DNA of 64,000 bases from Mesorhizobium waimense (GTDB lineage: Bacteria > Pseudomonadota > Alphaproteobacteria > Rhizobiales > Rhizobiaceae): contig NZ_QZWZ01000001.1 of assembly GCF_003601975.1 (NCBI RefSeq), positions 372,001 to 436,000 on the forward strand. Reading direction: 5' to 3'. The stretch's first letter is position 1. Every line of letters begins with the position of its first letter. Below are positions 1-64,000 of this stretch, piece by piece. The notes under the pieces were generated by a model. That model worked only from the letters and a program-made list of their open reading frames with translations, searched no databases and was not told where the DNA came from. The position numbers and the translations under genes were made by a program.

Positions 1-383
1 ACTACCAGGTTCTCTACGATCAGGCCGGGCTGATGGTGCGCTTGAGCGAAACGCACTGGATCAAGGCCGGCATCGAATTCACCGACGGGCTGGCCTATTT
101 CTCCGTCGTCGTCACCAACGACACCTCCGACTGGTCGCTGGTGAGCATCCCGGCCGACCCGGACGGCGTCAGGATACGCCTGACCCGCCACGCCGAAGCC
201 ATCCGCGTCCAGTATCTGGACGTGTCCGACGGCCGCTGGAAGCCGGTACGGCTCGCCTACTTCCCACCCTCGAAGTCGGTCGACGTCGGTATGATGTGCT
301 GCTCGCCGCAGCGCGAAGGCTTCGAAGTCACCTTCGCCGACTTTTTGGTCGGCCCGCCGATCTCGCGTGAACTGCACGACTGA
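1..383 (+). CDS. DUF1349 family protein, 5' truncated by window edge
   Basis: The reading frame is open from base 3 and runs into the window from the left, so the true start lies upstream; the ATG at 33 is internal. The visible part has the DUF1349 (concanavalin-A-like lectin/glucanase fold, yeast REE1-related) signature: YDQAGLMVRL near the left end, then WIKAGIEF and a beta-rich tail ending in FLVGPPISRELHD. Proteins of this family are small cytoplasmic beta-sandwich proteins of about 180-200 residues with no firmly known reaction. The next gene is convergent with only a short gap. The family call is good; a specific role cannot be given. Confidence 0.8.
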   Translation, partial: YQVLYDQAGLMVRLSETHWIKAGIEFTDGLAYFSVVVTNDTSDWSLVSIPADPDGVRIRLTRHAEAIRVQYLDVSDGRWKPVRLAYFPPSKSVDVGMMCCSPQREGFEVTFADFLVGPPISRELHD

Positions 384-407
384 GGGGCGGAACCCGCAGC
401 CGCTCGC

Positions 408-1973
408 TCACCACGGCACATGCAGGATCTCGAGCATGGGAAGGCCGACCGGCCTGATGCCCAGATCGTTGGCAAGGGCGCCAAAGCCTTCGGTTTCGAT
501 CAGGTCCCGGTACGGAAGCTCGGGAAAACGAAGACCGCCTCGATGCAGTGCGGCATCGACCAGCAGCATGGTTCCGCCGACGCCGTCGAGGCCGATCTTC
601 TCGAGATGCCGGACATCGCTGAGATACAGCCGCCCTGGCGCACCGGTGGCAGGCTGGTAAAGGCCGTCGCGGATTGCGCGGTAGTAGCGATAATCCTTCG
701 TATGGCGGGTTGTGATGAAGCTGTTGTGGTCGAAACTGTCGCCGCCAGCGATCTTCACGCAATTGGGCACCGCGATGCGATGCCCGGTTCCGATAAGCCG
801 GCTTACAATGTCGGGCGGGAATTGCCAGACGTCGATGTCGATCCACAGTGCCCAGTCGTCGTCGCCCAATCCGTGATCGATCAGGTGATTTCGGACCTTG
901 GCGATATTGCCGCGTCTGCTGCGCTGAAACCGCGGCTTCGCTCGATTGGCGCGGTCGAGGCTGGCGCTGCCGAGCTGCTTTTGCAGCAGGACGATGCCGC
1001 GATACTTCCCGGCCAGCGGCGCCACCGCGGCCTGCAGCCGTTCCCAACTCCCGTCCGAGCTGTCGCCCTCGCAGAAGGCGAGCTTGATCCTATCCTTGGG
1101 ATAGTCGAGCCGTTGCAAGACGTCGAGGAATGGCTGGATGTGATCGGCCGCGTCGCGAAGCGGCACCAGGACGGCGATGTTCTGGCCACTCGGAGGCGGC
1201 GCCGAAAGCGCCGCCTGGCTGACGCCGCGCTTGGTCGCCGTCTCATCCAGATAGGCGCCGCGCGTCAGTTGATACCAAGACTGGTAGGCGAGGCTACGGA
1301 TCCTGTCCAGCAGCCGCGGCGCAGGCTCGGGTGTCCACCATGTACCGACCCAATGATGGATCGACAGCGTCTGCCCCCCGCTGTCCGCCCTTCGTCCCGA
1401 CGAGTCGACAGGCGTGAACAGGGCTGGCGGATGGATGGCGAACGCCGCCTGGTCGCGATAGCCGAGCTGCGCTGAGGTCAGCAGGCAAGGACCGGTTGCA
1501 TCGATCGCCTGTTTGGCATGGGTCAGTCCGGGCAGCATCGACAACACATCTAGCCAGAATGGGTGCCCGGGCGGACTGGCGATCGTCCCGTTGAACAGCA
1601 GATAGGGCAGCCCGCGAAAGTTCGCCTGCACCGGCGCGTGCGTGTCCGGCTCCTTGCAAAACACGATCCGGTTCTCGCCCATCACGGGATCGAAAGGCGC
1701 CACGCATTCGCAGTCAATGTCGGCATAGACGCCGCCGAAATGGTGGAGCAGCAGATAGCGCCCGGCATCGGCACGCAGCACGCCGTGCGAATAACTGCAA
1801 AAGCTCGGCAGGAAGTTCGGATAGTGCTCGGCCACGAATTCGAGCAGCATCCGGTCGCTCCAGAACATCATCGTCCAGTCGGGATGATGCCGCTTCCAGC
1901 TCTCGACATAGGCCTGGAAACGGACAGGAACGGCATCGGTCTTCCAGGTCTGGTGCAGGATCCGCGGGATCAT
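408..1973 (-). CDS. Two-domain glycosyltransferase: DXD (OCH1-like) domain plus Anp1-like domain
   Basis: A 521-residue protein starting at an ATG with MIPRILHQTW, the classic opening of the DXD sugar-binding glycosyltransferase family (Gly_transf_sug, OCH1/capsular mannosyltransferase-like). The nucleotide-sugar/metal DXD motif is D85-I-D87 (GVYADIDCE). From about residue 265 a second glycosyltransferase unit begins (NIAVLVPLRDAADHI) with its own WIDIDVW acidic motif near residue 375; this matches the Anp1/Mnn9/Van1 family first known from fungal mannan polymerases. No signal peptide or membrane segment is evident, so it probably acts at the cytoplasmic face on a surface glycan. It is co-oriented with the glycosyltransferase on its upstream side (2013-3254). 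Confidence 0.8.
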   Translation of the reverse strand: MIPRILHQTWKTDAVPVRFQAYVESWKRHHPDWTMMFWSDRMLLEFVAEHYPNFLPSFCSYSHGVLRADAGRYLLLHHFGGVYADIDCECVAPFDPVMGENRIVFCKEPDTHAPVQANFRGLPYLLFNGTIASPPGHPFWLDVLSMLPGLTHAKQAIDATGPCLLTSAQLGYRDQAAFAIHPPALFTPVDSSGRRADSGGQTLSIHHWVGTWWTPEPAPRLLDRIRSLAYQSWYQLTRGAYLDETATKRGVSQAALSAPPPSGQNIAVLVPLRDAADHIQPFLDVLQRLDYPKDRIKLAFCEGDSSDGSWERLQAAVAPLAGKYRGIVLLQKQLGSASLDRANRAKPRFQRSRRGNIAKVRNHLIDHGLGDDDWALWIDIDVWQFPPDIVSRLIGTGHRIAVPNCVKIAGGDSFDHNSFITTRHTKDYRYYRAIRDGLYQPATGAPGRLYLSDVRHLEKIGLDGVGGTMLLVDAALHRGGLRFPELPYRDLIETEGFGALANDLGIRPVGLPMLEILHVPW

Positions 1974-2012
1974 CGGCGGCTCGTCGATCGCTGACTGGGC
2001 GCAGCTGGAGCG

Positions 2013-3254
2013 TCACGCATCTTCATCGGCCAGTCCGAGGCCGCTGTGGACGGCGTCGCGGATGGCCTGCGGCCCGAACCTCGACCAAACCGCTTCATGG
2101 GCGTGGGCGCGCTGCCTGGCCATGCGGCCTGGGTCCGCGCAGAGCGCAATGGCCATTGCCGCCAGCTCTTCATCCGATGCTGCCAGCAGCACGTCTTCAT
2201 TCTCGACCAGGTCCAGCCCTTCGGCCGCCAGCGGCGTCGCGATGACGGGCACGCCCCACGCCATAGCTTCGAGGATCTTGATGCGTGTGCCGCCGCCCAT
2301 CGACAGCGGAATGACACTGAGATGCGCTGCCGACAGCAGCGGCCTGACATCGTCAGGATCTTCGACCAGCGCCACACCTTCCAGCCTTGCCAGGGCTTGT
2401 ACGGACGGCGCGGGCGAGCGGCCGGCGAGAGTGAGCTTCGCTGTAGGCAGCGCCTGCCGGATGCGCGGCAGGATGCTGCGGGCCAGTCGCTGGGCAGCGT
2501 CGATGTTCGGTTGGTAGCCGAGGTGGCCGACGAGCAGAATGAGCGGGAAACCGCCGGAACTGGCTGGCAGCGCCGGCAGCGCCTTGGGTATGTCCTCAGC
2601 CCGCGGGATGCCGTTGGCAACGATATCCACCGGCACTGTGCTCGAGACGAGCGCCTTGAATTTCCCGTGGTCGCGGCGCGAACAGACCCAGATCCTGTCG
2701 ACAATCGCGGCCGCCTTTCTTTCGAGGCGCCTGACATCAAGCGCGCCAGATCCCTGGGCTGGGTGCAACTGCCCAGCGAGGTCTGATTCGACATTGTGCA
2801 TGTCGAGGATGAGCTGCCCCGCCAGCGGCCGCAAAGGCCTGAGCAGTCTGAACAGCGGAATGCCCTCGACCACGATCGTGTCGGGGCGAAATTCGCGAAC
2901 CAGCGCCTCGAGCCGCGCCAGCGCCGGACGCGGGATCCGGGTCTCGGTCTTGGTCCTCCACAATCCGAGCGCCCGCGCGCGCGGTTCCCCCTCGGCAGTC
3001 AGGGTAACGACGCGAATGTTGGCCGGCAGCGGTTGCGGCGGACCGGCCAGCGGCCTGACCGAGACAAGGCAGACCGGACCGAGTTCGGCTGCCGCCACGG
3101 CGTTACCGAAGTTCCTGAGATCGGCGCCCGATGTCGGCGGAAAGGCCGGATCGATGCAAACCACCAGGGTTCGACGCGCCTTTCCGGATGCCGATGCGAC
3201 TTGCGGAGCCGCCCGAGCCGGTCGTCCGAAGCGAGTGCGGGGATGATGCTGCAA
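2013..3254 (-). CDS. Glycosyltransferase family 4-like protein (GT-B fold)
   Basis: The core starts with RTLVVCIDPAFPPTSGADLRN, the usual N-terminal GT4 strand plus the glycine/aspartate loop, and the C-terminal half carries GTRIKILEAMAWGVPVIAT, the conserved donor-sugar-binding E-x7-E-type segment of GT4 enzymes. It should transfer a sugar from a nucleotide sugar to a surface glycan. The start is uncertain: the frame stays open back to a GTG at 3398, but that extension would translate a copy of an intergenic repeat (3286-3350), so I prefer the TTG at 3254, preceded by a weak purine-rich stretch; an even later start is possible. About 413 residues with this start. It is co-oriented with the two-domain glycosyltransferase that follows. 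Confidence 0.75.
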   Translation of the reverse strand: MQHHPRTRFGRPARAAPQVASASGKARRTLVVCIDPAFPPTSGADLRNFGNAVAAAELGPVCLVSVRPLAGPPQPLPANIRVVTLTAEGEPRARALGLWRTKTETRIPRPALARLEALVREFRPDTIVVEGIPLFRLLRPLRPLAGQLILDMHNVESDLAGQLHPAQGSGALDVRRLERKAAAIVDRIWVCSRRDHGKFKALVSSTVPVDIVANGIPRAEDIPKALPALPASSGGFPLILLVGHLGYQPNIDAAQRLARSILPRIRQALPTAKLTLAGRSPAPSVQALARLEGVALVEDPDDVRPLLSAAHLSVIPLSMGGGTRIKILEAMAWGVPVIATPLAAEGLDLVENEDVLLAASDEELAAMAIALCADPGRMARQRAHAHEAVWSRFGPQAIRDAVHSGLGLADEDA

Positions 3255-3285
3255 GGTCTTCCAACTCCGACCCAACGCCTTGCAG

Positions 3286-3350
3286 GCGCTAGGGCAATTC
3301 CAGGAAAAGTGTGCCACGGTTTTTCGTTCGGATTTGCGCAAAACTAATAA
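3286..3350 (+). repeat. Short intergenic repeat, partial diverged copy
   Basis: This stretch contains GGCAATTCCAGGAAAAG, then a GTTTTTCGTTCGGATTTGCG block that matches, with changes, the repeat at 13591-13692 (GAGCAATTCCAGGAAAAG and TTTTCCGTCCGGAATTGCG). The second half of the repeat (GAGCGGGTCGGCG) is missing here. Such units are scattered in Mesorhizobium intergenic DNA. It lies just upstream of a glycosyltransferase gene and argues against the longest start for that gene. Confidence 0.65.
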
Positions 3351-3440
3351 CGGCGCGCCATATCCGCTGCATTGGTAAACCGGGTACGATAAAGCCACGG
3401 GAAAATGCGGGCATGCAACCCATATGCGGCTCCGCTCGCC

Positions 3441-4193
3441 TCAATAGGTGGCGCGGCCACCGGAAACGTCGAAAACACCACCGGTGGTGAAGGAGCATTC
3501 CTCGGAAGCGATCCATGTGATCAGCGCCGCCACCTCCTCGACTTCGCCGAATCGCGCCATCGGGATCTTCGACAGCATGAAGTCGATATGCTGCTGGCTC
3601 ATCTGGTTGAAGATCGCCGTGCGCACCGCCGCCGGCGTGACGCAATTCACCGTCACCTTGGTCCTGGCCAACTCCTTGCCCAGCGACTTGGTCAGCCCGA
3701 TCACTCCCGCCTTGGAGGTGCTGTAGGCCGAGGCGTTGGGATTGCCTTCCTTGCCGGCGATCGAGGCGATGTTGACGATCCTGCCATAGTCGCGCTCGAG
3801 CATATACGGCACCAGCGCCTTGTTGCAGTAGAAGACGCCGTTGAGATTGATGTCGATGACCCGGCGCCAGTCCTCCACCGAATAATCCCAGGCCGTCATG
3901 TTCGGACCGGTGATGGCGGCACTTGTGATCAGGATGTCGACGGCGCCGAGGGCGTTGATCGTCTCTTGCGCGGCACGCCGTACCGCTTCGGCATCGGCGA
4001 CGTCGAGGATCGTCCCGCCCAAGCCCGGGATCGCAGCCTTGGCCTGCTCGATCTGGGCCAGATCGCGGTCCCAGACCGAGACGCGCCCGCCTTCGGCCAC
4101 GATCCTTTGCGCCACCGCCAGGCCGATGCCTGAGGCGCCGCCGGTGATCACGGCCGATCGTCCGGCAAACCGTCCTGCGAAACGCATCGACAT
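3441..4193 (-). CDS. SDR family NAD(P)-dependent oxidoreductase
   Basis: A 250-residue classical short-chain dehydrogenase/reductase. The cofactor loop TGGASGIG sits near residue 15, the N-A-like structural segment at ITSAAITG, the catalytic Ser region at VNIASIAG and the catalytic Y-S-T-S-K (YxxxK) at the expected place; the C-terminal half ends GGVFDVSGGRATY, typical of 3-oxoacyl-ACP reductase-like members. The ATG at 4193 is chosen because GGGAGGAG stands 6 bases upstream; the frame extends further to a GTG but that part is not SDR-like. Substrate unknown; rhizobial relatives act on sugars or polyols. It is monocistronic or pairs loosely with the upstream TIR-like gene. Confidence 0.88.
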   Translation of the reverse strand: MSMRFAGRFAGRSAVITGGASGIGLAVAQRIVAEGGRVSVWDRDLAQIEQAKAAIPGLGGTILDVADAEAVRRAAQETINALGAVDILITSAAITGPNMTAWDYSVEDWRRVIDINLNGVFYCNKALVPYMLERDYGRIVNIASIAGKEGNPNASAYSTSKAGVIGLTKSLGKELARTKVTVNCVTPAAVRTAIFNQMSQQHIDFMLSKIPMARFGEVEEVAALITWIASEECSFTTGGVFDVSGGRATY

Positions 4194-4300
4194 GCGGCAC
4201 TCCTCCCGATAGGCGGCGAATGTGAAGTCAACGTCCGCCAAGTTCAAGTCGGGATTGGAGCCGCCGATGGGGATCTTGGTAGGCCAGGAACTGCGCGCTG

Positions 4301-5230
4301 TCAGCCGTTCTTGATCGATTGCCAATGGCTCAGCTGCTCTGCGATCAACTCCACCCGCCGCTGGTTGTCGCGCCCGTCCAGGATGCTCAAGTCCTCGGCA
4401 TCGGCGCGCAAATAGACGCCGGAGGTGCGCGCATTCAGTTCTGGCTGCGTGTCCGCGCGCGTCGTGAAATAGCCTGACGCGCGATCCGCGGTCTCCAGCC
4501 GGATCTCGCCTGTCCCGTGCAGCTGCGGCGCGTTCGCATCCAGGGGCCGTTCTCCGTTCCAATAGTAGAAAATGCCGGAAGGCTCCCTCTTTTCCTTCAG
4601 CGCCTCGCTCCAGTACCTGGCCGACAGGCTGCCATTCTCCTGCCATGAGCGACCCGTCAGCTCCAGCGCACCATCGCGGTTTCGCGAGATGCGCAGCAGG
4701 CTCACGGCTGACGGCTCCTTTGCGGTGCGCTCCGACAGGGAAAACTGCCACCAAAGACCCTCTATGCGGGCTACGTGACCCTCACTTTCGATCGCGTTCC
4801 GCAGCTTTTGGTTGATCGCTCTCATCTCGGCGGCGGTCGCTGCGTCGCCGTAACGCACCGACGTCAGGCCGAGCAGATCGCTGGGAAGCTTGGCGCCGTT
4901 GGCATGGAGAATAAACGTTCGGCGCATGCCGAGGACTCCACCGAAAAGCCCGGCTTCGAAAACCACATTGTCTCGGGGAGAAGCTTGAGCCGATACGGAA
5001 TGGGACGATTCAGGGTGGCTCGCGCTCGTCCAGTCGTCCTGGGCGAACACGAACGCGGCGAAGTCGACCTCGCGGGTAAGCTCGATGAGGCGCCCCAGCG
5101 TGGTCGTCCCGGGGCTGAAGGAGGTCGTCCAGGGCTCGACTTGCGCGATCTCTTCAAGACCGCGTGTCAGTGCGTCCAGCAGTTTCTTCTGCTTTCCCGA
5201 CGAGCCCAGGAAAATTCGCGGTTTGGCCAT
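4301..5230 (-). CDS. TIR-like nucleotide-binding protein (candidate NADase immune effector)
   Basis: A 309-residue protein opening with PRIFLGSSG and carrying PRDNVVFEAGLFGG around residues 85-98, the hallmark of the predicted nucleotide-binding TIR-like family (PF10137 type); E92 in the FEAG motif is the likely NAD-hydrolysing glutamate. In related proteins (Cap12 and Pycsar TIR effectors) this domain degrades NAD on phage infection. The C-terminal half (about 155-309) is beta-rich (LWWQFSLSER, GIFYYWNGERP, GSGEIRLETA-like strands) and resembles no sensor domain I can name. The ATG at 5230 has GGAGGG upstream. No cyclase or other defence gene is adjacent, so it would be a stand-alone system; an immune role is inference. 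Confidence 0.7.
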   Translation of the reverse strand: MAKPRIFLGSSGKQKKLLDALTRGLEEIAQVEPWTTSFSPGTTTLGRLIELTREVDFAAFVFAQDDWTSASHPESSHSVSAQASPRDNVVFEAGLFGGVLGMRRTFILHANGAKLPSDLLGLTSVRYGDAATAAEMRAINQKLRNAIESEGHVARIEGLWWQFSLSERTAKEPSAVSLLRISRNRDGALELTGRSWQENGSLSARYWSEALKEKREPSGIFYYWNGERPLDANAPQLHGTGEIRLETADRASGYFTTRADTQPELNARTSGVYLRADAEDLSILDGRDNQRRVELIAEQLSHWQSIKNG

Positions 5231-5351
5231 CCGTTCCCTCCAACTGCGTATCCGCCCTTGCTGCCAACATAGCCTGCGCGGGCGACGGTTCGCCTATTGT
5301 ATTCATCTCATGGGAGGCAGCAACGGCGGAACGAAAGGCGGGATCTCCCGG

Positions 5352-6134
5352 CTACGCCTTCTCTGTCCGATGCTGAAAGAACTGCAGGAACAGTTCTCGC
5401 TCGGTGGTGATGTCGAGCTTCTCATAGATGCGGCGGCGATGGTTCTTGACCGTGCCGACGGTGATGCCGAGACGCTCCGCGATGTTCGCAGTCGGGTGGC
5501 CGGCCAGGATCAGCTGGACGAGTTCCCGCTCGCGCAGCGACAGCTCCGGCCACAGGCTCGCCGGAATGCTTGGTTGCTGCTGGGGCGAGGCACCGGGACC
5601 CGTCGGCGCCGATGTGCGGGCGAAGTCGGCGCCACGCGCCCTGATGTCGAGCGCGTGCAGCGCTTCGAACACCGGCAGCCGCGCCTCCAATTGCGCGATT
5701 TCGCTGTCCCTGAACGGCGTGGTCGAGCGGTCGAGGAAGATGCCCAGGCACCAGTCGCCGCCATCGGCAAGCAATATGCCGACCTCGTCGCAGATTTCCG
5801 ACTGCGCCAGGAAGCCGGCTATGTATTGGCCGCGCTTGGCCTTGTCGTCGGCAAACCGCTTCAAAGGCATGATGCCCAGCCGCCGCTCCTGCCGCCACGA
5901 GGCATAGAAGGGGTCGAACACGTAATAGCTGGCGAGGTAGCGCCGGACCATCTCGTCCGAGAACCGCCGGTGCTTGACGAATTCGGGCGTCTTCGTCGCC
6001 GAATAACGGGTGACGGTGACGAGATCATGCGCGATGTCGGCGCCGATCAGGTCGATCAGGCAGTCGACATGCCTGTCCGTGCCGGTGGCGGCGATCGCCC
6101 TGGCCAGCGGCGCCCAGATACTGCCCATGCGCAT
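5352..6134 (-). CDS. LuxR-family transcriptional regulator
   Basis: A 260-residue regulator. The C-terminal LuxR/GerE helix-turn-helix is clear (LSLRERELVQLILAGHPT followed by NIAERLGITVGTVKNH, residues about 195-245). The N-terminal half has no autoinducer-type hallmark that I can identify and is probably a small-molecule or redox sensing domain. It is transcribed divergently from the acetone-carboxylase-type operon, starting 113 bases from that operon's first codon, so it most likely controls it in response to a ketone or related substrate. Two in-frame ATGs (6134 and 6128) are possible starts; a purine stretch (AGAAGAGGG) lies just before them. Confidence 0.88.
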   Translation of the reverse strand: MRMGSIWAPLARAIAATGTDRHVDCLIDLIGADIAHDLVTVTRYSATKTPEFVKHRRFSDEMVRRYLASYYVFDPFYASWRQERRLGIMPLKRFADDKAKRGQYIAGFLAQSEICDEVGILLADGGDWCLGIFLDRSTTPFRDSEIAQLEARLPVFEALHALDIRARGADFARTSAPTGPGASPQQQPSIPASLWPELSLRERELVQLILAGHPTANIAERLGITVGTVKNHRRRIYEKLDITTERELFLQFFQHRTEKA

Positions 6135-6246
6135 GCCCTCTTCTCGGCGATGTCAGCCCGGCCGTCATTGTGTCTTTTGGCATATGGCGCGAGGCCGTCC
6201 TTCGAATCTAGCCTTGCATCATCCTAGACCAGACCCCGAGGCGACC

Positions 6247-8424
6247 GTGACCCAGCCAAATCCCATCGGCCCCATCGTTGGCAGCCCGCCCATCGTTGGC
6301 AATCCTATCGTCATCGGTATCGACGCCGGCGGCACCATGACCGACACGATCCTTGTCGATCAGGACGGCCACTTCAAGATCGGCAAGTCGGCGACGACGC
6401 CGAGGAATGAAGCCGAGGGTTTTCTCTCTTCGGCGGAAGACGCGGCAGATGCCTGGGGCATTTCGCTGGAAGCGCTGTTTTCGGGCGTCAACGTCGTGCT
6501 CTATTCCGGGACCGGCATGCTCAACACGCTGTTGTCGCGTACCGGACGCAAGCTTGGCTTGATCACCACCAAGGGTCTGGAGGACATGATCCTCATGGGT
6601 CGCGGCCTGCAGGCCTGGGCGGACTATTCCTATGCCGACCGGCTGCATGCGGTGACGCATCATCATCCCGATCCGCTGGTGCCGCGCCGCCGCACGCACG
6701 GCGTCACCGAACGCATCGACCAGTTCGGCGATATCGTGCTGCCGCTCTACGAGCATGAGGTTTTCGCCGCCGCGAAAAAGCTGATCGCCGACAAGGTCGA
6801 GGCGATCTGCATCATGACCATCTTCTCGCACGTCAATCCGGCGCACGAGAAGCGCATCGCCGAGATCTGCCGCGGCGAGATCACCGCCGCCGGCGCCGAC
6901 ATCCTCGTCTACACCAGCCACGAGGTGCGGCCGGTCATCCGCGAGCAGTCGCGCCTGAATTCGGTGCTGATCGAGGCCTACGCCACCTCGCGCGGCCGCA
7001 AGCAGCTCAAGGGTATCGAGGACGTCTCGAAAAAGTATGGCTTCAAATATGGCGTGCAGACGCTGCTTTCCTTCGGCGGGCTGACCTCGATCAACCATCC
7101 GCGCCTGCACGAGACGATGATCTCCGGCCCGATCGGCGGTATCCTGGGTGCGGCCTATGTCGGCAAGCTTATCGGCAACGACTCGCTGATCTGCTCGGAC
7201 ATGGGCGGCACCTCCTTCGACATGGGCGTCATCACCCGCGGCCAGACGCGCATCGAGAACGAGCCGCTGATGGACCGCTTCAAGCTCAATGTGCCGACGC
7301 TGCATCTCGACACGATCGGCGCCGGCGCCGGCATGATCCTCAAGGTCGATCCGTTGACGAAAAAGGTCTCGCTCGGACCGGAAAGCGCCGGCTCCGATCC
7401 CGGTCCGATCTGCTTCGACCGTGGCGGCACCGAACCGACCATCGCCGATTGCGACGCCATTCTCGGCCGGCTGAACCCGCACTATTTCCTCGGCGGCAAG
7501 GTCGTGCTTCAGGTCGAGAAGGCTCGCCAGGCCTTTGAGAAAAAATGCGCCCGCGTGCTCGGCGTCGGCGTTGAGGAAGCCGCCGAAGGCATGATCGACA
7601 TGCTCGAGGCCGACGCCAACAATGCGCTGCGGCGCGTCATCTCTGGCCAAGGCATCCACCCTTCGGAGTTCACGCTGCTGTCGTATGGCGGTTCGGGCCC
7701 GTTGCACCTTGCCGGCTGTTCGCGCGGCATCGGCTTCAAGGACATTATCACCTTCCAGTTTGCCGCCGCCTTCTCCGCTTTCGGCTGCACGACGGCCGAT
7801 TTCATGCGCCGCCATTCGGTGTCGACGCAGCACGATATCCCCTCGCGCGCCGACGAAGTGACGCTTGCCGGCTTCGGCGCCAAGGTCACAAGGGTGTGGA
7901 ACGACCTGACCAGGGCGGCGGTCGACGAGATGATTGCCGACGGCCATGCCCGCGAGAAGATCAAAACCGTGCCGTTCCTGATGATGCGCTACACCGGCCA
8001 GCTCGAGGACGTCGAAGTCATGGCACCGCTGGCCGAGGTCAACTCGGCCGAGGACATGCGCAAGGTTCTCGACGAGTTCGAGGCGGTCTACGCCAAGGTC
8101 AACCATCGCGTGTCGCGCTATGGCGAAGCAGGCTTCACCATTACCGAGCTCGGGCTGATCGCCACCGCCGACAAGGTCAAGCCGGTACTGCTCAAGCGGC
8201 CGCTGGGCAGTTCAAATCCCGCCTCCGCCCACAAGGGTGTGCGCGAGGCCTATATCGCCGGGCATTGGCACAAGGCCAATCTCTACGAGATGGATTTGCT
8301 TCAGCCCGGCCATGAAGTGATCGGGCCGGCCATCATCGAACACCCCGCCACCACGCTCGTCGTTCACCCGCAAGACCGTGTCTTCGTCGATGAATGGACG
8401 CTGCTTCACTATTCCCATGCTTGA
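6247..8424 (+). CDS. acxA: Acetone carboxylase beta-subunit-like protein (hydantoinase A/oxoprolinase family)
   Basis: A 725-residue HyuA-family protein; acetone carboxylase beta subunits are close to this length. The ASKHA-type ATP-binding loop is at IVIGIDAGGTMTDTILV near residue 20, with the second phosphate motif at SDMGGTSFDMG and a third at LLSYGGSGPLHLAG. Family members couple ATP hydrolysis to activation of a ketone or cyclic amide. I start at the GTG at 6247, preceded by GAGG, because the upstream extension overlaps the divergent regulator and lacks family sequence. It is followed by the hydantoinase-B and gamma-type genes, an order known from acetone carboxylase (acetone plus CO2 to acetoacetate). 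A related ketone carboxylase cannot be excluded. Confidence 0.85.
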   Translation: MTQPNPIGPIVGSPPIVGNPIVIGIDAGGTMTDTILVDQDGHFKIGKSATTPRNEAEGFLSSAEDAADAWGISLEALFSGVNVVLYSGTGMLNTLLSRTGRKLGLITTKGLEDMILMGRGLQAWADYSYADRLHAVTHHHPDPLVPRRRTHGVTERIDQFGDIVLPLYEHEVFAAAKKLIADKVEAICIMTIFSHVNPAHEKRIAEICRGEITAAGADILVYTSHEVRPVIREQSRLNSVLIEAYATSRGRKQLKGIEDVSKKYGFKYGVQTLLSFGGLTSINHPRLHETMISGPIGGILGAAYVGKLIGNDSLICSDMGGTSFDMGVITRGQTRIENEPLMDRFKLNVPTLHLDTIGAGAGMILKVDPLTKKVSLGPESAGSDPGPICFDRGGTEPTIADCDAILGRLNPHYFLGGKVVLQVEKARQAFEKKCARVLGVGVEEAAEGMIDMLEADANNALRRVISGQGIHPSEFTLLSYGGSGPLHLAGCSRGIGFKDIITFQFAAAFSAFGCTTADFMRRHSVSTQHDIPSRADEVTLAGFGAKVTRVWNDLTRAAVDEMIADGHAREKIKTVPFLMMRYTGQLEDVEVMAPLAEVNSAEDMRKVLDEFEAVYAKVNHRVSRYGEAGFTITELGLIATADKVKPVLLKRPLGSSNPASAHKGVREAYIAGHWHKANLYEMDLLQPGHEVIGPAIIEHPATTLVVHPQDRVFVDEWTLLHYSHA

Positions 8425-8437
8425 GAGGGCGACCGCC

Positions 8438-10642
8438 ATGTTGGACAAACCTGCCTCGGCCATGCGCCTTCGCGAACGGCTGCTCGATTCCGAGCGATTG
8501 ATGGACGAGACCGGCTGCTATGATGGCATCACCGAGCTCTCACTGCGCAATCAGGACCCGCTGAAATTCGAGACGCTGCACACCAAGCTGCGCGCCTATT
8601 GCGTCTCGGCGCGCGAAATGGCCCGCCGCATCTCGGCCTCGCCCGGCGTGCGCGAGGTCGGTGAGATGGTGGTGGCGATCTATACCCCCGAAGGCGACGC
8701 CATCGCGCTCTCCAACGGCATCATGGTGCACGTCCACACGATGAGCCGCTTCATCAAATGGATGATCAAAAATGGCTATGAGGACAATCCGCGCATCCGC
8801 GAAGGCGACATCTTCGCCAACAACGACGCCTTCATCGGCACCGTGCAGGTGCCCGACGTCATGGACGTGGTGCCGATCTTCTATGAAGGCACTTTGGTCG
8901 GCTGGGCCGGCGCGGTCTGCCACGAACTGGAGGCCGGCGGTATCACGCCGGGCGGCGACGTCTGCCTGGCGCAGGAACGCTTCACCGAAGGTCTGTTCGT
9001 CTGCGCCGAAAAGATCGGCGAGAATGACGAGATCCGCCGCGACTATGTCATCCGTTGCGAACGCAATCTGCGCATGCCGATCTACTGGGTGCTCGACGAG
9101 AAGGCCAAGGTCGCCTCCTGCATCGACATGCGCGAAAGCGTCAAGCAGCTGATTTCGGAAATCGGCCTTGACTGCTGGATGCAGGTGTCGAAGGAATTCA
9201 TCGAGGAGGGCCGTCGCGCCCAGCTCGCCCGCACCCGCCAGCTCACCGTGCCCGGCATCTATCGCGGCCACACCTTCTATGGCCACGTCACCGCCGGCAA
9301 GCCCGGCTTCCAGCCGCTCGGCGATCCCGACTGGCTCTACAACATCCCGATCGAGATGGAGATCGGCACCGACGGCAAGATCACCATGGACTTCGAGGGC
9401 ACCCAGCCCTGGGGCTATCACTCCATGAACTGCACGCCGGCCGGCATGGATGGCGGCATGTTCGTGACGCTGACCCAGCACATGAACTTTGAGGGCCTGG
9501 TCAATGACGGCGCCTGGATGGCGACCGAGCTGAAACTGCCGCACGGCACCTGGACCAACCCCGACAACGAGATGGTGGCGACGGCGACCTCATGGGCGCT
9601 GCTGCTGCCGGCCTATGGTGTCTTCCAGCGGCTGCTGTCGCGCAGCTTCGTTGCCCGCGGCTATGTCGAGGAAGCCTTTGTCGGCCAAGTCAACAGCCCG
9701 ATGATCGAGATGGGTGGCGAAAGCCAGTACGGCACGCCGTTCGGCATGGCGCATTTCGAATGCGCCGCCGCCGGCTCCGGCGCGCTGGCCATCAAGGACG
9801 GTCTCGACACCGCCTATGTCGGCTGGAATCCGGAATCCGACATGGGCAACATCGAGGTCTGGGAACAGTCGATGCCGATGGTCTATATCGGCCGCTCGAT
9901 CGTCCCCAACTCGGGCGGCGCCGGCAAATATCGCGGCGGCTGCTCCTTCGTCTCGACCTGGCTGATCAACAAGACCTCGCATCTGCGGCTGCACACCTCG
10001 GAGCACTCCTCGCGCGTGTTCGACAATGGCGGCATGTGCGGCGGCTATCCGGCGCCGACCTGCCAGAAGCACCGCGCGGTGCGCAACTCCAATATCCATG
10101 AACTGGCGGCCAAGGGCGAGCCGCTGGCGCATGCGCCAGGCACCGATCCGCATGTCTCGGATTACGAGAGGAACATCGCTGGCGACCATGTCGTGGTCGA
10201 GGGCCCCTACATCACCGCCCCACACAAGGAAGGCGACATTTTCAGCCATTCCTACAATGGCGGCGGCGGCTATGGCGACGTGCTGGAGCGCGACCCGGTC
10301 AAGACGGCATGGGATGTCGAGAACGGTTTTCTAACCCGCGAAGCGGCGGACCAGGTTTTCGGCATCGTGCTCAAGGACGATGCCGAGGGCTATCCGCTTG
10401 CCGATATCGACGCGACCGTCAAACGCCGCGCCGCCATGCGCAAGGAGCGTCTGGCCAAGGCAATTCCTGTGGCGGACTGGATCGCCGCCGAGCGCGGCCG
10501 CATCGAAAAGGCCGACTTCGCCCCGGAGGTGAGGAAAATGTACGCCAGCGCGATAAAACTGTCGTCGCGCTTCACCAGGGATTTCAGTGATTTCTGGAAC
10601 GTCGACGCCAGATCGATCTTCACGCCGGGAGCAAAGCCATGA
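8438..10642 (+). CDS. acxB: Acetone carboxylase alpha-subunit-like protein (hydantoinase B/oxoprolinase family)
   Basis: A 734-residue HyuB-family protein. Typical segments are GDIFANNDAFIGTVQVPDV, where the acidic cluster is thought to bind metal, HSMNCTPAGMDGGMF, and the C-terminal SGGAGKYRGG and YNGGGGYGD glycine-rich loops. In acetone carboxylase this subunit houses the carboxylation site and manganese. The ATG at 8438 follows GAGAGGGCGACC, a good ribosome site; an upstream in-frame ATG at 8417 overlaps the previous stop. It ends with a 4-base overlap with the gamma-subunit gene, showing translational coupling. Confidence 0.86.
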   Translation: MLDKPASAMRLRERLLDSERLMDETGCYDGITELSLRNQDPLKFETLHTKLRAYCVSAREMARRISASPGVREVGEMVVAIYTPEGDAIALSNGIMVHVHTMSRFIKWMIKNGYEDNPRIREGDIFANNDAFIGTVQVPDVMDVVPIFYEGTLVGWAGAVCHELEAGGITPGGDVCLAQERFTEGLFVCAEKIGENDEIRRDYVIRCERNLRMPIYWVLDEKAKVASCIDMRESVKQLISEIGLDCWMQVSKEFIEEGRRAQLARTRQLTVPGIYRGHTFYGHVTAGKPGFQPLGDPDWLYNIPIEMEIGTDGKITMDFEGTQPWGYHSMNCTPAGMDGGMFVTLTQHMNFEGLVNDGAWMATELKLPHGTWTNPDNEMVATATSWALLLPAYGVFQRLLSRSFVARGYVEEAFVGQVNSPMIEMGGESQYGTPFGMAHFECAAAGSGALAIKDGLDTAYVGWNPESDMGNIEVWEQSMPMVYIGRSIVPNSGGAGKYRGGCSFVSTWLINKTSHLRLHTSEHSSRVFDNGGMCGGYPAPTCQKHRAVRNSNIHELAAKGEPLAHAPGTDPHVSDYERNIAGDHVVVEGPYITAPHKEGDIFSHSYNGGGGYGDVLERDPVKTAWDVENGFLTREAADQVFGIVLKDDAEGYPLADIDATVKRRAAMRKERLAKAIPVADWIAAERGRIEKADFAPEVRKMYASAIKLSSRFTRDFSDFWNVDARSIFTPGAKP

Positions 10643-11130
10643 CCTCATACAGCAAGGAAATCATCCGCGATCTGGCTAGCGGTCAGCTGCCCTGGCCGCA
10701 GACACGGCGCATCATGAGCGCCTACAAGGACGATGACCGCTTCTTCAAGATGGTCGCCGTCTATCAGGACCGTGTCGCCTGGAACGATCCGATCCTCTTG
10801 CCGGTCAGCGATCATCTTTTCATCTGCCAGAGCGGCGATGAGCGGATAACCCGATGCGAGTGCGGCCATTCTTTCGGCGACTATCGCAAGAACTGGAAGC
10901 TCAAAGCCGCGATCCATGTCCGCAACACCGAAGAGACGCTGCGCGAGATCTACCCCAACAGCGATCTGCCGGATCCCGAATGGATGGAGATCCGCGAGTT
11001 CATCTGCCCGCAATGCGGCACGCTGCACGAAGTCGAGGCCGCGGCACCCGGCTATCCGATCGTGCATGATTTCGAGCCCGATCTTGAGGGCTTCTACCGC
11101 GATTGGCTTGGCAAGCCGCTGCAGCCTTGA
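10639..11130 (+). CDS. acxC: Acetone carboxylase gamma-subunit-like protein
   Basis: A 163-residue protein, the usual size of acetone carboxylase gamma subunits (about 165-170). It contains a CxC plus CxxC pair (RCECGHSF near residue 73 and ICPQCGTLHEVE near residue 122) that looks like a structural zinc site. Its start overlaps the stop of the preceding gene (ATGA). The presence of this small subunit distinguishes the operon from 5-oxoprolinase or N-methylhydantoinase operons and supports ketone carboxylation. Confidence 0.85.
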   Translation: MTSYSKEIIRDLASGQLPWPQTRRIMSAYKDDDRFFKMVAVYQDRVAWNDPILLPVSDHLFICQSGDERITRCECGHSFGDYRKNWKLKAAIHVRNTEETLREIYPNSDLPDPEWMEIREFICPQCGTLHEVEAAAPGYPIVHDFEPDLEGFYRDWLGKPLQP

Positions 11131-11233
11131 CCGGGCCGATTGCCGGGCCTTGGATGGAGCGAAATTCGTCATCGGCGCCGAAATGAGGGTCGATGGCGGC
11201 TGCCTTGTGGTGTGATTGCGGAGAACCTGTTCG

Positions 11234-12061
11234 ATGACCAATCTCTCGGGCCGCAGTGCCATCGTCACCGGCGGTTTCTCCGGTATGGGTTTCGCCATCG
11301 CCACGGCGCTTGCCAGGGCCGGGGCCAACCTGGCCGTCGGCTCCTATGTGGCCGCGCCGGACACGGGCAGGACCGACGCCGCCTATTATCCGGGCGCCGA
11401 GGAGGTCGAACGGGTGCGCTCCGCCCTTGGGGCGCATGGCACAAGGGTCCACGCCGCGCATCTCGACGTGCGCGACAGCGATCTTAGCAATAGTTTCGTG
11501 GCCGAGGCGGAGGCGGCGATCGGGCCGGCCGACATTCTCGTCAATGCCGCCGGCACCACCGCCGAGCAGCCGGTCTGCGGCCATTCCGACGAACTCTGGG
11601 ACAAGATCGTCGACACCAACCTCACCGGCGCCTTTCGTGTCACCCGCGCCGTGCTGCCGGGCATGATCGGGCGCGGCTGGGGCCGTATCGTCAACATCGG
11701 CTCGACCGCGGCCTCCGTCGGCTGGAAGGACAATCCGGCCTATTGCGCCTCGAAGGCCGGCCTGCTCGGCCTGACCCGCTGCGTGGCGCTGGAAGGTGCC
11801 CCGCACGGCGTCACTTGCGTCATGATCAGCCCGACCTGGGTGGAGACCGAACTGATGCGCCGCAACGTCGCGCAAGTCGTCGAGCGTGAAGGCAAGGGCC
11901 GCACGCCTGAGCAAGCCATGGCCGAAATCGCACGCGGCAACCCGCAGCAGCGCGTGCTGCAGCCGGAAGAGATTGCAGGGCTTGCCGTCTTCCTGTGCTC
12001 GGACGCGGCCAAGGGCATCACCATGGAAAACATCCAAATCACCGGCGGCGCTTTGTGGTAG
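11234..12061 (+). CDS. SDR family oxidoreductase in the acetone carboxylase operon
   Basis: A 275-residue classical SDR: cofactor loop TGGFSGMG near residue 12, structural NAAG at VNAAGTTAEQ, catalytic Ser in NIGSTAA and YCASK as the catalytic YxxxK. The ending ITGGALW is typical. I use the ATG at 11234 with GGAG about 10 bases upstream. It follows acxC by about 100 bases on the same strand, so it may act on the same pathway, for example interconverting an alcohol and the ketone substrate or acetoacetate and 3-hydroxybutyrate; this is inference from position. Confidence 0.85.
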   Translation: MTNLSGRSAIVTGGFSGMGFAIATALARAGANLAVGSYVAAPDTGRTDAAYYPGAEEVERVRSALGAHGTRVHAAHLDVRDSDLSNSFVAEAEAAIGPADILVNAAGTTAEQPVCGHSDELWDKIVDTNLTGAFRVTRAVLPGMIGRGWGRIVNIGSTAASVGWKDNPAYCASKAGLLGLTRCVALEGAPHGVTCVMISPTWVETELMRRNVAQVVEREGKGRTPEQAMAEIARGNPQQRVLQPEEIAGLAVFLCSDAAKGITMENIQITGGALW

Positions 12062-12211
12062 CTCCCGCTCCCGCCCCGACTTGGTGCGGCCTTATGCGGC
12101 GAGCGCGCCGCATTAACGCCATTCAGCTGTTGCAGGATCGTGCGCAGGTCCTTCCTGTTTTGCCCGCGACAACATTTGTCATTGAGTGAGGGGCGATAGA
12201 ACGGTAGGTTA

Positions 12212-12226
12212 TATTGCACTGCACAA
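12212..12226 (+). promoter_or_regulatory. Candidate operator, site 1 (upstream of exoQ-like gene)
   Basis: TATTGCACTGCACAA, one copy of the recurring near-palindrome T[G/A]TTGC[A/G]NTGCA[G/A]CA found before many polysaccharide genes in this window. It lies 83-97 bases upstream of the polymerase gene, inside a 247-base gap that holds no other gene I can support. The last three bases deviate from consensus. Confidence 0.5.
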
Positions 12227-12308
12227 TGGACGCCCCTGATCGGGGCGTGGTCCAGCCTTTGACAGGCCCAGCCGCGAAGGCTCAGTGGATGAGAGATCCG
12301 GTAGGGAT

Positions 12309-13592
12309 ATGAAGATTCCAAAATCCTTGTTGATCGATCCGGAGAAGAATGTCGTCTACGGCACCTTCGCCGTCGCCGTTTCGATCTTTGCTTTCGCCTA
12401 CTCGACCAATTTCGGCAAGGTTCTCATCCTCGCCTACTACGCGGTCTGGCTTCCGCTCATTCTTGTCGACTACCGGCGGTTTTTGCGGCATCTCTCCGAC
12501 GCCTGGCTGCCGCTGCTGTTTGTCGCCTATGTCTGCTTCTCGGTCTTCTGGTCGCATGCGCCCGGCACGACCGCGAGAGCGTCGCTCCAGTATTTCTCGC
12601 ATGTGCTGTGCGCCTATGTCGCCGCGCGCACGGTCAGTGTGCGCACATTGGTGGTGGGTTCCCTGATCGGGATCTTCTTCGTCCTGCTCTATTCGCTGCA
12701 TGTCGGCGCCTATGCGCTCGACACCATCGACGGGACCACCAATTTCGTCGGGGCCTTCGGCTCCAAGAATCAGGTCGGCTTCTTCGCTTCGTTTGGCATC
12801 TATCTCTGCTTCGTCTTTGTCGTCTTTTACCGGCGCGGCTGGCCAAGCCTGGTCTGGACGGCGCCGATCGGCCTGCTGTCGCTCTACATGCTGGCCATCG
12901 CCCATTCCGCCACCTCGGTGGCGTCGCTGCCGGCGGGGCTGGCGGTCGTCATCCTGCTTGGCGTGAGCAAGGTGCTGTCACGCCGCTATAGGCGGGTGCT
13001 GTTTGCGGTCGGCGCCTGCACGCTGGTCGGGGCGATCATGGCGGCGCTCAATCTCGGCCTTATGGATTTCGTGCTCGGCATCTTCGGCAAGGATTCGACG
13101 CTCACCGGGCGAACCTATCTGTGGGAACAGGGCTGGGAGGCCGCCCAGCAATTCCCGGTCCTCGGCTATGGCTATGCCGCCTATTGGGTGCAGGGTTTCG
13201 CCGAGGCCGAACGGCTGTGGGCCGAGTTCTACATCACCACCCGCACCGGCTTCCACTTCCACAACACCTATATCGAGACCCTGGTCGAGCTCGGCTTTGT
13301 CGGGGTGACGCTGATTGCGCTGGTCATCCTGCGCGCCTTCTATGGACACGTGTCGTCGGTGATCTTCCGCGATTGGCGCGCCGATTCGGTCGTCCTTGCC
13401 GGCGCGGTCGGCCTCATGCTGCTCCGCTCCTTCTTCGAGGTCGAAATCCTCGGCCCCTACTTCACGGCGTCATTCGTCGTCTACTACGGCCTGTTCAAGC
13501 TGCGCGAAGTGCCGGTGGTGCGGCCGCAGCGGTCGCGGATCGCCATCCAGGAAGCGAAAGCCGCAAGCGGCGGAACGCACGCAATAGGTTAG
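12309..13592 (+). CDS. exoQ: O-antigen ligase/polymerase family protein (ExoQ-like Wzy polymerase)
   Basis: A 427-residue integral membrane protein with about ten or more hydrophobic segments. The Wzy/WaaL-type periplasmic loop is visible: TGRTYLWEQGWEAA, GYGYAAYW and FHFHNTYIETLVELG, where the conserved H-N-x-Y-I segment marks the PF04932 family. In succinoglycan synthesis ExoQ polymerises the lipid-linked repeat units at the periplasmic face. The ATG at 12309 follows GGTAGGGAT. Two neighbours (acyltransferase, exoF and exoY just to the right) match the S. meliloti exoX-Y-F-Q-Z group, though here this gene is on the opposite strand. A candidate operator lies upstream. Confidence 0.8.
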   Translation: MKIPKSLLIDPEKNVVYGTFAVAVSIFAFAYSTNFGKVLILAYYAVWLPLILVDYRRFLRHLSDAWLPLLFVAYVCFSVFWSHAPGTTARASLQYFSHVLCAYVAARTVSVRTLVVGSLIGIFFVLLYSLHVGAYALDTIDGTTNFVGAFGSKNQVGFFASFGIYLCFVFVVFYRRGWPSLVWTAPIGLLSLYMLAIAHSATSVASLPAGLAVVILLGVSKVLSRRYRRVLFAVGACTLVGAIMAALNLGLMDFVLGIFGKDSTLTGRTYLWEQGWEAAQQFPVLGYGYAAYWVQGFAEAERLWAEFYITTRTGFHFHNTYIETLVELGFVGVTLIALVILRAFYGHVSSVIFRDWRADSVVLAGAVGLMLLRSFFEVEILGPYFTASFVVYYGLFKLREVPVVRPQRSRIAIQEAKAASGGTHAIG

Positions 13593-13692
13593 AGCAATTC
13601 CAGGAAAAGCGCGCAGGTTTTCCGTCCGGAATTGCGTGAAAACAAATACTTAGAGCGGGTCGGCGATTCCATCAAAAGTCGAACCCCTCTAA
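13591..13692 (+). repeat. Mesorhizobium-type intergenic repeat
   Basis: A full-looking unit that starts at the polymerase stop codon with AGAGCAATTCCAGGAAAAG, continues TTTTCCGTCCGGAATTGCGT and AATACTTAGAGCGGGTCGGC, and ends near CCTCTAAG. A long block recurs at 45613-45689, and a diverged partial copy is at 3286-3350. It contains complementary GAGC/GCTC-like ends and could fold in RNA. It sits between two convergent genes. Confidence 0.75.
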
Positions 13693-13707
13693 GGGGCGAG
13701 CCGAAGC

Positions 13708-14799
13708 TCAGGCGATGGCGCGAGAACGCTGCATCTGCCGCTGCAGGAACCGCCGCACCGGCTCGTCATAGAGGCGGGTTGCGATGTCGGCGATGACGAT
13801 AACCGCAAGCGCCATGACGATGCCGAACCAGGGATGGTTGGCGAACGGATCGATGGAGACGGCCTTACCCGCTCCCGCGATGATCATCAGCATCGGCGTG
13901 TGGATAATGTAGATCGGGTAGGAGATCCGCCCGAGCCAGCCATAGAGCCTGGCAAGGCCTGGACGGGTCGGCGCCACGGCGCCAACCGTGACCAAGAGCG
14001 GAAACAACAAAACGACGCAGATGAGATCGTAGGGCGCGCGGCCGGCGCCTGCCGGCGCGATGGCAAAGACCACCAGTGTCAGGATCATCGCCATCTCGAC
14101 CCAGTAGCCTTTCTGCAGGAACCCGAGACTCCCCTGGATGACCCCCATCGACCGGCAAAACAGCACGCCCAGAAAGAACGAGAAGGTGACGCGCGGCAAG
14201 CCACTGGCGATGGTCTGTCCGGTCATGCCGAAATCAAGCGTGCCGGCCAGCACCGCGCCAAGGATCAGCAACGCCAGGATGCCGGCGATCAGCACCACCA
14301 GCGCCCTTTTCGACAGCACGAAGAACAGCAGTACATAGGCGATGTTCACGAGGAGCTCGAAAAACAGCGACCACGAGGCGGGATTGAGCGGAAAGATAGT
14401 GTGATAGGCATCGCCGACCAGCGGAATGAACAGCATGCCCGTCGTCAGCATGACGGCAATGTCGGAGACCGGCAGATATTCGGCCGGCATCATCCTGTTC
14501 TTGATCATCAGATAAAAAAAGCCGAGCAGCGTGCCGGCAAGGTAGAGCGGATAGAGGCGGATCAGCCGGATCAGCAGGAAGGAGCCGATGCTCATCCCGG
14601 TTTCGATCTTCCTGTCATAGGCGTGCGCAATGACGAAGCCGCTGAGCAGGAAGAACAGGTCGACCGCGAGGTAGCTCGAAGGCAGCACCTTGCCGTCCGA
14701 GATGAACGGCGAGAAGTGGTAGAGCATCACGCTGATCGCCGCCGCGCCGCGCATCGCATCGAGATTGAGGTAGACGTGACGGGGGGCGGCGGGCTGCAT
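13708..14799 (-). CDS. exoZ: Acyltransferase 3 family membrane protein (ExoZ/OafA-like)
   Basis: A 363-residue multi-spanning protein opening with LNLDAMRGAAAISVMLYHF, the diagnostic acyltransferase-3 motif (R-x10-H with the catalytic His of the LYHF segment). A second signature, DLFFLLSGFVIAHAYDRK, follows. ExoZ adds acetyl groups to the succinoglycan repeat unit at the membrane; OafA-type enzymes do the same on O-antigen. Its place next to exoF and exoY favours an exoZ role, but sequence alone cannot fix the acyl group or acceptor. Ten or so membrane helices are expected. Confidence 0.78.
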   Translation of the reverse strand: MQPAAPRHVYLNLDAMRGAAAISVMLYHFSPFISDGKVLPSSYLAVDLFFLLSGFVIAHAYDRKIETGMSIGSFLLIRLIRLYPLYLAGTLLGFFYLMIKNRMMPAEYLPVSDIAVMLTTGMLFIPLVGDAYHTIFPLNPASWSLFFELLVNIAYVLLFFVLSKRALVVLIAGILALLILGAVLAGTLDFGMTGQTIASGLPRVTFSFFLGVLFCRSMGVIQGSLGFLQKGYWVEMAMILTLVVFAIAPAGAGRAPYDLICVVLLFPLLVTVGAVAPTRPGLARLYGWLGRISYPIYIIHTPMLMIIAGAGKAVSIDPFANHPWFGIVMALAVIVIADIATRLYDEPVRRFLQRQMQRSRAIA

Positions 14800-14906
14800 T
14801 TTATGCCTTCAAGCGGTCCAAACAGATCGCCGCCCGCGCTCCTCGAACGCGGGCGAACCCTTCCTTGTCATCCCGCCTCCGCCGTATGGCTTGGGGCGAG
14901 ATTGAG

Positions 14907-16154
14907 CTACTGGCTGGCCATCGGCGCCAGTTTGACCTTGATCACGTCGCCCGGCAGCACCGGCGTGTCTTCCTTGGCTTCGATCTCGCTCGTCTTGCCG
15001 TCGGTAACGCGTACCAGCGAATAGAGGAGGGCCGGTTCTTCGCCGCTCGTGATGGCAGCCGTCGTTGCCGGATCCGTTGCCTGGGCCATCAGGCCTTTTT
15101 GCATGCCCACCCTGAGCGCAGCCTCGTTCAGATCGGCTTCGGTCTGCTGCCGGTCGGCGGCGAGCTTCGAACTCAAGGTGTTTTGGGCATCGATGGCATC
15201 CTGCGCCGCCTTGCTGATCGACTGCTTGGCGGTGAGGATTGCCGTTTCGTAGTCCAGGATCTTGCCCTGCAGGTCGGCGACGGATTGCTGCGAATCCAGC
15301 AGTCGCGAATTGGCGACCAAACCCTTTTGAGCCAGCGGGCCAATGTTGCTGAGCTGCTTCTGCGCCAGTTCGACCTGCTTCTGCTGGTTCACGATCTTCT
15401 GCTGCAGCGACTCGATTTCGGACTGCAAAACGCTCTTCAGCTCATCGAGTGCCTGCAGCTTCAGCTTCAGCGCCTTCTGGTCGGAGGTGAGGATTGTCAT
15501 CTCGTCGGCGACGATGGCTTGCAACCGCGGATCGCCCTCGACCTCCTTCGGCACGTCGAAGGTGGTCTTGCCAACCAGATCGGCATCGATGCGGGCGCGT
15601 TTGACTATCAGCCGAACCCGCTGGTCGTCGTAAATGTCAAAATTGCCCTTGGCGGTGATCAGGTCCTTGCCGAGCTGGGCACCGAGATCGGAATTGCGGC
15701 GGATGCCGCCGGCAACGCTGATCGCCTTGAGCACCGTCAGTTCAGGCACGTAAGGAAACTGACCAGGCGACTGCACCTCGCCCGAAATGTAGAACGGCCG
15801 GAACTGCACCATTTCCACGGATGCTTCCGGCTTGTCCGCAAGCGCCAGCTTACGCTGCAGGGCTTGGCTGATCGTCGCCGCGATCTCGGCGGTGGTCTTG
15901 CCGGCGGCGGGCAATTCGCCTGCGAAAGGCACCGAGAGCGTCCCGCCGGGGCCGACCGAATAGTCTCCGTTGACCGCCGACCAGTCACGGAACGTGCCTT
16001 CGACGGTCTGCCATTCCGCGATGCGGATGTTGAGCTTGTCCTGCGGTCCAAGCTGGTAGTCGCCGGCCATGGCCGGGACCGAAAGCGAGAGCGCCAGGCA
16101 GGCTGCGATGAGCCGTACCGGCGCCGTGGATCTGCTGCGAAGAAGTCCGACCAT
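14907..16154 (-). CDS. exoF: Polysaccharide export protein with long coiled coil (ExoF-like)
   Basis: About 415 residues with an N-terminal signal peptide (LIAACLALSLSVPAMAGDY), the Poly_export domain YQLGPQDKLNIRIAEW and a following SLBB-like fold (FYISGEVQSPGQFPYV). The middle is a long heptad-rich coiled coil (about residues 210-350). This layout and length match S. meliloti ExoF (about 420), a periplasmic/outer-membrane export component. I place the start at the ATG before VGLLRSR; the frame remains open to a TTG further up. It follows exoY in the same direction, as in the succinoglycan locus. Confidence 0.83.
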   Translation of the reverse strand: MVGLLRSRSTAPVRLIAACLALSLSVPAMAGDYQLGPQDKLNIRIAEWQTVEGTFRDWSAVNGDYSVGPGGTLSVPFAGELPAAGKTTAEIAATISQALQRKLALADKPEASVEMVQFRPFYISGEVQSPGQFPYVPELTVLKAISVAGGIRRNSDLGAQLGKDLITAKGNFDIYDDQRVRLIVKRARIDADLVGKTTFDVPKEVEGDPRLQAIVADEMTILTSDQKALKLKLQALDELKSVLQSEIESLQQKIVNQQKQVELAQKQLSNIGPLAQKGLVANSRLLDSQQSVADLQGKILDYETAILTAKQSISKAAQDAIDAQNTLSSKLAADRQQTEADLNEAALRVGMQKGLMAQATDPATTAAITSGEEPALLYSLVRVTDGKTSEIEAKEDTPVLPGDVIKVKLAPMASQ

Positions 16155-16265
16155 GTCTGTTTTCAACTGAACGTTTCCGATCCGCTTTGCCCCCACCGCC
16201 CGATGAGGTTCGCTGCTGGCCGAAGGCGGCCGCCTCAATGCAAGACCGGCCGTGCGAGGCTGACT

Positions 16266-16943
16266 CTAGTAGGAGCCGCGCGACATCCACACCGCAGGCA
16301 CCGTCTTGACGATGATGCGAACGTCCTCGAACAACGACCAGTTCTCGACATAGTGGCGATCGAACGCCACGCGGCTGTCGTACGATACGTCGTTGCGGCC
16401 GCTGACCTGCCACAGGCCGGTCAGGCCGGGGCGCGACTTCAGATAATAGACGGCGGCGCTGCCGTAGATCTCCAGTTCGTCGCGCACGACGGGACGAGGT
16501 CCAACGAGGCTCATGTCGCCCTGCAGGATATTGATGATCTGCGGCAGTTCATCGAGGCTGAGCTTCCTCAGCACCGCGCCGACGCGCGTCACGCGCGGGT
16601 CGTTCTTCAGCTTGCGCGTCGCGATCCATTCGGCATTCGCCTCCGGATTGGCGGCAAGGTAAGCGGCAAGCACGCGCTCGCCGTCCGGAACCATGGTGCG
16701 GAACTTGAGGCAGGGGAATACCCGGCCGCCGCGGCCGATACGCTTGTGGCCATAGAAGATCGTGCCGCCGTCCGACAGCTTGACCAGAAGGGCCACCATC
16801 ACAAACAGCGGGCTGAGAAGAACCAGGCCGGCCAGTGAGCCGACAATATCGAAACTGCGTTTGAGCAGGCCGCCGATGGGTGGCGGAAAATCAATGCCGA
16901 CCTGCGAAAACCCCGCATTGGCCGACTTGGCGACGTCCCTCAT
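16266..16943 (-). CDS. exoY: Undecaprenyl-phosphate galactose phosphotransferase (ExoY-like priming sugar transferase)
   Basis: A 225-residue bacterial sugar transferase, the same length as ExoY. One N-terminal membrane hairpin ([20 protein letters not shown]) is followed by the catalytic signatures [34 protein letters not shown] and [14 protein letters not shown]. ExoY moves galactose-1-phosphate onto undecaprenyl phosphate, the first step of succinoglycan repeat assembly. It heads the exoY-exoF pair, and its candidate promoter region carries an operator-like palindrome 53-67 bases upstream. The ExoX-type inhibitor gene lies about 600 bases away on the opposite strand. Confidence 0.9.
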
Positions 16944-17551
16944 GCTTAAAGCTCCATACGTTGAACGAATGGTTTACGGCACGATATCAAAAAAATGCTG
17001 CAGCGCAACACACAATTTCCCATCACGGTGAAATAGTCACGTCATGAATTGACTAAATAATAAACGCGCTCTGCCCAAAAATTCGCCTTTGTGGCACGTT
17101 TGTGACAATTTGTGAGCAAATGCCGAAAATGTAGTGCTTTTTTGGGGCCGATTTTGGGCGAATCGTTCTTCGCCGCAGAGCGTGGGGCGTTAAATTGCTT
17201 AGGATTCGCTGGATGACCTAGGTTGTTCGCATAAAATACTAATTAACATTGCAGCTTTTACTGAAGGGAAATTTACTTCCTGCTAATCGCTATGGTGCCT
17301 ATGTGTGCGTCGCAGCATGACAGAGTCGATCCCGTCGACCCGCTCAAAATTATTTGCGGTTGGCCTTGCCGACAGTTTCCCGCCTTAATAGAGTCGCAAA
17401 TTGTTCCTGTTAGAGTTTGGATAGGTTGGAAAGGCCGGAAGCAACCGGTCGAAAGTGGGCATAAGAATAAGCTCGCGTGGCGCATGGGGAGATACTTGGG
17501 TGGGTAAGTCGTCGCTTTTGCATGCTCGCGTCGGTTGACGGGACGACGGGC
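16944..17551. other. Long AT-rich exoY-exoX intergenic region
   Basis: About 600 bases separate the divergent exoY and exoX genes with no convincing ORF. The stretch is clearly richer in A and T than its surroundings, with many T and A runs between 16985 and 17260 (for example near 17141). That composition is usual for complex rhizobial exo promoters, which bind MucR/Ros-type silencers. It holds one copy of the palindromic operator (16996-17010). A regulatory RNA is possible but I see no clear hairpin plus T-run to support one. Confidence 0.5.
16996..17010 (-). promoter_or_regulatory. Candidate operator, site 2 (upstream of exoY)
   Basis: On the minus strand this reads TGTTGCGCTGCAGCA, a full match to the consensus. 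It is 53-67 bases upstream of the exoY start, next to an A-run on its plus-strand left side, as at several other copies. Confidence 0.6.
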
Positions 17552-17824
17552 ATGTCACTACCAAAATTCATCATGGGAATGGTTTTCGCCATCGCGATCG
17601 TGGTCGCGTGGTCCTATTTCGATGGCGCTTCGCTGGGCATGACGCTGCTGCGTGCCATCGCTTGCGCCGTCATCATTCAGCTTGGCTACTTTCTGCTGGT
17701 CTTCGTCATGGTCGCCAGGAGCGCTCCGACGCCAGCCGACAAGGCACGCGAAGCCGAAAGAAACCTCGGCCTGGACCAGACGGCCGAGAACGAGAAGTTC
17801 AGCGCCAGGCGAAGCATTCACTGA
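17552..17824 (+). CDS. exoX: Exopolysaccharide production repressor, ExoX/SyrA family
   Basis: A 90-residue protein with two hydrophobic helices (PKFIMGMVFAIAIVVAW and a second at AIACAVIIQLGYFLLVFVM) and a charged tail, the layout and size of the ExoX/SyrA family. ExoX lowers succinoglycan production post-translationally through ExoY; the ExoX:ExoY ratio sets output. Being next to exoY supports the call. The ATG at 17552 (MSLPKF) is preferred although the frame is open to about 17477; no strong ribosome site is seen, so the start is uncertain by a few codons. Confidence 0.75.
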   Translation: MSLPKFIMGMVFAIAIVVAWSYFDGASLGMTLLRAIACAVIIQLGYFLLVFVMVARSAPTPADKAREAERNLGLDQTAENEKFSARRSIH

Positions 17825-17849
17825 TTTTTGCGCCGTGGCCAAATCGTCC

Positions 17850-19739
17850 TCAGCGAATGTCGGCGGTCTGTCTCTCGGCCTGCTCGCCTGACAGCATCCG
17901 GGACAACCTGCTGCCGGATTCCTGCTTCAACCGCTGATACTGGCCGACCTCCACGATGCGGCCATTCTCGATTGCTACGACCCAGTCGGCGAAGGCGATC
18001 ATCGACGGCCGGTGCGCGATGGTCAGGATAGTCATCCGGCCGCGCAGCCCGTCGATCGACTTGGCGATCAGCGCCTGGTTCTGCCAGTCGAGCGCGCTGG
18101 TCGCCTCATCGAGGATGAGCAGGGAAGGGCTGCGCAACAGCGCACGCGCCAGCGCAATGCGTTGACGTTCGCCGCCCGAGAGCCGCACGCCGCGATCGCC
18201 GACCACCGTACCCAACCGATGCTCGAGCCGTTCGACGAAGTCGGCGGCATGCGCCGACCGCAGCGCCGCCCACAGTTCGTCGTCGCTGGCCTGCGGCGCG
18301 GCAAGGCGCAAATTCGCTGCGATCGTATCGTGCAGCAGGAACACGTCCTGCGGCACATAGGCCACCTGGTCGCGCCAGCGCCGGCGGTTTTGCGCGTCGA
18401 TCTCGACGCCGTCGGCGAGGATCTTGCCCTGCGTCGGTTCGAGCAGGCCAAGCAGCATGTCGGCGATCGTGCTCTTGCCCGATCCCGAAGGGCCGATAAG
18501 GGCGGTGACCTTGCCGGCGGGAAGACCGAAGGTGATGCCGCTCACCACCGGCTTGCCGCCCCCTTCGCCATCCCTGAGTGCTGGGGAAACGTCACCATAG
18601 GCGAACGAAACATCACGTATGTTGAGCCCGACATCGAGCGCCAACCTGGCGCCATCAGCGGGTTCGCTGCTCACCAGTTCGCGCTCCGCGTCGAATTCGC
18701 GCTCCGCGTCGAAGCGCGTCTGCAGGTCGCGCATCGAGGCATAGGCAGGCAGATTGATCAGGACCTGCTGCGCCTGGGTCTGCATGTCCATGAAGCGCGG
18801 CGCGATGCGCATGAAAACCAGCAGCAGCACGACGATCTCAGCCAGCGAAAGCTGGAAGCGAACCAGCGCGACATAGATGAACAGGCTGAGCCCGGCGACA
18901 CTCGCCACCTGGAACAAAGCGGTGCCGATCGTTGAGTTGCGCACGTAGTTGATGTTGTCGGCCTTCATCTTTTCGAGGGTCGACTGCAGCTGCGCGAAAT
19001 AGCTCGCCTCGACATTCAGGCTCTTGGCTACCTTAATGCCGCCCAGGAATTCCGAGACCGTGCGATACTGATCCTGGCGATTGGTCGTCACCACCCGGCC
19101 GAACGCCGTGGCCCGGGTGCGAAAAGGCCGCAGCGCGACGAACATCAGCACGCCGATCACGATGGCGAAGCCTGTCATCACCGGCGAGATGAACAGCGAT
19201 ATGACGAGATAGCCTGCCAAAAGCACGCCGATCTGCGCCAGCATCAGCAGCGAGAATGCCGCGGCCTGCACGCGGTCTATGTCGCCGGTGAGCGCATGGT
19301 CGAGATCGGAACTGCGCATGCGTGAGAAAATGCCCCAGCGCGCCTTGCCGATACTCTCGAACAGATTCATGCGCAGACGGTTGATGAAATCGAACAGAAG
19401 CCTGGCCATGTAGACGGACTTGAAGCGGTTGAAGGCCGCTTGCAGCGCGACAAGCCCGACCAGCGCGCTAAGCACCGTCGTCAGTTGCAGCGTCCCGTCA
19501 GGCACCAGCCAGCGCACGATATCGTTGTCCGGCAGTCTGACCGCGAAATTCTGCTCGGAACGCCCCACCAGTTGCAGCAAGGGAATGAGAAGCAGGATCG
19601 AGATGCCTTCGGTCAGGCTTCCCAGAACCAGGAAGAGCAAGGCCGTCCAGGTTCGCCGCCCGCCGATCCTGGCGATGACGCCGGCAAATCCGGCGATTTC
19701 CCGAAACAGCGACAAGCGAAGGACGGATGATGCCGGCAT
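17850..19739 (-). CDS. Lasso peptide ABC exporter (fused membrane and ATPase domains)
   Basis: A 629-residue half-size ABC exporter: six predicted membrane helices (about 1-320) then an ATPase with Walker A GPSGSGKS, signature VRLSGGERQRIALARALL and Walker B LLILDEATSALD. In lasso loci the D protein exports the mature peptide and provides self-immunity. There is no N-terminal cysteine peptidase, as expected because the B2 protein cuts the leader. The ATG at 19739 overlaps nothing important; the frame is open to about 19868 but that part overlaps the kinase gene. It is the last gene of the lasso operon. Confidence 0.85.
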   Translation of the reverse strand: MPASSVLRLSLFREIAGFAGVIARIGGRRTWTALLFLVLGSLTEGISILLLIPLLQLVGRSEQNFAVRLPDNDIVRWLVPDGTLQLTTVLSALVGLVALQAAFNRFKSVYMARLLFDFINRLRMNLFESIGKARWGIFSRMRSSDLDHALTGDIDRVQAAAFSLLMLAQIGVLLAGYLVISLFISPVMTGFAIVIGVLMFVALRPFRTRATAFGRVVTTNRQDQYRTVSEFLGGIKVAKSLNVEASYFAQLQSTLEKMKADNINYVRNSTIGTALFQVASVAGLSLFIYVALVRFQLSLAEIVVLLLVFMRIAPRFMDMQTQAQQVLINLPAYASMRDLQTRFDAEREFDAERELVSSEPADGARLALDVGLNIRDVSFAYGDVSPALRDGEGGGKPVVSGITFGLPAGKVTALIGPSGSGKSTIADMLLGLLEPTQGKILADGVEIDAQNRRRWRDQVAYVPQDVFLLHDTIAANLRLAAPQASDDELWAALRSAHAADFVERLEHRLGTVVGDRGVRLSGGERQRIALARALLRSPSLLILDEATSALDWQNQALIAKSIDGLRGRMTILTIAHRPSMIAFADWVVAIENGRIVEVGQYQRLKQESGSRLSRMLSGEQAERQTADIR

Positions 19740-19746
19740 GATCTGC

Positions 19747-20739
19747 TCACCGCGCGCGTTCGTCGGATGCCAGGTCCTGTTCGATGAGCGCCACGGCCTC
19801 GCCGATTCGGCCGAGGCCCGTCGGCACTTCGAGGCGGCACACGCCGATATGGCCAGCCAACCCGGCACAGTGGCGAAGGTGCCGGGTGGCGAAATCGCCG
19901 ACCAGGGCCGGCCGCCCGAAGCGTGTCACGTAGGAGAATTTGATGACGGCCGACAGCGCCTCGACCTCGGGCAGCGGCGATATCGCTGCCTTTTCACCGC
20001 GCTCGAGAATGTAGAGCCTCGTCACAGGAACCTTGTCCGGCGAAAACCCGCCATGCAGGCGATGCTGTGCCTTGTCGATCGCCGGATGCACCTGTGGGCG
20101 CACTTCCGCTTGCCGGATCGGGATGGCGGCCGCGGCGTCGGCAGCGAGCTTCAGCTGCGGAAAGCCCGGAACGATCATCGGCTCGTCCGGGCTGGACAGG
20201 TCGAGCGCCACGACATCGTCGCTCAGCAAGCCGTGCCCGGCGCTGATCATCGCGCCGGCCGTCGTCGATTTGCCGGCGCCCTTGTCGCCCATGAAGATGG
20301 CGCTCCTGCCGCCGACGGCAATCGCGCTGGCATGCAGGATGAGCAGGCCGCGCTGGTGCAAAAGCAGCGCCATGACCGGCCCGAGCAGCGGAAAGGCGAT
20401 CAGCTGGTCGTCTATCCCTGGCGCCGGATCGACAACGATCCTGCAGGCGTCGCTGATCAGGAAGGCGCCGACCGCCTGCCATGCCAGATATTGATGCCTC
20501 GGTTCGAAACGGAAAGCGGTTCCGGCCTCGAGCGAGGGTTTTGGATAGTCGATCGGACCGACGGCGATCACGATGTCGGCCGCGGCCGGCGCCGTCGGCT
20601 CGAGTTCGGGCAAGGCCAGTTCCGAGCTGATCGTCAGGCCGTAGGCCTTGTAGAAGCGGCGCTCTCTCTCCGGATTGCCTTCGACACGCAACCGAGCATG
20701 CCCCGGGTCGGCCGCGAGCGACGTGTTCGATCTCGTCAT
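19747..20739 (-). CDS. HPr kinase-like lasso peptide kinase
   Basis: A 330-residue protein with a P-loop AIFMGDKGAGKSTTAGAMIS near residue 180 and a nearby LLSDDVVALD acidic motif, the arrangement of HPr kinase/phosphorylase-like proteins but lacking the normal HPrK N-terminal and capture-loop features. Homologues in lasso loci (for example the paeninodin kinase) phosphorylate the C-terminal serine of the precursor. The precursor encoded here does end in Ser (position 50), which fits. Translation is coupled to the cyclase gene by an ATGA overlap at 20736-20739. The N-terminal 120 residues are a variable recognition region. Confidence 0.8.
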   Translation of the reverse strand: MTRSNTSLAADPGHARLRVEGNPERERRFYKAYGLTISSELALPELEPTAPAAADIVIAVGPIDYPKPSLEAGTAFRFEPRHQYLAWQAVGAFLISDACRIVVDPAPGIDDQLIAFPLLGPVMALLLHQRGLLILHASAIAVGGRSAIFMGDKGAGKSTTAGAMISAGHGLLSDDVVALDLSSPDEPMIVPGFPQLKLAADAAAAIPIRQAEVRPQVHPAIDKAQHRLHGGFSPDKVPVTRLYILERGEKAAISPLPEVEALSAVIKFSYVTRFGRPALVGDFATRHLRHCAGLAGHIGVCRLEVPTGLGRIGEAVALIEQDLASDERAR

Positions 20740-22667
20740 GCTTGGCTCCCACGCAGTTGAACTTGCCGTAACCAGAGAGAAAGCGCGATTGAGCGCCAGA
20801 CACACTGGACATCGGGCAGGGTCGCCTCATCCGGCTGCCCGAGGATCCGCGCATAGGCCGCGCTCACCTCAGGCAGGTTGACATAGGGCGCGATGCGGTC
20901 CGCATCCGATACCAGCACCTTGTCGACGAGGTCGCGGTGGTTGCCGAGCATGCCGTGGACGAGGTTGGACTTGAAATCGATCTTGTCGCGCCGCCATTGG
21001 ACTGACGGCGGCAGGATCCCTTCCATGGCCCGTCGCAGCACATGGCGGCCAAAGCCGTTGTGCAGTTTCTCCTCGCCCGGCAGCGCCAGGCAGAACTCGA
21101 CCAGCGGCTTGTCCCAGAACGGATAGCGCGGCTCCATCCCGAAATTGGCGGCCGCCTTGTCGAGAACCTCGAAGGCGTGCGGCACGACGCCGTTCGACAG
21201 AATCCAGCGATGGCTAAGCGCTTCACTGGCAGTCACCGCGGACGGCATGTGTCCGGCCCTGTGGAAGCGTTCGATGAGGTCGGTCCGCCTGGCAAGGTCC
21301 GGATTGACCAGGTGGCGCCAGCTCGCGCCGCGCGGTGCGGCAGGCCTGCTGCGAACCCTGTCCAGGATGCGGCGTGCCGTGTGCCTGAGTTTTGCGATGC
21401 GCCAGGCCGGCCCGTAAAGGGTCAGGAACTGGTAGTACAGGCCCAGCATGCTGTCGCCATAGGTGTTCGAGGCGCTGCGGATCTCCCGCCACAGCTCCAT
21501 CCATTTGCCGGCATTGGCAAGCTCGTGCAGATGGCCATGACCTTGCGAGACGACTTCGTCGCCGCCATGGCCGTCCAGCAGCACCTTCATTCCTTTCGCG
21601 CCAGCCTCCCTGTAGATGCCGCGCGTCAGCGACAGGCCGGGCGCCAGGAACGTCCCCTCCTGCTCTTCGAGGATGCGTTCGAACTCGGCGAACGGCGCGT
21701 AATTGCCGACGGCAATCAGTGTGCCGTCGACCTTCTGCTGGCCGATCACCGCGTCGATGAAAGGCCTCTCGTCCATCGAGGAGCCGCTTTCGAAGATCAG
21801 CGAAAAGGTCGGCAGTCTGGGCTTTCGCGCCATGGCGTTCTGCAGGCCCGCCACGCAGGCGATCGCGGAAGAATCGAGGCCGCCGCTGAGCATCGCGCCG
21901 ACCGCCGGTGTGCCCCGCATGCGGTTGCGGACCGACTGCGAGAACAGGTGGCGGAATTCCTCCGCGGCATCGGACCGCATCGGCCTCGGCGACGGCTCGA
22001 TCTGCCAGTAGCGGCGCAGCATCACTTGGCTGTCGCTCACCGTCAGGCTGTGGCGGGCCGGCAAGCGGAAGATGTCGGTATAGGGCGTCGACTGCGGATC
22101 GTCGGGCAGCCCGGCCAGAAACCCTGATATCTGATGCTCGCTGAGACGCGCGCCGGCACCGCTGACGGCGAAGATGGGACCGATCTCCGAAGCGAAGATA
22201 AAACGCTGGTCATCCGCATGATAGTAGAAGGGTTTCACCCCGAAATGGTCGCGCGCGCAAAACAGCGCCTGGCGTTCGCTGTCCCAGATGGCGAAGGCGA
22301 AATCGCCTTGCAGATAGGTCGGGCATGCCTCGCCCCAACGCAGATAGGCGCGCATCAGCAGCGAGCCGTCGGCAAGCGAAGCGTCCCTGATGCCAAGCCT
22401 GGCCAGCAATTCCTCGCGATTGTCCAGCCGGCAGTCTGCGGTGATGGCGAGCTTGCCGCCAGCCATAGTCAGCGGGCCGGGGCCGGCTTCATCCGTTGTG
22501 TTCAGCCAGGCATGGCCGAGGGCCGCTCCAAGGGGTGCGGTCGCGTCCACCCACCAAGAACTGCCGTCACGGGCGCGATGCTGCATGCGCGCCAGCATTT
22601 GCTGGATGTCGGCCGCGGCGGTCGGCCTGCCTTGCTGCCTGGGCATAATTCCGGCGATGCCGCTCAT
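20736..22667 (-). CDS. Lasso peptide macrolactam cyclase (asparagine synthetase-like, McjC type)
   Basis: A 643-residue asparagine-synthetase homologue. The N-terminal glutaminase-like half starts MSGIAGIMPR: the Cys2 nucleophile needed to use glutamine is Ser, so it cannot release ammonia, as expected for a cyclase that uses the peptide's own amine. The synthetase half has the ATP-pyrophosphatase loop AMLSGGLDSSAIACVAG near residue 260 and a later GHGGDE motif. In lasso biosynthesis this enzyme adenylates the ring Asp/Glu side chain and closes the bond to Gly1. It lies 4 bases from the B2 gene and is coupled to the kinase gene. Confidence 0.88.
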   Translation of the reverse strand: MSGIAGIMPRQQGRPTAAADIQQMLARMQHRARDGSSWWVDATAPLGAALGHAWLNTTDEAGPGPLTMAGGKLAITADCRLDNREELLARLGIRDASLADGSLLMRAYLRWGEACPTYLQGDFAFAIWDSERQALFCARDHFGVKPFYYHADDQRFIFASEIGPIFAVSGAGARLSEHQISGFLAGLPDDPQSTPYTDIFRLPARHSLTVSDSQVMLRRYWQIEPSPRPMRSDAAEEFRHLFSQSVRNRMRGTPAVGAMLSGGLDSSAIACVAGLQNAMARKPRLPTFSLIFESGSSMDERPFIDAVIGQQKVDGTLIAVGNYAPFAEFERILEEQEGTFLAPGLSLTRGIYREAGAKGMKVLLDGHGGDEVVSQGHGHLHELANAGKWMELWREIRSASNTYGDSMLGLYYQFLTLYGPAWRIAKLRHTARRILDRVRSRPAAPRGASWRHLVNPDLARRTDLIERFHRAGHMPSAVTASEALSHRWILSNGVVPHAFEVLDKAAANFGMEPRYPFWDKPLVEFCLALPGEEKLHNGFGRHVLRRAMEGILPPSVQWRRDKIDFKSNLVHGMLGNHRDLVDKVLVSDADRIAPYVNLPEVSAAYARILGQPDEATLPDVQCVWRSIALSLWLRQVQLRGSQA

Positions 22668-22670
22668 TGG

Positions 22671-23087
22671 CTACTGGCCGTGATCGACGAGATGGGCGAA
22701 ACCACTGATGGAACCGCCAAGGACAACATTGTTGCCGCTCATTAGCCAGGCATGCGCCTTCAATTGCGTGCCGGTGTCCCGCTCGATGCCAATGCGTATT
22801 TTCGAGGCGTTGCCCTGGCGGGCGAGAATATATTGGCCGGAGAGCGCCTGGGTAAGGCAGCTTGCATAGGGAACGAGACGAGCTGCCGCGGCAACGCCCC
22901 AGGCGACCCGCCTGAGGTCGCCGATGCCGGCCTCGTGAGGCGCATCGAGCCGCGTCACCATGCGGCGAAGACGGTTGTACGAAAACAGCGTCAATCCCAA
23001 GCGCACCGCCGCGACCACCAGCAGACAGTGCGCCAGAAACAGCATCTCCGAGCCACTCAAGGAGAGAACCCTAGACAAGTTCCTCAT
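22671..23087 (-). CDS. Lasso peptide B2 leader peptidase (transglutaminase-like)
   Basis: A 138-residue protein of the McjB C-terminal/transglutaminase-like fold. The catalytic Cys lies in PYASCLTQALSGQYIL and the His in LKAHAWLMSG, the standard order for the Cys-His-Asp protease that removes the lasso leader. The third residue is less clear here: the loop after HAW reads SGNNVV. A hydrophobic N-terminal segment (FLAHCLLVVAAVRLGLTLF) may tether it to the membrane. I start at the ATG at 23087, preceded by GAGGCTCC; it overlaps the upstream PqqD-like gene by 17 bases, indicating coupled translation. Confidence 0.83.
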   Translation of the reverse strand: MRNLSRVLSLSGSEMLFLAHCLLVVAAVRLGLTLFSYNRLRRMVTRLDAPHEAGIGDLRRVAWGVAAAARLVPYASCLTQALSGQYILARQGNASKIRIGIERDTGTQLKAHAWLMSGNNVVLGGSISGFAHLVDHGQ

Positions 23088-23370
23088 GGTGGAGCCTCGC
23101 AAGCCCTGCCTCGGCCAGGCCTTTCAACAACCCGTCGACGTCGGCCTTGCAACGCTCCGGATCGACGTCGTAGCGCGTGAGCACCGCGCTGCGGATATCC
23201 GCGATCGGCCGCGGCTCCTGGATCAGTTCCCAGATATAGGCCCCGACGCTGTTCAGGCTGTAATAGATGTTGGATTTCAAATTGAGCAGCGCCAGCCCGT
23301 TGCCGAACTCGCAGGCCACGGCGTCATTGGTAGCACTTACGCTATCGCGGTCCGATGGGTTCCAGTTCAT
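23071..23370 (-). CDS. PqqD-like lasso B1 protein (RiPP recognition element)
   Basis: A 99-residue PqqD-family winged-helix domain. The recognisable core is ACEFGNGLALLNLKSNIYYSLNSVGAYIWELI, where NIYYSLN-x-VG-x-x-IW is the usual lasso B1 signature, followed by a helical C-terminal part with a YDVDPERCKADVDGLL helix. These domains bind the leader peptide through a beta-strand and present it to the B2 protease. It is the first enzyme gene after the precursor, with the hairpin at 23427-23449 in between. Confidence 0.85.
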   Translation of the reverse strand: MNWNPSDRDSVSATNDAVACEFGNGLALLNLKSNIYYSLNSVGAYIWELIQEPRPIADIRSAVLTRYDVDPERCKADVDGLLKGLAEAGLARLHHEELV

Positions 23371-23426
23371 CCCAAAACCTCGTTTACAATACGCTACGCT
23401 TCGTCATGTTCAGGACCGGTTGGAAA

Positions 23427-23449
23427 GCCGGGGGATTTTGCCCCCCGGC
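23427..23449 (-). terminator. GC-rich hairpin between lasso precursor and maturase genes
   Basis: GCCGGGGG, a 7-base AT-rich loop (ATTTTGC side) and CCCCCGGC form a near-perfect 8-bp stem. Read on the operon strand it lies between the precursor stop (23506) and the PqqD-like start (23370). No long T run follows on that strand, so it is more likely a partial terminator or RNA-stability element that lets the precursor be made in excess over the enzymes, as is common in RiPP operons. Confidence 0.6.
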
Positions 23450-23505
23450 CTCCCTTTTCATTTACGCCCGGAGCCCCAACTTTGTACTCCGGGACGAAAC
23501 CAAGC

Positions 23506-23658
23506 TCAGGAGAACGTGAGTTCGCCGATCGGCGTATGGGCGGGAAACGACGCGTCGAGCGCCGTCGAGCCACCGCCGCCTTGCGTGATGGTCTCGATCG
23601 AACCGTGGACCGTCAGGCTAGGCGTTTCGTACTCATGCTTTTCAACATTCTGTTCCAT
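23506..23658 (-). CDS. Lasso peptide precursor (candidate, 50 residues)
   Basis: A small ORF with a leader of 26 residues and a core of 24. The leader shows the lasso recognition pattern YxxPxLxxxG: Y10, P13, L15 and G19, and Thr25 sits at the second-last leader position, which the B2 protease and transport normally require. The predicted core starts at G27 (a run of four Gly, then S and T) and has D35 as its ninth residue, giving a Gly1-Asp9 ring; a second acid E46 is too far away to close a 7-9 ring. The core holds F38, P39, H41, P43 and ends T-F-S. The C-terminal Ser is a candidate target of the adjacent kinase. The ATG at 23658 has CGGAGAG upstream. Confidence 0.88.
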   Translation of the reverse strand: MEQNVEKHEYETPSLTVHGSIETITQGGGGSTALDASFPAHTPIGELTFS

Positions 23659-23714
23659 TTTACTCTCCGATAGGGACTGGAAACGGCCTGTCGAGTGCCG
23701 TCAGCACATTGCAA

Positions 23715-23729
23715 TGCTGCAATGCAATA
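23715..23729 (-). promoter_or_regulatory. Candidate operator, site 3 (upstream of lasso precursor)
   Basis: On the minus strand TATTGCATTGCAGCA, a full consensus match, 57-71 bases upstream of the lasso precursor. An overlapping second TTGCAATG half site at 23709-23716 makes this the densest cluster of half sites in the window. Confidence 0.6.
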
Positions 23730-24167
23730 GCTGCATGGCGTCTTATGTGAGTCAAGCCTGATTTACCAACTGTTAATCAATTGTCGGTTGCGCTTGGCTC
23801 TGCCTGTGATCAAACCTTCGGCAATCGCATCCTAGTCACGCTTGATAGCGGAATTCAACGACGCGCCAATGACGCCGAATTAAGCATATGATTTGATTAT
23901 GATAAATTTTTTGACTCAAATGCCCGCTTTATTAGCACGAAGAAATTTGTCCGCAAATTGCCCAATTTGGCGTTCATAGCAGCCCTAGTTCGGCTCTCGA
24001 TCGGAGTTCCGGCCGACCACGCTCGCATGCCGCACTTGAACGTTGTGGTTGCATCAAAACGGGACGCCTAAGGAAAAACTGGACGGCGGAAGCGATTTTG
24101 ACGATGCTTTGCTTCGCAGTTGCAATATAAGGCGCCGACCGGGGTTTTTGCGGAGACTTTGTCAGGA
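23730..24167. other. AT-rich divergent intergenic region
   Basis: About 440 bases between the divergent lasso precursor and nucleotidyltransferase genes. It is distinctly AT-rich from 23755 to 23960 (runs such as AATAAGC-like and TTGATTATGATAAATTTTTTG), as expected of promoters. I find no convincing ORF with a good ribosome site, and no leader-like peptide on either strand besides the precursor itself. Confidence 0.5.
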
Positions 24168-25316
24168 ATGGCCGTGCGGGAAGGTTCTTACGATAGGCTG
24201 CGCGCCGCCGACTGCGCCGATGAAGTCGCCTATGTGCAGGCCTGCCTGAGGCTGTTCTTCGCGTCCGGACCGGCTGCCGCCGCCGGCGAGATGCCAGCGC
24301 CGGCTATCTCGCTTGCCAGCGTCGCCGACATCGTCAGGCTGAACAAGGTTGCGACCTTCGTGCTCAAGGCCCTGTCGCGCGCGCCGGCAACACAAGCGCC
24401 GCCCGAACTGCTTGCATGGCTCGACACCTATCGCAGGCGGACGGTTTCGATGAACTCGTCCTGCATGATGGACTCGATGGCCATCCATCAGGTGCTGCGC
24501 GACAGGCAGATCGATTTCGTCTTCCTGAAGGGGCCGTTCCAGCAGCAGTTGCTCTATGGCGACCATTTCATCAAGCCTTCGGGAGATGTCGACATATTGG
24601 TCTCCCAGGCTGGCTTCTTCAAAGCGCGCGAGGCACTGCGCTCGATCGGTTACGAAGTCGCCGGCAAATCCCGCTCGCTCTGGTGGCTGCGTTTCCTTGG
24701 CGAGCAGCACATGGTCAGGGGCGGCGGATTGAAACCGTCCACGGTCGATTTGCACTACCGTCTGCAGCAGCCCGGTTCGCCGAGCCCGCGCGATACGGAT
24801 GGGTTCTTGCGCTGCAAACGCGAGGTCGAGATCGCCGGCGCCAGGGTGCCGTTCACCTCCGCCTCCGACACGCTGCTCTTGTCCTGCATCAGCGTTGCCA
24901 AGGCCTTCTTCAATCGCGAGCCCTGCGCCGGCTATGTCTGCGATATCAGGGCCAGCGCCAGCCGGCTGAGCGAAGCGGAACAGCAGAGCGTGCTCGACTA
25001 CGCGGCCGGGCAGGGGCTGGCGGACACGCTGCTGCTCGGCCTCAGGGCCGCCGATGTGCTGCTTGGCGGCTCGGGCACGCTCCTGTCGGAGCGCGCCACC
25101 CGCATTCTGTCACGCATCGAAAATGCCGACCTGTTTCACATGGTGATCGCGCCCTGGCTGTCGTCCTTGCGCTGGCCGCAGCGGCGCACCGTGTTGTGGG
25201 AATTGTGCGGCCGCGAGCCGGTCCGCTATCTGGCCGAGGCCGGCTGGGCGGCGTCCGCCGATCTCAGCCGGCGCATTTTCGAAAGGCCGACAGTCAGCGA
25301 GGCGGACAGCCGGTGA
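24168..25316 (+). CDS. Nucleotidyltransferase family protein linked to lasso locus
   Basis: A protein of about 382 residues of the NTP_transf_5-like class. The key segment is DFVFLKGPFQQQLLYG then KPSGDVDILV: a KG followed by the D-x-D acidic pair, the pattern of minimal nucleotidyltransferases. Homologues are often found beside lasso peptide genes and are thought to add a nucleotide or act with the kinase, but the reaction is not established. A paralogue occurs in the second RiPP locus (52284-53303). The start is uncertain: ATG 24168 has GGAG about 12 bases upstream and TTG 24120 is an alternative. It reads toward the exoU-like gene. Confidence 0.75.
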   Translation: MAVREGSYDRLRAADCADEVAYVQACLRLFFASGPAAAAGEMPAPAISLASVADIVRLNKVATFVLKALSRAPATQAPPELLAWLDTYRRRTVSMNSSCMMDSMAIHQVLRDRQIDFVFLKGPFQQQLLYGDHFIKPSGDVDILVSQAGFFKAREALRSIGYEVAGKSRSLWWLRFLGEQHMVRGGGLKPSTVDLHYRLQQPGSPSPRDTDGFLRCKREVEIAGARVPFTSASDTLLLSCISVAKAFFNREPCAGYVCDIRASASRLSEAEQQSVLDYAAGQGLADTLLLGLRAADVLLGGSGTLLSERATRILSRIENADLFHMVIAPWLSSLRWPQRRTVLWELCGREPVRYLAEAGWAASADLSRRIFERPTVSEADSR

Positions 25317-25380
25317 ACATCGTTTTGGGCATCAAGGGGCAGAACATTCGGAAGAACTCGTGCAATCGAGAGGTGAATTG

Positions 25381-26403
25381 ATGTCCAGCACAGGATCCCG
25401 GGTCTGCGTGATCATCGCAGCCCGCAACGCAGCCCGCACCATCCCGGCCGCCATCGCCTCGGCGTTGCGCGAGCCCGAAGTGGCGGAAGTCGTCGTCGTC
25501 GACGATGCCTCCACCGATGACACGGCGCAAGTGGCGCGCGCCGCAGACGATGGCAGCGGCCGGCTCTCGGTCATGCGCCTCGACATCAACAAAGGCCCCT
25601 CTTTCGCCCGCAATGCCGCGATTGCCGGCTCCACTTCGCCGTTCATCAGCATTCTCGACGCCGACGATTTCTTCCTCGAAGGCCGGTTTCGCAGGCTGTT
25701 CGCCAGCGCCGACTGGGACTTCGCCGCCGACAACATCATGCTGATCAGGGACGATGCGGCGACCGATGTCTCGAAAGTCGTCGCTCCGCCATTCTCCGCC
25801 GACCCGGAATTCCTCGACCTCGAACGGTTCGTCGAAGGTAACATTTCCAGGCGCCGCGTGCAGCGCGGCGAGCTTGGCTTCCTTAAGCCGGTGATCAGCC
25901 GGGCCTTTCTCGAGCGCCACGGGCTGCGCTACGACGAAAGCCTGCGCCTGGGAGAAGACTACGAACTCTATGCGCGCGCCGTAGCCGGCGGCGCGCGCTT
26001 CAAGGTCATACGGTCCTGCGGCTACGGCGCGATCGTTCGTGCCGATTCGCTGAGCGGCCGCCACCGGACGCTGGATCTGAAGCGTCTGGCCGACGCCGAC
26101 CTGGCGCTGCTCAAGATCGACAGCCTGCCGGAAACCTCCAAAGCGGTGCTGCGCAAGCACGAACGCCACGTGCGCGACAAATACCGGCTACGCAACTTCC
26201 TCGACGTGAAGGCCGAGCGGGGCCTGGCATCGGCCGCCGCCTACGCCCTGGCCAGCCAGTCGAACCTCATTCCCATCGTTCGCGGCGTCGCCGCCGACAA
26301 GCTGGAGGCGCTGTTTCGCCATACCGGCCTTGCCTCGAAACGCCAGCAGGTGCCGCCGATGCGCTTCCTCATGGCTGCCAACGCCGCAACCGCGGAAAAC
26401 TAG
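25381..26403 (+). CDS. exoU: Glycosyltransferase family 2 (ExoU-like)
   Basis: A 340-residue GT-A protein: VCVIIAARNAARTIPAAIAS, then VVVVDDASTDDTAQVA, and the DXD motif ISILDADDF. The sequence spacing and the tail match ExoU, the succinoglycan glucosyltransferase acting late in repeat-unit assembly. The ATG at 25381 follows GAGAGGTGAATTG. It stands 64 bases after the nucleotidyltransferase stop. Assignment to ExoU rather than ExoO/ExoW is by resemblance and context; a related one is encoded at 41147. Confidence 0.75.
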   Translation: MSSTGSRVCVIIAARNAARTIPAAIASALREPEVAEVVVVDDASTDDTAQVARAADDGSGRLSVMRLDINKGPSFARNAAIAGSTSPFISILDADDFFLEGRFRRLFASADWDFAADNIMLIRDDAATDVSKVVAPPFSADPEFLDLERFVEGNISRRRVQRGELGFLKPVISRAFLERHGLRYDESLRLGEDYELYARAVAGGARFKVIRSCGYGAIVRADSLSGRHRTLDLKRLADADLALLKIDSLPETSKAVLRKHERHVRDKYRLRNFLDVKAERGLASAAAYALASQSNLIPIVRGVAADKLEALFRHTGLASKRQQVPPMRFLMAANAATAEN

Positions 26404-26495
26404 GCTTACGGCCGCCGCGGCAGCGGTCGGAAGTTCGAAAAAAACGCCTTTGCCCAACTCCGAGGTTGCCTAGTTGGCCCGGGAATGGCAGTGTA

Positions 26496-26510
26496 TGTTG
26501 CGGTGCAGCA
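26496..26510 (+). promoter_or_regulatory. Candidate operator, site 4
   Basis: TGTTGCGGTGCAGCA, a full consensus match, only 20-34 bases upstream of the coiled-coil gene at 26530. This close position would suit repression, unlike the sites 45-95 bases upstream of other genes. Confidence 0.5.
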
Positions 26511-26529
26511 ATTGTGGAAGGCCAACCGG

Positions 26530-26922
26530 ATGGCTTCGATATTCGGCTTCAGATCCAGGGATCCAGCCCGGGACCGGCAGACCGATCTCCAGCGTTTCGA
26601 TCGTCTCGCAAGGTTGCTGGATCAGATCGCGACCGAGATCGAGGTGGAGAAGACCGGGCTTGAGAATCGCTATCGGTCAAAGGCGACGAACGCAGCCTTC
26701 CTGGTCGAGGCGATGGAGAACGGCTCGGCATCGACGAGCAAGGTGTCCGAAGTCAGCGAACTGACGACATCGATACTGAATTGCGAGCGGCGCATTGCAG
26801 CGCTTGCCCGCCAGAACAGTCTGATGAAGGAACTGCGTCATTCACTCGACGCGATCGTCGAAGAGAATGGCGAGTCTCCCAATACGCAGGCCGGGTTCGT
26901 CAAGCCCGCAGGCAGGGCCTGA
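26530..26922 (+). CDS. Hypothetical coiled-coil protein in exo locus
   Basis: A 130-residue, charged, soluble protein with no signal peptide. The region from about residue 18 to 105 is strongly helical with heptads (RFDRLARLLDQIATEIEVEK and CERRIAALARQNSLMKELRH). I do not recognise a family. The ATG at 26530 is preferred because GGAAGG lies just upstream; the frame begins earlier at a GTG. It is placed between exoU-like and exoK-like genes and has its own candidate operator, so it may be a cytoplasmic accessory factor of polysaccharide synthesis. Confidence 0.7.
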   Translation: MASIFGFRSRDPARDRQTDLQRFDRLARLLDQIATEIEVEKTGLENRYRSKATNAAFLVEAMENGSASTSKVSEVSELTTSILNCERRIAALARQNSLMKELRHSLDAIVEENGESPNTQAGFVKPAGRA

Positions 26923-27069
26923 CGGCGAGGTTTCGGTTCCGGCCGCCGGTCTTGCGGCACGAGGCAGGTAACGAGGAGTTCTAGAGGGGCGGAGAATCAG
27001 CAGCGGCTCGTCATGCGGCGGGCCAATTGGTGACTTTGGGTTGGGCGGACAGCACAAAGGTAAGTTGGT

Positions 27070-27936
27070 ATGAAGGCAGATCCCAAGACTATCGCCATCG
27101 TCGTGGCCGATGCCACGCCGTCGATGCGGTCGAATCGGCAAAGCAGCTTGTGGCAGTCGTGTATGGCGGGAGCGCTTCTCCTGGCCGCTGCCGCAACGGT
27201 GCACCCTGCCTACGCGCAGGACTTGCCGAGCGAACCCTCATTCGTCGATGATTTCACCAAGTTCGATCATTCGCGCTGGTACGTATCCGACGGCTGGTCG
27301 AACGGCCCCCACCAGAACTGTACCTGGTCGAAGAGCCTGGTCAGCCTGTCCGACGGCGTGCTCACGCTGGGCTTCGAAAAGCGCCAGACCAAGGACCGCG
27401 CCTTCGCCTGCGGCGAGATCCAGACCAAAAAGCGCTACGGCTACGGAACCTATGAGGCGCGCATGAAAACGGACACCGGGTCCGGTCTGAATGCCGCGTT
27501 CTTCTCCTACATCGGTCCCCAGGACAAGCAGCCATGGGACGAGATCGACTTCGAGATCCTGACCAAGGACACCTCCAAGGTGCAGGTCAACACTTACATT
27601 TCCGGCAAGCCGAAGAACGAAAAGCTCGCCGATGTCGAAGGCGGCACCGACAAGGCTTTCAACGACTACGGCTTCGTCTGGGAAAAGGAGCGGCTGCGCT
27701 TCTACGTCAACGGCAAGCTCGTCCAGGAAGTGACGGACCCGGCGGAGTTGCCGACCCACTCGCAAAAGATATTCTTCAGCCTCTGGGGCAGCGAGAAGCT
27801 GACCAGCTGGATGGGCGCCTTCTCGGATCCGGGCCGCAAGGTCACGATGCAGGTGGAGCGCGTCGCATTCACCGCGCTTGGCCAGCCCTGCCAGTTCCCG
27901 GAATCGCTGGCATGCAGCATAAGCAACAGCAACTAG
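27070..27936 (+). CDS. exoK: Glycoside hydrolase family 16 endoglycanase (ExoK-like)
   Basis: A 288-residue secreted enzyme: signal-type stretch AGALLLAAAATVHPAYAQDL ending at A-Y-A-Q, then a GH16 jelly roll. The catalytic core WDEIDFEIL carries the E-x-D-x-E triad, flanked by the GYGTYEARM and AAFFSYIG strands. In succinoglycan synthesis ExoK cleaves nascent polymer to lower molecular weight. A second, diverged GH16 protein is at 32568-33362. The ATG at 27070 follows AAGGTAAG. Confidence 0.88.
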   Translation: MKADPKTIAIVVADATPSMRSNRQSSLWQSCMAGALLLAAAATVHPAYAQDLPSEPSFVDDFTKFDHSRWYVSDGWSNGPHQNCTWSKSLVSLSDGVLTLGFEKRQTKDRAFACGEIQTKKRYGYGTYEARMKTDTGSGLNAAFFSYIGPQDKQPWDEIDFEILTKDTSKVQVNTYISGKPKNEKLADVEGGTDKAFNDYGFVWEKERLRFYVNGKLVQEVTDPAELPTHSQKIFFSLWGSEKLTSWMGAFSDPGRKVTMQVERVAFTALGQPCQFPESLACSISNSN

Positions 27937-27994
27937 GCATGATCCCGAATCGAATGCAGCAGAAAATGGGAACCGGCTTCGGATCGTGCTCCAA
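27937..27994 (+). repeat. Short intergenic repeat of the CATGATC type
   Basis: GCATGATCCCGAATCG, then GAAAATGGGAACCGGC and TTCGGATCGTGCTCC: the familiar Rhizobiales element in which CATGATC and GATCGTGC arms flank GGGAACCGG. It begins right after the exoK stop and could fold into a stem at the end of that transcript. Confidence 0.65.
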
Positions 27995-28069
27995 TAGGAA
28001 ACGGGCCCTGGACGGCCTGCCATCTGAACCGGCCGCACCGAAGACGGCCCTGAACAGGAAGCACACCGA

Positions 28070-29401
28070 ATGAACTTGACGGTCTTTGGAATAGGCTATG
28101 TTGGTCTGGTGCAGGCCGCCGTGCTCGCGGAAGTCGGGCATCAGGTGGTGTGCGTCGATATCGACGAGAAGAAGGTCGAACGGCTCAACCAGGGCCTCAT
28201 CCCGATCTTCGAACCCGGGCTCGAAAACCTCGTCAAGGAAAACCATGCCGCCGGCCGCATCAAATTCACCACCGATGCCAAGGCCGCGGTCAAGCATGGC
28301 GAGATCCAGATGATCGCCGTCGGCACGCCGCCCGGCGAGGACGGTTCGGCCGACCTCAAATATGTGCTGGCGGTCGCCGAAGCTATCGGCCGCGAGATGG
28401 AGGCGCCCAAGATCGTCGTCGGCAAGTCGACCGTGCCGGTCGGCACCTGCGAAAAGATCAAGGCCAGGATCGCCGAGACGCTGAAGAAAAGGGGTCGCGA
28501 GGATCTGACCTTTGATGTCGCCTCGAACCCGGAATTCCTCAAGGAGGGTTCTGCGGTGGCCGACTGCATGAAGCCGGACCGTATCATCGTCGGCACATCG
28601 AGCGAGGGCACCGAGGCGGTGATGCGCGAACTCTACGCTCCGTTCAACCGCAACCACGAGAAGATGATCGTGATGGACGTGCGTAGCGCCGAATTCACCA
28701 AATACGCGGCCAACTGCATGCTGGCCACCAAGATCAGCTTCATGAACGAAATGGCCAATCTGGCCGAACAGCTCGGCGCCGACATCGAGGAGGTGCGCAA
28801 GGGTATCGGCAGCGATCCGCGCATCGGCTACCACTTCATCTACCCGGGTCTTGGCTATGGCGGCTCGTGCTTCCCCAAGGACGTGCGCGCCCTGATCAAG
28901 ACCGCCGAGGGCGTCAAGTTCGACGCCAAGCTGCTGCGCGCCGTCGAGGAGCGCAACAACGAGCAGAAGTCCGTTCTGTTCGACAAGGTGAGCCGCTACT
29001 TCAAGGGCAACCTCAAAGGCAAGACCTTCGCGCTGTGGGGCCTGGCCTTCAAGCCGAACACCGACGACATGCGCGAGGCGCCGGCCCGCAATTTGATGGA
29101 AGCGCTGTGGAAGGCGGGCGCGAAGGTGCAGGCCTATGATCCCGAGGCGATGCAGGAATGCCAGGCCATCTATGGGCTGCGCGACGATCTGCTGCTCTGT
29201 GGCACCAAGGAGGCGGCTCTGCGCGGCGCCGAGGCTCTGATGATCGCCACCGAGTGGAAGAGCTTCCGCGCGCCGTCCTTCGACGCGCTGAAGGATGCGC
29301 TGACCACGCCGGTCATCTTCGACGGCCGCAATCTCTACGACCCGAAGGTAATCGCCCGCCACGGCATCGAATATCACTCGATCGGCAGGGTGGCTGCGTG
29401 A
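28070..29401 (+). CDS. ugd: UDP-glucose 6-dehydrogenase
   Basis: A 443-residue enzyme that oxidises UDP-glucose to UDP-glucuronate with two NAD. The N-terminal dinucleotide loop is GIGYVGL; the middle has [11 protein letters not shown] and [12 protein letters not shown]; the catalytic Cys is in [10 protein letters not shown] near residue 265; the C-terminal domain shows [17 protein letters not shown]. Glucuronate would be an acidic sugar of the surface polymer, consistent with its place in the exo locus. It is called rkpK in rhizobia. Confidence 0.93.
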
Positions 29402-29481
29402 AGGCCCGCTCAGAGGCGGCCTCGACGAACGACAACGAGGCCGCCGGTGAACGCGCTGCTATCGGGAAAGGATAGGATCTG

Positions 29482-30924
29482 ATGGTGCTGGATATCAGGC
29501 CCGAGCAAATTGCCAACGAGCATTTCGATATCATCGCCATCGGCTCCGGTTTTGGTTCGGCCTTCTTCCTGCACGCATTCGCCAAGCGCCGCAAAGCGCG
29601 TATCCTGGTTCTGGAATGGGGCCGGCACAACACGCATGAGTGGCAGCTCGGCCAGAACGCCAACACCGATATCGACGACGAGTCGACCTACAAGACCAAC
29701 TCCGACAAGCCATGGAACTACACCATCGGCCTGGGCGGCGGTACGAATTGCTGGTTCGCGCAGACGCCGCGCTTCCATCCGAACGACTTCCGGTTGAAAA
29801 GCACCTATGGCGTCGGCAATGACTGGCCGATCAGCTATGACGAACTCGAGCCGTTCTATTGCGACGCCGAGGAGGTCATGTCGATCTCGGGCGATCCCGA
29901 CATGGCTCAGATGCTGCCGCGCTCGAAACCGTTTCCGCAGCCGCCGCACCGCATGTCGACGCCGGACCGGATGATGAAGGCGGCGCAGCCCGACCAGCAT
30001 TTCGTCATGCCGACCGCGCGGGCTCGGGTGCCAACGTCACAGCGAAGCTCGTGCTGTGCCAATTTGCGCTGCTGGCTGTGCCCGGCCGATGCCAAGTTCA
30101 CCGTCAACAACGGCCTGATGCACGTCTTCGAGCATCCGGATGTTTCGGTCTGCCTCAGCTCGGAAGTGCGGCGCCTCGACCATGTCGGCGGCTCCGTCCG
30201 CTCGGTGGTGTTCACCCATGGCGGCAAGGAATATTCAGCCAGTGGCGATCTGTTCGTGCTCGGCGCCAATGCGATCCAGAGCCCGGCGATCATGTTGCGA
30301 TCCGGGCTCGGCGGAGAATTCGTCGGCCTCGGCCTGCACGAATCCTATGGCTGGAACTTCGAGGTCTATCTTGACGGCGTCGACAATTTCGACGGCAGCA
30401 CCATCACCACCGGTCTGAATTTCGGCCTTTATGACGGCCCCCACCGCGCCGAGCACGCGGCGGCGCTGGTCTATTTCGAGAACCGCTGGCAGCATGGCAT
30501 GCGGGCCGAGAAGGGACGGCTGCGGCAGACGCTGCCGCTGGTCATCGTCACCGAAAACCTGCTCGATCCGGAAAACCGCGTCATCCTCGATAAGGATGAG
30601 AACGCCTTCGTCAGCTTCAAGGGTGCGTCGGACTATGCTGTCAACGGCATGGCCAAGGCGCTGGAAAGGCTGCCGGCGCTGCTTAAGCCGCTGCCGGTCG
30701 AAAAGCTGTTCGATCGCGGCATCCGGCCAACTGAATCGCATGTGCAAGGCACGTTGCGAATGGGCACTGGCCCCGCGGATTCGGTTGTCGACCGCGACAT
30801 GATCCACCACCAGTTGAGGAACCTCGTCGTTGTCGGCACGAGCACCTATCCCAGTTGCTCCTGCGTCAATCCAAGCCTGACAGCGGCAGCGCTGTCGCTG
30901 AGGGCAGCGAGCCGGATCGCATGA
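29482..30924 (+). CDS. GMC-family oxidoreductase, FAD-glucose-dehydrogenase-like catalytic subunit
   Basis: A 480-residue flavoprotein: Rossmann loop FDIIAIGSGFGSAFFLHA, LGGGTNCWFAQTPRF, and the C-terminal GMC half with HVQGTLRMGT and PSLTAAALSLRAA; the catalytic His/Asn pair lies in YPSCSCVNPSLT. A cysteine-rich insert (SSCCANLRCWLCP) resembles the 3Fe-4S motif of bacterial FAD-glucose dehydrogenase alpha subunits. It has no own signal peptide; the next gene encodes a Tat protein, so export as a pair is likely, as for alpha/gamma FAD-GDH. Substrate is unknown, perhaps a sugar end or polyol. Confidence 0.8.
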   Translation: MVLDIRPEQIANEHFDIIAIGSGFGSAFFLHAFAKRRKARILVLEWGRHNTHEWQLGQNANTDIDDESTYKTNSDKPWNYTIGLGGGTNCWFAQTPRFHPNDFRLKSTYGVGNDWPISYDELEPFYCDAEEVMSISGDPDMAQMLPRSKPFPQPPHRMSTPDRMMKAAQPDQHFVMPTARARVPTSQRSSCCANLRCWLCPADAKFTVNNGLMHVFEHPDVSVCLSSEVRRLDHVGGSVRSVVFTHGGKEYSASGDLFVLGANAIQSPAIMLRSGLGGEFVGLGLHESYGWNFEVYLDGVDNFDGSTITTGLNFGLYDGPHRAEHAAALVYFENRWQHGMRAEKGRLRQTLPLVIVTENLLDPENRVILDKDENAFVSFKGASDYAVNGMAKALERLPALLKPLPVEKLFDRGIRPTESHVQGTLRMGTGPADSVVDRDMIHHQLRNLVVVGTSTYPSCSCVNPSLTAAALSLRAASRIA

Positions 30925-30937
30925 TGGGAGCTCTGCA

Positions 30938-31387
30938 ATGATGACGATCACGCGACGCTCTGCATTGGCCCTAGTCGCCGGCGGGCTTGCCTCCACCGGC
31001 ATTGCTTACGCTGCCGTGTCCTCGTTCTCGGACGAGGACCTGGTCCGCGTCACGCTGGAAAGATATCTCGGTCCGCTGAACATGCGCATCGAGCATTTGC
31101 AGCAGTTCGTGCTGGAATTCCGCAACCGGAATCCCTGGGTATTTCCGAACGAAAAGCTGAGCGATGCGGTGACTCTGGTCGAGGAGCTCAAATTGGGCGC
31201 CGTACGCCGGCTGCTGCCGCATGAAAAGCGGGAAGACCTGGTGCATTTCGACCGCTGGGTCATCGCCGAATTCCATGTGCTGACCGACTACGCATGGCGC
31301 AGCTCGCCGAACGACCCGATCCGGTTTACCGGCTGGCAATCCTGTACCAATCCGTTCGCAAATCTGGAGCCGCCGAAAGTCGCTTGA
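30938..31387 (+). CDS. Tat-signal small subunit of GMC oxidoreductase (gamma-like)
   Basis: A 149-residue protein opening with a twin-arginine signal (TITRRSALALVAGGLAS followed by a hydrophobic stretch and an AYA cleavage site). The remainder is helical with no domain I can name (FVLEFRNRNPWVFPNEK, then conserved-looking FHVLTDYAWRSS). Size and gene order match the small subunits that carry GMC dehydrogenases through the Tat pathway. Start may be 30938 or the adjacent ATG at 30941; GGGAG is upstream. Confidence 0.72.
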   Translation: MMTITRRSALALVAGGLASTGIAYAAVSSFSDEDLVRVTLERYLGPLNMRIEHLQQFVLEFRNRNPWVFPNEKLSDAVTLVEELKLGAVRRLLPHEKREDLVHFDRWVIAEFHVLTDYAWRSSPNDPIRFTGWQSCTNPFANLEPPKVA

Positions 31388-31458
31388 GGCGAAGGCAAGT
31401 CGCTGGCCCTGGCCAGCGTCCGAACGAAACACGAGAATGCGACAAGGAGCCCGATCCC

Positions 31459-32538
31459 ATGAAAGTCCTTTTTGCAGGTGGCAACGGTTACACGCCCCAG
31501 TTCAGCGGCGGCGTCCAGTCCAGCACCCATCATCTGGCCGAGCAGTTGATCGAGCATGGCCATGAGGCGTCGGTGCTTGCCGCGCTCTTCGGCCAGGGCG
31601 TCTTCGGCTACAAGGCGCGCGCCAAGATGAAGCTTTTGCGGCAGCGTGCCGTCATCGACTCCTATCCGGGCTATCCGGTGGTGCGGGCCTGGTTTCCCTG
31701 GGAGGCTGCCGGCTTTGCCGTCAAGAAGCTGAGGCCGGATGTCGCCGTGGTCCAGTGCCACAAGTCGGTTCCGATCGGCAAGGCGCTGGAGGCGGAAGGC
31801 GTGCCGCTGGTCGTCTATCTCAGGAATGTCGAATTCCATGAACTGGGCGGCGACCTGCGCGAGTTGCGTTCGGCTCTCTACATCGCCAATTCCGAATTCA
31901 CGGCGCGCACCTACAAGCAGAAATTCGACATCGATTCGACGGTCATTCCGCCGACCATCAATCCCGGCTTCTACAGCACGCCGACGACAGGCGAGTTCGT
32001 CACGCTGATCAACCCTTACGAGGAAAAGGGCTTTGACCTGGCGGTGCGCATCGCCGCCGCCTGCCCCGAAATCCCGTTCCTGTTCGTCGAAAGCTGGAAG
32101 CTCGACGACGATCATCGGGCCCGGATCGAACAGACGATCGCGTCATACCCCAATGTCAAGCTGGAGAGCCGCACCAGCGACATGAAGACCGTCTATGGCC
32201 GCACCAGGATCCTGCTCGCTCCCAGCAAGTGGGAGGAGGCTTGGGGCCGGGTGGCGTCGGAAGCCCATTGCAGCGGCATTCCCGTCGTCGGCTCGTGCCG
32301 CGGCGGCCTCCCCGAAGCCATTGGCTCGGGCGGCGTGGTGCTGGACTATGACGGTCCGCTCGACGATTGGGTGGCGGCGATCAGGCTGCTGTGGAACGAT
32401 GCCCAGGAGTATGCGCGGCTTTCCACGGCGGCGCGTACATTCTCGGAGCGCCCCGCTTTGGACCCGCAGCGTCAGTTCGCCACCTTCTTCTCGTTGCTCG
32501 ACAAGGCGGCGCAGCGGCCCTCGCGGCAGGCCGCATAG
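31459..32538 (+). CDS. Glycosyltransferase family 4
   Basis: A 359-residue GT-B enzyme. The N-terminal strand and loop MKVLFAGGNGYTPQFSGGVQ is followed by ILLAPSKWEEAWGRVASEA, the nucleotide-sugar-binding segment with the E-x7-E-type pattern, and IPVVGSCRGGLPEAIG. It should add one sugar to the exopolysaccharide repeat unit; the donor cannot be told. The ATG at 31459 has AAGGAG upstream. Last gene of the rightward exoU-exoK-ugd block. Confidence 0.83.
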   Translation: MKVLFAGGNGYTPQFSGGVQSSTHHLAEQLIEHGHEASVLAALFGQGVFGYKARAKMKLLRQRAVIDSYPGYPVVRAWFPWEAAGFAVKKLRPDVAVVQCHKSVPIGKALEAEGVPLVVYLRNVEFHELGGDLRELRSALYIANSEFTARTYKQKFDIDSTVIPPTINPGFYSTPTTGEFVTLINPYEEKGFDLAVRIAAACPEIPFLFVESWKLDDDHRARIEQTIASYPNVKLESRTSDMKTVYGRTRILLAPSKWEEAWGRVASEAHCSGIPVVGSCRGGLPEAIGSGGVVLDYDGPLDDWVAAIRLLWNDAQEYARLSTAARTFSERPALDPQRQFATFFSLLDKAAQRPSRQAA

Positions 32539-32567
32539 AGAGGAGCTAGAAGCCCCAAATCACGGTC

Positions 32568-33362
32568 TCACTGGCTAAGATCAGTCTGCCGATAACCATG
32601 AATTGTCATGACCAACCTGTCTGAGGCCGCCATTGGCTCCCATTTTCCGGCCCAACGCGGGTCCATGACCGCGCCTGCCGCAACCCATAGGTCGAAATAA
32701 GGCTTCATGGGCTTGCTCGGAAAGGCACCGCCAGTGGCATCGGCCGGTGTGACGACCGCTGCTTCCTTGCCGTCAACGAAGAAAACAACACGTTTGCCGG
32801 CCTCATACTCGAGGCCAAAACGGTATCGTTTGCCAGATAGATCTCCGGGCAGGATCCATTTTACCCAAACGGCCTTGTGATGATTGTCGACATTTGCCCA
32901 AACAGTGAGCTGCAACCCTTTTGTGCCGACGATCTCAAAGTCGATTTCCTCATTCGCTTTCTTGTTGAAGGTCCAGAGCGGTGCGGCAATGAGCCCCGGC
33001 TTCATCGTCGGCAGAGTTACATCCACTTCCCATCTTGCCGACGAACGCTCCGATTTGCCGCCGGCTATGACTTCCGCGGAGGCTTTCTCGCTGACGGTGA
33101 GCTGTAGCGCGCCGTCGACGATCTTGGCATTCTCAGCCTTCCAGTCATAGCCTCCGAGCTTGGGCTCACTCCATTGTGACGGTACGAAAGGATTGCCGTA
33201 CTTCCAGAGCTGGAGCTTGACCCCTGACCAATCAGGCAGCTTATCGGCGGCGAGCTCCGCGTCTGCTGCAGGCGTGCTCTGCGCCAAGGCACGGGCAACA
33301 GACAATTGCATCGCTGTAGAAGCAGCGAGAAATGCCAGGAGCTTTCTGCGTGTCGAATTCAT
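32568..33362 (-). CDS. Secreted GH16-like protein
   Basis: A 264-residue protein with an N-terminal signal (TRRKLLAFLAASTAMQLSVA, with a possible twin-arginine RR) and a GH16-like jelly roll. The catalytic-type motif is NEEIDFEIVG, with E-x-D-x-E retained. Substrate-cleft residues elsewhere differ from ExoK, so it may bind or trim a different glycan. It converges on the rightward glycosyltransferase gene and is co-oriented with the phosphoribosyltransferase-HAD gene upstream. Confidence 0.78.
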   Translation of the reverse strand: MNSTRRKLLAFLAASTAMQLSVARALAQSTPAADAELAADKLPDWSGVKLQLWKYGNPFVPSQWSEPKLGGYDWKAENAKIVDGALQLTVSEKASAEVIAGGKSERSSARWEVDVTLPTMKPGLIAAPLWTFNKKANEEIDFEIVGTKGLQLTVWANVDNHHKAVWVKWILPGDLSGKRYRFGLEYEAGKRVVFFVDGKEAAVVTPADATGGAFPSKPMKPYFDLWVAAGAVMDPRWAGKWEPMAASDRLVMTIHGYRQTDLSQ

Positions 33363-33417
33363 GTTTGGATCTCCGATGGCAGCTTCTCTCCATGGGCGGA
33401 GGCCTTGGAAAGGGCAT

Positions 33418-34440
33418 CTAGGCCGGTCGCTTGACCCTGTTCTTGAGCGTCTCGTAGCCCCGTTTGCCGAGCAGCGTGCGTGCGACGCCCTTGATCGCTG
33501 TCTTGCGCCCCTCCTGCGAATTTATTTGCTTCAATTTGCCTGGAAGGTTGCGGGCAGCCTGTCCAAGCGCAGGCAGAGACAAGGCGTCGGGATACGCGAC
33601 CAGATGTGTCTCCACGCACAGCACCGGCTTGCCCGACAATTTGGCGATCTTGAGCGCCTGTTGGTGCTCGCTTTCGATGAAAAGCATGGCATCGGACTTG
33701 CGGTAGAAATCGGCCTTGAAGCTGCCGTGCACGCCAAGCCGTTGCCGCTCCGCCTTGCTCGGCAGGTCGAGCATGATCAGATGATGGTATTTGACGTCGT
33801 GCTTGTCGAGCCAGGTCTCGGTCAGCGTGCGGTATTTCTCCAGCCGGCTGGTGACCAGCCAGCCGATCTTGCGGGTAGGGGCAAAGAGCGGCCGCGCTTC
33901 GGCGAGGAATTTCTCATAGGCAGGGCCGTCGTCGTTTTCCGCCTCGGTCGGATCGAGGCAAAGCACGCCGTCAATATCGACACAGCTTTGTTCCAGGAAT
34001 TTGTGGTGCATGAAATTCCACTGGAACATCCTGGGGTACGGCACCACTTCGAAGACGACATCGGTTTCCTGGTGCTGTGACAACAGCCCGAACACCGCGG
34101 CAAAGGTGAAGTCCGCCGTGATGCCGGCGGCCTCGATCCGGTTGCGCGCATCGCGCATGGCGTTGCCGCCGCTGACGCTGTCGTCGATCACCAGAATCTT
34201 GCGCATGTCGGAGGCCTGCCGGTCGAGCGCGGCGCGGCGTTTGGTAATGCCCGATGAGTAGATCTTGCCGGCGATGAAGCTGTCGAGGTCGGTCATCGGG
34301 ATGTTTGCCGCAAGGCTCACCAGCGTGGCGGCAAGAATGCCGCTTCTCGGCACGCCGACCACCAGGTCGATGTCGCGCGGCAGCCGGTGAAGGTTGCTGA
34401 CGATGGCGTCGTTCATGTCGGAAATCGATCGGTAGTGCAT
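33418..34440 (-). CDS. Phosphoribosyltransferase-HAD fusion protein
   Basis: A 340-residue fusion. The N-terminal half is a type-I phosphoribosyltransferase: VVGVPRSGILAATLVS and the PRPP loop KILVIDDSVSGGNA. From about residue 165 a HAD-like phosphatase unit begins (SCVDIDGVLCLDP, with the D-x-D-G nucleophile region). No signal peptide. Such fusions are known in capsule or glycan loci where they may make or dephosphorylate a ribosylated precursor; the substrate is unknown. It lies 30 bases downstream of the flippase gene on the same strand. Confidence 0.75.
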   Translation of the reverse strand: MHYRSISDMNDAIVSNLHRLPRDIDLVVGVPRSGILAATLVSLAANIPMTDLDSFIAGKIYSSGITKRRAALDRQASDMRKILVIDDSVSGGNAMRDARNRIEAAGITADFTFAAVFGLLSQHQETDVVFEVVPYPRMFQWNFMHHKFLEQSCVDIDGVLCLDPTEAENDDGPAYEKFLAEARPLFAPTRKIGWLVTSRLEKYRTLTETWLDKHDVKYHHLIMLDLPSKAERQRLGVHGSFKADFYRKSDAMLFIESEHQQALKIAKLSGKPVLCVETHLVAYPDALSLPALGQAARNLPGKLKQINSQEGRKTAIKGVARTLLGKRGYETLKNRVKRPA

Positions 34441-34471
34441 GGTCTGGGTCAGATCCTCGAGTGTGCGTATG

Positions 34472-35968
34472 TTATTTTGCCCCGCTGGGCACAGCCGCCG
34501 GTGCCCGCATCGGCACCAGCTTCAAGGCCTCGCGCAAGGATTCACGGCCGGCGGCGAAGCATAGCGCGACCAGGATGGTGGTGACATAGGCCAGAACCAC
34601 CGCGCCGGCCATAGCGACGATATGCTGTTGCGGCAGGAATGGCTTGGCGAACCAGACGGCGGCTAGCGCCAGGTGCGCGCCAAGCACGAAGGGGGTTGCC
34701 GCGCGCAGCATGTGGTGCGCCTTCAGCGGCCCAGTCTTGCCGACATAGAGCCACAGGAAAGGCGTTCTCAGATATTCGCTGACCGCATAGGCGATCGCCA
34801 CGCCGAGCGCGCCATAGGGCAGTCCGACCAGGAAGGCCAACACCGACGTCACCGCAGTCACGATGCCCCAGCGCATGAAATCGCCCGAGCGGCCCTGGCT
34901 GACGAACAGCCAGCCCGCCGGATTGTTGAGCGGCTGCAGCAGCCCGGCAAAGCCGAGCGCCAGGAAGATGTCGGAGCTCTGCCGCCACTGCTCGCCAAGC
35001 ACGAAGGGGATCAGCACGTTGGACATGGCGGTCGCGAAGGCGACGCCCGGCAGCGCAACCAGCAGGATCAGCGGCATGACGCGCAGATAGGCGCTGCGGT
35101 AGCGGTCTGGCTCGTCTTTCAGCCTGGAAAGGGCCGGCACCATGACCTTGGACAGCGGGTTGGTGATCTGGCTGAGCGGAAACAGCAGCAGCTTGTAGGC
35201 GCGGTCATAGAGGCCGAGCTGAGCTTCGCCCCAATATTTGCCGATCAGCACATTGTCGAGGTTGCGGGCAAAGAAGTTGGCGAAGTTGAAGCCGGTGATG
35301 CCGGCGCCGAAATTGAGCAGTTGACCAATGCCCTCGACCTTGCGCGGCATGTCCGGCCGCCATCTGGAACTGGCCCAGTAGCAAAGCGTCGGCAGCACCG
35401 CTCCGGTCAGCGTGCCGGCAAAGAGCGCCCAGTAGGAACGGTCGATGAAGGTCCAGGCGATCGAGACGGCAAGGCCCGTGACGGCACTGCAGACGTCGAT
35501 GATCGCCAGACGCGTGAATTGCATGCGGCGCGTCAAAAGCGCCAGGTGCTGGGCGCCGAGGCCATAAGCCATGATCTGCAGCCCCAACGCCGCCACCAGG
35601 CCCGAAACCCGCGGTTCGCCGTAGAAGTCGGCGACTAAGGGTGCGGCGCCGGCCAGCACGCACGCAAGGACGGCACTGACCGCGACATTGATCCAGAAGA
35701 GAGAGTTGACCTCGTCGTGACGGATGCCGGTCTTCTGGATCGTCGCCTGGGTCAGGCCGAAATCCTGGAACAGCGCGATAAAGGCAAGCACCGGCGCACA
35801 CATCGCCACGACGCCGAAATCTTGTGGCGACAATAGCCGCGACAGCACGATGACGGAGATGATCTGCGTCGCGACGCGCACGGACTGCGCCATGGCCGTG
35901 ACGATGGCACCGCGCCCGACCGATCTGCGGAGCGAGCCCTCTGGCGGATCGAATATATTGGCTTCCAA
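34472..35968 (-). CDS. exoT: Polysaccharide flippase, Wzx/MOP family (ExoT-like)
   Basis: A 498-residue membrane protein with about 12-14 helices and the MOP start pattern RRSVGRGAIVTAMAQSVRV followed by LSRLLSPQDFGVVAM. It would move lipid-linked repeat units to the periplasm for the ExoQ-like polymerase; in S. meliloti this is ExoT. The start is the TTG at 35968 with AGGA about 9 bases upstream; no nearer ATG keeps the conserved N-terminus. Two candidate operators lie upstream (36047-36061 and 36099-36113). Confidence 0.83.
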   Translation of the reverse strand: MEANIFDPPEGSLRRSVGRGAIVTAMAQSVRVATQIISVIVLSRLLSPQDFGVVAMCAPVLAFIALFQDFGLTQATIQKTGIRHDEVNSLFWINVAVSAVLACVLAGAAPLVADFYGEPRVSGLVAALGLQIMAYGLGAQHLALLTRRMQFTRLAIIDVCSAVTGLAVSIAWTFIDRSYWALFAGTLTGAVLPTLCYWASSRWRPDMPRKVEGIGQLLNFGAGITGFNFANFFARNLDNVLIGKYWGEAQLGLYDRAYKLLLFPLSQITNPLSKVMVPALSRLKDEPDRYRSAYLRVMPLILLVALPGVAFATAMSNVLIPFVLGEQWRQSSDIFLALGFAGLLQPLNNPAGWLFVSQGRSGDFMRWGIVTAVTSVLAFLVGLPYGALGVAIAYAVSEYLRTPFLWLYVGKTGPLKAHHMLRAATPFVLGAHLALAAVWFAKPFLPQQHIVAMAGAVVLAYVTTILVALCFAAGRESLREALKLVPMRAPAAVPSGAK

Positions 35969-36046
35969 ATTCAGGATTCCTGATGCTTTGGGCGTGGCCT
36001 TGGCTCGCTTGTCGCCGAGCCTGAGGCAGCCAACCTGTTGAATCGA

Positions 36047-36061
36047 TCATGCAGTGCAACA
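36047..36061 (-). promoter_or_regulatory. Candidate operator, site 5a (weaker)
   Basis: On the minus strand TGTTGCACTGCATGA: the first 12 bases fit the consensus and the last three do not. It is 79-93 bases upstream of the flippase. Confidence 0.4.
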
Positions 36062-36098
36062 AGGATAAGGCAATTCTTCGCCAGACTGCATCAAAAAA

Positions 36099-36113
36099 TG
36101 TTGCAATGCAACA
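36099..36113 (+). promoter_or_regulatory. Candidate operator, site 5b (upstream of flippase)
   Basis: TGTTGCAATGCAACA is an almost perfect palindrome and the clearest copy in the window, preceded by an A-run. It is 131-145 bases upstream of the flippase start, inside a 282-base gap with no supported gene. Confidence 0.65.
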
Positions 36114-36250
36114 AAGCCTCCCGCCGATGTGGAGAAATCGCGACGAAGTTGGAAGACGAAGTTGGAAATAGAGCCCTGCCGATCAGCCAGCCAATGGCTG
36201 GCAAAGGGGACGGGGCCTCGACCCCCGGAGCCAGGGCCGTAATGGAATGC

Positions 36251-37540
36251 TCACGCCGCGGAGGCTTTCGGGATGTCGTGCTGCGGCAAGGCTGTTTGTA
36301 TGGCGCCATCGATCTGTCGCGGCGCTTGCCGCTCGTCTGGCTCGAGCGGCAAGGACTCGGGAGAAGATACGTCGAGGGTCGGATTGAGCCGCGCCGACTC
36401 GTTCGTTCGTTCCAATGCGACACGATCGTAAAGCCCATCGAGAAATGCGCCTGCAGGCCCTGCTGCGAACATGATTTCCGCTGTCCTGCGGGCTTCGCGC
36501 CGAAGCGGCGCCATCAAATCCGGTCGCCCGATATAGGCCTTCAACCGTTCCACGGCCAGGCTGGCAAGCCGTTCGACTTCATCGCGGAAATATTGGGCGA
36601 AGTGCGCATCGCCGCGCGAGTTGTATCCAGGATTCGACCAATTGCCGACCTTGTCGAGCTTTACCGGCAACGAAATCCCGTTGACGCCATCCTCCAGGAA
36701 TTCCGGCAGGGCGCACACCCTCGTTCCAAGAACCGGAGTATGCTCCGACATTGATTCCATTGCCGAATATCCGAATGTGTCGCCGAAGGTGGCAAGTATG
36801 CAGAAATGCGAATTGCCCAGCAATTGCCGCACCGAGTGGTTTGGCAACACGCCGTGATGCTGGATATTCTTCAGCTCAATCAGCTTGAGATAGGGTTCAA
36901 AGAACCCTGGCGTTGTCGGATCTGTCCATATGTGACCGCCAACCTGGAGGCTCGAGACGATGTTCACGCGAATCGGCAAATTCTGCTCTACGGCCTTTTC
37001 CGCGATCGTTACCGCGACGCACCCGCCTTTGCGACCGAAATGAGCGCCGACGAATGTCAACACAAGTTCTTCCGCCGCATCTTCAGCCATCGCATCCCCC
37101 GTGCCGGGCACGACGATGTTCGGGTGGCGCACCATCAGCTTGTCGGTCAGCAGGCTGAGTTCCGGATTGTCGGCGTGTTGGGCAAGAAAACATCTGCGGG
37201 CAAAATGCGACAGGGCAATAATGCGGCGGCAGCTGGGATGGGTGATCTGCGACACCATGTAACGCGCCACCTGCCCGCGTTTGCGAAGGGCAAAATGACG
37301 CGGCAAATGCGATTCGAAGGTGATGACGAACTTCGAGGAATTGATCGGTATCCGATTGAATGCATGGACAATGTCGACTGACAGGTCAGGCTCGATCAAC
37401 GTCACGCCTTCCAGCTTCGACGAGACAAGGTTGAACGGCAGAAATCGCTTGCGCAGCATTGTATGTCTGGACGCTCGCGGCGTAACGAAGCTGGTCGGGT
37501 ATTTGTCTTTGTAGACAGCAATACGAAGAGATTTGCCCAT
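36251..37540 (-). CDS. Glycosyltransferase (GT4-like)
   Basis: A 429-residue protein with GT-B layout. The N-terminal half contains IVHAFNRIPINSSKF and FVITFESHLPRHF; the C-terminal half has SHFCILATFGDTFGYSAMES, then TPVLGTRVCALPEF, a diverged GT4 donor-binding segment with an E retained. It probably adds a sugar in repeat-unit assembly. The C-terminal 60 residues are Pro/Arg-rich and look disordered. The ATG at 37540 is clear. Operator 37705-37719 lies about 165 bases upstream. Confidence 0.72.
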   Translation of the reverse strand: MGKSLRIAVYKDKYPTSFVTPRASRHTMLRKRFLPFNLVSSKLEGVTLIEPDLSVDIVHAFNRIPINSSKFVITFESHLPRHFALRKRGQVARYMVSQITHPSCRRIIALSHFARRCFLAQHADNPELSLLTDKLMVRHPNIVVPGTGDAMAEDAAEELVLTFVGAHFGRKGGCVAVTIAEKAVEQNLPIRVNIVSSLQVGGHIWTDPTTPGFFEPYLKLIELKNIQHHGVLPNHSVRQLLGNSHFCILATFGDTFGYSAMESMSEHTPVLGTRVCALPEFLEDGVNGISLPVKLDKVGNWSNPGYNSRGDAHFAQYFRDEVERLASLAVERLKAYIGRPDLMAPLRREARRTAEIMFAAGPAGAFLDGLYDRVALERTNESARLNPTLDVSSPESLPLEPDERQAPRQIDGAIQTALPQHDIPKASAA

Positions 37541-37704
37541 GCGTCACCCACCCGTATTCAAACAGTGGGACCGGGATCTTTGCGTCCTCTATTAGGGCAG
37601 AGTAGCCACGATCCTGCAATTCCACACTGCAATTAGATGCAAGCGCGGATCCCTAGGCCCAATCCTCAACTCAACTTCCCTGTTACCATTTAAAAACCAT
37701 TTTT

Positions 37705-37719
37705 TGCTGCAGTGCAATA
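37705..37719 (-). promoter_or_regulatory. Candidate operator, site 6
   Basis: On the minus strand TATTGCACTGCAGCA, a full consensus match in the divergent gap, preceded on the plus strand by a T-run (TTTTT). Confidence 0.6.
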
Positions 37720-37871
37720 GAATATTAGCGACTAATTAACCGAGATATCAGCCGAGCAAGATTCAGTGGAGTCGGCTTGTTCCGGCGAATCGCAATCGCC
37801 GTCCCCCACAAGTCTGAAATTGCCGATGCCAGGGCGCGCACGGCCGCAGGGAAAGCCGCAGCGCTCAATAC

Positions 37872-37886
37872 TTGTGCAGTGCGGCA
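37872..37886 (+). promoter_or_regulatory. Candidate operator, site 7a (weaker)
   Basis: TTGTGCAGTGCGGCA fits the core TGCANTGC and the GCA end but deviates at positions 2, 3 and 12. It is 98-112 bases upstream of exoL. Confidence 0.35.
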
Positions 37887-37920
37887 AGAATGGCTAATTC
37901 TTGCTACGCTGCACCAAAAA

Positions 37921-37935
37921 TGTTGCGATGCAGCA
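37921..37935 (+). promoter_or_regulatory. Candidate operator, site 7b (upstream of exoL)
   Basis: TGTTGCGATGCAGCA, a full consensus match, with an A-run before and after (CCAAAAA and AAAAG). It is 49-63 bases upstream of exoL. Confidence 0.62.
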
Positions 37936-37983
37936 AAAGCTGTACTAGCATCCCTGTGGGTGGGCCAACAGCGGTCGAGTTTC

Positions 37984-39156
37984 ATGCTGCATGTCCTGTA
38001 CTTGGTACATGACGTTTCCGATCCGGCGGTGCGACGACGGATCATAATGCTCAGAGCAGGCGGCGCCAGGGTTACACTGGCGGGCTTCCGCCGCACCACA
38101 GGCCCGGTCACGGAGATCGAGGGACTGCGCCCGATCGACCTCGGCGCGACACGCGACGGCCGATTCGGCCAGCGCCTGGCGGCTGTCGCCAAGGCGGCGA
38201 TCTCGATCGGGTCGAAGCTCGCCACAATGCCGCGGCCCGACCTCATCATCGCACGTAACCTTGAAATGCTGGCGCTTGCCCGGCGCGCCAAGGCCGTTTT
38301 CCAAGGGGCGGTACCGATCGTCTACGAATGCCTCGACATCCATCGCCTGGTGCTGCGCGACGACCTGCTGGGCAAGGCGCTGCGCAGCGCGGAACGCTAT
38401 CTGGCGCGCGACGTGAAGCTTCTGGTGACCAGTTCGCCGGCCTTCATCGCCAATTATTTCAAGCCGTTTGGACAAATCGCCGCACCGGTCGAGCTGGTCG
38501 AAAACAAATACTTCGATACCGCGCCCGTGGCGGTAGATGCCCGGTTGAAGGCGGAAAATCCTGCCGCGCCGCCTTGGCGAATCGGCTGGTTCGGTGCGCT
38601 CAGATGCCGCCGCTCGCTTGAGTTGCTGGCAGAATTCACCCGCCGCCTCGACGGACGCTTCGAGGTCATCCTTCGAGGTCGCCCGGCACTTTCCGAATTT
38701 CCCGATTTCCACGCCTTCGTCGCGGCCGAGCCCTTTCTCTCCTTCCGCGGCCCCTATCGCAACCCGGAGGATATGGCGGCGATCTACAGCGAGGTGCATT
38801 TCTCCTGGGCGATCGATTTCTTCGAGGAAGGCCAGAATTCCGAATGGCTGCTCCCCAACCGCCTCTATGAGGGGTGCCGCTTCGGCGCCGTGCCGATCTC
38901 GATGGGCAACACCGAAACCGGGCGCTTCCTCAACCAGCAGGACATCGGCGTTCTGTTGCCCGAAGCCGCGCCCGAGGTGCTCGAAACGGCGCTGGGCAAG
39001 ATGGAAGAGGATCGCTTCCGCAAGCTGAAGGCGCGGGTGGTTGCCCGCAACCCGCGGACCTGGAGCTACGATCGCAGCGATTGCCTGGCCTTCGTCGACA
39101 AGCTGCGTGGCCTGGCTGCCGCGCCCGGCCCCTTCGTCACCGAGGCGCTGGCATAG
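37984..39156 (+). CDS. exoL: Glycosyltransferase (ExoL-like)
   Basis: A 390-residue GT-B protein. The start LHVLYLVHDVSDPAVRRRI and the later IVYECLDIHRLVL and LPNRLYEGCRFGAVPISMG segments fit the ExoL group. In succinoglycan synthesis ExoL adds an early glucose. The strongest support is synteny: this gene is followed directly by exoA, exoM, exoO, exoN and exoP, the exact reverse of the S. meliloti exoPNOMAL order. The ATG at 37984 has only a weak ribosome site; the frame is open to 37777 but that part holds the operator sites. Confidence 0.78.
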   Translation: MLHVLYLVHDVSDPAVRRRIIMLRAGGARVTLAGFRRTTGPVTEIEGLRPIDLGATRDGRFGQRLAAVAKAAISIGSKLATMPRPDLIIARNLEMLALARRAKAVFQGAVPIVYECLDIHRLVLRDDLLGKALRSAERYLARDVKLLVTSSPAFIANYFKPFGQIAAPVELVENKYFDTAPVAVDARLKAENPAAPPWRIGWFGALRCRRSLELLAEFTRRLDGRFEVILRGRPALSEFPDFHAFVAAEPFLSFRGPYRNPEDMAAIYSEVHFSWAIDFFEEGQNSEWLLPNRLYEGCRFGAVPISMGNTETGRFLNQQDIGVLLPEAAPEVLETALGKMEEDRFRKLKARVVARNPRTWSYDRSDCLAFVDKLRGLAAAPGPFVTEALA

Positions 39157-39193
39157 GATGATCGGAAATGGAAACAAGGATGGACGAGGCCTG

Positions 39194-40210
39194 ATGACGC
39201 AAACCGAAATGCCCGCATCGAGCCTGCCCCCATCGAACTTGATCGTCATTCCGTGCCTCAACGAAGCAGCCCATATCGGGGCACTGCTCGGGCAGCTTCG
39301 GCCGGCGGCCGAACGGCTCGGCGCCCGCATCGTCGTTGCCGATGGCGGCAGCACCGACGGCACGCTCGGGATCGCCAAGGCGGTCGCGGCAAGGGATCCT
39401 CGGGTCGTCCTGCTCCACAACCCGAAGCGCATCCAGAGCGCCGCGCTCAATCTTGCCGTGGCCACTTTCGGCGATGGTGCCGAATATCTGATCCGCATCG
39501 ATGCGCATGGCGGCTATCCCCAGGACTACTGCGACCGGCTGGTCGACGAGGCGCTGGCCACGGGTGCGGATTCGGTCGTCGTCTCGATGCTGACCAGCGG
39601 CACCGGCGCCATGCAGAAGGCGGTTGCCGCGGCGCAGAACTCGAAGCTCGGCACCGGCGGCTCCAAGCACCGGCATTTGTCGGCTGGAGAATGGGTCGAC
39701 CACGGTCACCACGCATTGATGCGCATATCGGCGTTCAAAGCGGTCGGCGGCTATGACGAGACGTTCAGCCACAATGAGGATGCCGAGTTCGACCACCGGC
39801 TTCGCCAGGCCGGATACCGTATCTGGATGAGCGGCAGGACGCAGATGGTCTACTATCCGCGCTCCTCGCTGAAGAGCCTGTATTTCCAGTATCTCGGCTA
39901 TGGCCGCGGCCGCGCCAAGAACGTTCTCAAGCACCGCGTGATGCCGAAGGTCCGGCAGATGATACCGCTGCTGGTGTTTCCCGTGGTTCTGCTGACGCCC
40001 TTTTTCCTCGTGTACGCGCTGGCGGCGCTGCCGTTCCTTGCATGGTCGATGGTCTGCATCTTCTATGGCCTCGTGACCGCCATCAGGCGGCGCGATATGG
40101 CGCTTGCGCTTGTCGGGGTGTCGGCGATGGTCATGCATCTGGGCTGGTCGATGGGCTTCTGGCTGCAGCTTCTCGAGCCGCGACCGCAGACGCAGCAAGG
40201 GGTAGCGTGA
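39194..40210 (+). CDS. exoA: Glycosyltransferase family 2 (ExoA-like)
   Basis: A 338-residue membrane-linked GT2: NLIVIPCLNEAAHIGALLGQ, VVADGGSTDGTLGIA, then RIDAHGGYP, HNEDAEFDHRL and the C-terminal hydrophobic segment (MIPLLVFPVVLLTPFFLVYA). ExoA adds the second sugar to the lipid-linked repeat. The ATG at 39194 is chosen because GAGG precedes it; an upstream ATG at 39158 has no ribosome site. It ends with an overlap to exoM (ATGA type). Confidence 0.82.
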   Translation: MTQTEMPASSLPPSNLIVIPCLNEAAHIGALLGQLRPAAERLGARIVVADGGSTDGTLGIAKAVAARDPRVVLLHNPKRIQSAALNLAVATFGDGAEYLIRIDAHGGYPQDYCDRLVDEALATGADSVVVSMLTSGTGAMQKAVAAAQNSKLGTGGSKHRHLSAGEWVDHGHHALMRISAFKAVGGYDETFSHNEDAEFDHRLRQAGYRIWMSGRTQMVYYPRSSLKSLYFQYLGYGRGRAKNVLKHRVMPKVRQMIPLLVFPVVLLTPFFLVYALAALPFLAWSMVCIFYGLVTAIRRRDMALALVGVSAMVMHLGWSMGFWLQLLEPRPQTQQGVA

Positions 40211-41157
40211 TGGGCGCGGCAATAAAAGGCAGCGTCGACATCTGCGTCTGCACGTTCCGGCGGCCTGAGCTTGCCGACACGCTTCGCTCCATCGCCGCCA
40301 TGGACCGGCCGGCCGGCTTCGAAATCGGCGTGGTCGTCGCCGACAATGACGATGCGCCAAGCGCCCAGCCGCTGGTCAAGGCGCTGGCGCAGGAATTGAA
40401 GCTGCCGGTCCGCTACCGCCATGCGCCCGCGCGCAACATCTCGATCGCGCGCAACGCCTGTCTCGACGCCAGCGTATCGGATTTTGTCGCCTTCATCGAT
40501 GACGACGAAACGGCCTCGCCGCAATGGCTCGCCGAGCTGGTCGCGACGGCCGAGGCGAGTGGTGCCGCCGCCGTGCTCGGCCCGGTGCGGGCGCGTTACG
40601 GATCGGATGCGCCGGCCTGGATGCGCAAAGGCGATTTCCACTCGACCTTGCCAGTCTGGGTGCATGGCGAAATCCGCACCGGCTACACCTGCAATGTCCT
40701 GCTGAGGACAAGCGACGCCAGCCTTCGCGACCGCCGCTTCAGCCTGGCGCGCGGCCAGACCGGCGGCGAGGACACCGAATTCTTCGATCACATGGTCAAG
40801 GCCGGCGGCCGCATCGCCTTTTCGCCGGGGGCCTTTGTCGACGAGGTGGTGCCGCGCGCCAGGGCCGCATTCGACTGGCTGCGCCGCCGCCGCTTCCGTT
40901 TCGGCCAGACGCATGGTCACCTGCTCGGCAACAACGCAACTGGCGTCCGGCGAGTCAGGGAAATCGGCCTTGCCTCGGCAAAGGCGGCCTATTGCTTCGC
41001 CATGGCGATCGCAACAGTGGTCAGCCCGGTTCGCCGGAACCGCAGCGTGCTGCGCGGCATCATGCATGTCGGCGTTGTAAGCGGTCTCGTGGGCGTTCGC
41101 GAAATCCGCCAATACGGTCTGCCCTCGCCACAGGAAGGGGGCAAGCGTGCAGCCTGA
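40210..41157 (+). CDS. exoM: Glycosyltransferase family 2 (ExoM-like)
   Basis: A 315-residue GT2: DICVCTFRRPELADTLRSIA, VVVADNDDAPSAQ, NISIARNACLD, and the DXD motif FIDDDE. These match ExoM, which adds a glucose in succinoglycan repeat assembly. It starts within the exoA stop and overlaps exoO by 11 bases, showing a tightly coupled operon. Confidence 0.85.
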   Translation: MGAAIKGSVDICVCTFRRPELADTLRSIAAMDRPAGFEIGVVVADNDDAPSAQPLVKALAQELKLPVRYRHAPARNISIARNACLDASVSDFVAFIDDDETASPQWLAELVATAEASGAAAVLGPVRARYGSDAPAWMRKGDFHSTLPVWVHGEIRTGYTCNVLLRTSDASLRDRRFSLARGQTGGEDTEFFDHMVKAGGRIAFSPGAFVDEVVPRARAAFDWLRRRRFRFGQTHGHLLGNNATGVRRVREIGLASAKAAYCFAMAIATVVSPVRRNRSVLRGIMHVGVVSGLVGVREIRQYGLPSPQEGGKRAA

Positions 41158-42097
41158 CGTCAGCTTCGTCATCGCCGCCTACAACGCCGAGGCGACCCTT
41201 GACCGGGCGATCGCCAGCGCCATTGCCCAGCGCGACGTCAGCGTCGAGGTCATCGTCGTCGACGACACCTCGCGCGACAGGACGCTCGAAGTGGCGCGTT
41301 CCTACCCGCAAGACATCGTGCGCGTCGTCGCTTTGCCCGAAAACCACGGTCCCGGCGGGGCCAGGAATGCCGGCCTCGAGCTTGCCCGCGGCCGCTGGGT
41401 CGCCGTCCTCGATGCCGACGATGCGGTCTATCCCGGCCGGCTCAGCACCATGATCGCGCGGGCGGAAAAGGCCGGCGCCGAGATCGCGATCGACAACCTC
41501 CAGGTCGTGCGCGAGGACGGCGTTGCCGAGGACACGATGTTCCCGGCCAACTATCTGGAGAGCCTGGGCGAAATCTCGTTGGCCGATTACATAGCCGGCA
41601 ACATAGTCTTCGAATCGCGGTTCAACCTTGGCTATCTCAAGCCGATCTTCCAGCGCCGTTTCCTCAACGAAAACGGCCTTCGCTACGATGAAGGTCTGAT
41701 CATCGGCGAAGACTACATCCTGTTGGCCAGCGCTTTGGCCAAGGGTGGCAGATGCGTGGTCGAGCCGACGACCGGCTACGTTTACCATATCCGCAGCGGC
41801 TCCATTTCCCGCGTGCTCGAGCTTCATCACGTCGAAGCGATGCGCAAGGCCGATGCGATCTTTGCCCAGACGCATGCGATGGACCCGAAGGCCACGGCCG
41901 CTTTCGCCAGGCGCAGCCGCAGCTTGCGCCGGGCGGCATCGTTCCTGTCTCTGGTTCAACACATCAAGGCGCGGTCCCCGCTCAAGGCGATACGGACGGC
42001 GCTCAGCGATCCGGCAGCAGTCAGGCATATGAGCATGCCGATCGCTGTCCGGCTGCGACGGGTTGCGGCACAGTTTGCCGTGGGGGCGGGGAGGTGA
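41147..42097 (+). CDS. exoO: Glycosyltransferase family 2 (ExoO-like)
   Basis: A 316-residue GT2 starting at a GTG with AGGAAGGGG upstream. Motifs: SFVIAAYNAEATLDRAI, VIVVDDTSRDRTLEV, and DXD at AVLDADDAVYPG. Resembles ExoO. The same class as the exoU-like protein encoded at 25381, with which it shares overall layout. In operon between exoM and exoN. Confidence 0.8.
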   Translation: MQPDVSFVIAAYNAEATLDRAIASAIAQRDVSVEVIVVDDTSRDRTLEVARSYPQDIVRVVALPENHGPGGARNAGLELARGRWVAVLDADDAVYPGRLSTMIARAEKAGAEIAIDNLQVVREDGVAEDTMFPANYLESLGEISLADYIAGNIVFESRFNLGYLKPIFQRRFLNENGLRYDEGLIIGEDYILLASALAKGGRCVVEPTTGYVYHIRSGSISRVLELHHVEAMRKADAIFAQTHAMDPKATAAFARRSRSLRRAASFLSLVQHIKARSPLKAIRTALSDPAAVRHMSMPIAVRLRRVAAQFAVGAGR

Positions 42098-42169
42098 AGA
42101 TGCGGGCACATGAAGGAACGTTCGTGGCCGGCAGGTATTGAAAGTCGATCTCCTCAGAAGGAATTTGCA

Positions 42170-43066
42170 ATGAAGAAAGTCAGGAAGGCAGTCATACCGG
42201 TGGCGGGGTTGGGAACGCGGTTCCTGCCGGCGACCAAGTCGATGCCCAAGGAAATGCTGCCGGTGGTCGACAGGCCTGTCGTGCAATATGCGGTAGACGA
42301 GGCCTTCGAGGCCGGCATCGAGCACATCGTCTTCGTCACCGGCCGCAACAAGGCGGTCATCGAAGACTATTTCGACCTGCATCCTGAACTGATCGGCACC
42401 CTGGAGCAGACCGGCAAGAAGGCGCAGCTCCAGTCGCTTGAAAGCCTGCTTCCGGTGGCCGGCGCCACCAGCTTCATCCGCCAGCAGTCGCCGCAGGGTC
42501 TCGGCCATGCGGTGTGGTGCGCGCGCGAAGTCATCGGCGACGAGCCCTTCGCCCTGCTGCTTCCCGACATGGTGTCCTTCGGTGGGCGCGGATGCCTTGC
42601 CGAAACCGTCGATCTCTATGAGCGTACCGGCGGAAACGTCATCGCCGTCGAGCGTTGCGAACCCAGCGAAACCAGCAAATACGGCATCGTCGGCCGTGGC
42701 GCCGAGGTCGGTAGCGGCTTCGAGGTGACCGCCATGGTCGAGAAGCCAGCGCCCGCCAATGCGCCATCGAACTTCTACATCAACGGCCGCTATATTCTGC
42801 AGCCGGAGATATTCGCGCTGCTCGGCAACCAGCAACGCGGCGCCGGCAACGAGATCCAACTGACCGACGCCATGGTCCGCCTGGCGCAGTCGCAGGCCTT
42901 CTTTGCCCAGCCTTTCAACGGCCGCATGTTCGACTGCGGTTCGAAGGAGGGTTTCATCCAGGCCAATGTCGCGTTCGCCCTGGCGCGCGACGACATGAAG
43001 GGACCGATCTTCGAAATGCTTCAGGAGTTCGTCCGGTCGCATGAGCGCCGGGAAGAAGCCGCATAA
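42170..43066 (+). CDS. exoN: UTP-glucose-1-phosphate uridylyltransferase (ExoN/GalU)
   Basis: A 298-residue enzyme making UDP-glucose from UTP and glucose-1-phosphate. Signature: [20 protein letters not shown] (nucleotide loop), LLPDMVSF, and the [10 protein letters not shown] segment. AGAAGGAATTTGCA precedes the ATG at 42170. UDP-glucose feeds the glycosyltransferases and the UDP-glucose dehydrogenase of this locus. Matches exoN by position. Confidence 0.92.
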
Positions 43067-43233
43067 TGCCCATTTTTTGGGAGTATGTGCGTATCGATGA
43101 TGGCGTGACATACGCCGCCGCGCTTGGCCGGTCCGGCCAAGCGCCTTCTGGCATGAATGTTGCGTGGTCTTTTCTGGTGACGACGCCAATCTTCGAAGGC
43201 CGTTAGCGCCTGCAACCTGGAATTGGACCGACG

Positions 43234-45612
43234 ATGAATTATGCCAACTTTCCTCTCGACAAGAGGGTGCCTTTGCCCGGTACGGACGCGGAAAAGGGTG
43301 AAGACTTCATCGACATCGAGCGCCTGCTCGGCATGGCTGCCCGGCAGGCCAAGGTGGTGGCCGTGTGCGCGATCATCGGTCTATTCATGGGCGTGCTTTA
43401 TCTGCAGACCACGCCCAAGCAGTATATCTCGGTTGCCAGTGTGCTGATCGACGAAGGCCTGAACAAGGTCGTCGACGACATCTCGGCGGCGTCGGCCACC
43501 ATGCAGACCGATGCCTCCCTGCTCAGCCAGATCGAGATCCTCACCTCGGCGCGGCTGGCCTCGGTGGTCGTCGACAAGCTGAAGCTCGACCAGAACGAAG
43601 AGTTCATGAATCCTCCGACGTCTGCCTTGGCGAAGGGCATCGGCTTCGTGCGCGGGCTGGTTGGCTATTTCCGCGGCAGTTCGGGCCCGGATATCCCTGG
43701 TCTCGAAAATGTCGACGCCGCGACGCGTGAGGCCATGATGGCCACTGCGCGCCGCGACTACGCGATCCTCAAGCTGCAGAGCGAGGTGTTGGCGCAGCGC
43801 AACGGCCGCAGCTATGTGATCGACCTTGGCTATCAGTCGACGGACCCGGCGCTCGCGACCGCAATCACCAAGGCCTATTCCGAGGCCTATCTCGCTGACC
43901 AGCTCAATGCGAGCTTCGACGCCACCGAGCGCGCGGCGGTCTGGCTGCAGGGCCGGCTGACCGAGCTTCGCGAAAGCTCGCAGAAGGCCGCCCTGGCGGT
44001 CGAGATGTTCAGGGCCGAGCACGGGCTGTCCGCGGGCAGCGACGGCCAGCTGATCAGCGACAAGCAACTGTCCGACCTGAACAGCCAGCTCATCGTCGCG
44101 CAGGCCGACACGGCACGCGCCAGCGCCCGCTACCAGCAGTACAAGACCATCGTGGACAGTGGCACGGACAATGCTTTCCAGGACTCCGCCATCTCGAGCG
44201 ACCAGCCGGCCAGCTCGGTCATTGCAACGCTCAAAACCCGCTATCTGACCGTCGCCAAGCGGCTGCAGGATGTCGAGGCCAATTTCGGCAAGGATCACCC
44301 CCAGGCGGTAGCACTTGCCAAGGAAAAGGCCGATGTGTCGGCGCAGATCTTCGGACAGCTGAAGCAACTGACCGAAAGCTATCGCAACGACTATCAGGTG
44401 GCGCAGGCGCGCGAGACCGCGCTCAGGGAGAAGATCGCAACCGCCGCCGGCAAGAGCTCCATCGACAACCAGTCGCAGGTCAAGCTGCGCGATCTCGACC
44501 AGCAGGCGACGGCGCTCACCACGCTCTATCAGACATTCCTCAGCCGCTATGAGGAAGCCTCGCAGCAGCAATCCTTCCCGGTGGGCAAGGTCCGCATCAT
44601 CTCCGATGCGACAATGCCGCTGTCGGCCGCGGGCCCGCGCACATCCAAGGTGCTGGCGCTTACGCTCGTGCTTGGCGTGCTGCTGGGGGCCGGATTTGGT
44701 GGCCTGAACGAGTTCAACGAACGGTTCTTCAGAACCGGCGAGGACATTCGCGATCGCGTCGGCCTCAAATTCCTCGGCTATCTGCCGACGATCGGCGGCG
44801 GCAAACCCGGCAAGGACGCCAAGCCGGACGATGTCCAGGCCGATGCCAAGACCGCCAGCCTGTCCGCCGCCGAGAAACGGGCGCGCATGCGGGTCAGCAT
44901 CGACGCTCCCGCCTCGATGTTCGCCGAAACGCTGCGCAACGCCAAGATCGCCTTCGACGTCGTCATGGAAGGGCAAGGCAGCAAGGTCATCGGCGTGATC
45001 TCGCTGCTGCCCGGTGAGGGCAAGTCGACGGTCGCGGCCAATCTGGCGGGATTGCTTGCCGCCAATGGCGCCAAGACGCTGCTCATTGACGGCGATTTGC
45101 GCAACCCCGGCCTCAGCCGCAGCCTTGGCATGGAAGCCGAGCAGGGGCTGATGGAGGCTGTCGTCAACGGCAAGACCTGGCAGTCGGTCGGCAAGGTCGA
45201 CCGGCAGACGAAGCTGGCGATCATTCCCGCCGTCCTGCGCGGCCAGTTCTCGCACACCAGCGAGCTTCTCTCCTCGGCCGGCATGCGGCGCTTCATCGAG
45301 AACGCCAAGGAGACGTTCGAATACGTCGTCGTCGATCTGCCGCCGCTCGGCCCCGTGGTCGACGCCAAGGCCTTTGCCCCGCTGGTCGACGGTTTCGTGC
45401 TTGTCACCGAATGGGGCCGCACGCCGCGCGCGGTGGTGCGCTCGCTGCTGGAATCCGAGCCATACGTCGCCAACAAGATCGTTGGCGCGGTGCTGAACAA
45501 GGTCGATCTGAAGAAGCTCGCCAAATACGGATCGCTCGGCGGTTCCGAGAAGTTCTTCGACAAATACTCGACCTACTATCTGGACAAGTCGGAAACGCGC
45601 AGGGCTGCCTAG
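43234..45612 (+). CDS. exoP: Polysaccharide co-polymerase with BY-kinase domain (ExoP-like)
   Basis: A 792-residue inner membrane protein. N-terminal Wzz-type domain flanked by two membrane helices (VVAVCAIIGLFMGVLYL near residue 45 and LALTLVLGVLLGAGFGGL near residue 475), a long periplasmic coiled coil between them, and a C-terminal bacterial tyrosine kinase with Walker A ISLLPGEGKSTVAANLAGLL and LLIDGDLRNPGL (Walker A'). The C-terminal end has YSTYYLDK with few tyrosines. ExoP controls chain length and export with ExoQ and ExoT. Last gene of the exoL-A-M-O-N-P operon. Confidence 0.9.
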   Translation: MNYANFPLDKRVPLPGTDAEKGEDFIDIERLLGMAARQAKVVAVCAIIGLFMGVLYLQTTPKQYISVASVLIDEGLNKVVDDISAASATMQTDASLLSQIEILTSARLASVVVDKLKLDQNEEFMNPPTSALAKGIGFVRGLVGYFRGSSGPDIPGLENVDAATREAMMATARRDYAILKLQSEVLAQRNGRSYVIDLGYQSTDPALATAITKAYSEAYLADQLNASFDATERAAVWLQGRLTELRESSQKAALAVEMFRAEHGLSAGSDGQLISDKQLSDLNSQLIVAQADTARASARYQQYKTIVDSGTDNAFQDSAISSDQPASSVIATLKTRYLTVAKRLQDVEANFGKDHPQAVALAKEKADVSAQIFGQLKQLTESYRNDYQVAQARETALREKIATAAGKSSIDNQSQVKLRDLDQQATALTTLYQTFLSRYEEASQQQSFPVGKVRIISDATMPLSAAGPRTSKVLALTLVLGVLLGAGFGGLNEFNERFFRTGEDIRDRVGLKFLGYLPTIGGGKPGKDAKPDDVQADAKTASLSAAEKRARMRVSIDAPASMFAETLRNAKIAFDVVMEGQGSKVIGVISLLPGEGKSTVAANLAGLLAANGAKTLLIDGDLRNPGLSRSLGMEAEQGLMEAVVNGKTWQSVGKVDRQTKLAIIPAVLRGQFSHTSELLSSAGMRRFIENAKETFEYVVVDLPPLGPVVDAKAFAPLVDGFVLVTEWGRTPRAVVRSLLESEPYVANKIVGAVLNKVDLKKLAKYGSLGGSEKFFDKYSTYYLDKSETRRAA

Positions 45613-45689
45613 GGTTTCCGTCCGGAATTGCGTAAAAACAAATACTTAGAGCGGGTCGGCGGTTCTATGAAAAGCTGAAACGCTCTAGG
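45613..45689 (+). repeat. Mesorhizobium-type intergenic repeat, second copy
   Basis: TTTCCGTCCGGAATTGCGT then AATACTTAGAGCGGGTCGGCG and TGAAAAGCTGAAACGCTC, a close copy of the right three quarters of the repeat at 13591-13692, starting at the exoP stop. It lies between convergent genes and runs into the end of the phosphoesterase gene. Confidence 0.72.
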
Positions 45690-46449
45690 AAAATATCAGC
45701 TTGCCGTACTTGCCGGCTATCCTGACGGCGGTCAGCCGTCCGCTCTGAAAGGCGCCGGTGTCGATGCCGAGCCGGTGCCCGTCGAGCCTGGGCACGTCCA
45801 CGATCGTATGCCCGTGCACCACCCATCGGTCGAGCAGATGGACGCTGTCGAAGAAGTCGGAGCGGATGCTGAGCAGGTCGTCTTCGTCCTGATCGGCGAG
45901 ATCGATGCCGGGCCTGATGCCGGCATGGACGAAGACGAATTTCCTCGAGCAGACCATCACCGGCAGCGCGCGCATGAAGCTGACATGGCTGGCGGGAATG
46001 ACCTCGCGGATACGCCGGTCGACCGCTTCGCTCGAACTGTAGAGATTGGCGAGATGCCGCGCATCGATCCCGTAGGAAAACAGCGTTTCCAGGCCGCCCT
46101 CCGCCAGCCAGGGTTCTCGCGGAAGATAGCCGTCGAGATAGTTCAGCATCGCCACCTCGTGGTTTCCCGCCAGGCAGACGCGCAGGAAGCCCCTGGGTGG
46201 CGGCGCCGTGAGATGATCGAGCACGCGTTTGGACTGCGGCCCGCGATCGACATAGTCGCCGAGCATGATGATGATCTTGCGCCCGCGGAAGGGCAGCGCA
46301 TCGAGAACGATCTTCTGCTCCAGCGAACGCAGTTCGTTGTAGCACCCATGCACGTCGCCGATCGCGTAGACGATCGTATCCTGCATATCCATCTGCAGCC
46401 GTTCGCGCGGCGCGGCGCGCGGCTTTCTCGATCGCTGGAACAGGCTCAC
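45685..46449 (-). CDS. Metallophosphoesterase (PP1/ApaH-like)
   Basis: A 254-residue phosphoesterase with the full metal-binding series: YAIGDVHGCYNEL (GDxHG), IIMLGDYVDRGPQS (GDxVDRG), LAGNHEVAML (GNHE), and later FVFVHAGIRPG and WVVHGHTIVD (GHT). This is a serine/threonine phosphatase or bis(5'-nucleosyl)-tetraphosphatase class enzyme. The GTG start at 46449 is uncertain; internal ATGs at MDMQD are possible. It is convergent with exoP. A role in reversing phosphorylation is only an idea. Confidence 0.82.
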   Translation of the reverse strand: MSLFQRSRKPRAAPRERLQMDMQDTIVYAIGDVHGCYNELRSLEQKIVLDALPFRGRKIIIMLGDYVDRGPQSKRVLDHLTAPPPRGFLRVCLAGNHEVAMLNYLDGYLPREPWLAEGGLETLFSYGIDARHLANLYSSSEAVDRRIREVIPASHVSFMRALPVMVCSRKFVFVHAGIRPGIDLADQDEDDLLSIRSDFFDSVHLLDRWVVHGHTIVDVPRLDGHRLGIDTGAFQSGRLTAVRIAGKYGKLIFS

Positions 46450-46599
46450 GGATTGAGGCTCGGTGCTCGCACAGGTCTTTTGGCGTTAGGGAGCATGTCA
46501 CACGGGCACGCATGAAGCCTCGATACCATGCTTGGCGCCGGAAATTCCATACCGGTGAGGAGCAGTCCCTGTCTTGGTAAATAAGTGCTGGAGCGGCGT

Positions 46600-47679
46600 T
46601 TATGCCGCCTTGAGCCGGTAGCGGAACACGGTTTGGTCGAGCAGAAGCCTAATTCGCGGCTCGGCCTCTATCGCCACCAGCCAACTCGCGGCGATCATGG
46701 TTGCGCCGACAGTAGCGATCGAAAGCAGGTACGGCACGCCGGCGCGGACCAAGGCGCCGAGCATGGCAGCACCGACGACGTCATGGATGAGATAGAGCGG
46801 GTAAGTCATCAGCCCGATCCGACGCCAGCCGCGCCAGGACAGGTTGAGCCGCAGCGACCACGCCATCAGCCCCGTGGCGGCAAGGAACATGACGATCGGC
46901 GGCGCATAGGGCATCGTCGCTTCGACCTTGATGCTGTGCACGTCGACCGAGCTTGCGATCTGCAGCACGCCGCCGACCAGGAACAGCGCTGAGAAACCGA
47001 GCCGGGCCCTCGTCACCGCCTTGAACCGCATCAGCCACAGCATCACGCCGACGGCGAAGAAGCAGCCATGATGGACCAGTGCAAGCTGGAGCCACCGCGT
47101 CTCGGCGAGATCGGACAAATCGAGGGGATAATAGAGGCACCAGAAGAATGTGCTGATCAGCCCGATCACGATGGCCACGGTTTCCATCAGGTGGAAGCGC
47201 CCGAGCCGCAGCAAGGTCCAGACCACGGCATAGAAAGCGATTTCGATGCCGAGGGTCCAGTAGACGCTGTCGACCCAGGGATCGAACGGAACGAACAGGC
47301 CGGTGCGAACGAGCCGTATCACCGCATCCGTCGGCCAGCTGAGGTCGACCAGAAGCAACACCGCCGCGGTGATGGGGGCACACACCCACGCCGCCGGCGC
47401 CAGGCGCTTCACCCTTGCCTCGAAGAACCGCAGTGGGGTCGAATTCTCGGCGCTGAAGGCGATGACGAAGCCGCTGATGACGAAGAACACCTGCACGCCG
47501 ACCCAGCCGGAGCCCAGAAAATCCATTTCAGGATGCGGCGGGATGCCGCCGCTGGCGCGTGCCGAAACACCGCCGGGGAATGCCCAAACCCAGTAGCCGT
47601 AGTGGTAGAACATTACGAGGACAGCAGCGAGAAACCGCAAGATGTCGACGCCGCCAAATGTAGTCTTTTGCTGAGCCAT
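46600..47679 (-). CDS. Acyltransferase 3 family membrane protein (second)
   Basis: A 359-residue multi-pass protein with the family opening FGGVDILRFLAAVLVMFYHYGY (R-x10-H) and VQVFFVISGFVIAFSAENSTPL. Similar in type to the protein at 13708 but clearly different in sequence, so the two probably acylate different positions. It has a candidate operator 43-57 bases upstream, linking it to the exo group. Confidence 0.82.
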   Translation of the reverse strand: MAQQKTTFGGVDILRFLAAVLVMFYHYGYWVWAFPGGVSARASGGIPPHPEMDFLGSGWVGVQVFFVISGFVIAFSAENSTPLRFFEARVKRLAPAAWVCAPITAAVLLLVDLSWPTDAVIRLVRTGLFVPFDPWVDSVYWTLGIEIAFYAVVWTLLRLGRFHLMETVAIVIGLISTFFWCLYYPLDLSDLAETRWLQLALVHHGCFFAVGVMLWLMRFKAVTRARLGFSALFLVGGVLQIASSVDVHSIKVEATMPYAPPIVMFLAATGLMAWSLRLNLSWRGWRRIGLMTYPLYLIHDVVGAAMLGALVRAGVPYLLSIATVGATMIAASWLVAIEAEPRIRLLLDQTVFRYRLKAA

Positions 47680-47721
47680 GCCGTCTCATCGGTGGCCCCC
47701 CATAGGGACTCTAGGGTGAAT

Positions 47722-47736
47722 TGCTGCATTGCACAA
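47722..47736 (-). promoter_or_regulatory. Candidate operator, site 8 (upstream of acyltransferase)
   Basis: On the minus strand TTGTGCAATGCAGCA; the core TGCANTGCAGCA fits, with deviations at positions 2 and 3. It is 43-57 bases upstream of the acyltransferase start. Confidence 0.5.
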
Positions 47737-47845
47737 GAAGAGATTGGACGCGGCGGCGAATCCGCGTTCGCCTCCCACCGGTCTTGCTCTGAGGGCGGTT
47801 TGCCTTTGCCGGCTTTGCTGTCGCCAACAGGAGGCGGACGTTGCG

Positions 47846-49753
47846 CTAAACCCCTATCCCGCGTCCCTTCAGCGCCGCGGTGATCTCGTCAAGGATGACG
47901 GGGTCGTCGATGGTCGCCGGCATGGTCCATTCTTCCTTGTCGGCGATCTTCTGCATCGTGCCGCGCAGGATCTTGCCGGACCGCGTCTTGGGCAGGCGCT
48001 TGATCGTCACCACCGTCTTGAAGGCGGCGACCGGACCAATCCGTTCACGCACCAGGGAGACGACCTCGCTTTCGATGGCGCCGGTGTCGCGCGTGACGCC
48101 CGCATTCAAAACGACAAACCCGAGCGGAACCTGGCCCTTCATCTGATCGGCGATGCCGATGACGGCGCATTCGGCAACGTCCGGATGCGCTGAAAGCACC
48201 TCTTCCATGGCGCCGGTCGACAGCCGGTGGCCGGCGACGTTGATGATGTCGTCGGTGCGAGCCATGACGAACAGATAGCCGTCCTCGTCCATCATGCCGG
48301 CGTCGGCCGTCTTATAGAAGCCGGGGAATTCTTCGAGATAGGCCTGCCGGAACCGGGCGTCGGCATTCCACAGCGTTGGCAGGCAGCCAGCCGGCAGCGG
48401 CAGCTTGACCACGACATTGCCCAGCGTGCCGCGCGGCACTTCATGGCCGGCATCGTCGAGCACGCGGATGTCGTAGCCGGGCATCGGCACACCGGGCGAG
48501 CCGTATTTCACCGGCAGCAGCCCGAGCCCGGCCGGATTGATGGTCATCGGCGAGCCGGTTTCGGTCTGCCACCAATGGTCGATCACCGGCACGTTCAGTT
48601 TCTGCTCCGCCCATTTGATGGTTTCCGGGTCGGCACGCTCGCCGGCGAGGAACAGCGTGCGGAATTTCGACAGATCGAATTTCGGCACGAATTCGCCCTT
48701 GGGGTCTTGCCCCTTGATGGCGCGGAAGGCGGTCGGCGCGGTGAACAGCGCGACGACTCCGTGCTCGGCGATAACCCGCCAATATGTGCCGGCATCCGGC
48801 GTGCCGATCGGTTTGCCCTCGAACAGGATGCTGGTGCAGCCATGCAGCAGCGGGCCGTAGACGATGTAGGAATGGCCGACCACCCAGCCGACATCGGATG
48901 CCGCCCAGAACACCTCGCCCGGCCTGACGCCGAACTCGTTTTCCATCGTCCATTTCAGCGCGACCATGTGGCCGCCATTGTCGCGCACGATGCCCTTCGG
49001 CTGGCCGGTCGTGCCTGACGTGTAGATGATGTAGAGCGGATCCGTGGCCAGCACCGGGACGCAATCGACATTGGCGCCGGCGGCGCGCTCGCGGGCAACG
49101 GCGTCGGCATAGTCGATGTCGTAATGGTCTTTCAATTCACAGCGCAACTGGTCGCGCTGCAGGATCAGGCAGGCGTCCGGCTTGTGTTTGGAAAGCTCGA
49201 TGGCAGTGTCGAGCAGCGGCTTGTAGGCGACGGTGCGTCCAGGCTCCAGGCCGCAGGAAGCGGAAATAATCAGCTTCGGCCTGGCGTCGTCGATGCGGGT
49301 GGCAAGCTCGTGCGAGGCGAAGCCGCCGAAGACCACCGAATGCACGGCGCCGAGGCGCGCGCAGGCAAGCATGGCGAAGGCCGCTTCCGGCACCATCGGC
49401 ATGTAGATGATGACGCGGTCGCCCTTGCCGACGCCACGGTTCTTGAGCACCGAAGTCAGCGCGACCACCTCGCGCTTCAGTTCGGCATAGGTGAACTTCC
49501 TGACCGTGCCGGTGATCGCGCTATCGTGGATCAGCGCGATCTGGTCGGCGCGGCCGCCTGCGACGTGACGGTCGACGGCGTTGAAGCAGGTGTTGCAGGA
49601 GGCACCGGTGAACCAGCGGCCGTAAACGCCGGCTTGCGCATCGAAGACACTGTCGGGGGGCGAATACCAGTCGATCGCTTTGGCCGCCTCGGCCCAGAAC
49701 AGTTCCGGGTCGCGTTTCCAGCCTTCGTAGACTTCATGGTAGCGTGACGCCAT
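47846..49753 (-). CDS. prpE: Propionyl-CoA synthetase
   Basis: A 635-residue acyl-CoA synthetase. Motifs: YIIYTSGTTGQPKGIV (AMP binding), WWQTETGSPMTINP, YKTADAGMMDEDGYL, the DDIINVAGHRLSTGAMEE hinge, and the acetylatable lysine in RSGKILRGTM. The start YHEVYEGWKRDPELFW is typical of PrpE. It activates propionate with ATP and CoA. Monocistronic; no link to the polysaccharide genes. Confidence 0.9.
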   Translation of the reverse strand: MASRYHEVYEGWKRDPELFWAEAAKAIDWYSPPDSVFDAQAGVYGRWFTGASCNTCFNAVDRHVAGGRADQIALIHDSAITGTVRKFTYAELKREVVALTSVLKNRGVGKGDRVIIYMPMVPEAAFAMLACARLGAVHSVVFGGFASHELATRIDDARPKLIISASCGLEPGRTVAYKPLLDTAIELSKHKPDACLILQRDQLRCELKDHYDIDYADAVARERAAGANVDCVPVLATDPLYIIYTSGTTGQPKGIVRDNGGHMVALKWTMENEFGVRPGEVFWAASDVGWVVGHSYIVYGPLLHGCTSILFEGKPIGTPDAGTYWRVIAEHGVVALFTAPTAFRAIKGQDPKGEFVPKFDLSKFRTLFLAGERADPETIKWAEQKLNVPVIDHWWQTETGSPMTINPAGLGLLPVKYGSPGVPMPGYDIRVLDDAGHEVPRGTLGNVVVKLPLPAGCLPTLWNADARFRQAYLEEFPGFYKTADAGMMDEDGYLFVMARTDDIINVAGHRLSTGAMEEVLSAHPDVAECAVIGIADQMKGQVPLGFVVLNAGVTRDTGAIESEVVSLVRERIGPVAAFKTVVTIKRLPKTRSGKILRGTMQKIADKEEWTMPATIDDPVILDEITAALKGRGIGV

Positions 49754-50112
49754 CCAACTTCCTCCAGGAAAATTTGCCGTCTTGCATTAGCCTATGCCGT
49801 TTTTCGAAACCATGTCTTCCCGGAATTTCGTCGATGCCTGCTCTCGCCTTGGGCGCGGATATCCGGCACCATGGCTTTGGGGATCGCGATGCCGCAGCCA
49901 AGGACGTCGGCTCAGCAGCTGATGCTTGGGTGATAGCCCGACGGCAAGCCGGCCGTGCTTGACGTGCAGCGTTTCAGCCAGGGCTTTGAAGGACGCGACC
50001 GCCACTTCATCGCCGTGACCGGCCAGGCGCGTCGAGCCGGCCCCGGCCTGGCGGCCACCCACCAACCCTCTGGCGCCCGAAGCGCGTTCGTGTCGGTCGA
50101 TGATATCAGCTG
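49754..50112. other. Gene-poor stretch upstream of prpE
   Basis: About 360 bases. An open frame on the minus strand spans 49787-50218 but lacks a ribosome site, has biased Arg/Gly-rich composition and overlaps the better-supported small gene at 50113-50229. It may be a gene remnant. I see no repeat or RNA here. Confidence 0.4.
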
Positions 50113-50229
50113 TTAGAGCGGTAATGCCGCCAGCATCAGGCCGACGCCGCCGGCTATCAATATCGCCGCCGCCAGGGCTTTCCGATGACGTTCGAACGCC
50201 GTCGGCGCCCGTTCCCAATTGTAACGCAT
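50113..50229 (-). CDS. Small single-membrane-helix protein (38 residues)
   Basis: A 38-residue ORF: an amphipathic charged start with R, E, R, H, R and K, then a helix AILIAGGVGLMLAALPL that ends the protein. GGGGAG lies 9 bases upstream of the ATG at 50229, a strong ribosome site, and supports translation. I do not recognise a family. It faces away from the second RiPP locus on its right. Confidence 0.6.
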   Translation of the reverse strand: MRYNWERAPTAFERHRKALAAAILIAGGVGLMLAALPL

Positions 50230-50371
50230 ACTAACTACTCCCCTAAGCCCCGGCGACTTTTTAGCTTACCTAGGGGAACAAAAGCAACTCTCCGGCAGAA
50301 TCGGTTCGCCGGCTTGACAAAGGCCGCCGCTGATCGGCACGTACAATCTTCGACGAAATTCGGGGGTTCCA

Positions 50372-50452
50372 GTGAAGAAAACTTACGAAAAGCCTGTGTT
50401 GAGCAAGCGCGAGAAACTGTCGAAATTGGTGGCCACGGCTGTCAGCAGGTAG
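50372..50452 (+). CDS. Candidate RiPP precursor peptide 1 of second locus (26 residues)
   Basis: A 26-residue ORF from a GTG with GGGGG 5 bases upstream. The N-terminal part KKTYEKPVLSKREKLSK shows YxxPxL (Y5, P8, L10) like lasso leaders, but has Glu at position 14 where Gly is usual; V-A-T follows with T22, and only four residues remain. It resembles rhizobial peptides annotated as putative RiPP precursors. It is 107 bases before the PqqD-like gene. With so little core it may act as a leader-like decoy or a degenerate precursor. Confidence 0.55.
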   Translation: MKKTYEKPVLSKREKLSKLVATAVSR

Positions 50453-50559
50453 CCGACGCAAGAAGGCCGCTTCAGCGATAGAAGCAGCCCGACGATAGAC
50501 AGCACCGCGCTGCCGCGCTAATTGCTCTCCAGCTAACGTACATGGTCTGGGGAGGGCCC

Positions 50560-50847
50560 ATGGTCGAAATCGCCTCTGAAATGGTTCTGCGGCTGGCGGA
50601 CGACGCCTCGGTACAGCATGTCGGCGACGGCGCCGTGGTGCTTCTGGCGCGCAGCGGCCAACTCTTTACCTGCAACGGCACCACCGAAGCCTTTCTCGAC
50701 AAGGTCGACGGCGCGCGCAGCCTCGACCAGATCGTCGATCTGCTGTCCGACGAGTTCGAGGTCGACAAGGATATGCTCGACCAGGACATGGCGGCCCTGG
50801 CCGCCGAATTGGTGACGGAAGGTATCCTCGCCGATCCGGGGGCGTGA
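50560..50847 (+). CDS. PqqD-like RiPP recognition protein (second locus)
   Basis: A 95-residue PqqD family protein: LRLADDASVQHVGDGAVVLL, SGQLFTCNGTTEAFLDKV, then SLDQIVDLLSDEFEVDK, the normal strand-helix plan. GGGGAGGGCCC immediately precedes the ATG at 50560. It overlaps the next gene by one base (TGATG). By homology to 23071-23370 it should bind the leaders of small precursors encoded nearby. Confidence 0.85.
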   Translation: MVEIASEMVLRLADDASVQHVGDGAVVLLARSGQLFTCNGTTEAFLDKVDGARSLDQIVDLLSDEFEVDKDMLDQDMAALAAELVTEGILADPGA

Positions 50848-51272
50848 TGGCAGACGGCCCGTTCTTGCGCGCGCTGTTTCGCGCCCATCTATGGGCCAGC
50901 GCGCGGCTGATGCCGGTGCTGATCGGCCAACGCGATTTCGAGACCGTGCTGAAATGGGCGCCGCTCAGCGCGCCGACCCCTTATCTCGGCCTGCCCTCCG
51001 CCTACATCGTCGCCAGCGTCAACCGCACGGTCAGGCATCCCTGGCTGATGCGCGACCGCAGGTGTCTCAGGGAAGGCCTGCTGGCGCATCGCTTCCTGCG
51101 CCTTGCCGGCTTCGACCCGGATCTGCGCTTCGGCGTCGACCCGAAGTCGATGCATGCGCCACGCATGTCGGCGCATTGCTGGGTCTGCCTCGACGGCCGG
51201 CCGGTGGTCAGCGACAGCCTGCCCGGAATGGTGGAGATCTATCGTCACCACGCCGAGGGCAAAACCGCTTGA
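50847..51272 (+). CDS. Lasso B2-type leader peptidase (second locus)
   Basis: A 141-residue transglutaminase-like protein. Catalytic Cys in RRCLREGLLAHRFLRLAG, His in MSAHCWVCLDG, with the Asp of LDGRPVV as the third residue; this triad is clearer than in the first locus. Hydrophobic or membrane features are weak. Translation is coupled to the PqqD-like gene (overlap at 50847) and to the kinase gene (overlap at 51269-51272). Confidence 0.85.
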   Translation: MADGPFLRALFRAHLWASARLMPVLIGQRDFETVLKWAPLSAPTPYLGLPSAYIVASVNRTVRHPWLMRDRRCLREGLLAHRFLRLAGFDPDLRFGVDPKSMHAPRMSAHCWVCLDGRPVVSDSLPGMVEIYRHHAEGKTA

Positions 51273-52255
51273 GCGGCTCGGCCGCAGATACCTGCTATGC
51301 CCTTGACGGACAGGTCATCGGCATCTCGGCCGAACGCGCCGAGCTGTGGCGGGAGTTGGACCGCATGCTCGGCACCTTGCGCATCACCGGCACGGTAGAG
51401 CCGGATTTTCGCGTCAGCGTCGTCGAGACGCTTTCACTGCCCGAGACGCCGGCCGGGACACTCGCCTTCGACGGCGAGGTGCCCGAGGACGGCCACTGCC
51501 GCATGGTCGACGCCAGTGAGATCGTCCATCTGATCTTCCCCGGCCGCCACACGGTCTCGATCCATGCCGGCGAGCGTTGGGCCGAAATCCGCGTCCGCCC
51601 GGATACGAAGATCGCCTGGACGCTCTGGATGCTGGTGCTCGATGCCGCGCTCGATGCCGGCGGCCAGCATATGCTGCACACGGCCGGGCTGACGCTGCCG
51701 GATAGCGATGCCCTGGTTCTCGTCCATGCGCCCAGCGGCACCGGCAAGACGACGACGTCGCTCGCTCTGGCTTCGCAGGGCTTCGGCCTCTGCTCCGACG
51801 ATGCCATGATCCTGAACGTGGCGTCGGACAAGGCCGTCGCCTGGGGCCTGCCGCGCCATGTGAAGATCCACCGCAAGACGGCCGAGCTGGTCCCGCTCGT
51901 TTCGCCCTGCCTCGGTCCCTCCTGGGACCGCAATGGCGAACAGGCCGTTTCGCTCGAGCACCTCGGCAAGATCATCCGCGTCGAAGGCCCCGGTGCCCGG
52001 CCGGTCGCAGCACTCCTTCATCTAGCGCGTTCGGCCGATGGCCAGACCCGGCTCGTTGCCATGGCCAGGACCGACGCCATGGTGGCGCTGGCCGCCGACA
52101 ATGTCAGGACCGGCATGACCGGCCTGCTGCCGCTGCAGAAGCGCCGGCTGGCGACGATCGCCCGGCTGGTCTCGACAGTTCCGACCTTTGCGCTGGAGGT
52201 GGGCGCACAGCCGGCCGATGCGGCGTCCTTGATCCGCTCGGCGTTGGCCGACTGA
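51269..52255 (+). CDS. HPr kinase-like RiPP kinase (second locus)
   Basis: A 328-residue protein with P-loop VLVHAPSGTGKTTTSLALAS near residue 150 and a following LCSDDAMILNV acidic motif. The same arrangement as 19747-20739 but with low similarity elsewhere. It starts at a TTG whose last bases overlap the previous stop (TTGA). In this locus the precursor cores have Ser and Thr, which could be phosphorylated. It converges on the nucleotidyltransferase gene. Confidence 0.8.
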   Translation: MSGSAADTCYALDGQVIGISAERAELWRELDRMLGTLRITGTVEPDFRVSVVETLSLPETPAGTLAFDGEVPEDGHCRMVDASEIVHLIFPGRHTVSIHAGERWAEIRVRPDTKIAWTLWMLVLDAALDAGGQHMLHTAGLTLPDSDALVLVHAPSGTGKTTTSLALASQGFGLCSDDAMILNVASDKAVAWGLPRHVKIHRKTAELVPLVSPCLGPSWDRNGEQAVSLEHLGKIIRVEGPGARPVAALLHLARSADGQTRLVAMARTDAMVALAADNVRTGMTGLLPLQKRRLATIARLVSTVPTFALEVGAQPADAASLIRSALAD

Positions 52256-52283
52256 CGGCAGGACGACCGGGCCTGTTCCGGGA

Positions 52284-53303
52284 TCAGGCACGATATGGCC
52301 TTGGCTTCGCCAATCTCTGGACCCAGCGGAAGGCATCGCGCCGCAGGCGCGAACGCATCCTGTTCCTCGAATTGACGCCGAGCAGCGTATCCCGGGTGAT
52401 CAGCCATCTGGCGAGCCGAATGCCGAGATCGGGCCTGATCCGGTTGGCGAGTTCGAGCCCGCGGGGCTCGTCGAACAGCCGGCCGGTCACATCGAGCACG
52501 GTCGCCAGTTCAAGCTCGATGCCGGTCATGCGCGCCGCCTCCAGCAGGCGCGCTTCCGCATCGGGCGTTTGCAGCGCCCGCACGCCTTGCAGCACGTCCA
52601 CGCAAAGCTGCAGCCGGTGGAATTTATGTCCGCCGGAGGCGTGGACAATTGCGATGGTGAGCAGGGCGGCCGGCGTGTCGGCCTCGTCGCCGTCGATCGC
52701 GCGCAATTCCTTGAACCCCAGCGACAGCCGCCGCCGCATGCCGGAATCATGCACCAGATTGCCATGCAGCTCGATCAGCAGGCTCGAATTCTCCTTCTCC
52801 AGCCATTTGAACTCCTGCAGATCTTGCGACTGGGCTTCGCCGCTGCACAGCCGGAAACCGGATGCTGCTATCACCCGGTTGGCGTCGTCGAGACGGGCCG
52901 GCTCCACCAGGATGTCGATGTCGGTAAAGGGGCGATCGGCGACATTGCGGTACAGCTTTCGTGCAAAGGCCGGACCCTTGACGATCCGCGCCGGAATCTT
53001 GTCCGCGGCGAGCGCCTTCATGATGCGGTCGCCATGGTATTGCAGCAGCATCGACTGCCCGGTGACCAACGTCGACTTCTGGCGCAGATCGGATAGCGTC
53101 TCCTGCACGCCGGCATCCCGAGGCAGATGCGCGTCGCTGCGCTCCTGCAGTTTGCGCAGCATGATCGGCAGCACGCCGTGGAATTCGGCATTGGCCAGCA
53201 GGGCCAACAAAGTTTTAGCTGTCGGAACCTCGGCCGTTCGAGCCTCCGGATCCGCATAGTTCAGCAGCAGATTTTCATCAGCGGGCGCAAGTGGTGGCAG
53301 CAT
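52284..53303 (-). CDS. Nucleotidyltransferase family protein (second locus)
   Basis: A 339-residue paralogue of 24168-25316. Key segment: RIVKGPAFARKLYRN then DRPFTDIDILVEP, the KG followed by D-I-D acidic pair. I start at the ATG at 53303 (LPPLAPADEN), since the frame upstream to 53444 has no family sequence. It is convergent with the kinase gene and divergent from the precursor-like gene at 53462. Its repeated association with lasso-like machinery suggests it modifies the peptide or its phosphate. Confidence 0.78.
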   Translation of the reverse strand: MLPPLAPADENLLLNYADPEARTAEVPTAKTLLALLANAEFHGVLPIMLRKLQERSDAHLPRDAGVQETLSDLRQKSTLVTGQSMLLQYHGDRIMKALAADKIPARIVKGPAFARKLYRNVADRPFTDIDILVEPARLDDANRVIAASGFRLCSGEAQSQDLQEFKWLEKENSSLLIELHGNLVHDSGMRRRLSLGFKELRAIDGDEADTPAALLTIAIVHASGGHKFHRLQLCVDVLQGVRALQTPDAEARLLEAARMTGIELELATVLDVTGRLFDEPRGLELANRIRPDLGIRLARWLITRDTLLGVNSRNRMRSRLRRDAFRWVQRLAKPRPYRA

Positions 53304-53461
53304 CAACCTGGGTCGGCGTTTTGCGCATTGGAAGACAATGTTGCGAATATGGTTGCAGAAAAGCACCACGGAAACCAGTGCGGCGGCACCAAACCTGGCG
53401 CCAGAATTGACTTGGCGAAGGGTTATCCTCCATTCTTGGCGCAAAATCGGAGGCTATTCGG

Positions 53462-53557
53462 ATGACCAAGAAGAAATATGTGGCGCCGGTGCTGCGCAAG
53501 GCCGGCAGATTGTCCAGCGTCACGGCGGGCAACGGCAGTTCGGGACCGACAATCTGA
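53462..53557 (+). CDS. Candidate RiPP precursor peptide 2 of second locus (31 residues)
   Basis: A 31-residue ORF with GGAGG 8 bases before the ATG. Residues 6-23 fit YxxPxLxxxGxxxxxTxG exactly: Y6, P9, L11, G15, T21 and G23, the lasso leader pattern ending with Thr at the second-last leader position. The implied core is only nine residues (G-N-G-S-S-G-P-T-I) and has no Asp or Glu, so it cannot form the lasso macrolactam. It is too short for routine gene calling. The reading-frame ending is a clean TGA. Confidence 0.72.
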   Translation: MTKKKYVAPVLRKAGRLSSVTAGNGSSGPTI

Positions 53558-53602
53558 TCCACAGGATTTTGACGCCGGCCTGACAGGCCGCGGGTGTCCG
53601 GG

Positions 53603-54589
53603 CTACATTCCCCAGCGCAGTGCAGCCGTATGCACGGGTGCGTCCCACAATGCGGTCGTCTCGGCGTCGAGCATGGTCAGCGTGATCGAGCAGCCGGCCA
53701 TGTCGAGTGACGTGACATAGGATCCGACCAGCGAGCGGGTTACAGTCACCCCGTGCTTCTCGAAAATCGCCCGGGCGCTGTTGTACATCAAATAGAGTTC
53801 CATCAGCGGCGTGCCGCCGAAGCCGTTGACGAACAGCAGCGCCGGGCCCTTTGCGCTGCCGTCCAGATCGCCCAGGATCGCCGTGCAGATCTCCTCGGCG
53901 ATGGCATCGGCGCTCTTCAAGGCATCGCGCCGCCTGCCGGGCTCGCCATGAATGCCGACGCCGAACTCCATCTCGCCGTCGCCTATATCGAAGGTCGGCT
54001 TGCCGGCCGCCGGCACGGTGCAACTGGTCAAGGCCACGCCCATCGAGCGCGTTGCGCCATTGACGCGCTCGCCCAGTGCCTTCAGCGCTTCCAGCGCCAT
54101 GCCTTGCTCTGCCGCCGCACCGAGGATCTTCTCGACCACCAGCGTGCCGGCAACCCCGCGCCTGCCTGTGGTGTAGGATGAATTCTCGACCGCGACATCG
54201 TCATTGGTCACCACTTGCATGACGCCCTCCGACATCTCGGCCGCCATGTCGAAGTTCATCACGTCGCCCTCGTAGTTCTTGACGATGAACAGGCAGCCGG
54301 CGCCGGTGTCGACGGCCTGCGCCGCCGCCAGCATCTGGTCCGGCGTCGGCGAGGTGAACACCTGGCCGGGGCAGGCGGCGTCGAGCATGCCGTGCCCGAC
54401 CAGCCCGCCATGCAGCGGCTCGTGGCCCGAGCCGCCGCCGGAGATCAGCGCCACCTTGCCCGGCTTCAGCACCTTGCGGCGGACGAATTTGTGCTCCTCG
54501 CCCAGCACGAGGATGTCGGCATGGGCGGCGACGAAGCCATCAAGGCTTTCGGTCAGCATCGTGTCTACCGAATTCAGGAATTTCTTCAT
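53603..54589 (-). CDS. dhaK: Dihydroxyacetone kinase subunit DhaK
   Basis: A 328-residue DhaK: GGGSGHEPLHGG (substrate loop), FIVKNYEGDVMNF, and GVGIHGEPGRRR with the His that binds dihydroxyacetone covalently. It works with DhaL and DhaM in the PTS-driven kinase. GGGAGGACACC precedes the ATG at 54589. Last gene of the long leftward operon. Confidence 0.9.
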   Translation of the reverse strand: MKKFLNSVDTMLTESLDGFVAAHADILVLGEEHKFVRRKVLKPGKVALISGGGSGHEPLHGGLVGHGMLDAACPGQVFTSPTPDQMLAAAQAVDTGAGCLFIVKNYEGDVMNFDMAAEMSEGVMQVVTNDDVAVENSSYTTGRRGVAGTLVVEKILGAAAEQGMALEALKALGERVNGATRSMGVALTSCTVPAAGKPTFDIGDGEMEFGVGIHGEPGRRRDALKSADAIAEEICTAILGDLDGSAKGPALLFVNGFGGTPLMELYLMYNSARAIFEKHGVTVTRSLVGSYVTSLDMAGCSITLTMLDAETTALWDAPVHTAALRWGM

Positions 54590-54622
54590 GGTGTCCTCCC
54601 GACACACTTTTGCTTAAGGCGA

Positions 54623-55048
54623 TTAGCCGCTGCCCTTGCCGGCGATGCTGGTGATCTTCTGGATGAAATCGTTGATTGCCCGGTCCAGCGCGGCGTTCTG
54701 CCTGTCGTCGCCGAAATCGGGAACGATCAGCGACACATGCCGCGTCTTGCGCAGACCCGATGCCACCGACATCTTGCCCGGATGCGCCTGGTGGTAAGCG
54801 ACGAGGAACTGGTCGCGCTCGGCCTGGCTGAAATGGCAGACGGAGAAGATAGCCGGCAAATGTTTAGATGGGATCGGGATCGAATAGGCCGGGCTGGAGA
54901 TCTGGGTGACGAAGCTGCGATGCTTGCCGAGCGCATCGGCGAGGCGCTGGCGCATGCCGGACGGGCGCTGGTCGATGACATGCGACAGGATCGTCTTGTA
55001 GGCGCGGATCGCCTCTTCCGGACCGGGTTCAGGCGTCTGGTCGACCAT
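54623..55048 (-). CDS. Hypothetical HTH-like protein in DHA kinase operon
   Basis: A 141-residue protein. The N-terminal part, QRLADALGKHRSFVTQIS then IPSKHLPAIFSV, looks like an XRE-type helix-turn-helix. The C-terminal part is helical (ALDRAINDFIQKITSIAG). I do not recognise a family. It lies between Enzyme I and DhaK in the operon, so it may regulate the operon. The ATG at 55048 is chosen; the frame is open upstream into the Enzyme I gene. Confidence 0.6.
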   Translation of the reverse strand: MVDQTPEPGPEEAIRAYKTILSHVIDQRPSGMRQRLADALGKHRSFVTQISSPAYSIPIPSKHLPAIFSVCHFSQAERDQFLVAYHQAHPGKMSVASGLRKTRHVSLIVPDFGDDRQNAALDRAINDFIQKITSIAGKGSG

Positions 55049-55056
55049 GCCGGCGC

Positions 55057-56643
55057 CTAGACGGTTACATCTGCGATGGCCGCCTTGGCCATGGCGAGTT
55101 GGGCAGGCGCCACCGAGAGGTCGCGCAGGCCGGCTTCGAGCAGCGCCGGGATCGATGCCGGGTCGCCGCCGGCATCGCCGCACAGGCTGACAGGTATTTT
55201 CCGCTCCCGTCCGAAGGCGACGACCGAGGCGATCAGCCGGAGCACGGCCGGATGTCGGACCGAATTCAGGTGCGCGACCGAAGCGTTGTCGCGGGCCGCA
55301 GCCATCACATATTGCGTCAGATCGTTCGAGCCGATCGAGAAGAAGGCGACATCGGCGAACGCCTCCGGCGCGATCGCCACCGACGGCACCTCGACCATGA
55401 TGCCGAGCGGCGGCATTTTGTGCGCGACACCGCGCGCGGCAAGCCCGGTCTGCTCCTCCGTGAGCAGGGCTGCGGCGCGTGCATATTCGTCAGCGACGGC
55501 AATCATCGGAAACATCACTTTCAGATTGCCGTGGATGCCGGCGCGCAGCAATGCCCGGATTTGCACCCGCAAGATCTCGGGCCGCGCCAGCGACAGCCTG
55601 ATGCCGCGCAGGCCGAGAAACGGGTTGCCTTCCTCGACCGTGAAACCCGGCACCGGCTTGTCGCCGCCGGCATCGACGGTGCGGATGGTGACCGGTTTTT
55701 CTCCGGCCCATTCCAGAACCTTGCGATAGGCACGGTACTGCGTCTCCTCGTCTGGCAATGTCTTGCCGAACAGGAACTCGGTGCGCATCAGCCCGACGCC
55801 GTCGCAGGTCGCGATATCGATGCCGTCTACGTCGGACGGATCGGCGATGTTGACCTGAACCCGCACAGCCGTGCCGACCTTCGTCACCGCGGGTCGTGCC
55901 AGATAGGTTTCCGCCTTGTCGCGGCGTGCCGCGAAGGACGATGACGACCGGCGGAACGCCTCGATCTCCGCCTTTGACGGCGCCAGCACGATGCCGCCAT
56001 GCTCGGCGTCGAGCAGGGCAACGCCAACGGGATTAGCCGGCGAAGCGCCAAGCCCGACAACCATCGGCACGCCGCGCGAGCGTGCCAGCATGGCGACATG
56101 GCTGGCGGCACTGCCGGCCTTCAGCGCGATGCCGCCGCCGCTACTCCAGTCGGTTTCGAGAAACCGCGTCGGCGCGATGTCTTCGCCGTAGAAGATCGCG
56201 CCGGCAGGTGCCGCGCTCTCATCGTCCTCGCTCAAGGCGCGCAGCACCTGGTCCCTGATGTCGCGCAGGTCGGCGGCGCGCGCCCGGAAATAATCCTGGT
56301 CGGATGTTTCGTAGCCGGCGATCTCGGCATCCAGCGCCCGTCGCCATGCCGCATCGGCGGGCTGATCTGCATCAATCGCCGCAAAAGCCGGGCCGCTCAG
56401 CGCATCGTCCTCCAGCATGGCGATCTGGAATTCGAGGATGCCGGCGGCCTCGCTGTCGGCGGTCTCGATCAGGGCGCCAAGCCGCCCCGTCGCCATGCCG
56501 ATTGCAGCCTCCAGCGCGGCCTTTTCATCGGCTGCGGTCGCCTTGACGGTGTAATGCAAGGCGGTGCGGTCGAGACGGAACAGCGGCCCCTCGGCATAGC
56601 CGGCCGAGGCCGAAATCCCCTGCAGCCTAAGCGGTCCGGGCAT
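55057..56643 (-). CDS. ptsI: PTS Enzyme I (dedicated to DHA phosphorylation)
   Basis: A 528-residue phosphoenolpyruvate-protein phosphotransferase. The phospho-His is in AGSAASHVAMLARSRGVP; the PEP-binding barrel shows GVGLMRTEFLF, FLGLRGIRLSL and FFSIGSNDLTQY with the CGDAGGDP Cys. It is slightly short compared with typical EI (about 570) and has no GAF domain, so it is not the nitrogen-PTS PtsP. It passes phosphate from PEP to the HPr gene product, overlapping it by 17 bases. Confidence 0.87.
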   Translation of the reverse strand: MPGPLRLQGISASAGYAEGPLFRLDRTALHYTVKATAADEKAALEAAIGMATGRLGALIETADSEAAGILEFQIAMLEDDALSGPAFAAIDADQPADAAWRRALDAEIAGYETSDQDYFRARAADLRDIRDQVLRALSEDDESAAPAGAIFYGEDIAPTRFLETDWSSGGGIALKAGSAASHVAMLARSRGVPMVVGLGASPANPVGVALLDAEHGGIVLAPSKAEIEAFRRSSSSFAARRDKAETYLARPAVTKVGTAVRVQVNIADPSDVDGIDIATCDGVGLMRTEFLFGKTLPDEETQYRAYRKVLEWAGEKPVTIRTVDAGGDKPVPGFTVEEGNPFLGLRGIRLSLARPEILRVQIRALLRAGIHGNLKVMFPMIAVADEYARAAALLTEEQTGLAARGVAHKMPPLGIMVEVPSVAIAPEAFADVAFFSIGSNDLTQYVMAAARDNASVAHLNSVRHPAVLRLIASVVAFGRERKIPVSLCGDAGGDPASIPALLEAGLRDLSVAPAQLAMAKAAIADVTV

Positions 56644-56929
56644 GATCCCCGCTCTCGTCGAAATCGCGCCGCACCAGCTCGGCCAGCGCGACGACCGCTT
56701 CGCCGGCGCCATCCCCTTTGGCCCGGATATGCAGCAACGTGCCCTTCGGCGCCTTGGCCGCCATCACCTTTACGATACTCTTGGCGTCGAACCACGGCCC
56801 GTTGGCGGCGAGCGCCACCTCCACTTCGGCCGCAAAGGTCTTGGCGAGCTTGGTGAACTTCACCGAAGGGCGCGCGTGCAGACCGACCTCGTGGGTGATC
56901 AGGACGGTGGCTTCGGCGGATGCGGACAT
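56627..56929 (-). CDS. HPr phosphocarrier protein (dedicated)
   Basis: A 100-residue HPr: HEVGLHARPSVKFTKLA contains the active His; the region of the regulatory Ser is DAKSIVKVMAA. It links Enzyme I to DhaM. In E. coli these units are fused into DhaM; here they are separate genes. Tail (DESGDHARTA) is charged. Confidence 0.9.
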   Translation of the reverse strand: MSASAEATVLITHEVGLHARPSVKFTKLAKTFAAEVEVALAANGPWFDAKSIVKVMAAKAPKGTLLHIRAKGDGAGEAVVALAELVRRDFDESGDHARTA

Positions 56930-56950
56930 GCTGTCAAAATTCCCGTTCGT

Positions 56951-57340
56951 TCACGCCGGCGACAATTCATGCGCCGTCGCCACCACTTCCTTGAGCGAGG
57001 CGCCGCCGGACGCCTCCGTCGCCGCCATCACGGCGCCTTCGACGATCGGTGCGTTGCAGACGACGATCTTCTGCGCGCGCGGCTCGCCGATCATCTCCAC
57101 CGCCATCTCCGAGTTGGTCTCGGCGCCGCCGAGATCGACGAGAATGGCCACGCCTGCCTCCGACCAGGCCTTTTCGATGGCACCCATGATGGCTTCGACG
57201 CTGGTTCCCAGCCCGCCATGGCCGTTTCCACCGCACCATGCAAGCGGCACTTCGTCGCCGACCATCTGGCGCACCATGTCCGCTGTGCCTTCGGCGACCA
57301 GCGGCGAATGCGATACGATGACGATGCCGACATTGCTCAT
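56951..57340 (-). CDS. dhaM: PTS-dependent dihydroxyacetone kinase phosphotransferase subunit DhaM
   Basis: A 129-residue EIIA-mannose-type domain: VGIVIVSHSPLVAEGTADMV with the phospho-His in SHS, then ILVDLGGAETNSEMAVEM. Only the EIIA part is present; HPr and Enzyme I parts found in E. coli DhaM are encoded by the next two genes. It hands phosphate to the ADP bound in DhaL. Overlaps DhaL by 4 bases. Confidence 0.9.
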   Translation of the reverse strand: MSNVGIVIVSHSPLVAEGTADMVRQMVGDEVPLAWCGGNGHGGLGTSVEAIMGAIEKAWSEAGVAILVDLGGAETNSEMAVEMIGEPRAQKIVVCNAPIVEGAVMAATEASGGASLKEVVATAHELSPA

Positions 57341-57948
57341 GCGTGCCTCTCGATTGTTTCGGCCACCGCCCGTACCAGCAGCGCGGTCGAGCGGGCGCCG
57401 GCGTCCATATGGCCGATCGAGCGGTCGCCGAGGAACGACGCGCGCCCGCGCAAGGCCTTCATAGGCACCGTGGCCTGCGCCGCCCTGTCGGCGACGGCGA
57501 CGATCTCGGCGGCTGTCTTTTCCTCGGCCAGCGCCTCATGCACCGGCTGCAGCACGTCGAGCATGGTTTTTTGTCCGGTTTGCGACTTGCCGCGCGCGGC
57601 TACGGCTTCGATGGCCTTGCCGAAGGCCATCGTCAGCGTGGCACGGTCCGGCCCGGCCGAAATCTCCTTGCCCAGCGCCATGAACAGCGTGCCGAACAGC
57701 GGGCCGGAAGCGCCGCCGACGGTCATCACCAGCTTGGTGCCGATCGCCTTCAGCGCCTCCGGCAACGGTTTTGCCGCGAACGCATCGGCCTCGGCGCGTA
57801 CCGCCTCGAAGCCGCGCTTCATGTTCAGTCCATGGTCGCCGTCGCCGATCGCCTGGTCGAGCGCGGTCAATTCGTCGGCATGCGCCGCGATCGTGTCCGC
57901 CGCAGCCTCGATTAGCCTGGAAAGATCTGCCGTGGCCATGTCAGCCAT
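57337..57948 (-). CDS. dhaL: Dihydroxyacetone kinase subunit DhaL
   Basis: A 203-residue DhaL: LDQAIGDGDHGLNMKRGF holds the Asp residues that bind Mg-ADP; TVGGASGPLFGTLFMALG and GDRSIGHMDAGARST are also typical. It transfers phosphate from DhaM to the substrate held by DhaK. Start ATG 57948 (MADMAT) follows GGAAGC; a second ATG three codons on is possible. Confidence 0.9.
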   Translation of the reverse strand: MADMATADLSRLIEAAADTIAAHADELTALDQAIGDGDHGLNMKRGFEAVRAEADAFAAKPLPEALKAIGTKLVMTVGGASGPLFGTLFMALGKEISAGPDRATLTMAFGKAIEAVAARGKSQTGQKTMLDVLQPVHEALAEEKTAAEIVAVADRAAQATVPMKALRGRASFLGDRSIGHMDAGARSTALLVRAVAETIERHA

Positions 57949-58020
57949 GCTTCCGGTTCCCGCTCTTTGCGCAGTGTGGGACGATTCCCTGTCTGACAGT
58001 CGAAGCATCGTCATCCACCT

Positions 58021-59664
58021 TCAGGCCGTCGCGTGCAACTCCGCCAAGGCGGTGAAGACCTCGGCAACGGCGTGGGCGCCAGGGTCGACCACGCCATGAA
58101 GCTGGTCGCCGATATAGGCGGACCGCCCGGCCTTGGCCTTGCGCATGGCAGCAGTGGCCTCGGCACCCCGCCGCGCCGCAGCTGCAGCGTCTTCCAGGTC
58201 GCCGGTGTCGAGCGCTTTCAGGGCGGGCTCCAGCGCATCGATCATGGTGCGGTCGCCCGGCTTGGCGCCGCCGTAGAAGGTCATCCGGTCGAGGCCCGCG
58301 AGCAGCGCCTTGCTCACGCCGACGCCGCTCTCCAGCGCCTGCGCTGCGGCGGTGAAGAAGATCGACAGCAGGACCCCGCTGGAGCCGCCCATGGATTTGC
58401 TCAGAATATCGCCGACCTCGCCAAGGGTCGCTGCAGGGTCGGCGAGCGGCAAGATGCCAAGCCGCTCGAGCACGCTGCGCGCGCCGGTCGCCACTGTCGA
58501 GCCGGTGTCGCCGTCGCCGGCCTTGGCATCCAGTGCGTTCAATGTCGCTTCGAGCGAGATCAGCCGTTCGCAGATGGTGACGACAAGCCGCTCGGTATGC
58601 GTGTCCTTGCTGGCTTTTCTTGCCGTGTGCCGGACAGAAGCACTTGCCACCGGCACGATCGCCGGCGCTCGGACGGCTCGCGCCGGCATCCAGGCGTGCG
58701 GCGCCACCGGTGCCCGCAGGGCAGCCTCGCGTTCCGCATCGAGCCGGATCAGCGACAACGAAAAACCATTCATGTTGAGCGCCGTCATCAGCGGCCCTGG
58801 CCCGATGGTAAGCGTCACCCGTGCCGCCAGCGGCGAGGCAAGCACGACGTTGGCGACAAGGGCCATCTCGAGCGGTGGCACGGAGCCGAGATTGTTGATC
58901 AGCAGCGCATAATCGGCTGCGGGATCGAGCCGCGCCGCGATGCGCTCGACCATGATCGCAACCAGTTTCTCGGCACTCTGGACGGCAATGCGTTCGACGC
59001 CCGGCTCGCCATGAATGCCGAGACCGAGCTCGCCATCGCCGGCTCCCAGCCGTTCCGCGTGCGGCTGACCGGGGATCGAGCAGGACGAGAGCGAGATGCC
59101 GAGTGAAACGATATCGGCGGCCGCCGCGCGCGCTGCTGCCGCGACCGCAGTCAGATCATGGCCGGTCTCCGACAGCTGCCCGGCGATCTTGTGCACGAAC
59201 AAGGTGCCGGCGACACCGCGCGGCTGGGCGATGTCGGGCAGCGCGATGTCGTCGGCCACGATCACCATCTCGACGCCAAAGCCCTCGGCGCGCGCCTTCT
59301 CGGCAGCCAGGCCGAAATTGAGGCGATCGCCCGTATAGTTCTTGACGATGAGCAGGCAGCCGGCAGGGCCGGTAACGGCGCGAATGGCCGCCAGCACCGC
59401 TTCGACGCTCGGCGAAGCGAAGATCTCGCCCGAAACCGCGGCGGTCAGCATGCCCTTGCCGACAAAGCCGGCATGTGAGGGTTCATGGCCGGCGCCGCCG
59501 CCGGACACGACGCTCACCTTCGTCTTGTCCCAGTCGGCGCGCAGGACGACCTTTATCTCGGGATAACCGTCGAGACGCGCCAAGTCGCCGGCGCCGATCG
59601 TCCTCAGCAAACCGTCGAGCGCTTCGGTGACGATCGAGTCCCTGCGGTTGAAAAAGTGCTTCAT
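58021..59664 (-). CDS. Fused DhaK-DhaL kinase (ATP-dependent type)
   Basis: A 547-residue single-chain kinase. The DhaK half has SGGGAGHEPSHAG and LGLGIHGEPGVER with the substrate His; the DhaL half has AKAGDGDTGSTVATGARS and SMGGSSGVLLSIFF. ATP-dependent kinases of this shape phosphorylate dihydroxyacetone or tetruloses such as erythrulose. Its presence next to a complete PTS-type DhaKLM set suggests two different substrates or products. ATG 59664 follows GGGACGAATTCG. Confidence 0.87.
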   Translation of the reverse strand: MKHFFNRRDSIVTEALDGLLRTIGAGDLARLDGYPEIKVVLRADWDKTKVSVVSGGGAGHEPSHAGFVGKGMLTAAVSGEIFASPSVEAVLAAIRAVTGPAGCLLIVKNYTGDRLNFGLAAEKARAEGFGVEMVIVADDIALPDIAQPRGVAGTLFVHKIAGQLSETGHDLTAVAAAARAAAADIVSLGISLSSCSIPGQPHAERLGAGDGELGLGIHGEPGVERIAVQSAEKLVAIMVERIAARLDPAADYALLINNLGSVPPLEMALVANVVLASPLAARVTLTIGPGPLMTALNMNGFSLSLIRLDAEREAALRAPVAPHAWMPARAVRAPAIVPVASASVRHTARKASKDTHTERLVVTICERLISLEATLNALDAKAGDGDTGSTVATGARSVLERLGILPLADPAATLGEVGDILSKSMGGSSGVLLSIFFTAAAQALESGVGVSKALLAGLDRMTFYGGAKPGDRTMIDALEPALKALDTGDLEDAAAAARRGAEATAAMRKAKAGRSAYIGDQLHGVVDPGAHAVAEVFTALAELHATA

Positions 59665-59746
59665 CGAATTCGTCCCGTCCCGTGCCGCGTCAGTCAATCA
59701 GAAATCCGGCGTTGCAAGAGCCCGGATGGAGAACACTTCGAACCGC

Positions 59747-60760
59747 TCACATCAGCCTCTGCCCGTCCGCGCCGAAATAAAGCGGCGCGCGGTAGCGGAT
59801 CGTCACCTTGTCGCCTTTCGCCAGCGGCGTGTCGGGGTCGGTCAGCGTCACCAGTTTTTTGGCCCCGACCGTCACGTGCAGATGGTTCTGGTCGCCCAGA
59901 TGCTCGACCCAGTCGACGACGCCGTCGGCATGGCCATTCGCCGCCTTGTCGATCGAAAGATGCTCGGTGCGGGCGCCGATGGTCCTGGTTCCGGCCGGCG
60001 CGCCGCCATCGGGCAGCAGCCCGGCAGGCAACAGGTTGATCGCCGGCTGGCCGAGCCGTGCCGCGACATGGAGATTTGCCGGCTCCGAATAGATCGCGCG
60101 CGGCGTGCCTATCTGCACCAGCACGCCATCGGCCAGGATGCCGATGCGGTCGGCCATGGTCATCGCCTCGATCTGGTCGTGCGTGACATAGAGCATAGTG
60201 GCGCCCAGCTCGGCCTGGATGCGCTTCAGTTCGAGCCGGAGATCGCCGCGCAGCTTGGCGTCGAGCGACGACAGCGGCTCGTCCATCAGATAGATCGCCG
60301 GCCTGCGCACCAGCGCCCGGCCGATGGCGACGCGTTGCATCTCGCCGCCCGAGAGTTTCGTCGAGCGGTTGTTCAGCTTGTGGTGGATGCGCACCATCTT
60401 CGCCACGTCCTCGACGCGGCGGCGGATCTGGTCTTCCGGCATCTTTCGCGCCGGCGAGCGCAGCGGAAAGGCCAGGTTGTCGTAGACCGACAGATGCGGA
60501 TAGAGCGAATATTGCTGGAAGACGAAGGCGGTGTCGCGCTCAGCCGGCGACAGCGCTGTCGCATTGTGGCCGCCAATATGGATCGTGCCGGCATCCGGCC
60601 GCTCCAGCCCGGCGATCAGCCGCAGTGTCGTCGTCTTGCCGGCGCCGGTCGGCCCGAGCAGCACGACGAATTCACCGTCGGCGATATGCAGGTCGAGACC
60701 GCTCACGGCGATCTGCTCGCCGAAGCTCTTGCTCACGTTTCTGATGTGCACGTCAGCCAT
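59747..60760 (-). CDS. ABC transporter ATP-binding protein (sugar type, UgpC/MalK-like) 1
   Basis: A 337-residue ATPase: Walker A LLGPTGAGKTTTLRLIAGLE, signature TKLSGGEMQRVAIGRALV, Walker B IYLMDEPLSSLDAKLRG, and a C-terminal TOBE-type regulatory part. ATG 60760; overlaps the next ATPase gene by 8 bases. Confidence 0.87.
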   Translation of the reverse strand: MADVHIRNVSKSFGEQIAVSGLDLHIADGEFVVLLGPTGAGKTTTLRLIAGLERPDAGTIHIGGHNATALSPAERDTAFVFQQYSLYPHLSVYDNLAFPLRSPARKMPEDQIRRRVEDVAKMVRIHHKLNNRSTKLSGGEMQRVAIGRALVRRPAIYLMDEPLSSLDAKLRGDLRLELKRIQAELGATMLYVTHDQIEAMTMADRIGILADGVLVQIGTPRAIYSEPANLHVAARLGQPAINLLPAGLLPDGGAPAGTRTIGARTEHLSIDKAANGHADGVVDWVEHLGDQNHLHVTVGAKKLVTLTDPDTPLAKGDKVTIRYRAPLYFGADGQRLM

Positions 60761-61865
60761 GCTGCGCTCTCCCCTGGGAGGCCGAGTCATGAACCGCGGT
60801 TCTGACCGCGCGCCCTGACCCCTTGTCGAACAGCGACAACCGCGCGCTGTTCAGCGAAAGGCCGACATGGTCGCCCGCGGCGAGCCGGATTTCGGCCGGC
60901 ACCCGTGCCTTGATGATGCCGTCCGCCGTCTCCACCGCGACGATCTGCGTGGTGCCGAGATATTCGGTCCCGTAGATCGCGCCGCGCAGTTTCGAGGCAT
61001 CGTCGAAGCGGATGTGTTCGGGCCTGATGCCGAGCGCCATGTCAGACGGCGCGATATCCTCGCGCACCTCCGGCACCGCCACCTTGGCGCCTTGCACGAC
61101 GATTTCCTTCGCGCCCTTTGCCAGTCCACCGCCAAACCTCAAAAAATTCATCGGCGGCGAGCCGATGAAATCGGCGACGAACATCGTCGCGGGCCGGTCG
61201 TAGATCTCGCGCGGCGTGCCGAACTGCTCGATGACGCCGTGGTTCATCACCGCGATCTTGTCGGCCATAGACATGGCTTCCATCTGGTCGTGCGTGACAT
61301 AGACCGTGGTGGCGTGGATGCGGTTGTGCAGCTCGCGCAATTCATGGACCATCAAATCGCGAAATTCAGTGTCAAGGGTCCCCAGCGGCTCGTCCATCAG
61401 GAAGCATTTCGGCCGGCGCACGATGGCGCGGCCGAGCGCCACGCGCTGGCGGTCGCCGCCGGCAAGGCCGGAGACAGATTTGTTGAGCAGATGATCGATG
61501 CGCAGCAGCTTCGCCGTCTCTTCCACCCGTTCGCGGATTTCGACGGCAGGCATGCCCTGCGCCAGTAGCGGAAAGCCGATGTTCTTGCGCACATTCATAT
61601 GCGGATAGAGCGCGAACAGCTGGAAGACGAAGGCGATGTCACGCTCGCGGGCGCGGCGCATGGTGACGTCCTCGCCGCCGAGCAGGATGTTGCCGCCTGT
61701 CGGCAATTCCAGCCCGGCGATCATGCGCAATGTCGTCGTCTTGCCGCAGCCCGACGGCCCGAGCATGACGAAGAACTCGCCATCTTCGACGACAAAGCTG
61801 GAATCCTGCACGGCGACGAAATCGCCGAAGGCTTTTCTCAAATTCTGGACGCGGATCTCGGCCAT
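60753..61865 (-). CDS. ABC transporter ATP-binding protein (sugar type) 2
   Basis: A 370-residue ATPase: Walker A MLGPSGCGKTTTLRMIAGLE, Walker B CFLMDEPLGTLDTEFRD. The signature reads VSGLAGGDRQRVALGRAIV, LAGGD instead of LSGGQ, so this protein may differ catalytically from its partner. Two distinct ATPases imply a heterodimeric motor for the transporter. Confidence 0.87.
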   Translation of the reverse strand: MAEIRVQNLRKAFGDFVAVQDSSFVVEDGEFFVMLGPSGCGKTTTLRMIAGLELPTGGNILLGGEDVTMRRARERDIAFVFQLFALYPHMNVRKNIGFPLLAQGMPAVEIRERVEETAKLLRIDHLLNKSVSGLAGGDRQRVALGRAIVRRPKCFLMDEPLGTLDTEFRDLMVHELRELHNRIHATTVYVTHDQMEAMSMADKIAVMNHGVIEQFGTPREIYDRPATMFVADFIGSPPMNFLRFGGGLAKGAKEIVVQGAKVAVPEVREDIAPSDMALGIRPEHIRFDDASKLRGAIYGTEYLGTTQIVAVETADGIIKARVPAEIRLAAGDHVGLSLNSARLSLFDKGSGRAVRTAVHDSASQGRAQHG

Positions 61866-61868
61866 CGT

Positions 61869-62075
61869 CTACTCCGGGAACTTCGAGACGACGATGAACA
61901 TCGCCGTGCCGAAAAGCATGGTGATGAAGGAATAGGTGTAGAGCGAGAGCGCAAAGGGCTGGAACAGCATCAGGAAGCCGATGGCGATGATCACTGTTGC
62001 GACGTTTTCCATAAACCCGCGCCTGGCCCAGGCCGGCCAGCGCGATTTGCGTTTCGTCGGTTGGGTCAGGCTCAT
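61869..62075 (-). CDS. Small membrane protein in ABC transporter operon
   Basis: A 68-residue protein, basic N-terminus then two hydrophobic helices (NVATVIIAIGFLMLFQPFALSL and YSFITMLFGTAMFIVVS). It overlaps the permease gene by 4 bases and lies 4 bases from the ATPase. I do not recognise the family; small membrane proteins in sugar transporter operons are probable accessory subunits. Confidence 0.75.
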   Translation of the reverse strand: MSLTQPTKRKSRWPAWARRGFMENVATVIIAIGFLMLFQPFALSLYTYSFITMLFGTAMFIVVSKFPE

Positions 62076-63022
62076 TTGCGCACCGCGCCGAAAGTGATGC
62101 CGCGCAGCAATTGCTTGCGAAGCAGGATGGTGAAGACCAGGATCGGCACCAGGAAGATCGTCGTGCCGGCCGCCACCGCCGGCCAGTCCTGGCCGCCTTC
62201 GCCGATGATGGTCGGGATGAAGGGCGGCGCGGTCTGCGCCGTGCCGGACGTCAAGAGCGCTGCGAACGCATACTCGTTCCAGGCGAAGATCAGGCAGAAG
62301 ATGGCGGTCGCGGCAATGCCGGTGGTCGCCTGCGGCAAAACCGTGCGCCAGAAGGCCTGTAGCCGCGTGTAACCGTCGATCATCGCCGCTTCCTCATATT
62401 CGCGCGGGATCTCGTCGATGAAGCCTTTGAGCAGCCATACCGCGAGCGACACGTTGACCGCCGTGTAGAGCAAGATCATGCCAAGTGCGGTGTCGGAGAG
62501 GCCGAGCTCGCGGTACATCAGATAGATCGGGATCGCGACCGCGATCGGCGGCATCATGCGCGTCGACAGGATGAAGAACAGCAAGTCGTCGGCCAAAGGC
62601 ACCTTGAAGCGCGAGAAGCCATAGGCCGACAGCGTGCCGAGGAACACCGCGCAGAAGGTCGAGCCGAAGGCGATGATCAGCGAATTGACGAAGCGCGGCA
62701 GGAAGTTCGACGGGCCGGCGATCACCATGTTGCGCTTGCGCACCGTCTCGTCGCAGAAGCCGGTCGCCGGTCCCAGCGAGTTGATGTATTCCGGCGTCTG
62801 CCGCGTGCGGGTCGTGAACAAATTGCAATAGCCCTCGATGCTCGGCTGGAACACGACCTTAGGCGGATAGGCGATCGAGTCGGGCGGCGTCTTGAAGCTG
62901 GTGGCGAAGATCCACAGCAGCGGCACGATCGAGATCAGCGCATAGGCCACGATGATCGTGCCGGCGATGAGCTTCGCGTTTGCCGAAGGTGCGACGACGG
63001 AATGGGCTGTGGTCAGGCTCAT
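62072..63022 (-). CDS. ABC sugar transporter permease (MalG-like)
   Basis: A 316-residue permease with about six helices and the EAA loop EEAAMIDGYTRLQAFWRTVLP that contacts the ATPase. A periplasmic region after the first helix is longer than usual (about residues 40-100). Translation is coupled to the first permease gene (ATGA). Confidence 0.88.
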   Translation of the reverse strand: MSLTTAHSVVAPSANAKLIAGTIIVAYALISIVPLLWIFATSFKTPPDSIAYPPKVVFQPSIEGYCNLFTTRTRQTPEYINSLGPATGFCDETVRKRNMVIAGPSNFLPRFVNSLIIAFGSTFCAVFLGTLSAYGFSRFKVPLADDLLFFILSTRMMPPIAVAIPIYLMYRELGLSDTALGMILLYTAVNVSLAVWLLKGFIDEIPREYEEAAMIDGYTRLQAFWRTVLPQATTGIAATAIFCLIFAWNEYAFAALLTSGTAQTAPPFIPTIIGEGGQDWPAVAAGTTIFLVPILVFTILLRKQLLRGITFGAVRK

Positions 63023-63966
63023 CTCTGCTTCACCTTGTTCAGCGCCTTGACGTAGATGTTGGCCAGCCCGAACACCGCGACGAACAGGATGATGGCGAAG
63101 GCCGAGGAATAGCCGGTGCGCCAGCTCTCGAAGGCCTGCCGCTTCAGGGTGATCGAGGCGACCTCGGTGGTCGAACCCGGTCCGCCGCCGGTCAAGAGAT
63201 TGACCATGTCGAACATCTTGAAATTCTCGATGCCGCGAAACAGCACCGCCAGCATGATGAAGGGCAGGGCCATCGGCAGCGTGATCGACCAGAACTGCCG
63301 CCAGTTGGAGGCGCGGTCGACCTCGGCCGCCTCATAGATGTATTCGGGGATCGAGCGCAGCCCGGCGAGGCAGATCAGCATCACGTAGGGCGTCCACATC
63401 CAGGTGTCGACGATGATGATCGACCACGGCGCCAGCGAGACGTTGGAGAGCATCTGGATGTCCGTTGGCGGAATGCCCGACACGAACGAGATGGCGTAGG
63501 CGAACAGCCCGATCTGCGGCTCGTAGAGGAAGCGCCAGAAATTGCCGACCACCGCCGGCGACAGCATCATCGGCACCAGGATAATCGTCGTCCAAAAGGC
63601 GTGGCCGCGGAATTTGCGGTCGATCAGCCAGGCCAGCGTGAAGCCGATCAGCGTCTGCAAAAGAATGGTCCAGAACACGAAATGCGCCGTCGTCTGCATG
63701 GCGATCCAGATGTCCTGGTCGCCGAGGATACGCCTGTAGTTGGCAAGACCGAGGTTCTTCACCACCTCGTTGGGGCGGTTGGCCCGGTAGTTGGTGAAGG
63801 ACAGGTAGATCGCCCAGAACAGCGGAAAGATGTTGATGGCGAGCAGCAAAAGGATCGTCGGCGAGATGAACAGCCAGGCGAGGCCCTTGTCGCTGATGCC
63901 CCGGACCTTGCGGGCCAACGGCTCAGGCGTGGCTCGGGCAACGCTGTCCGCAGTCCGATTGAGCAT
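63019..63966 (-). CDS. ABC sugar transporter permease (MalF-like)
   Basis: A 315-residue permease with about six helices; the EAA loop is EAAEVDRASNWRQFWSITLP. The ATG at 63966 has GCAGGACTGACC upstream; a GTG at 63987 is possible. The substrate-binding protein gene expected next would be to the right of the window. With the kinases downstream the transporter probably brings in a triose or polyol. Confidence 0.87.
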   Translation of the reverse strand: MLNRTADSVARATPEPLARKVRGISDKGLAWLFISPTILLLLAINIFPLFWAIYLSFTNYRANRPNEVVKNLGLANYRRILGDQDIWIAMQTTAHFVFWTILLQTLIGFTLAWLIDRKFRGHAFWTTIILVPMMLSPAVVGNFWRFLYEPQIGLFAYAISFVSGIPPTDIQMLSNVSLAPWSIIIVDTWMWTPYVMLICLAGLRSIPEYIYEAAEVDRASNWRQFWSITLPMALPFIMLAVLFRGIENFKMFDMVNLLTGGGPGSTTEVASITLKRQAFESWRTGYSSAFAIILFVAVFGLANIYVKALNKVKQR

Positions 63967-64000
63967 GGTCAGTCCTGCTTCGGTCACTTTACGTCTCGAC

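Follow-up and report, generated by a model that had tools for sequence, protein, structure and literature searches.

The kinase BsfK phosphorylates Ser3 of its core peptide with the aid of the B1 protein (PMC10368454), and LppK polyphosphorylates the core Ser3 of a cyclase-less RiPP (PMC13381572). Products of the latter kind, the linear polyphosphorylated peptides (LPPs), were described in Bacillota by Popov et al. 2026, whose published text states that they are restricted to Bacillota and describes LppN of the same system as inactive in the expression host (PMC13381572). Paeninodin, pseudomycoidin and Bsf loci encode PqqD/B1, B2, a kinase and, in some, a nucleotidyltransferase, together with a cyclase and a core carrying the ring acid (PMC8498205, PMC10368454). 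Lasso-type RiPP recognition elements (RREs) without both leader peptidase and cyclase are treated by RRE-Finder as possible false positives (PMC7470986).

Judged from its sequence, the locus analyzed here would be a B2-type, in-trans variant of the cyclase-less linear phosphopeptide systems, in Alphaproteobacteria. It resembles the LPP systems in having a discrete RRE, an HPr-like kinase (recognized here by its fold and weak profile matches), an NTP transferase and no cyclase, as well as a YxxP leader, a linear product (predicted in our case) and, often, a lasso locus in the same genome (PMC13381572). It differs from them in the peptidase, an archaeal-type signal peptidase (SpI-like) in LPPs and here a lasso-type B2 among the four cassette genes of the window; in the exporter, which is MsbA-like and part of the LPP core genes, whereas none is found among the cassette genes here; in the precursors, 1-3 per cluster and 35-200 aa long in LPPs, whereas those studied here are scattered, number 3-20 in a genome and mostly have 26-35 aa; and in the leader, YxxPxVLxHQxIxFETxxS as against YxxPxLxKRxxLS (PMC13381572). 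With paeninodin, pseudomycoidin and Bsf it shares, besides the enzymes, the leader positions Y(-17), P(-14) and L(-12), Thr/Ile/Val at -2 and a core Ser, but it has no cyclase, and a ring acid is present in only 5/92 cores of the family (PMC8498205, PMC10368454). The serine is fixed as Ser3 in BsfA and LppA and varies between positions 3 and 8 here. Many genome-scattered precursors served by one modifying enzyme are also found in the prochlorosins, although these use a lanthipeptide synthetase and Nif11-type leaders, and their enzymes are unrelated to those of the cassette (PMC10783134).

Organization of the locus

The window, that is, the whole stretch of 64,000 nucleotides that was analyzed, contains the following features, those of the cassette being flanked by DhaK on one side and, on the other, by a gene recognized by eye as acyl-CoA-synthetase-like.

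50372..50452, + strand: precursor A, 26 aa, GTG start, leader ..TYEKPVLSKREKLSKLVA, predicted core TAVSR
50542..50847, + strand: PqqD-like RRE (B1), 101 aa; PF05402 41.5 bits, cut-off 23.4
50844..51272, + strand: B2 leader peptidase (transglutaminase-like), 142 aa; NF033537 72.3 bits, cut-off 33; PF13471 44.6 bits
51269..52255, + strand: HPr-kinase-like kinase, 328 aa, TTG start; fold and sub-cut-off profile matches
52284..53303, - strand: nucleotidyltransferase, about 339 aa, revised start 53303; PF14907 95.6 bits, cut-off 31.2
53304..53461, no strand: divergent intergenic stretch common to the nucleotidyltransferase and precursor B; read from the sequence
53462..53557, + strand: precursor B, 31 aa, ATG start, GGAGG upstream, leader ..YVAPVLRKAGRLSSVTA, predicted core GNGSSGPTI
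17850..23658, - strand: complete lasso locus outside the cassette, 27 kb away; Pfam and leader pattern
23506-23658, - strand: its precursor; looser leader pattern
23071-23370, - strand: its PqqD-like gene; named by eye
22671-23102, - strand: its B2
20736-22667, - strand: its cyclase
19747-20805, - strand: its kinase
17850-19868, - strand: its ABC exporter

Both the RRE and the B2 leader peptidase, as in lasso biosynthesis, were found above cut-off (PF05402, NF033537), and profile scans of the window detected no cyclase or ABC exporter between the acyl-CoA-synthetase-like gene and DhaK, nor an MsbA-like exporter among the cassette genes, and in the window the four genes have no other gene interposed. 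An earlier note on this DNA, made from the letters alone, had proposed that PqqD, B2, kinase and nucleotidyltransferase stand together without cyclase or exporter, and profiles, fold and window scan bear this out. It had also read, in the peptide at 53462, a lasso leader with Thr at -2 in front of an acid-free nine-residue core; this agrees with the Y(-17), P(-14), L(-12) and T(-2) of precursor B, its match to NF033521 (21.4 bits against a cut-off of 19) and its core. Neither window core, TAVSR or GNGSSGPTI, has an Asp/Glu that could act as lasso ring acid.

The strict leader pattern, run over all six frames of the window, gave exactly two matches, precursors A and B, against an expectation of 0.000 from 100 simulated windows, and a chance origin of the two leaders was rejected on this comparison. 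A looser pattern, with an expectation of 0.41 per window, additionally matched the lasso precursor at 23506-23658. The two tiny precursors noted earlier thus both match the strict pattern, but they are not the whole set, as the genome holds ten precursor matches at E<=0.001.

Enzymes of the cassette

Cys74, His111 and Trp113 of B2 were invariant in 13 aligned sequences. The protein shares 41-49% identity with B2s from cassettes in other families and 21% with the lasso B2 of the window, and a sequence search of the PDB with it gave no match. In the kinase, the Walker A region APSGTGKTT and Asp177-Asp178 were invariant in an alignment of 14 sequences (4 from the genus, 10 from other families). 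Its AF2 model (pLDDT 92.3) had PEPCK 1ayl as the top Foldseek match (E=3e-10), and a profile match to HPr kinase 1jb1 was obtained with E=0.0017. The predicted fold consequently matches the PEPCK/HPr-kinase fold, while the HPr kinase family profiles are all below cut-off: TIGR04352 (HprK-rel-A) scored 28.1 bits and TIGR04355 (HprK-rel-B) 20.2 bits, each against a cut-off of 200, so that similarity to these NCBIfam systems is weak.

In the nucleotidyltransferase, K109-G110, D128-x-D130 and E178 were invariant in 11 sequences across families, and the closest folds to its predicted structure are nucleotidyl-transferring enzymes. Translation most likely starts at 53303 rather than at the TTG at 53444, because at least 98% of the sequences extending to 53303 have a Met there. 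The gene may be broken in one relative (G031), since it was matched there as two overlapping pieces.

The cassette in related genomes

Among the relatives fetched, the four-gene cassette was present without a cyclase in 60/60 loci of the genus and in 11/11 loci from other Hyphomicrobiales families. Of the 79 further genomes with a cassette, 60 supplied the genus loci; they were taken roughly by kinase match rank, not at random. A regularly adjacent cyclase in relatives had been named beforehand as evidence against the reading; the cyclase profile search found none in the 60 genus, 11 other-family and 6 named loci, with five of seven controls positive and the remaining two lying at weak PF00733 places. 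Some relatives (e.g. L073, L088, L091) have an extra 1-2 kb separating the kinase from the nucleotidyltransferase, and these stretches gave no cyclase match either. A contig search with the kinase profile (one short pattern) returned at least 7 loci.

In 61 genus loci, the best-aligned stretch of each of the four proteins was free of stops. ABC-transporter matches lay 4-7 kb from the cassette in 4/60 genus and 2/11 other-family loci. In nine of the 11 other-family cassette genomes, the B2 of the cassette is the single B2-family gene.

The precursor family

The precursor profile gave 702 matches (E<=0.1) in 80 of 119 Mesorhizobium genomes, the same 80 that hold the cassette, apart from single matches in three of the 39 genomes without it; the other 36 had none. 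At least three precursors were present in 80/80 cassette genomes versus 0/39 others (Fisher p=2.6e-32, uncorrected for phylogeny), and part of this co-occurrence may come from shared ancestry. Cassette genomes carry 3-20 precursor genes, mostly far from the cassette, which encode peptides of mostly 26-35 residues; in only 22/61 genus loci did the 10.5 kb that were fetched include a precursor. Outside the genus, 8/11 cassette genomes had matches at E<=0.01 and matches were missing in three (G194, G276, G393); in G276 and G393 weak candidates lie near PqqD (E about 6e-3).

Five genomes with the cassette and without a lasso cyclase, one of them only 79% complete, have 6-16 precursors each, and ten with a lasso cyclase and without the cassette have 0-1 each. 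Because of these discordant genomes, we consider that it is the cassette, rather than the nearby lasso cyclase, with which the precursors go.

We obtained 97 unique precursors, and the profile used for this extends over the core Ser. The family leader consensus is YxxPxLxKRxxLSxVTA, with Y(-17) in 93/95, P(-14) in 95/95, L(-12) in 91/95 and T or V at -2 in 92/95, and leader pN/pS values of 0.19-0.44 indicate purifying selection. Removal of one sequence without a start codon, one that deviates from the anchor pattern (putative core VASGPVG) and three with cores longer than 16 aa left 92, an array precursor with core ANGASGPTGPAG being an example of the family. Ser occurs in all 92 short cores counted, a number reached by 0/2000 composition shuffles (best 80); with a leader-only profile applied to 173 loci not chosen by precursor match, it occurs in 38/38. 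The position of this Ser varies from 3 to 8, often with Gly or Lys directly after it, and the last Ser among the first eight residues lies at position 3-6 in 83/92 cores. Asp/Glu is absent from ring positions 7-9 in 87/92 cores and from the entire core in 70/92.

Homologues of precursor A, upstream of PqqD, are found in some relatives (leader pN/pS 0.26, 8 sequences), as are homologues of precursor B in the nucleotidyltransferase-DhaK interval, occasionally two in tandem (0.19, 15 sequences). The two peptides, whose lack of conservation would have spoken against the earlier reading, thus have conserved leaders at both syntenic sites. Single precursor genes adjoin assorted genes. Pfam scans of twenty ORFs neighbouring four of the precursor sites in this genome showed no common partner; at two of these sites transglutaminase-like or two-component genes are close by.

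Discussion

We propose, with a probability of roughly 0.7, that one central cyclase-less cassette produces short linear Ser-phosphorylated peptides from precursors acting in trans, perhaps further decorated by the nucleotidyltransferase. Scattered genes (3-20 per genome) would encode small peptides with one common leader, selection on which supports their translation. By analogy with lasso B1 proteins, PqqD would bind the leader YxxPxL, and the HPr-like kinase, as BsfK and LppK do, would phosphorylate the core Ser, which in most cores stands at position 3-6. B2 would then cleave after Ala(-1), as suggested by a leader spacing identical to that of lasso precursors and by the retention of Cys and His, and would thereby release linear peptides, most of them 5-13 residues long, with no ring closure. 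In the least certain step, the nucleotidyltransferase might attach a nucleotidyl group or a sugar, either to Ser itself or to its phosphate; this step leans on pseudomycoidin, because LppN was inactive in its expression host (PMC13381572). More tentatively, the chromosomal cassette together with mobile mini-precursors borne on plasmid or chromosome could yield a microcin-C-like library of 5-13 residue linear peptides, with a phosphate-linked nucleotide or sugar on the core Ser, for rhizobial signalling or competition.

The lasso cyclase 27 kb away might act in trans, giving cyclic or lasso products and making the cassette a second helper set. A cyclase match is indeed present in 75/80 cassette genomes, and in those 75 genomes the cyclase may have such a role; in the 30 pairs taken that share a contig, 12-35 kb separate it from the kinase. 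As a general rule, however, it was rejected on the discordant genomes, in which precursors persist in numbers without the cyclase and are nearly absent without the cassette; in a further genome (G101) the cyclase is only two separate fragments and 7 precursors are kept. The scarcity of ring acids and the lack of a second B2 in 9/11 other-family cassette genomes also weigh against it, and we regard it as improbable, in line with the doubt expressed in the earlier note. A decayed lasso locus, its cyclase and exporter lost and the remaining genes non-functional, would explain the two missing genes, the GTG start and very short core of precursor A and the possibly broken transferase of G031. Yet the gene set is identical in 71/71 fetched loci of several families, and decay was rejected, as a very improbable explanation, on the intact frames, the kept catalytic residues and the purifying selection on the leaders.

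Two further alternatives concern the product. Its main mark could be a nucleotide, if the Pol-beta-type transferase nucleotidylates (e.g. adenylylates) the core Ser or its phosphate. The transferase was matched in 71/71 fetched loci, its KG, DxD and Glu are invariant across families and its nearest predicted folds point the same way; but the donor cannot be read from the fold, and the sole studied relative, that of pseudomycoidin, put hexoses on a phosphorylated lasso peptide in vivo (PMC8498205). We hold this possible but the less probable course. Somewhat less likely still is an internal regulatory use without export, for instance as decoys or phosphate-linked regulators, which the absence of an exporter from the cassette and the lone precursor genes beside assorted genes would suit. 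Nevertheless, an unlinked pump is possible, a few ABC matches lie 4-7 kb off, and constant leaders with variable cores are typical of secreted RiPP families.

The trimmed peptide of unknown kind that the earlier note envisaged is supported as a reading, with phosphate or nucleotide on Ser as a prediction, but the product class is not wholly unknown, since linear phosphorylated lasso relatives have been published for Bacillota (PMC13381572). The present family of predicted linear phosphorylated peptides would extend these relatives to Alphaproteobacteria, with a different peptidase and a scattered in-trans precursor repertoire. It also indicates that an RRE and peptidase without a cyclase can here belong to a conserved system that is present where its likely substrates are. 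In a literature search that covered few subscription journals, we recognized no account of a cyclase-less B2 cassette or of scattered lasso-leader precursors in Mesorhizobium. The natural knock-outs (cassette without lasso cyclase, and the reverse) and the 92 cores offer material on the roles of B2, kinase and nucleotidyltransferase without a cyclase. RefSeq labels two plasmid-borne precursors 'putative RiPP precursor' and the B2 relatives 'lasso peptide biosynthesis B2 protein'.

Organization and conservation of the cassette

The cassette, made of genes for a PqqD recognition protein, a B2 leader peptidase, an HPr-kinase-like kinase and a PF14907 nucleotidyltransferase, is flanked by two tiny peptide genes, precursors A and B, in the following arrangement.

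Features of the window used in this analysis
17850-23658: complete lasso locus, including a kinase and an ABC exporter of its own, 27 kb from the cassette; core GGGGSTALDASFPAHTPIGELTFS
47846-49753, minus strand: acyl-CoA-synthetase-like gene (named by eye), flanking gene on the left
50372-50452, plus strand: tiny ORF, precursor A, with the strict lasso-leader pattern
50542-50847, plus strand: PqqD
50844-51272, plus strand: B2
51269-52255, plus strand: HPr-kinase-like kinase
52284-53303, minus strand: nucleotidyltransferase (PF14907)
53462-53557, plus strand: tiny ORF, precursor B, with the strict lasso-leader pattern
53603-54607, minus strand: DhaK gene (TIGR02363), flanking gene on the right

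The PqqD, B2 and kinase genes, all on the plus strand, are joined by overlaps of a few bases. Across all six reading frames of the window, the strict leader pattern, YxxPxLx5[LI]xx[VIL][TV]A with a start nearby and a short core after it, was found only in the two tiny ORFs; it was found in 0 of 100 simulated windows.

Of 119 Mesorhizobium genomes, 80 have a kinase match at E<1e-100, and the same genomes gave a match to the transferase. Sixty of the 79 other cassette loci of the genus were fetched, and all 60 had the acyl-CoA-synthetase-like gene, PqqD, B2, kinase, nucleotidyltransferase and DhaK in the same order, DhaK being only partly present in locus L128. In genome G031 (locus L091) the transferase match is split into two overlapping pieces, so the gene may be broken. 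Loci L073, L075, L088, L091, L099, L114 and L128 have roughly 1 to 2.2 kb of additional sequence between kinase and nucleotidyltransferase, in which no cyclase was matched. In a sample of the order Hyphomicrobiales the kinase was found at E<=1e-10 in 17 of 397 genomes, 11 of them outside the genus. At the level of the B2 protein, close relatives are also annotated in Hoeflea, Phreatobacter and Bauldia.

The earlier note had described these four genes as standing together with no cyclase beside them, and the neighbourhood comparison extends this arrangement to relatives within and beyond the genus: PqqD, B2, kinase and nucleotidyltransferase were all present in 11/11 other-family loci, and tblastn queried with the window's lasso cyclase found nothing in 626 kb of the 60 genus loci, nothing in 205 kb of the 11 other-family loci and, among the matches listed, nothing in 6 of 7 named loci. 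Of 7 control sequences, 5 were detected (E between 0 and 8e-4); the other two are weak PF00733 places.

The enzymes retain their catalytic residues: Walker A and Asp177-Asp178 in the kinase (14 sequences), K109-G110, D128-x-D130 and E178 in the transferase (11 sequences), and Cys74 and His111 in B2 (13 sequences). The B2 of the window cassette shares 41-49% identity with cassette B2s of other families; with the window's lasso B2 it shares 21%. The predicted kinase structure matches PEPCK, whose fold is common to HPr kinase. The predicted transferase is nearest to the nucleotidyltransferases MenT, ANT(2'')-Ia and LnuA; in Foldseek nothing matched it at E<=0.001, and the donor cannot be read from its modelled fold.

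Precursors form a scattered family that follows the cassette

A profile built from 24 precursors (E<=0.1) matched 702 times among the 80 cassette genomes, each of which has 3 to 20 matches (median 9). Of the 39 genus genomes lacking the cassette, 36 have no match and three (G095, G112 and G114) have one each, possibly a remnant or a chance match. Few precursors are local, with 27 matches in 22 of 61 genus loci, each about 10.5 kb long; the window's own genome has ten matches at E<=0.001, four of which stand in tandem on a different contig. Peptides A and B are, by their sequence, members of a large scattered family, most of whose matches lie away from the cassette. Outside the genus, 8 of 11 cassette genomes have precursor matches at E<=0.01, mostly away from the cassette in G161, G357, G481, G493 and G504 (six in tandem in G504) and adjoining it in G248, G275 and G444; three kinase-less genomes of the order sample have one weak match each.

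Some precursors are carried by plasmids. In Mesorhizobium sp. AR02 (G069), four lie on a contig of 357,630 bases and one on a contig of 95,476 bases, both plasmids. With a single precursor as query, tblastn (E<=1) found 4 plasmid records, two of them weak matches, and all were from Mesorhizobium. The kinase had no match to plasmids at E<=1e-10. One precursor on plasmid pMspAR02b (stretch L285, record 312170-324247) has an IS66 transposase and a recombinase gene within a few kb, which suggests that such genes move on their own, without the cassette.

The cyclase of the lasso locus is itself widespread, being matched in 85 of the 119 genomes of the genus. It is separated from the kinase by 12 to 35 kb in 30 same-contig pairs, and it may also have a role in the 75 genomes that hold both cassette and cyclase. 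The five genomes with the cassette and no cyclase keep 6, 6, 6, 7 and 16 precursor matches, whereas the ten with the cyclase and no cassette have 0 (seven genomes) or 1 (three genomes); for at least three matches, these discordant genomes give p=0.0003 in statistics that ignore phylogeny. Completeness of the five cassette-only genomes is 79% in one and 99-100% in the other four, and each has a single B2; exactly one B2-family gene is likewise present in 9 of 11 other-family cassette genomes. Precursor presence tracks the cassette, not the cyclase. In G101 the lasso cyclase (G101:C1:3583056-3584737) gives only two separate fragmentary matches, and the cassette and 7 precursor matches are kept. 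The core of the lasso locus is compatible with a Gly1-Asp9 ring and has Ser at its end, like kinase-modified lasso peptides.

Conserved leaders and variable cores

The two peptides were called precursors in the earlier note. Leader pN/pS is 0.19 between transferase and DhaK (15 sequences) and 0.26 upstream of PqqD (8 sequences); for 96 sequences of all kinds the value is 0.44. The precursors look like translated genes with variable cores. Counting back from the predicted cleavage site, the leaders almost always have Y(-17), P(-14), L(-12), L(-6) and A(-1), with Thr or Val at -2 in 92 of 95; lasso leaders have been described with this spacing (PMC10368454).

Cores are mostly 5-13 residues long and rich in Gly, Ser, Pro and Ala. 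Ser is present in each of the 92 cores counted (those of 16 aa or less), against a maximum of 80/92 in 2000 composition shuffles, and the last Ser among the first eight residues stands at position 3-6 in 83/92, followed by Gly in 42/92 and by Lys in 14/92. Since the fetching profile included the core Ser, the test was redone with a leader-only profile, made from leaders of the same precursors, and Ser was present in 38/38 short cores from 173 loci, none picked for a precursor match. Asp or Glu occurs at ring positions 7-9 in 5/92 cores and anywhere in 22/92.

Relation to known systems and proposed maturation

Judged by the defining features, the cassette is not a lasso peptide system, since it has no cyclase and no ring acid. 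It would work like the linear polyphosphorylated peptides (LPPs) of Bacillota, which were introduced in May 2026 as linear counterparts of phosphorylated lasso peptides (PMC13381572). Relative to LPPs, the cassette lacks a signal-peptidase-type leader peptidase, the LPP leader motif and a clustered exporter. In 4 of 60 genus loci and 2 of 11 other-family loci an ABC-transporter match does occur at a distance of 4-7 kb. Prochlorosins provide another case of one enzyme serving scattered precursors (PMC10783134); their enzymes are unrelated to those of the cassette. Our literature searches returned no recognised description of a B2-type cyclase-less cassette with scattered precursors.

PqqD would probably hold the leader, the kinase phosphorylate the core Ser and B2 cleave after Ala(-1); the transferase may add a group to the phosphate or to Ser. 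We base these steps on precedents reported for phosphorylated peptides: BsfK phosphorylates core Ser3 aided by BsfB1 (PMC10368454), the pseudomycoidin transferase is reported to add hexoses in vivo (PMC8498205), and LppK, the LPP kinase, attaches polyphosphate to Ser3 in a system that has no cyclase (PMC13381572). In some cores (L176, L180, L181, L184 and L187; G061 and G069) pairs of Cys flank the Ser, as in ACTPSTCVD, VCTPSNPCPG and QACPVSHCTVD, so that a disulfide loop enclosing the residue to be modified is possible.
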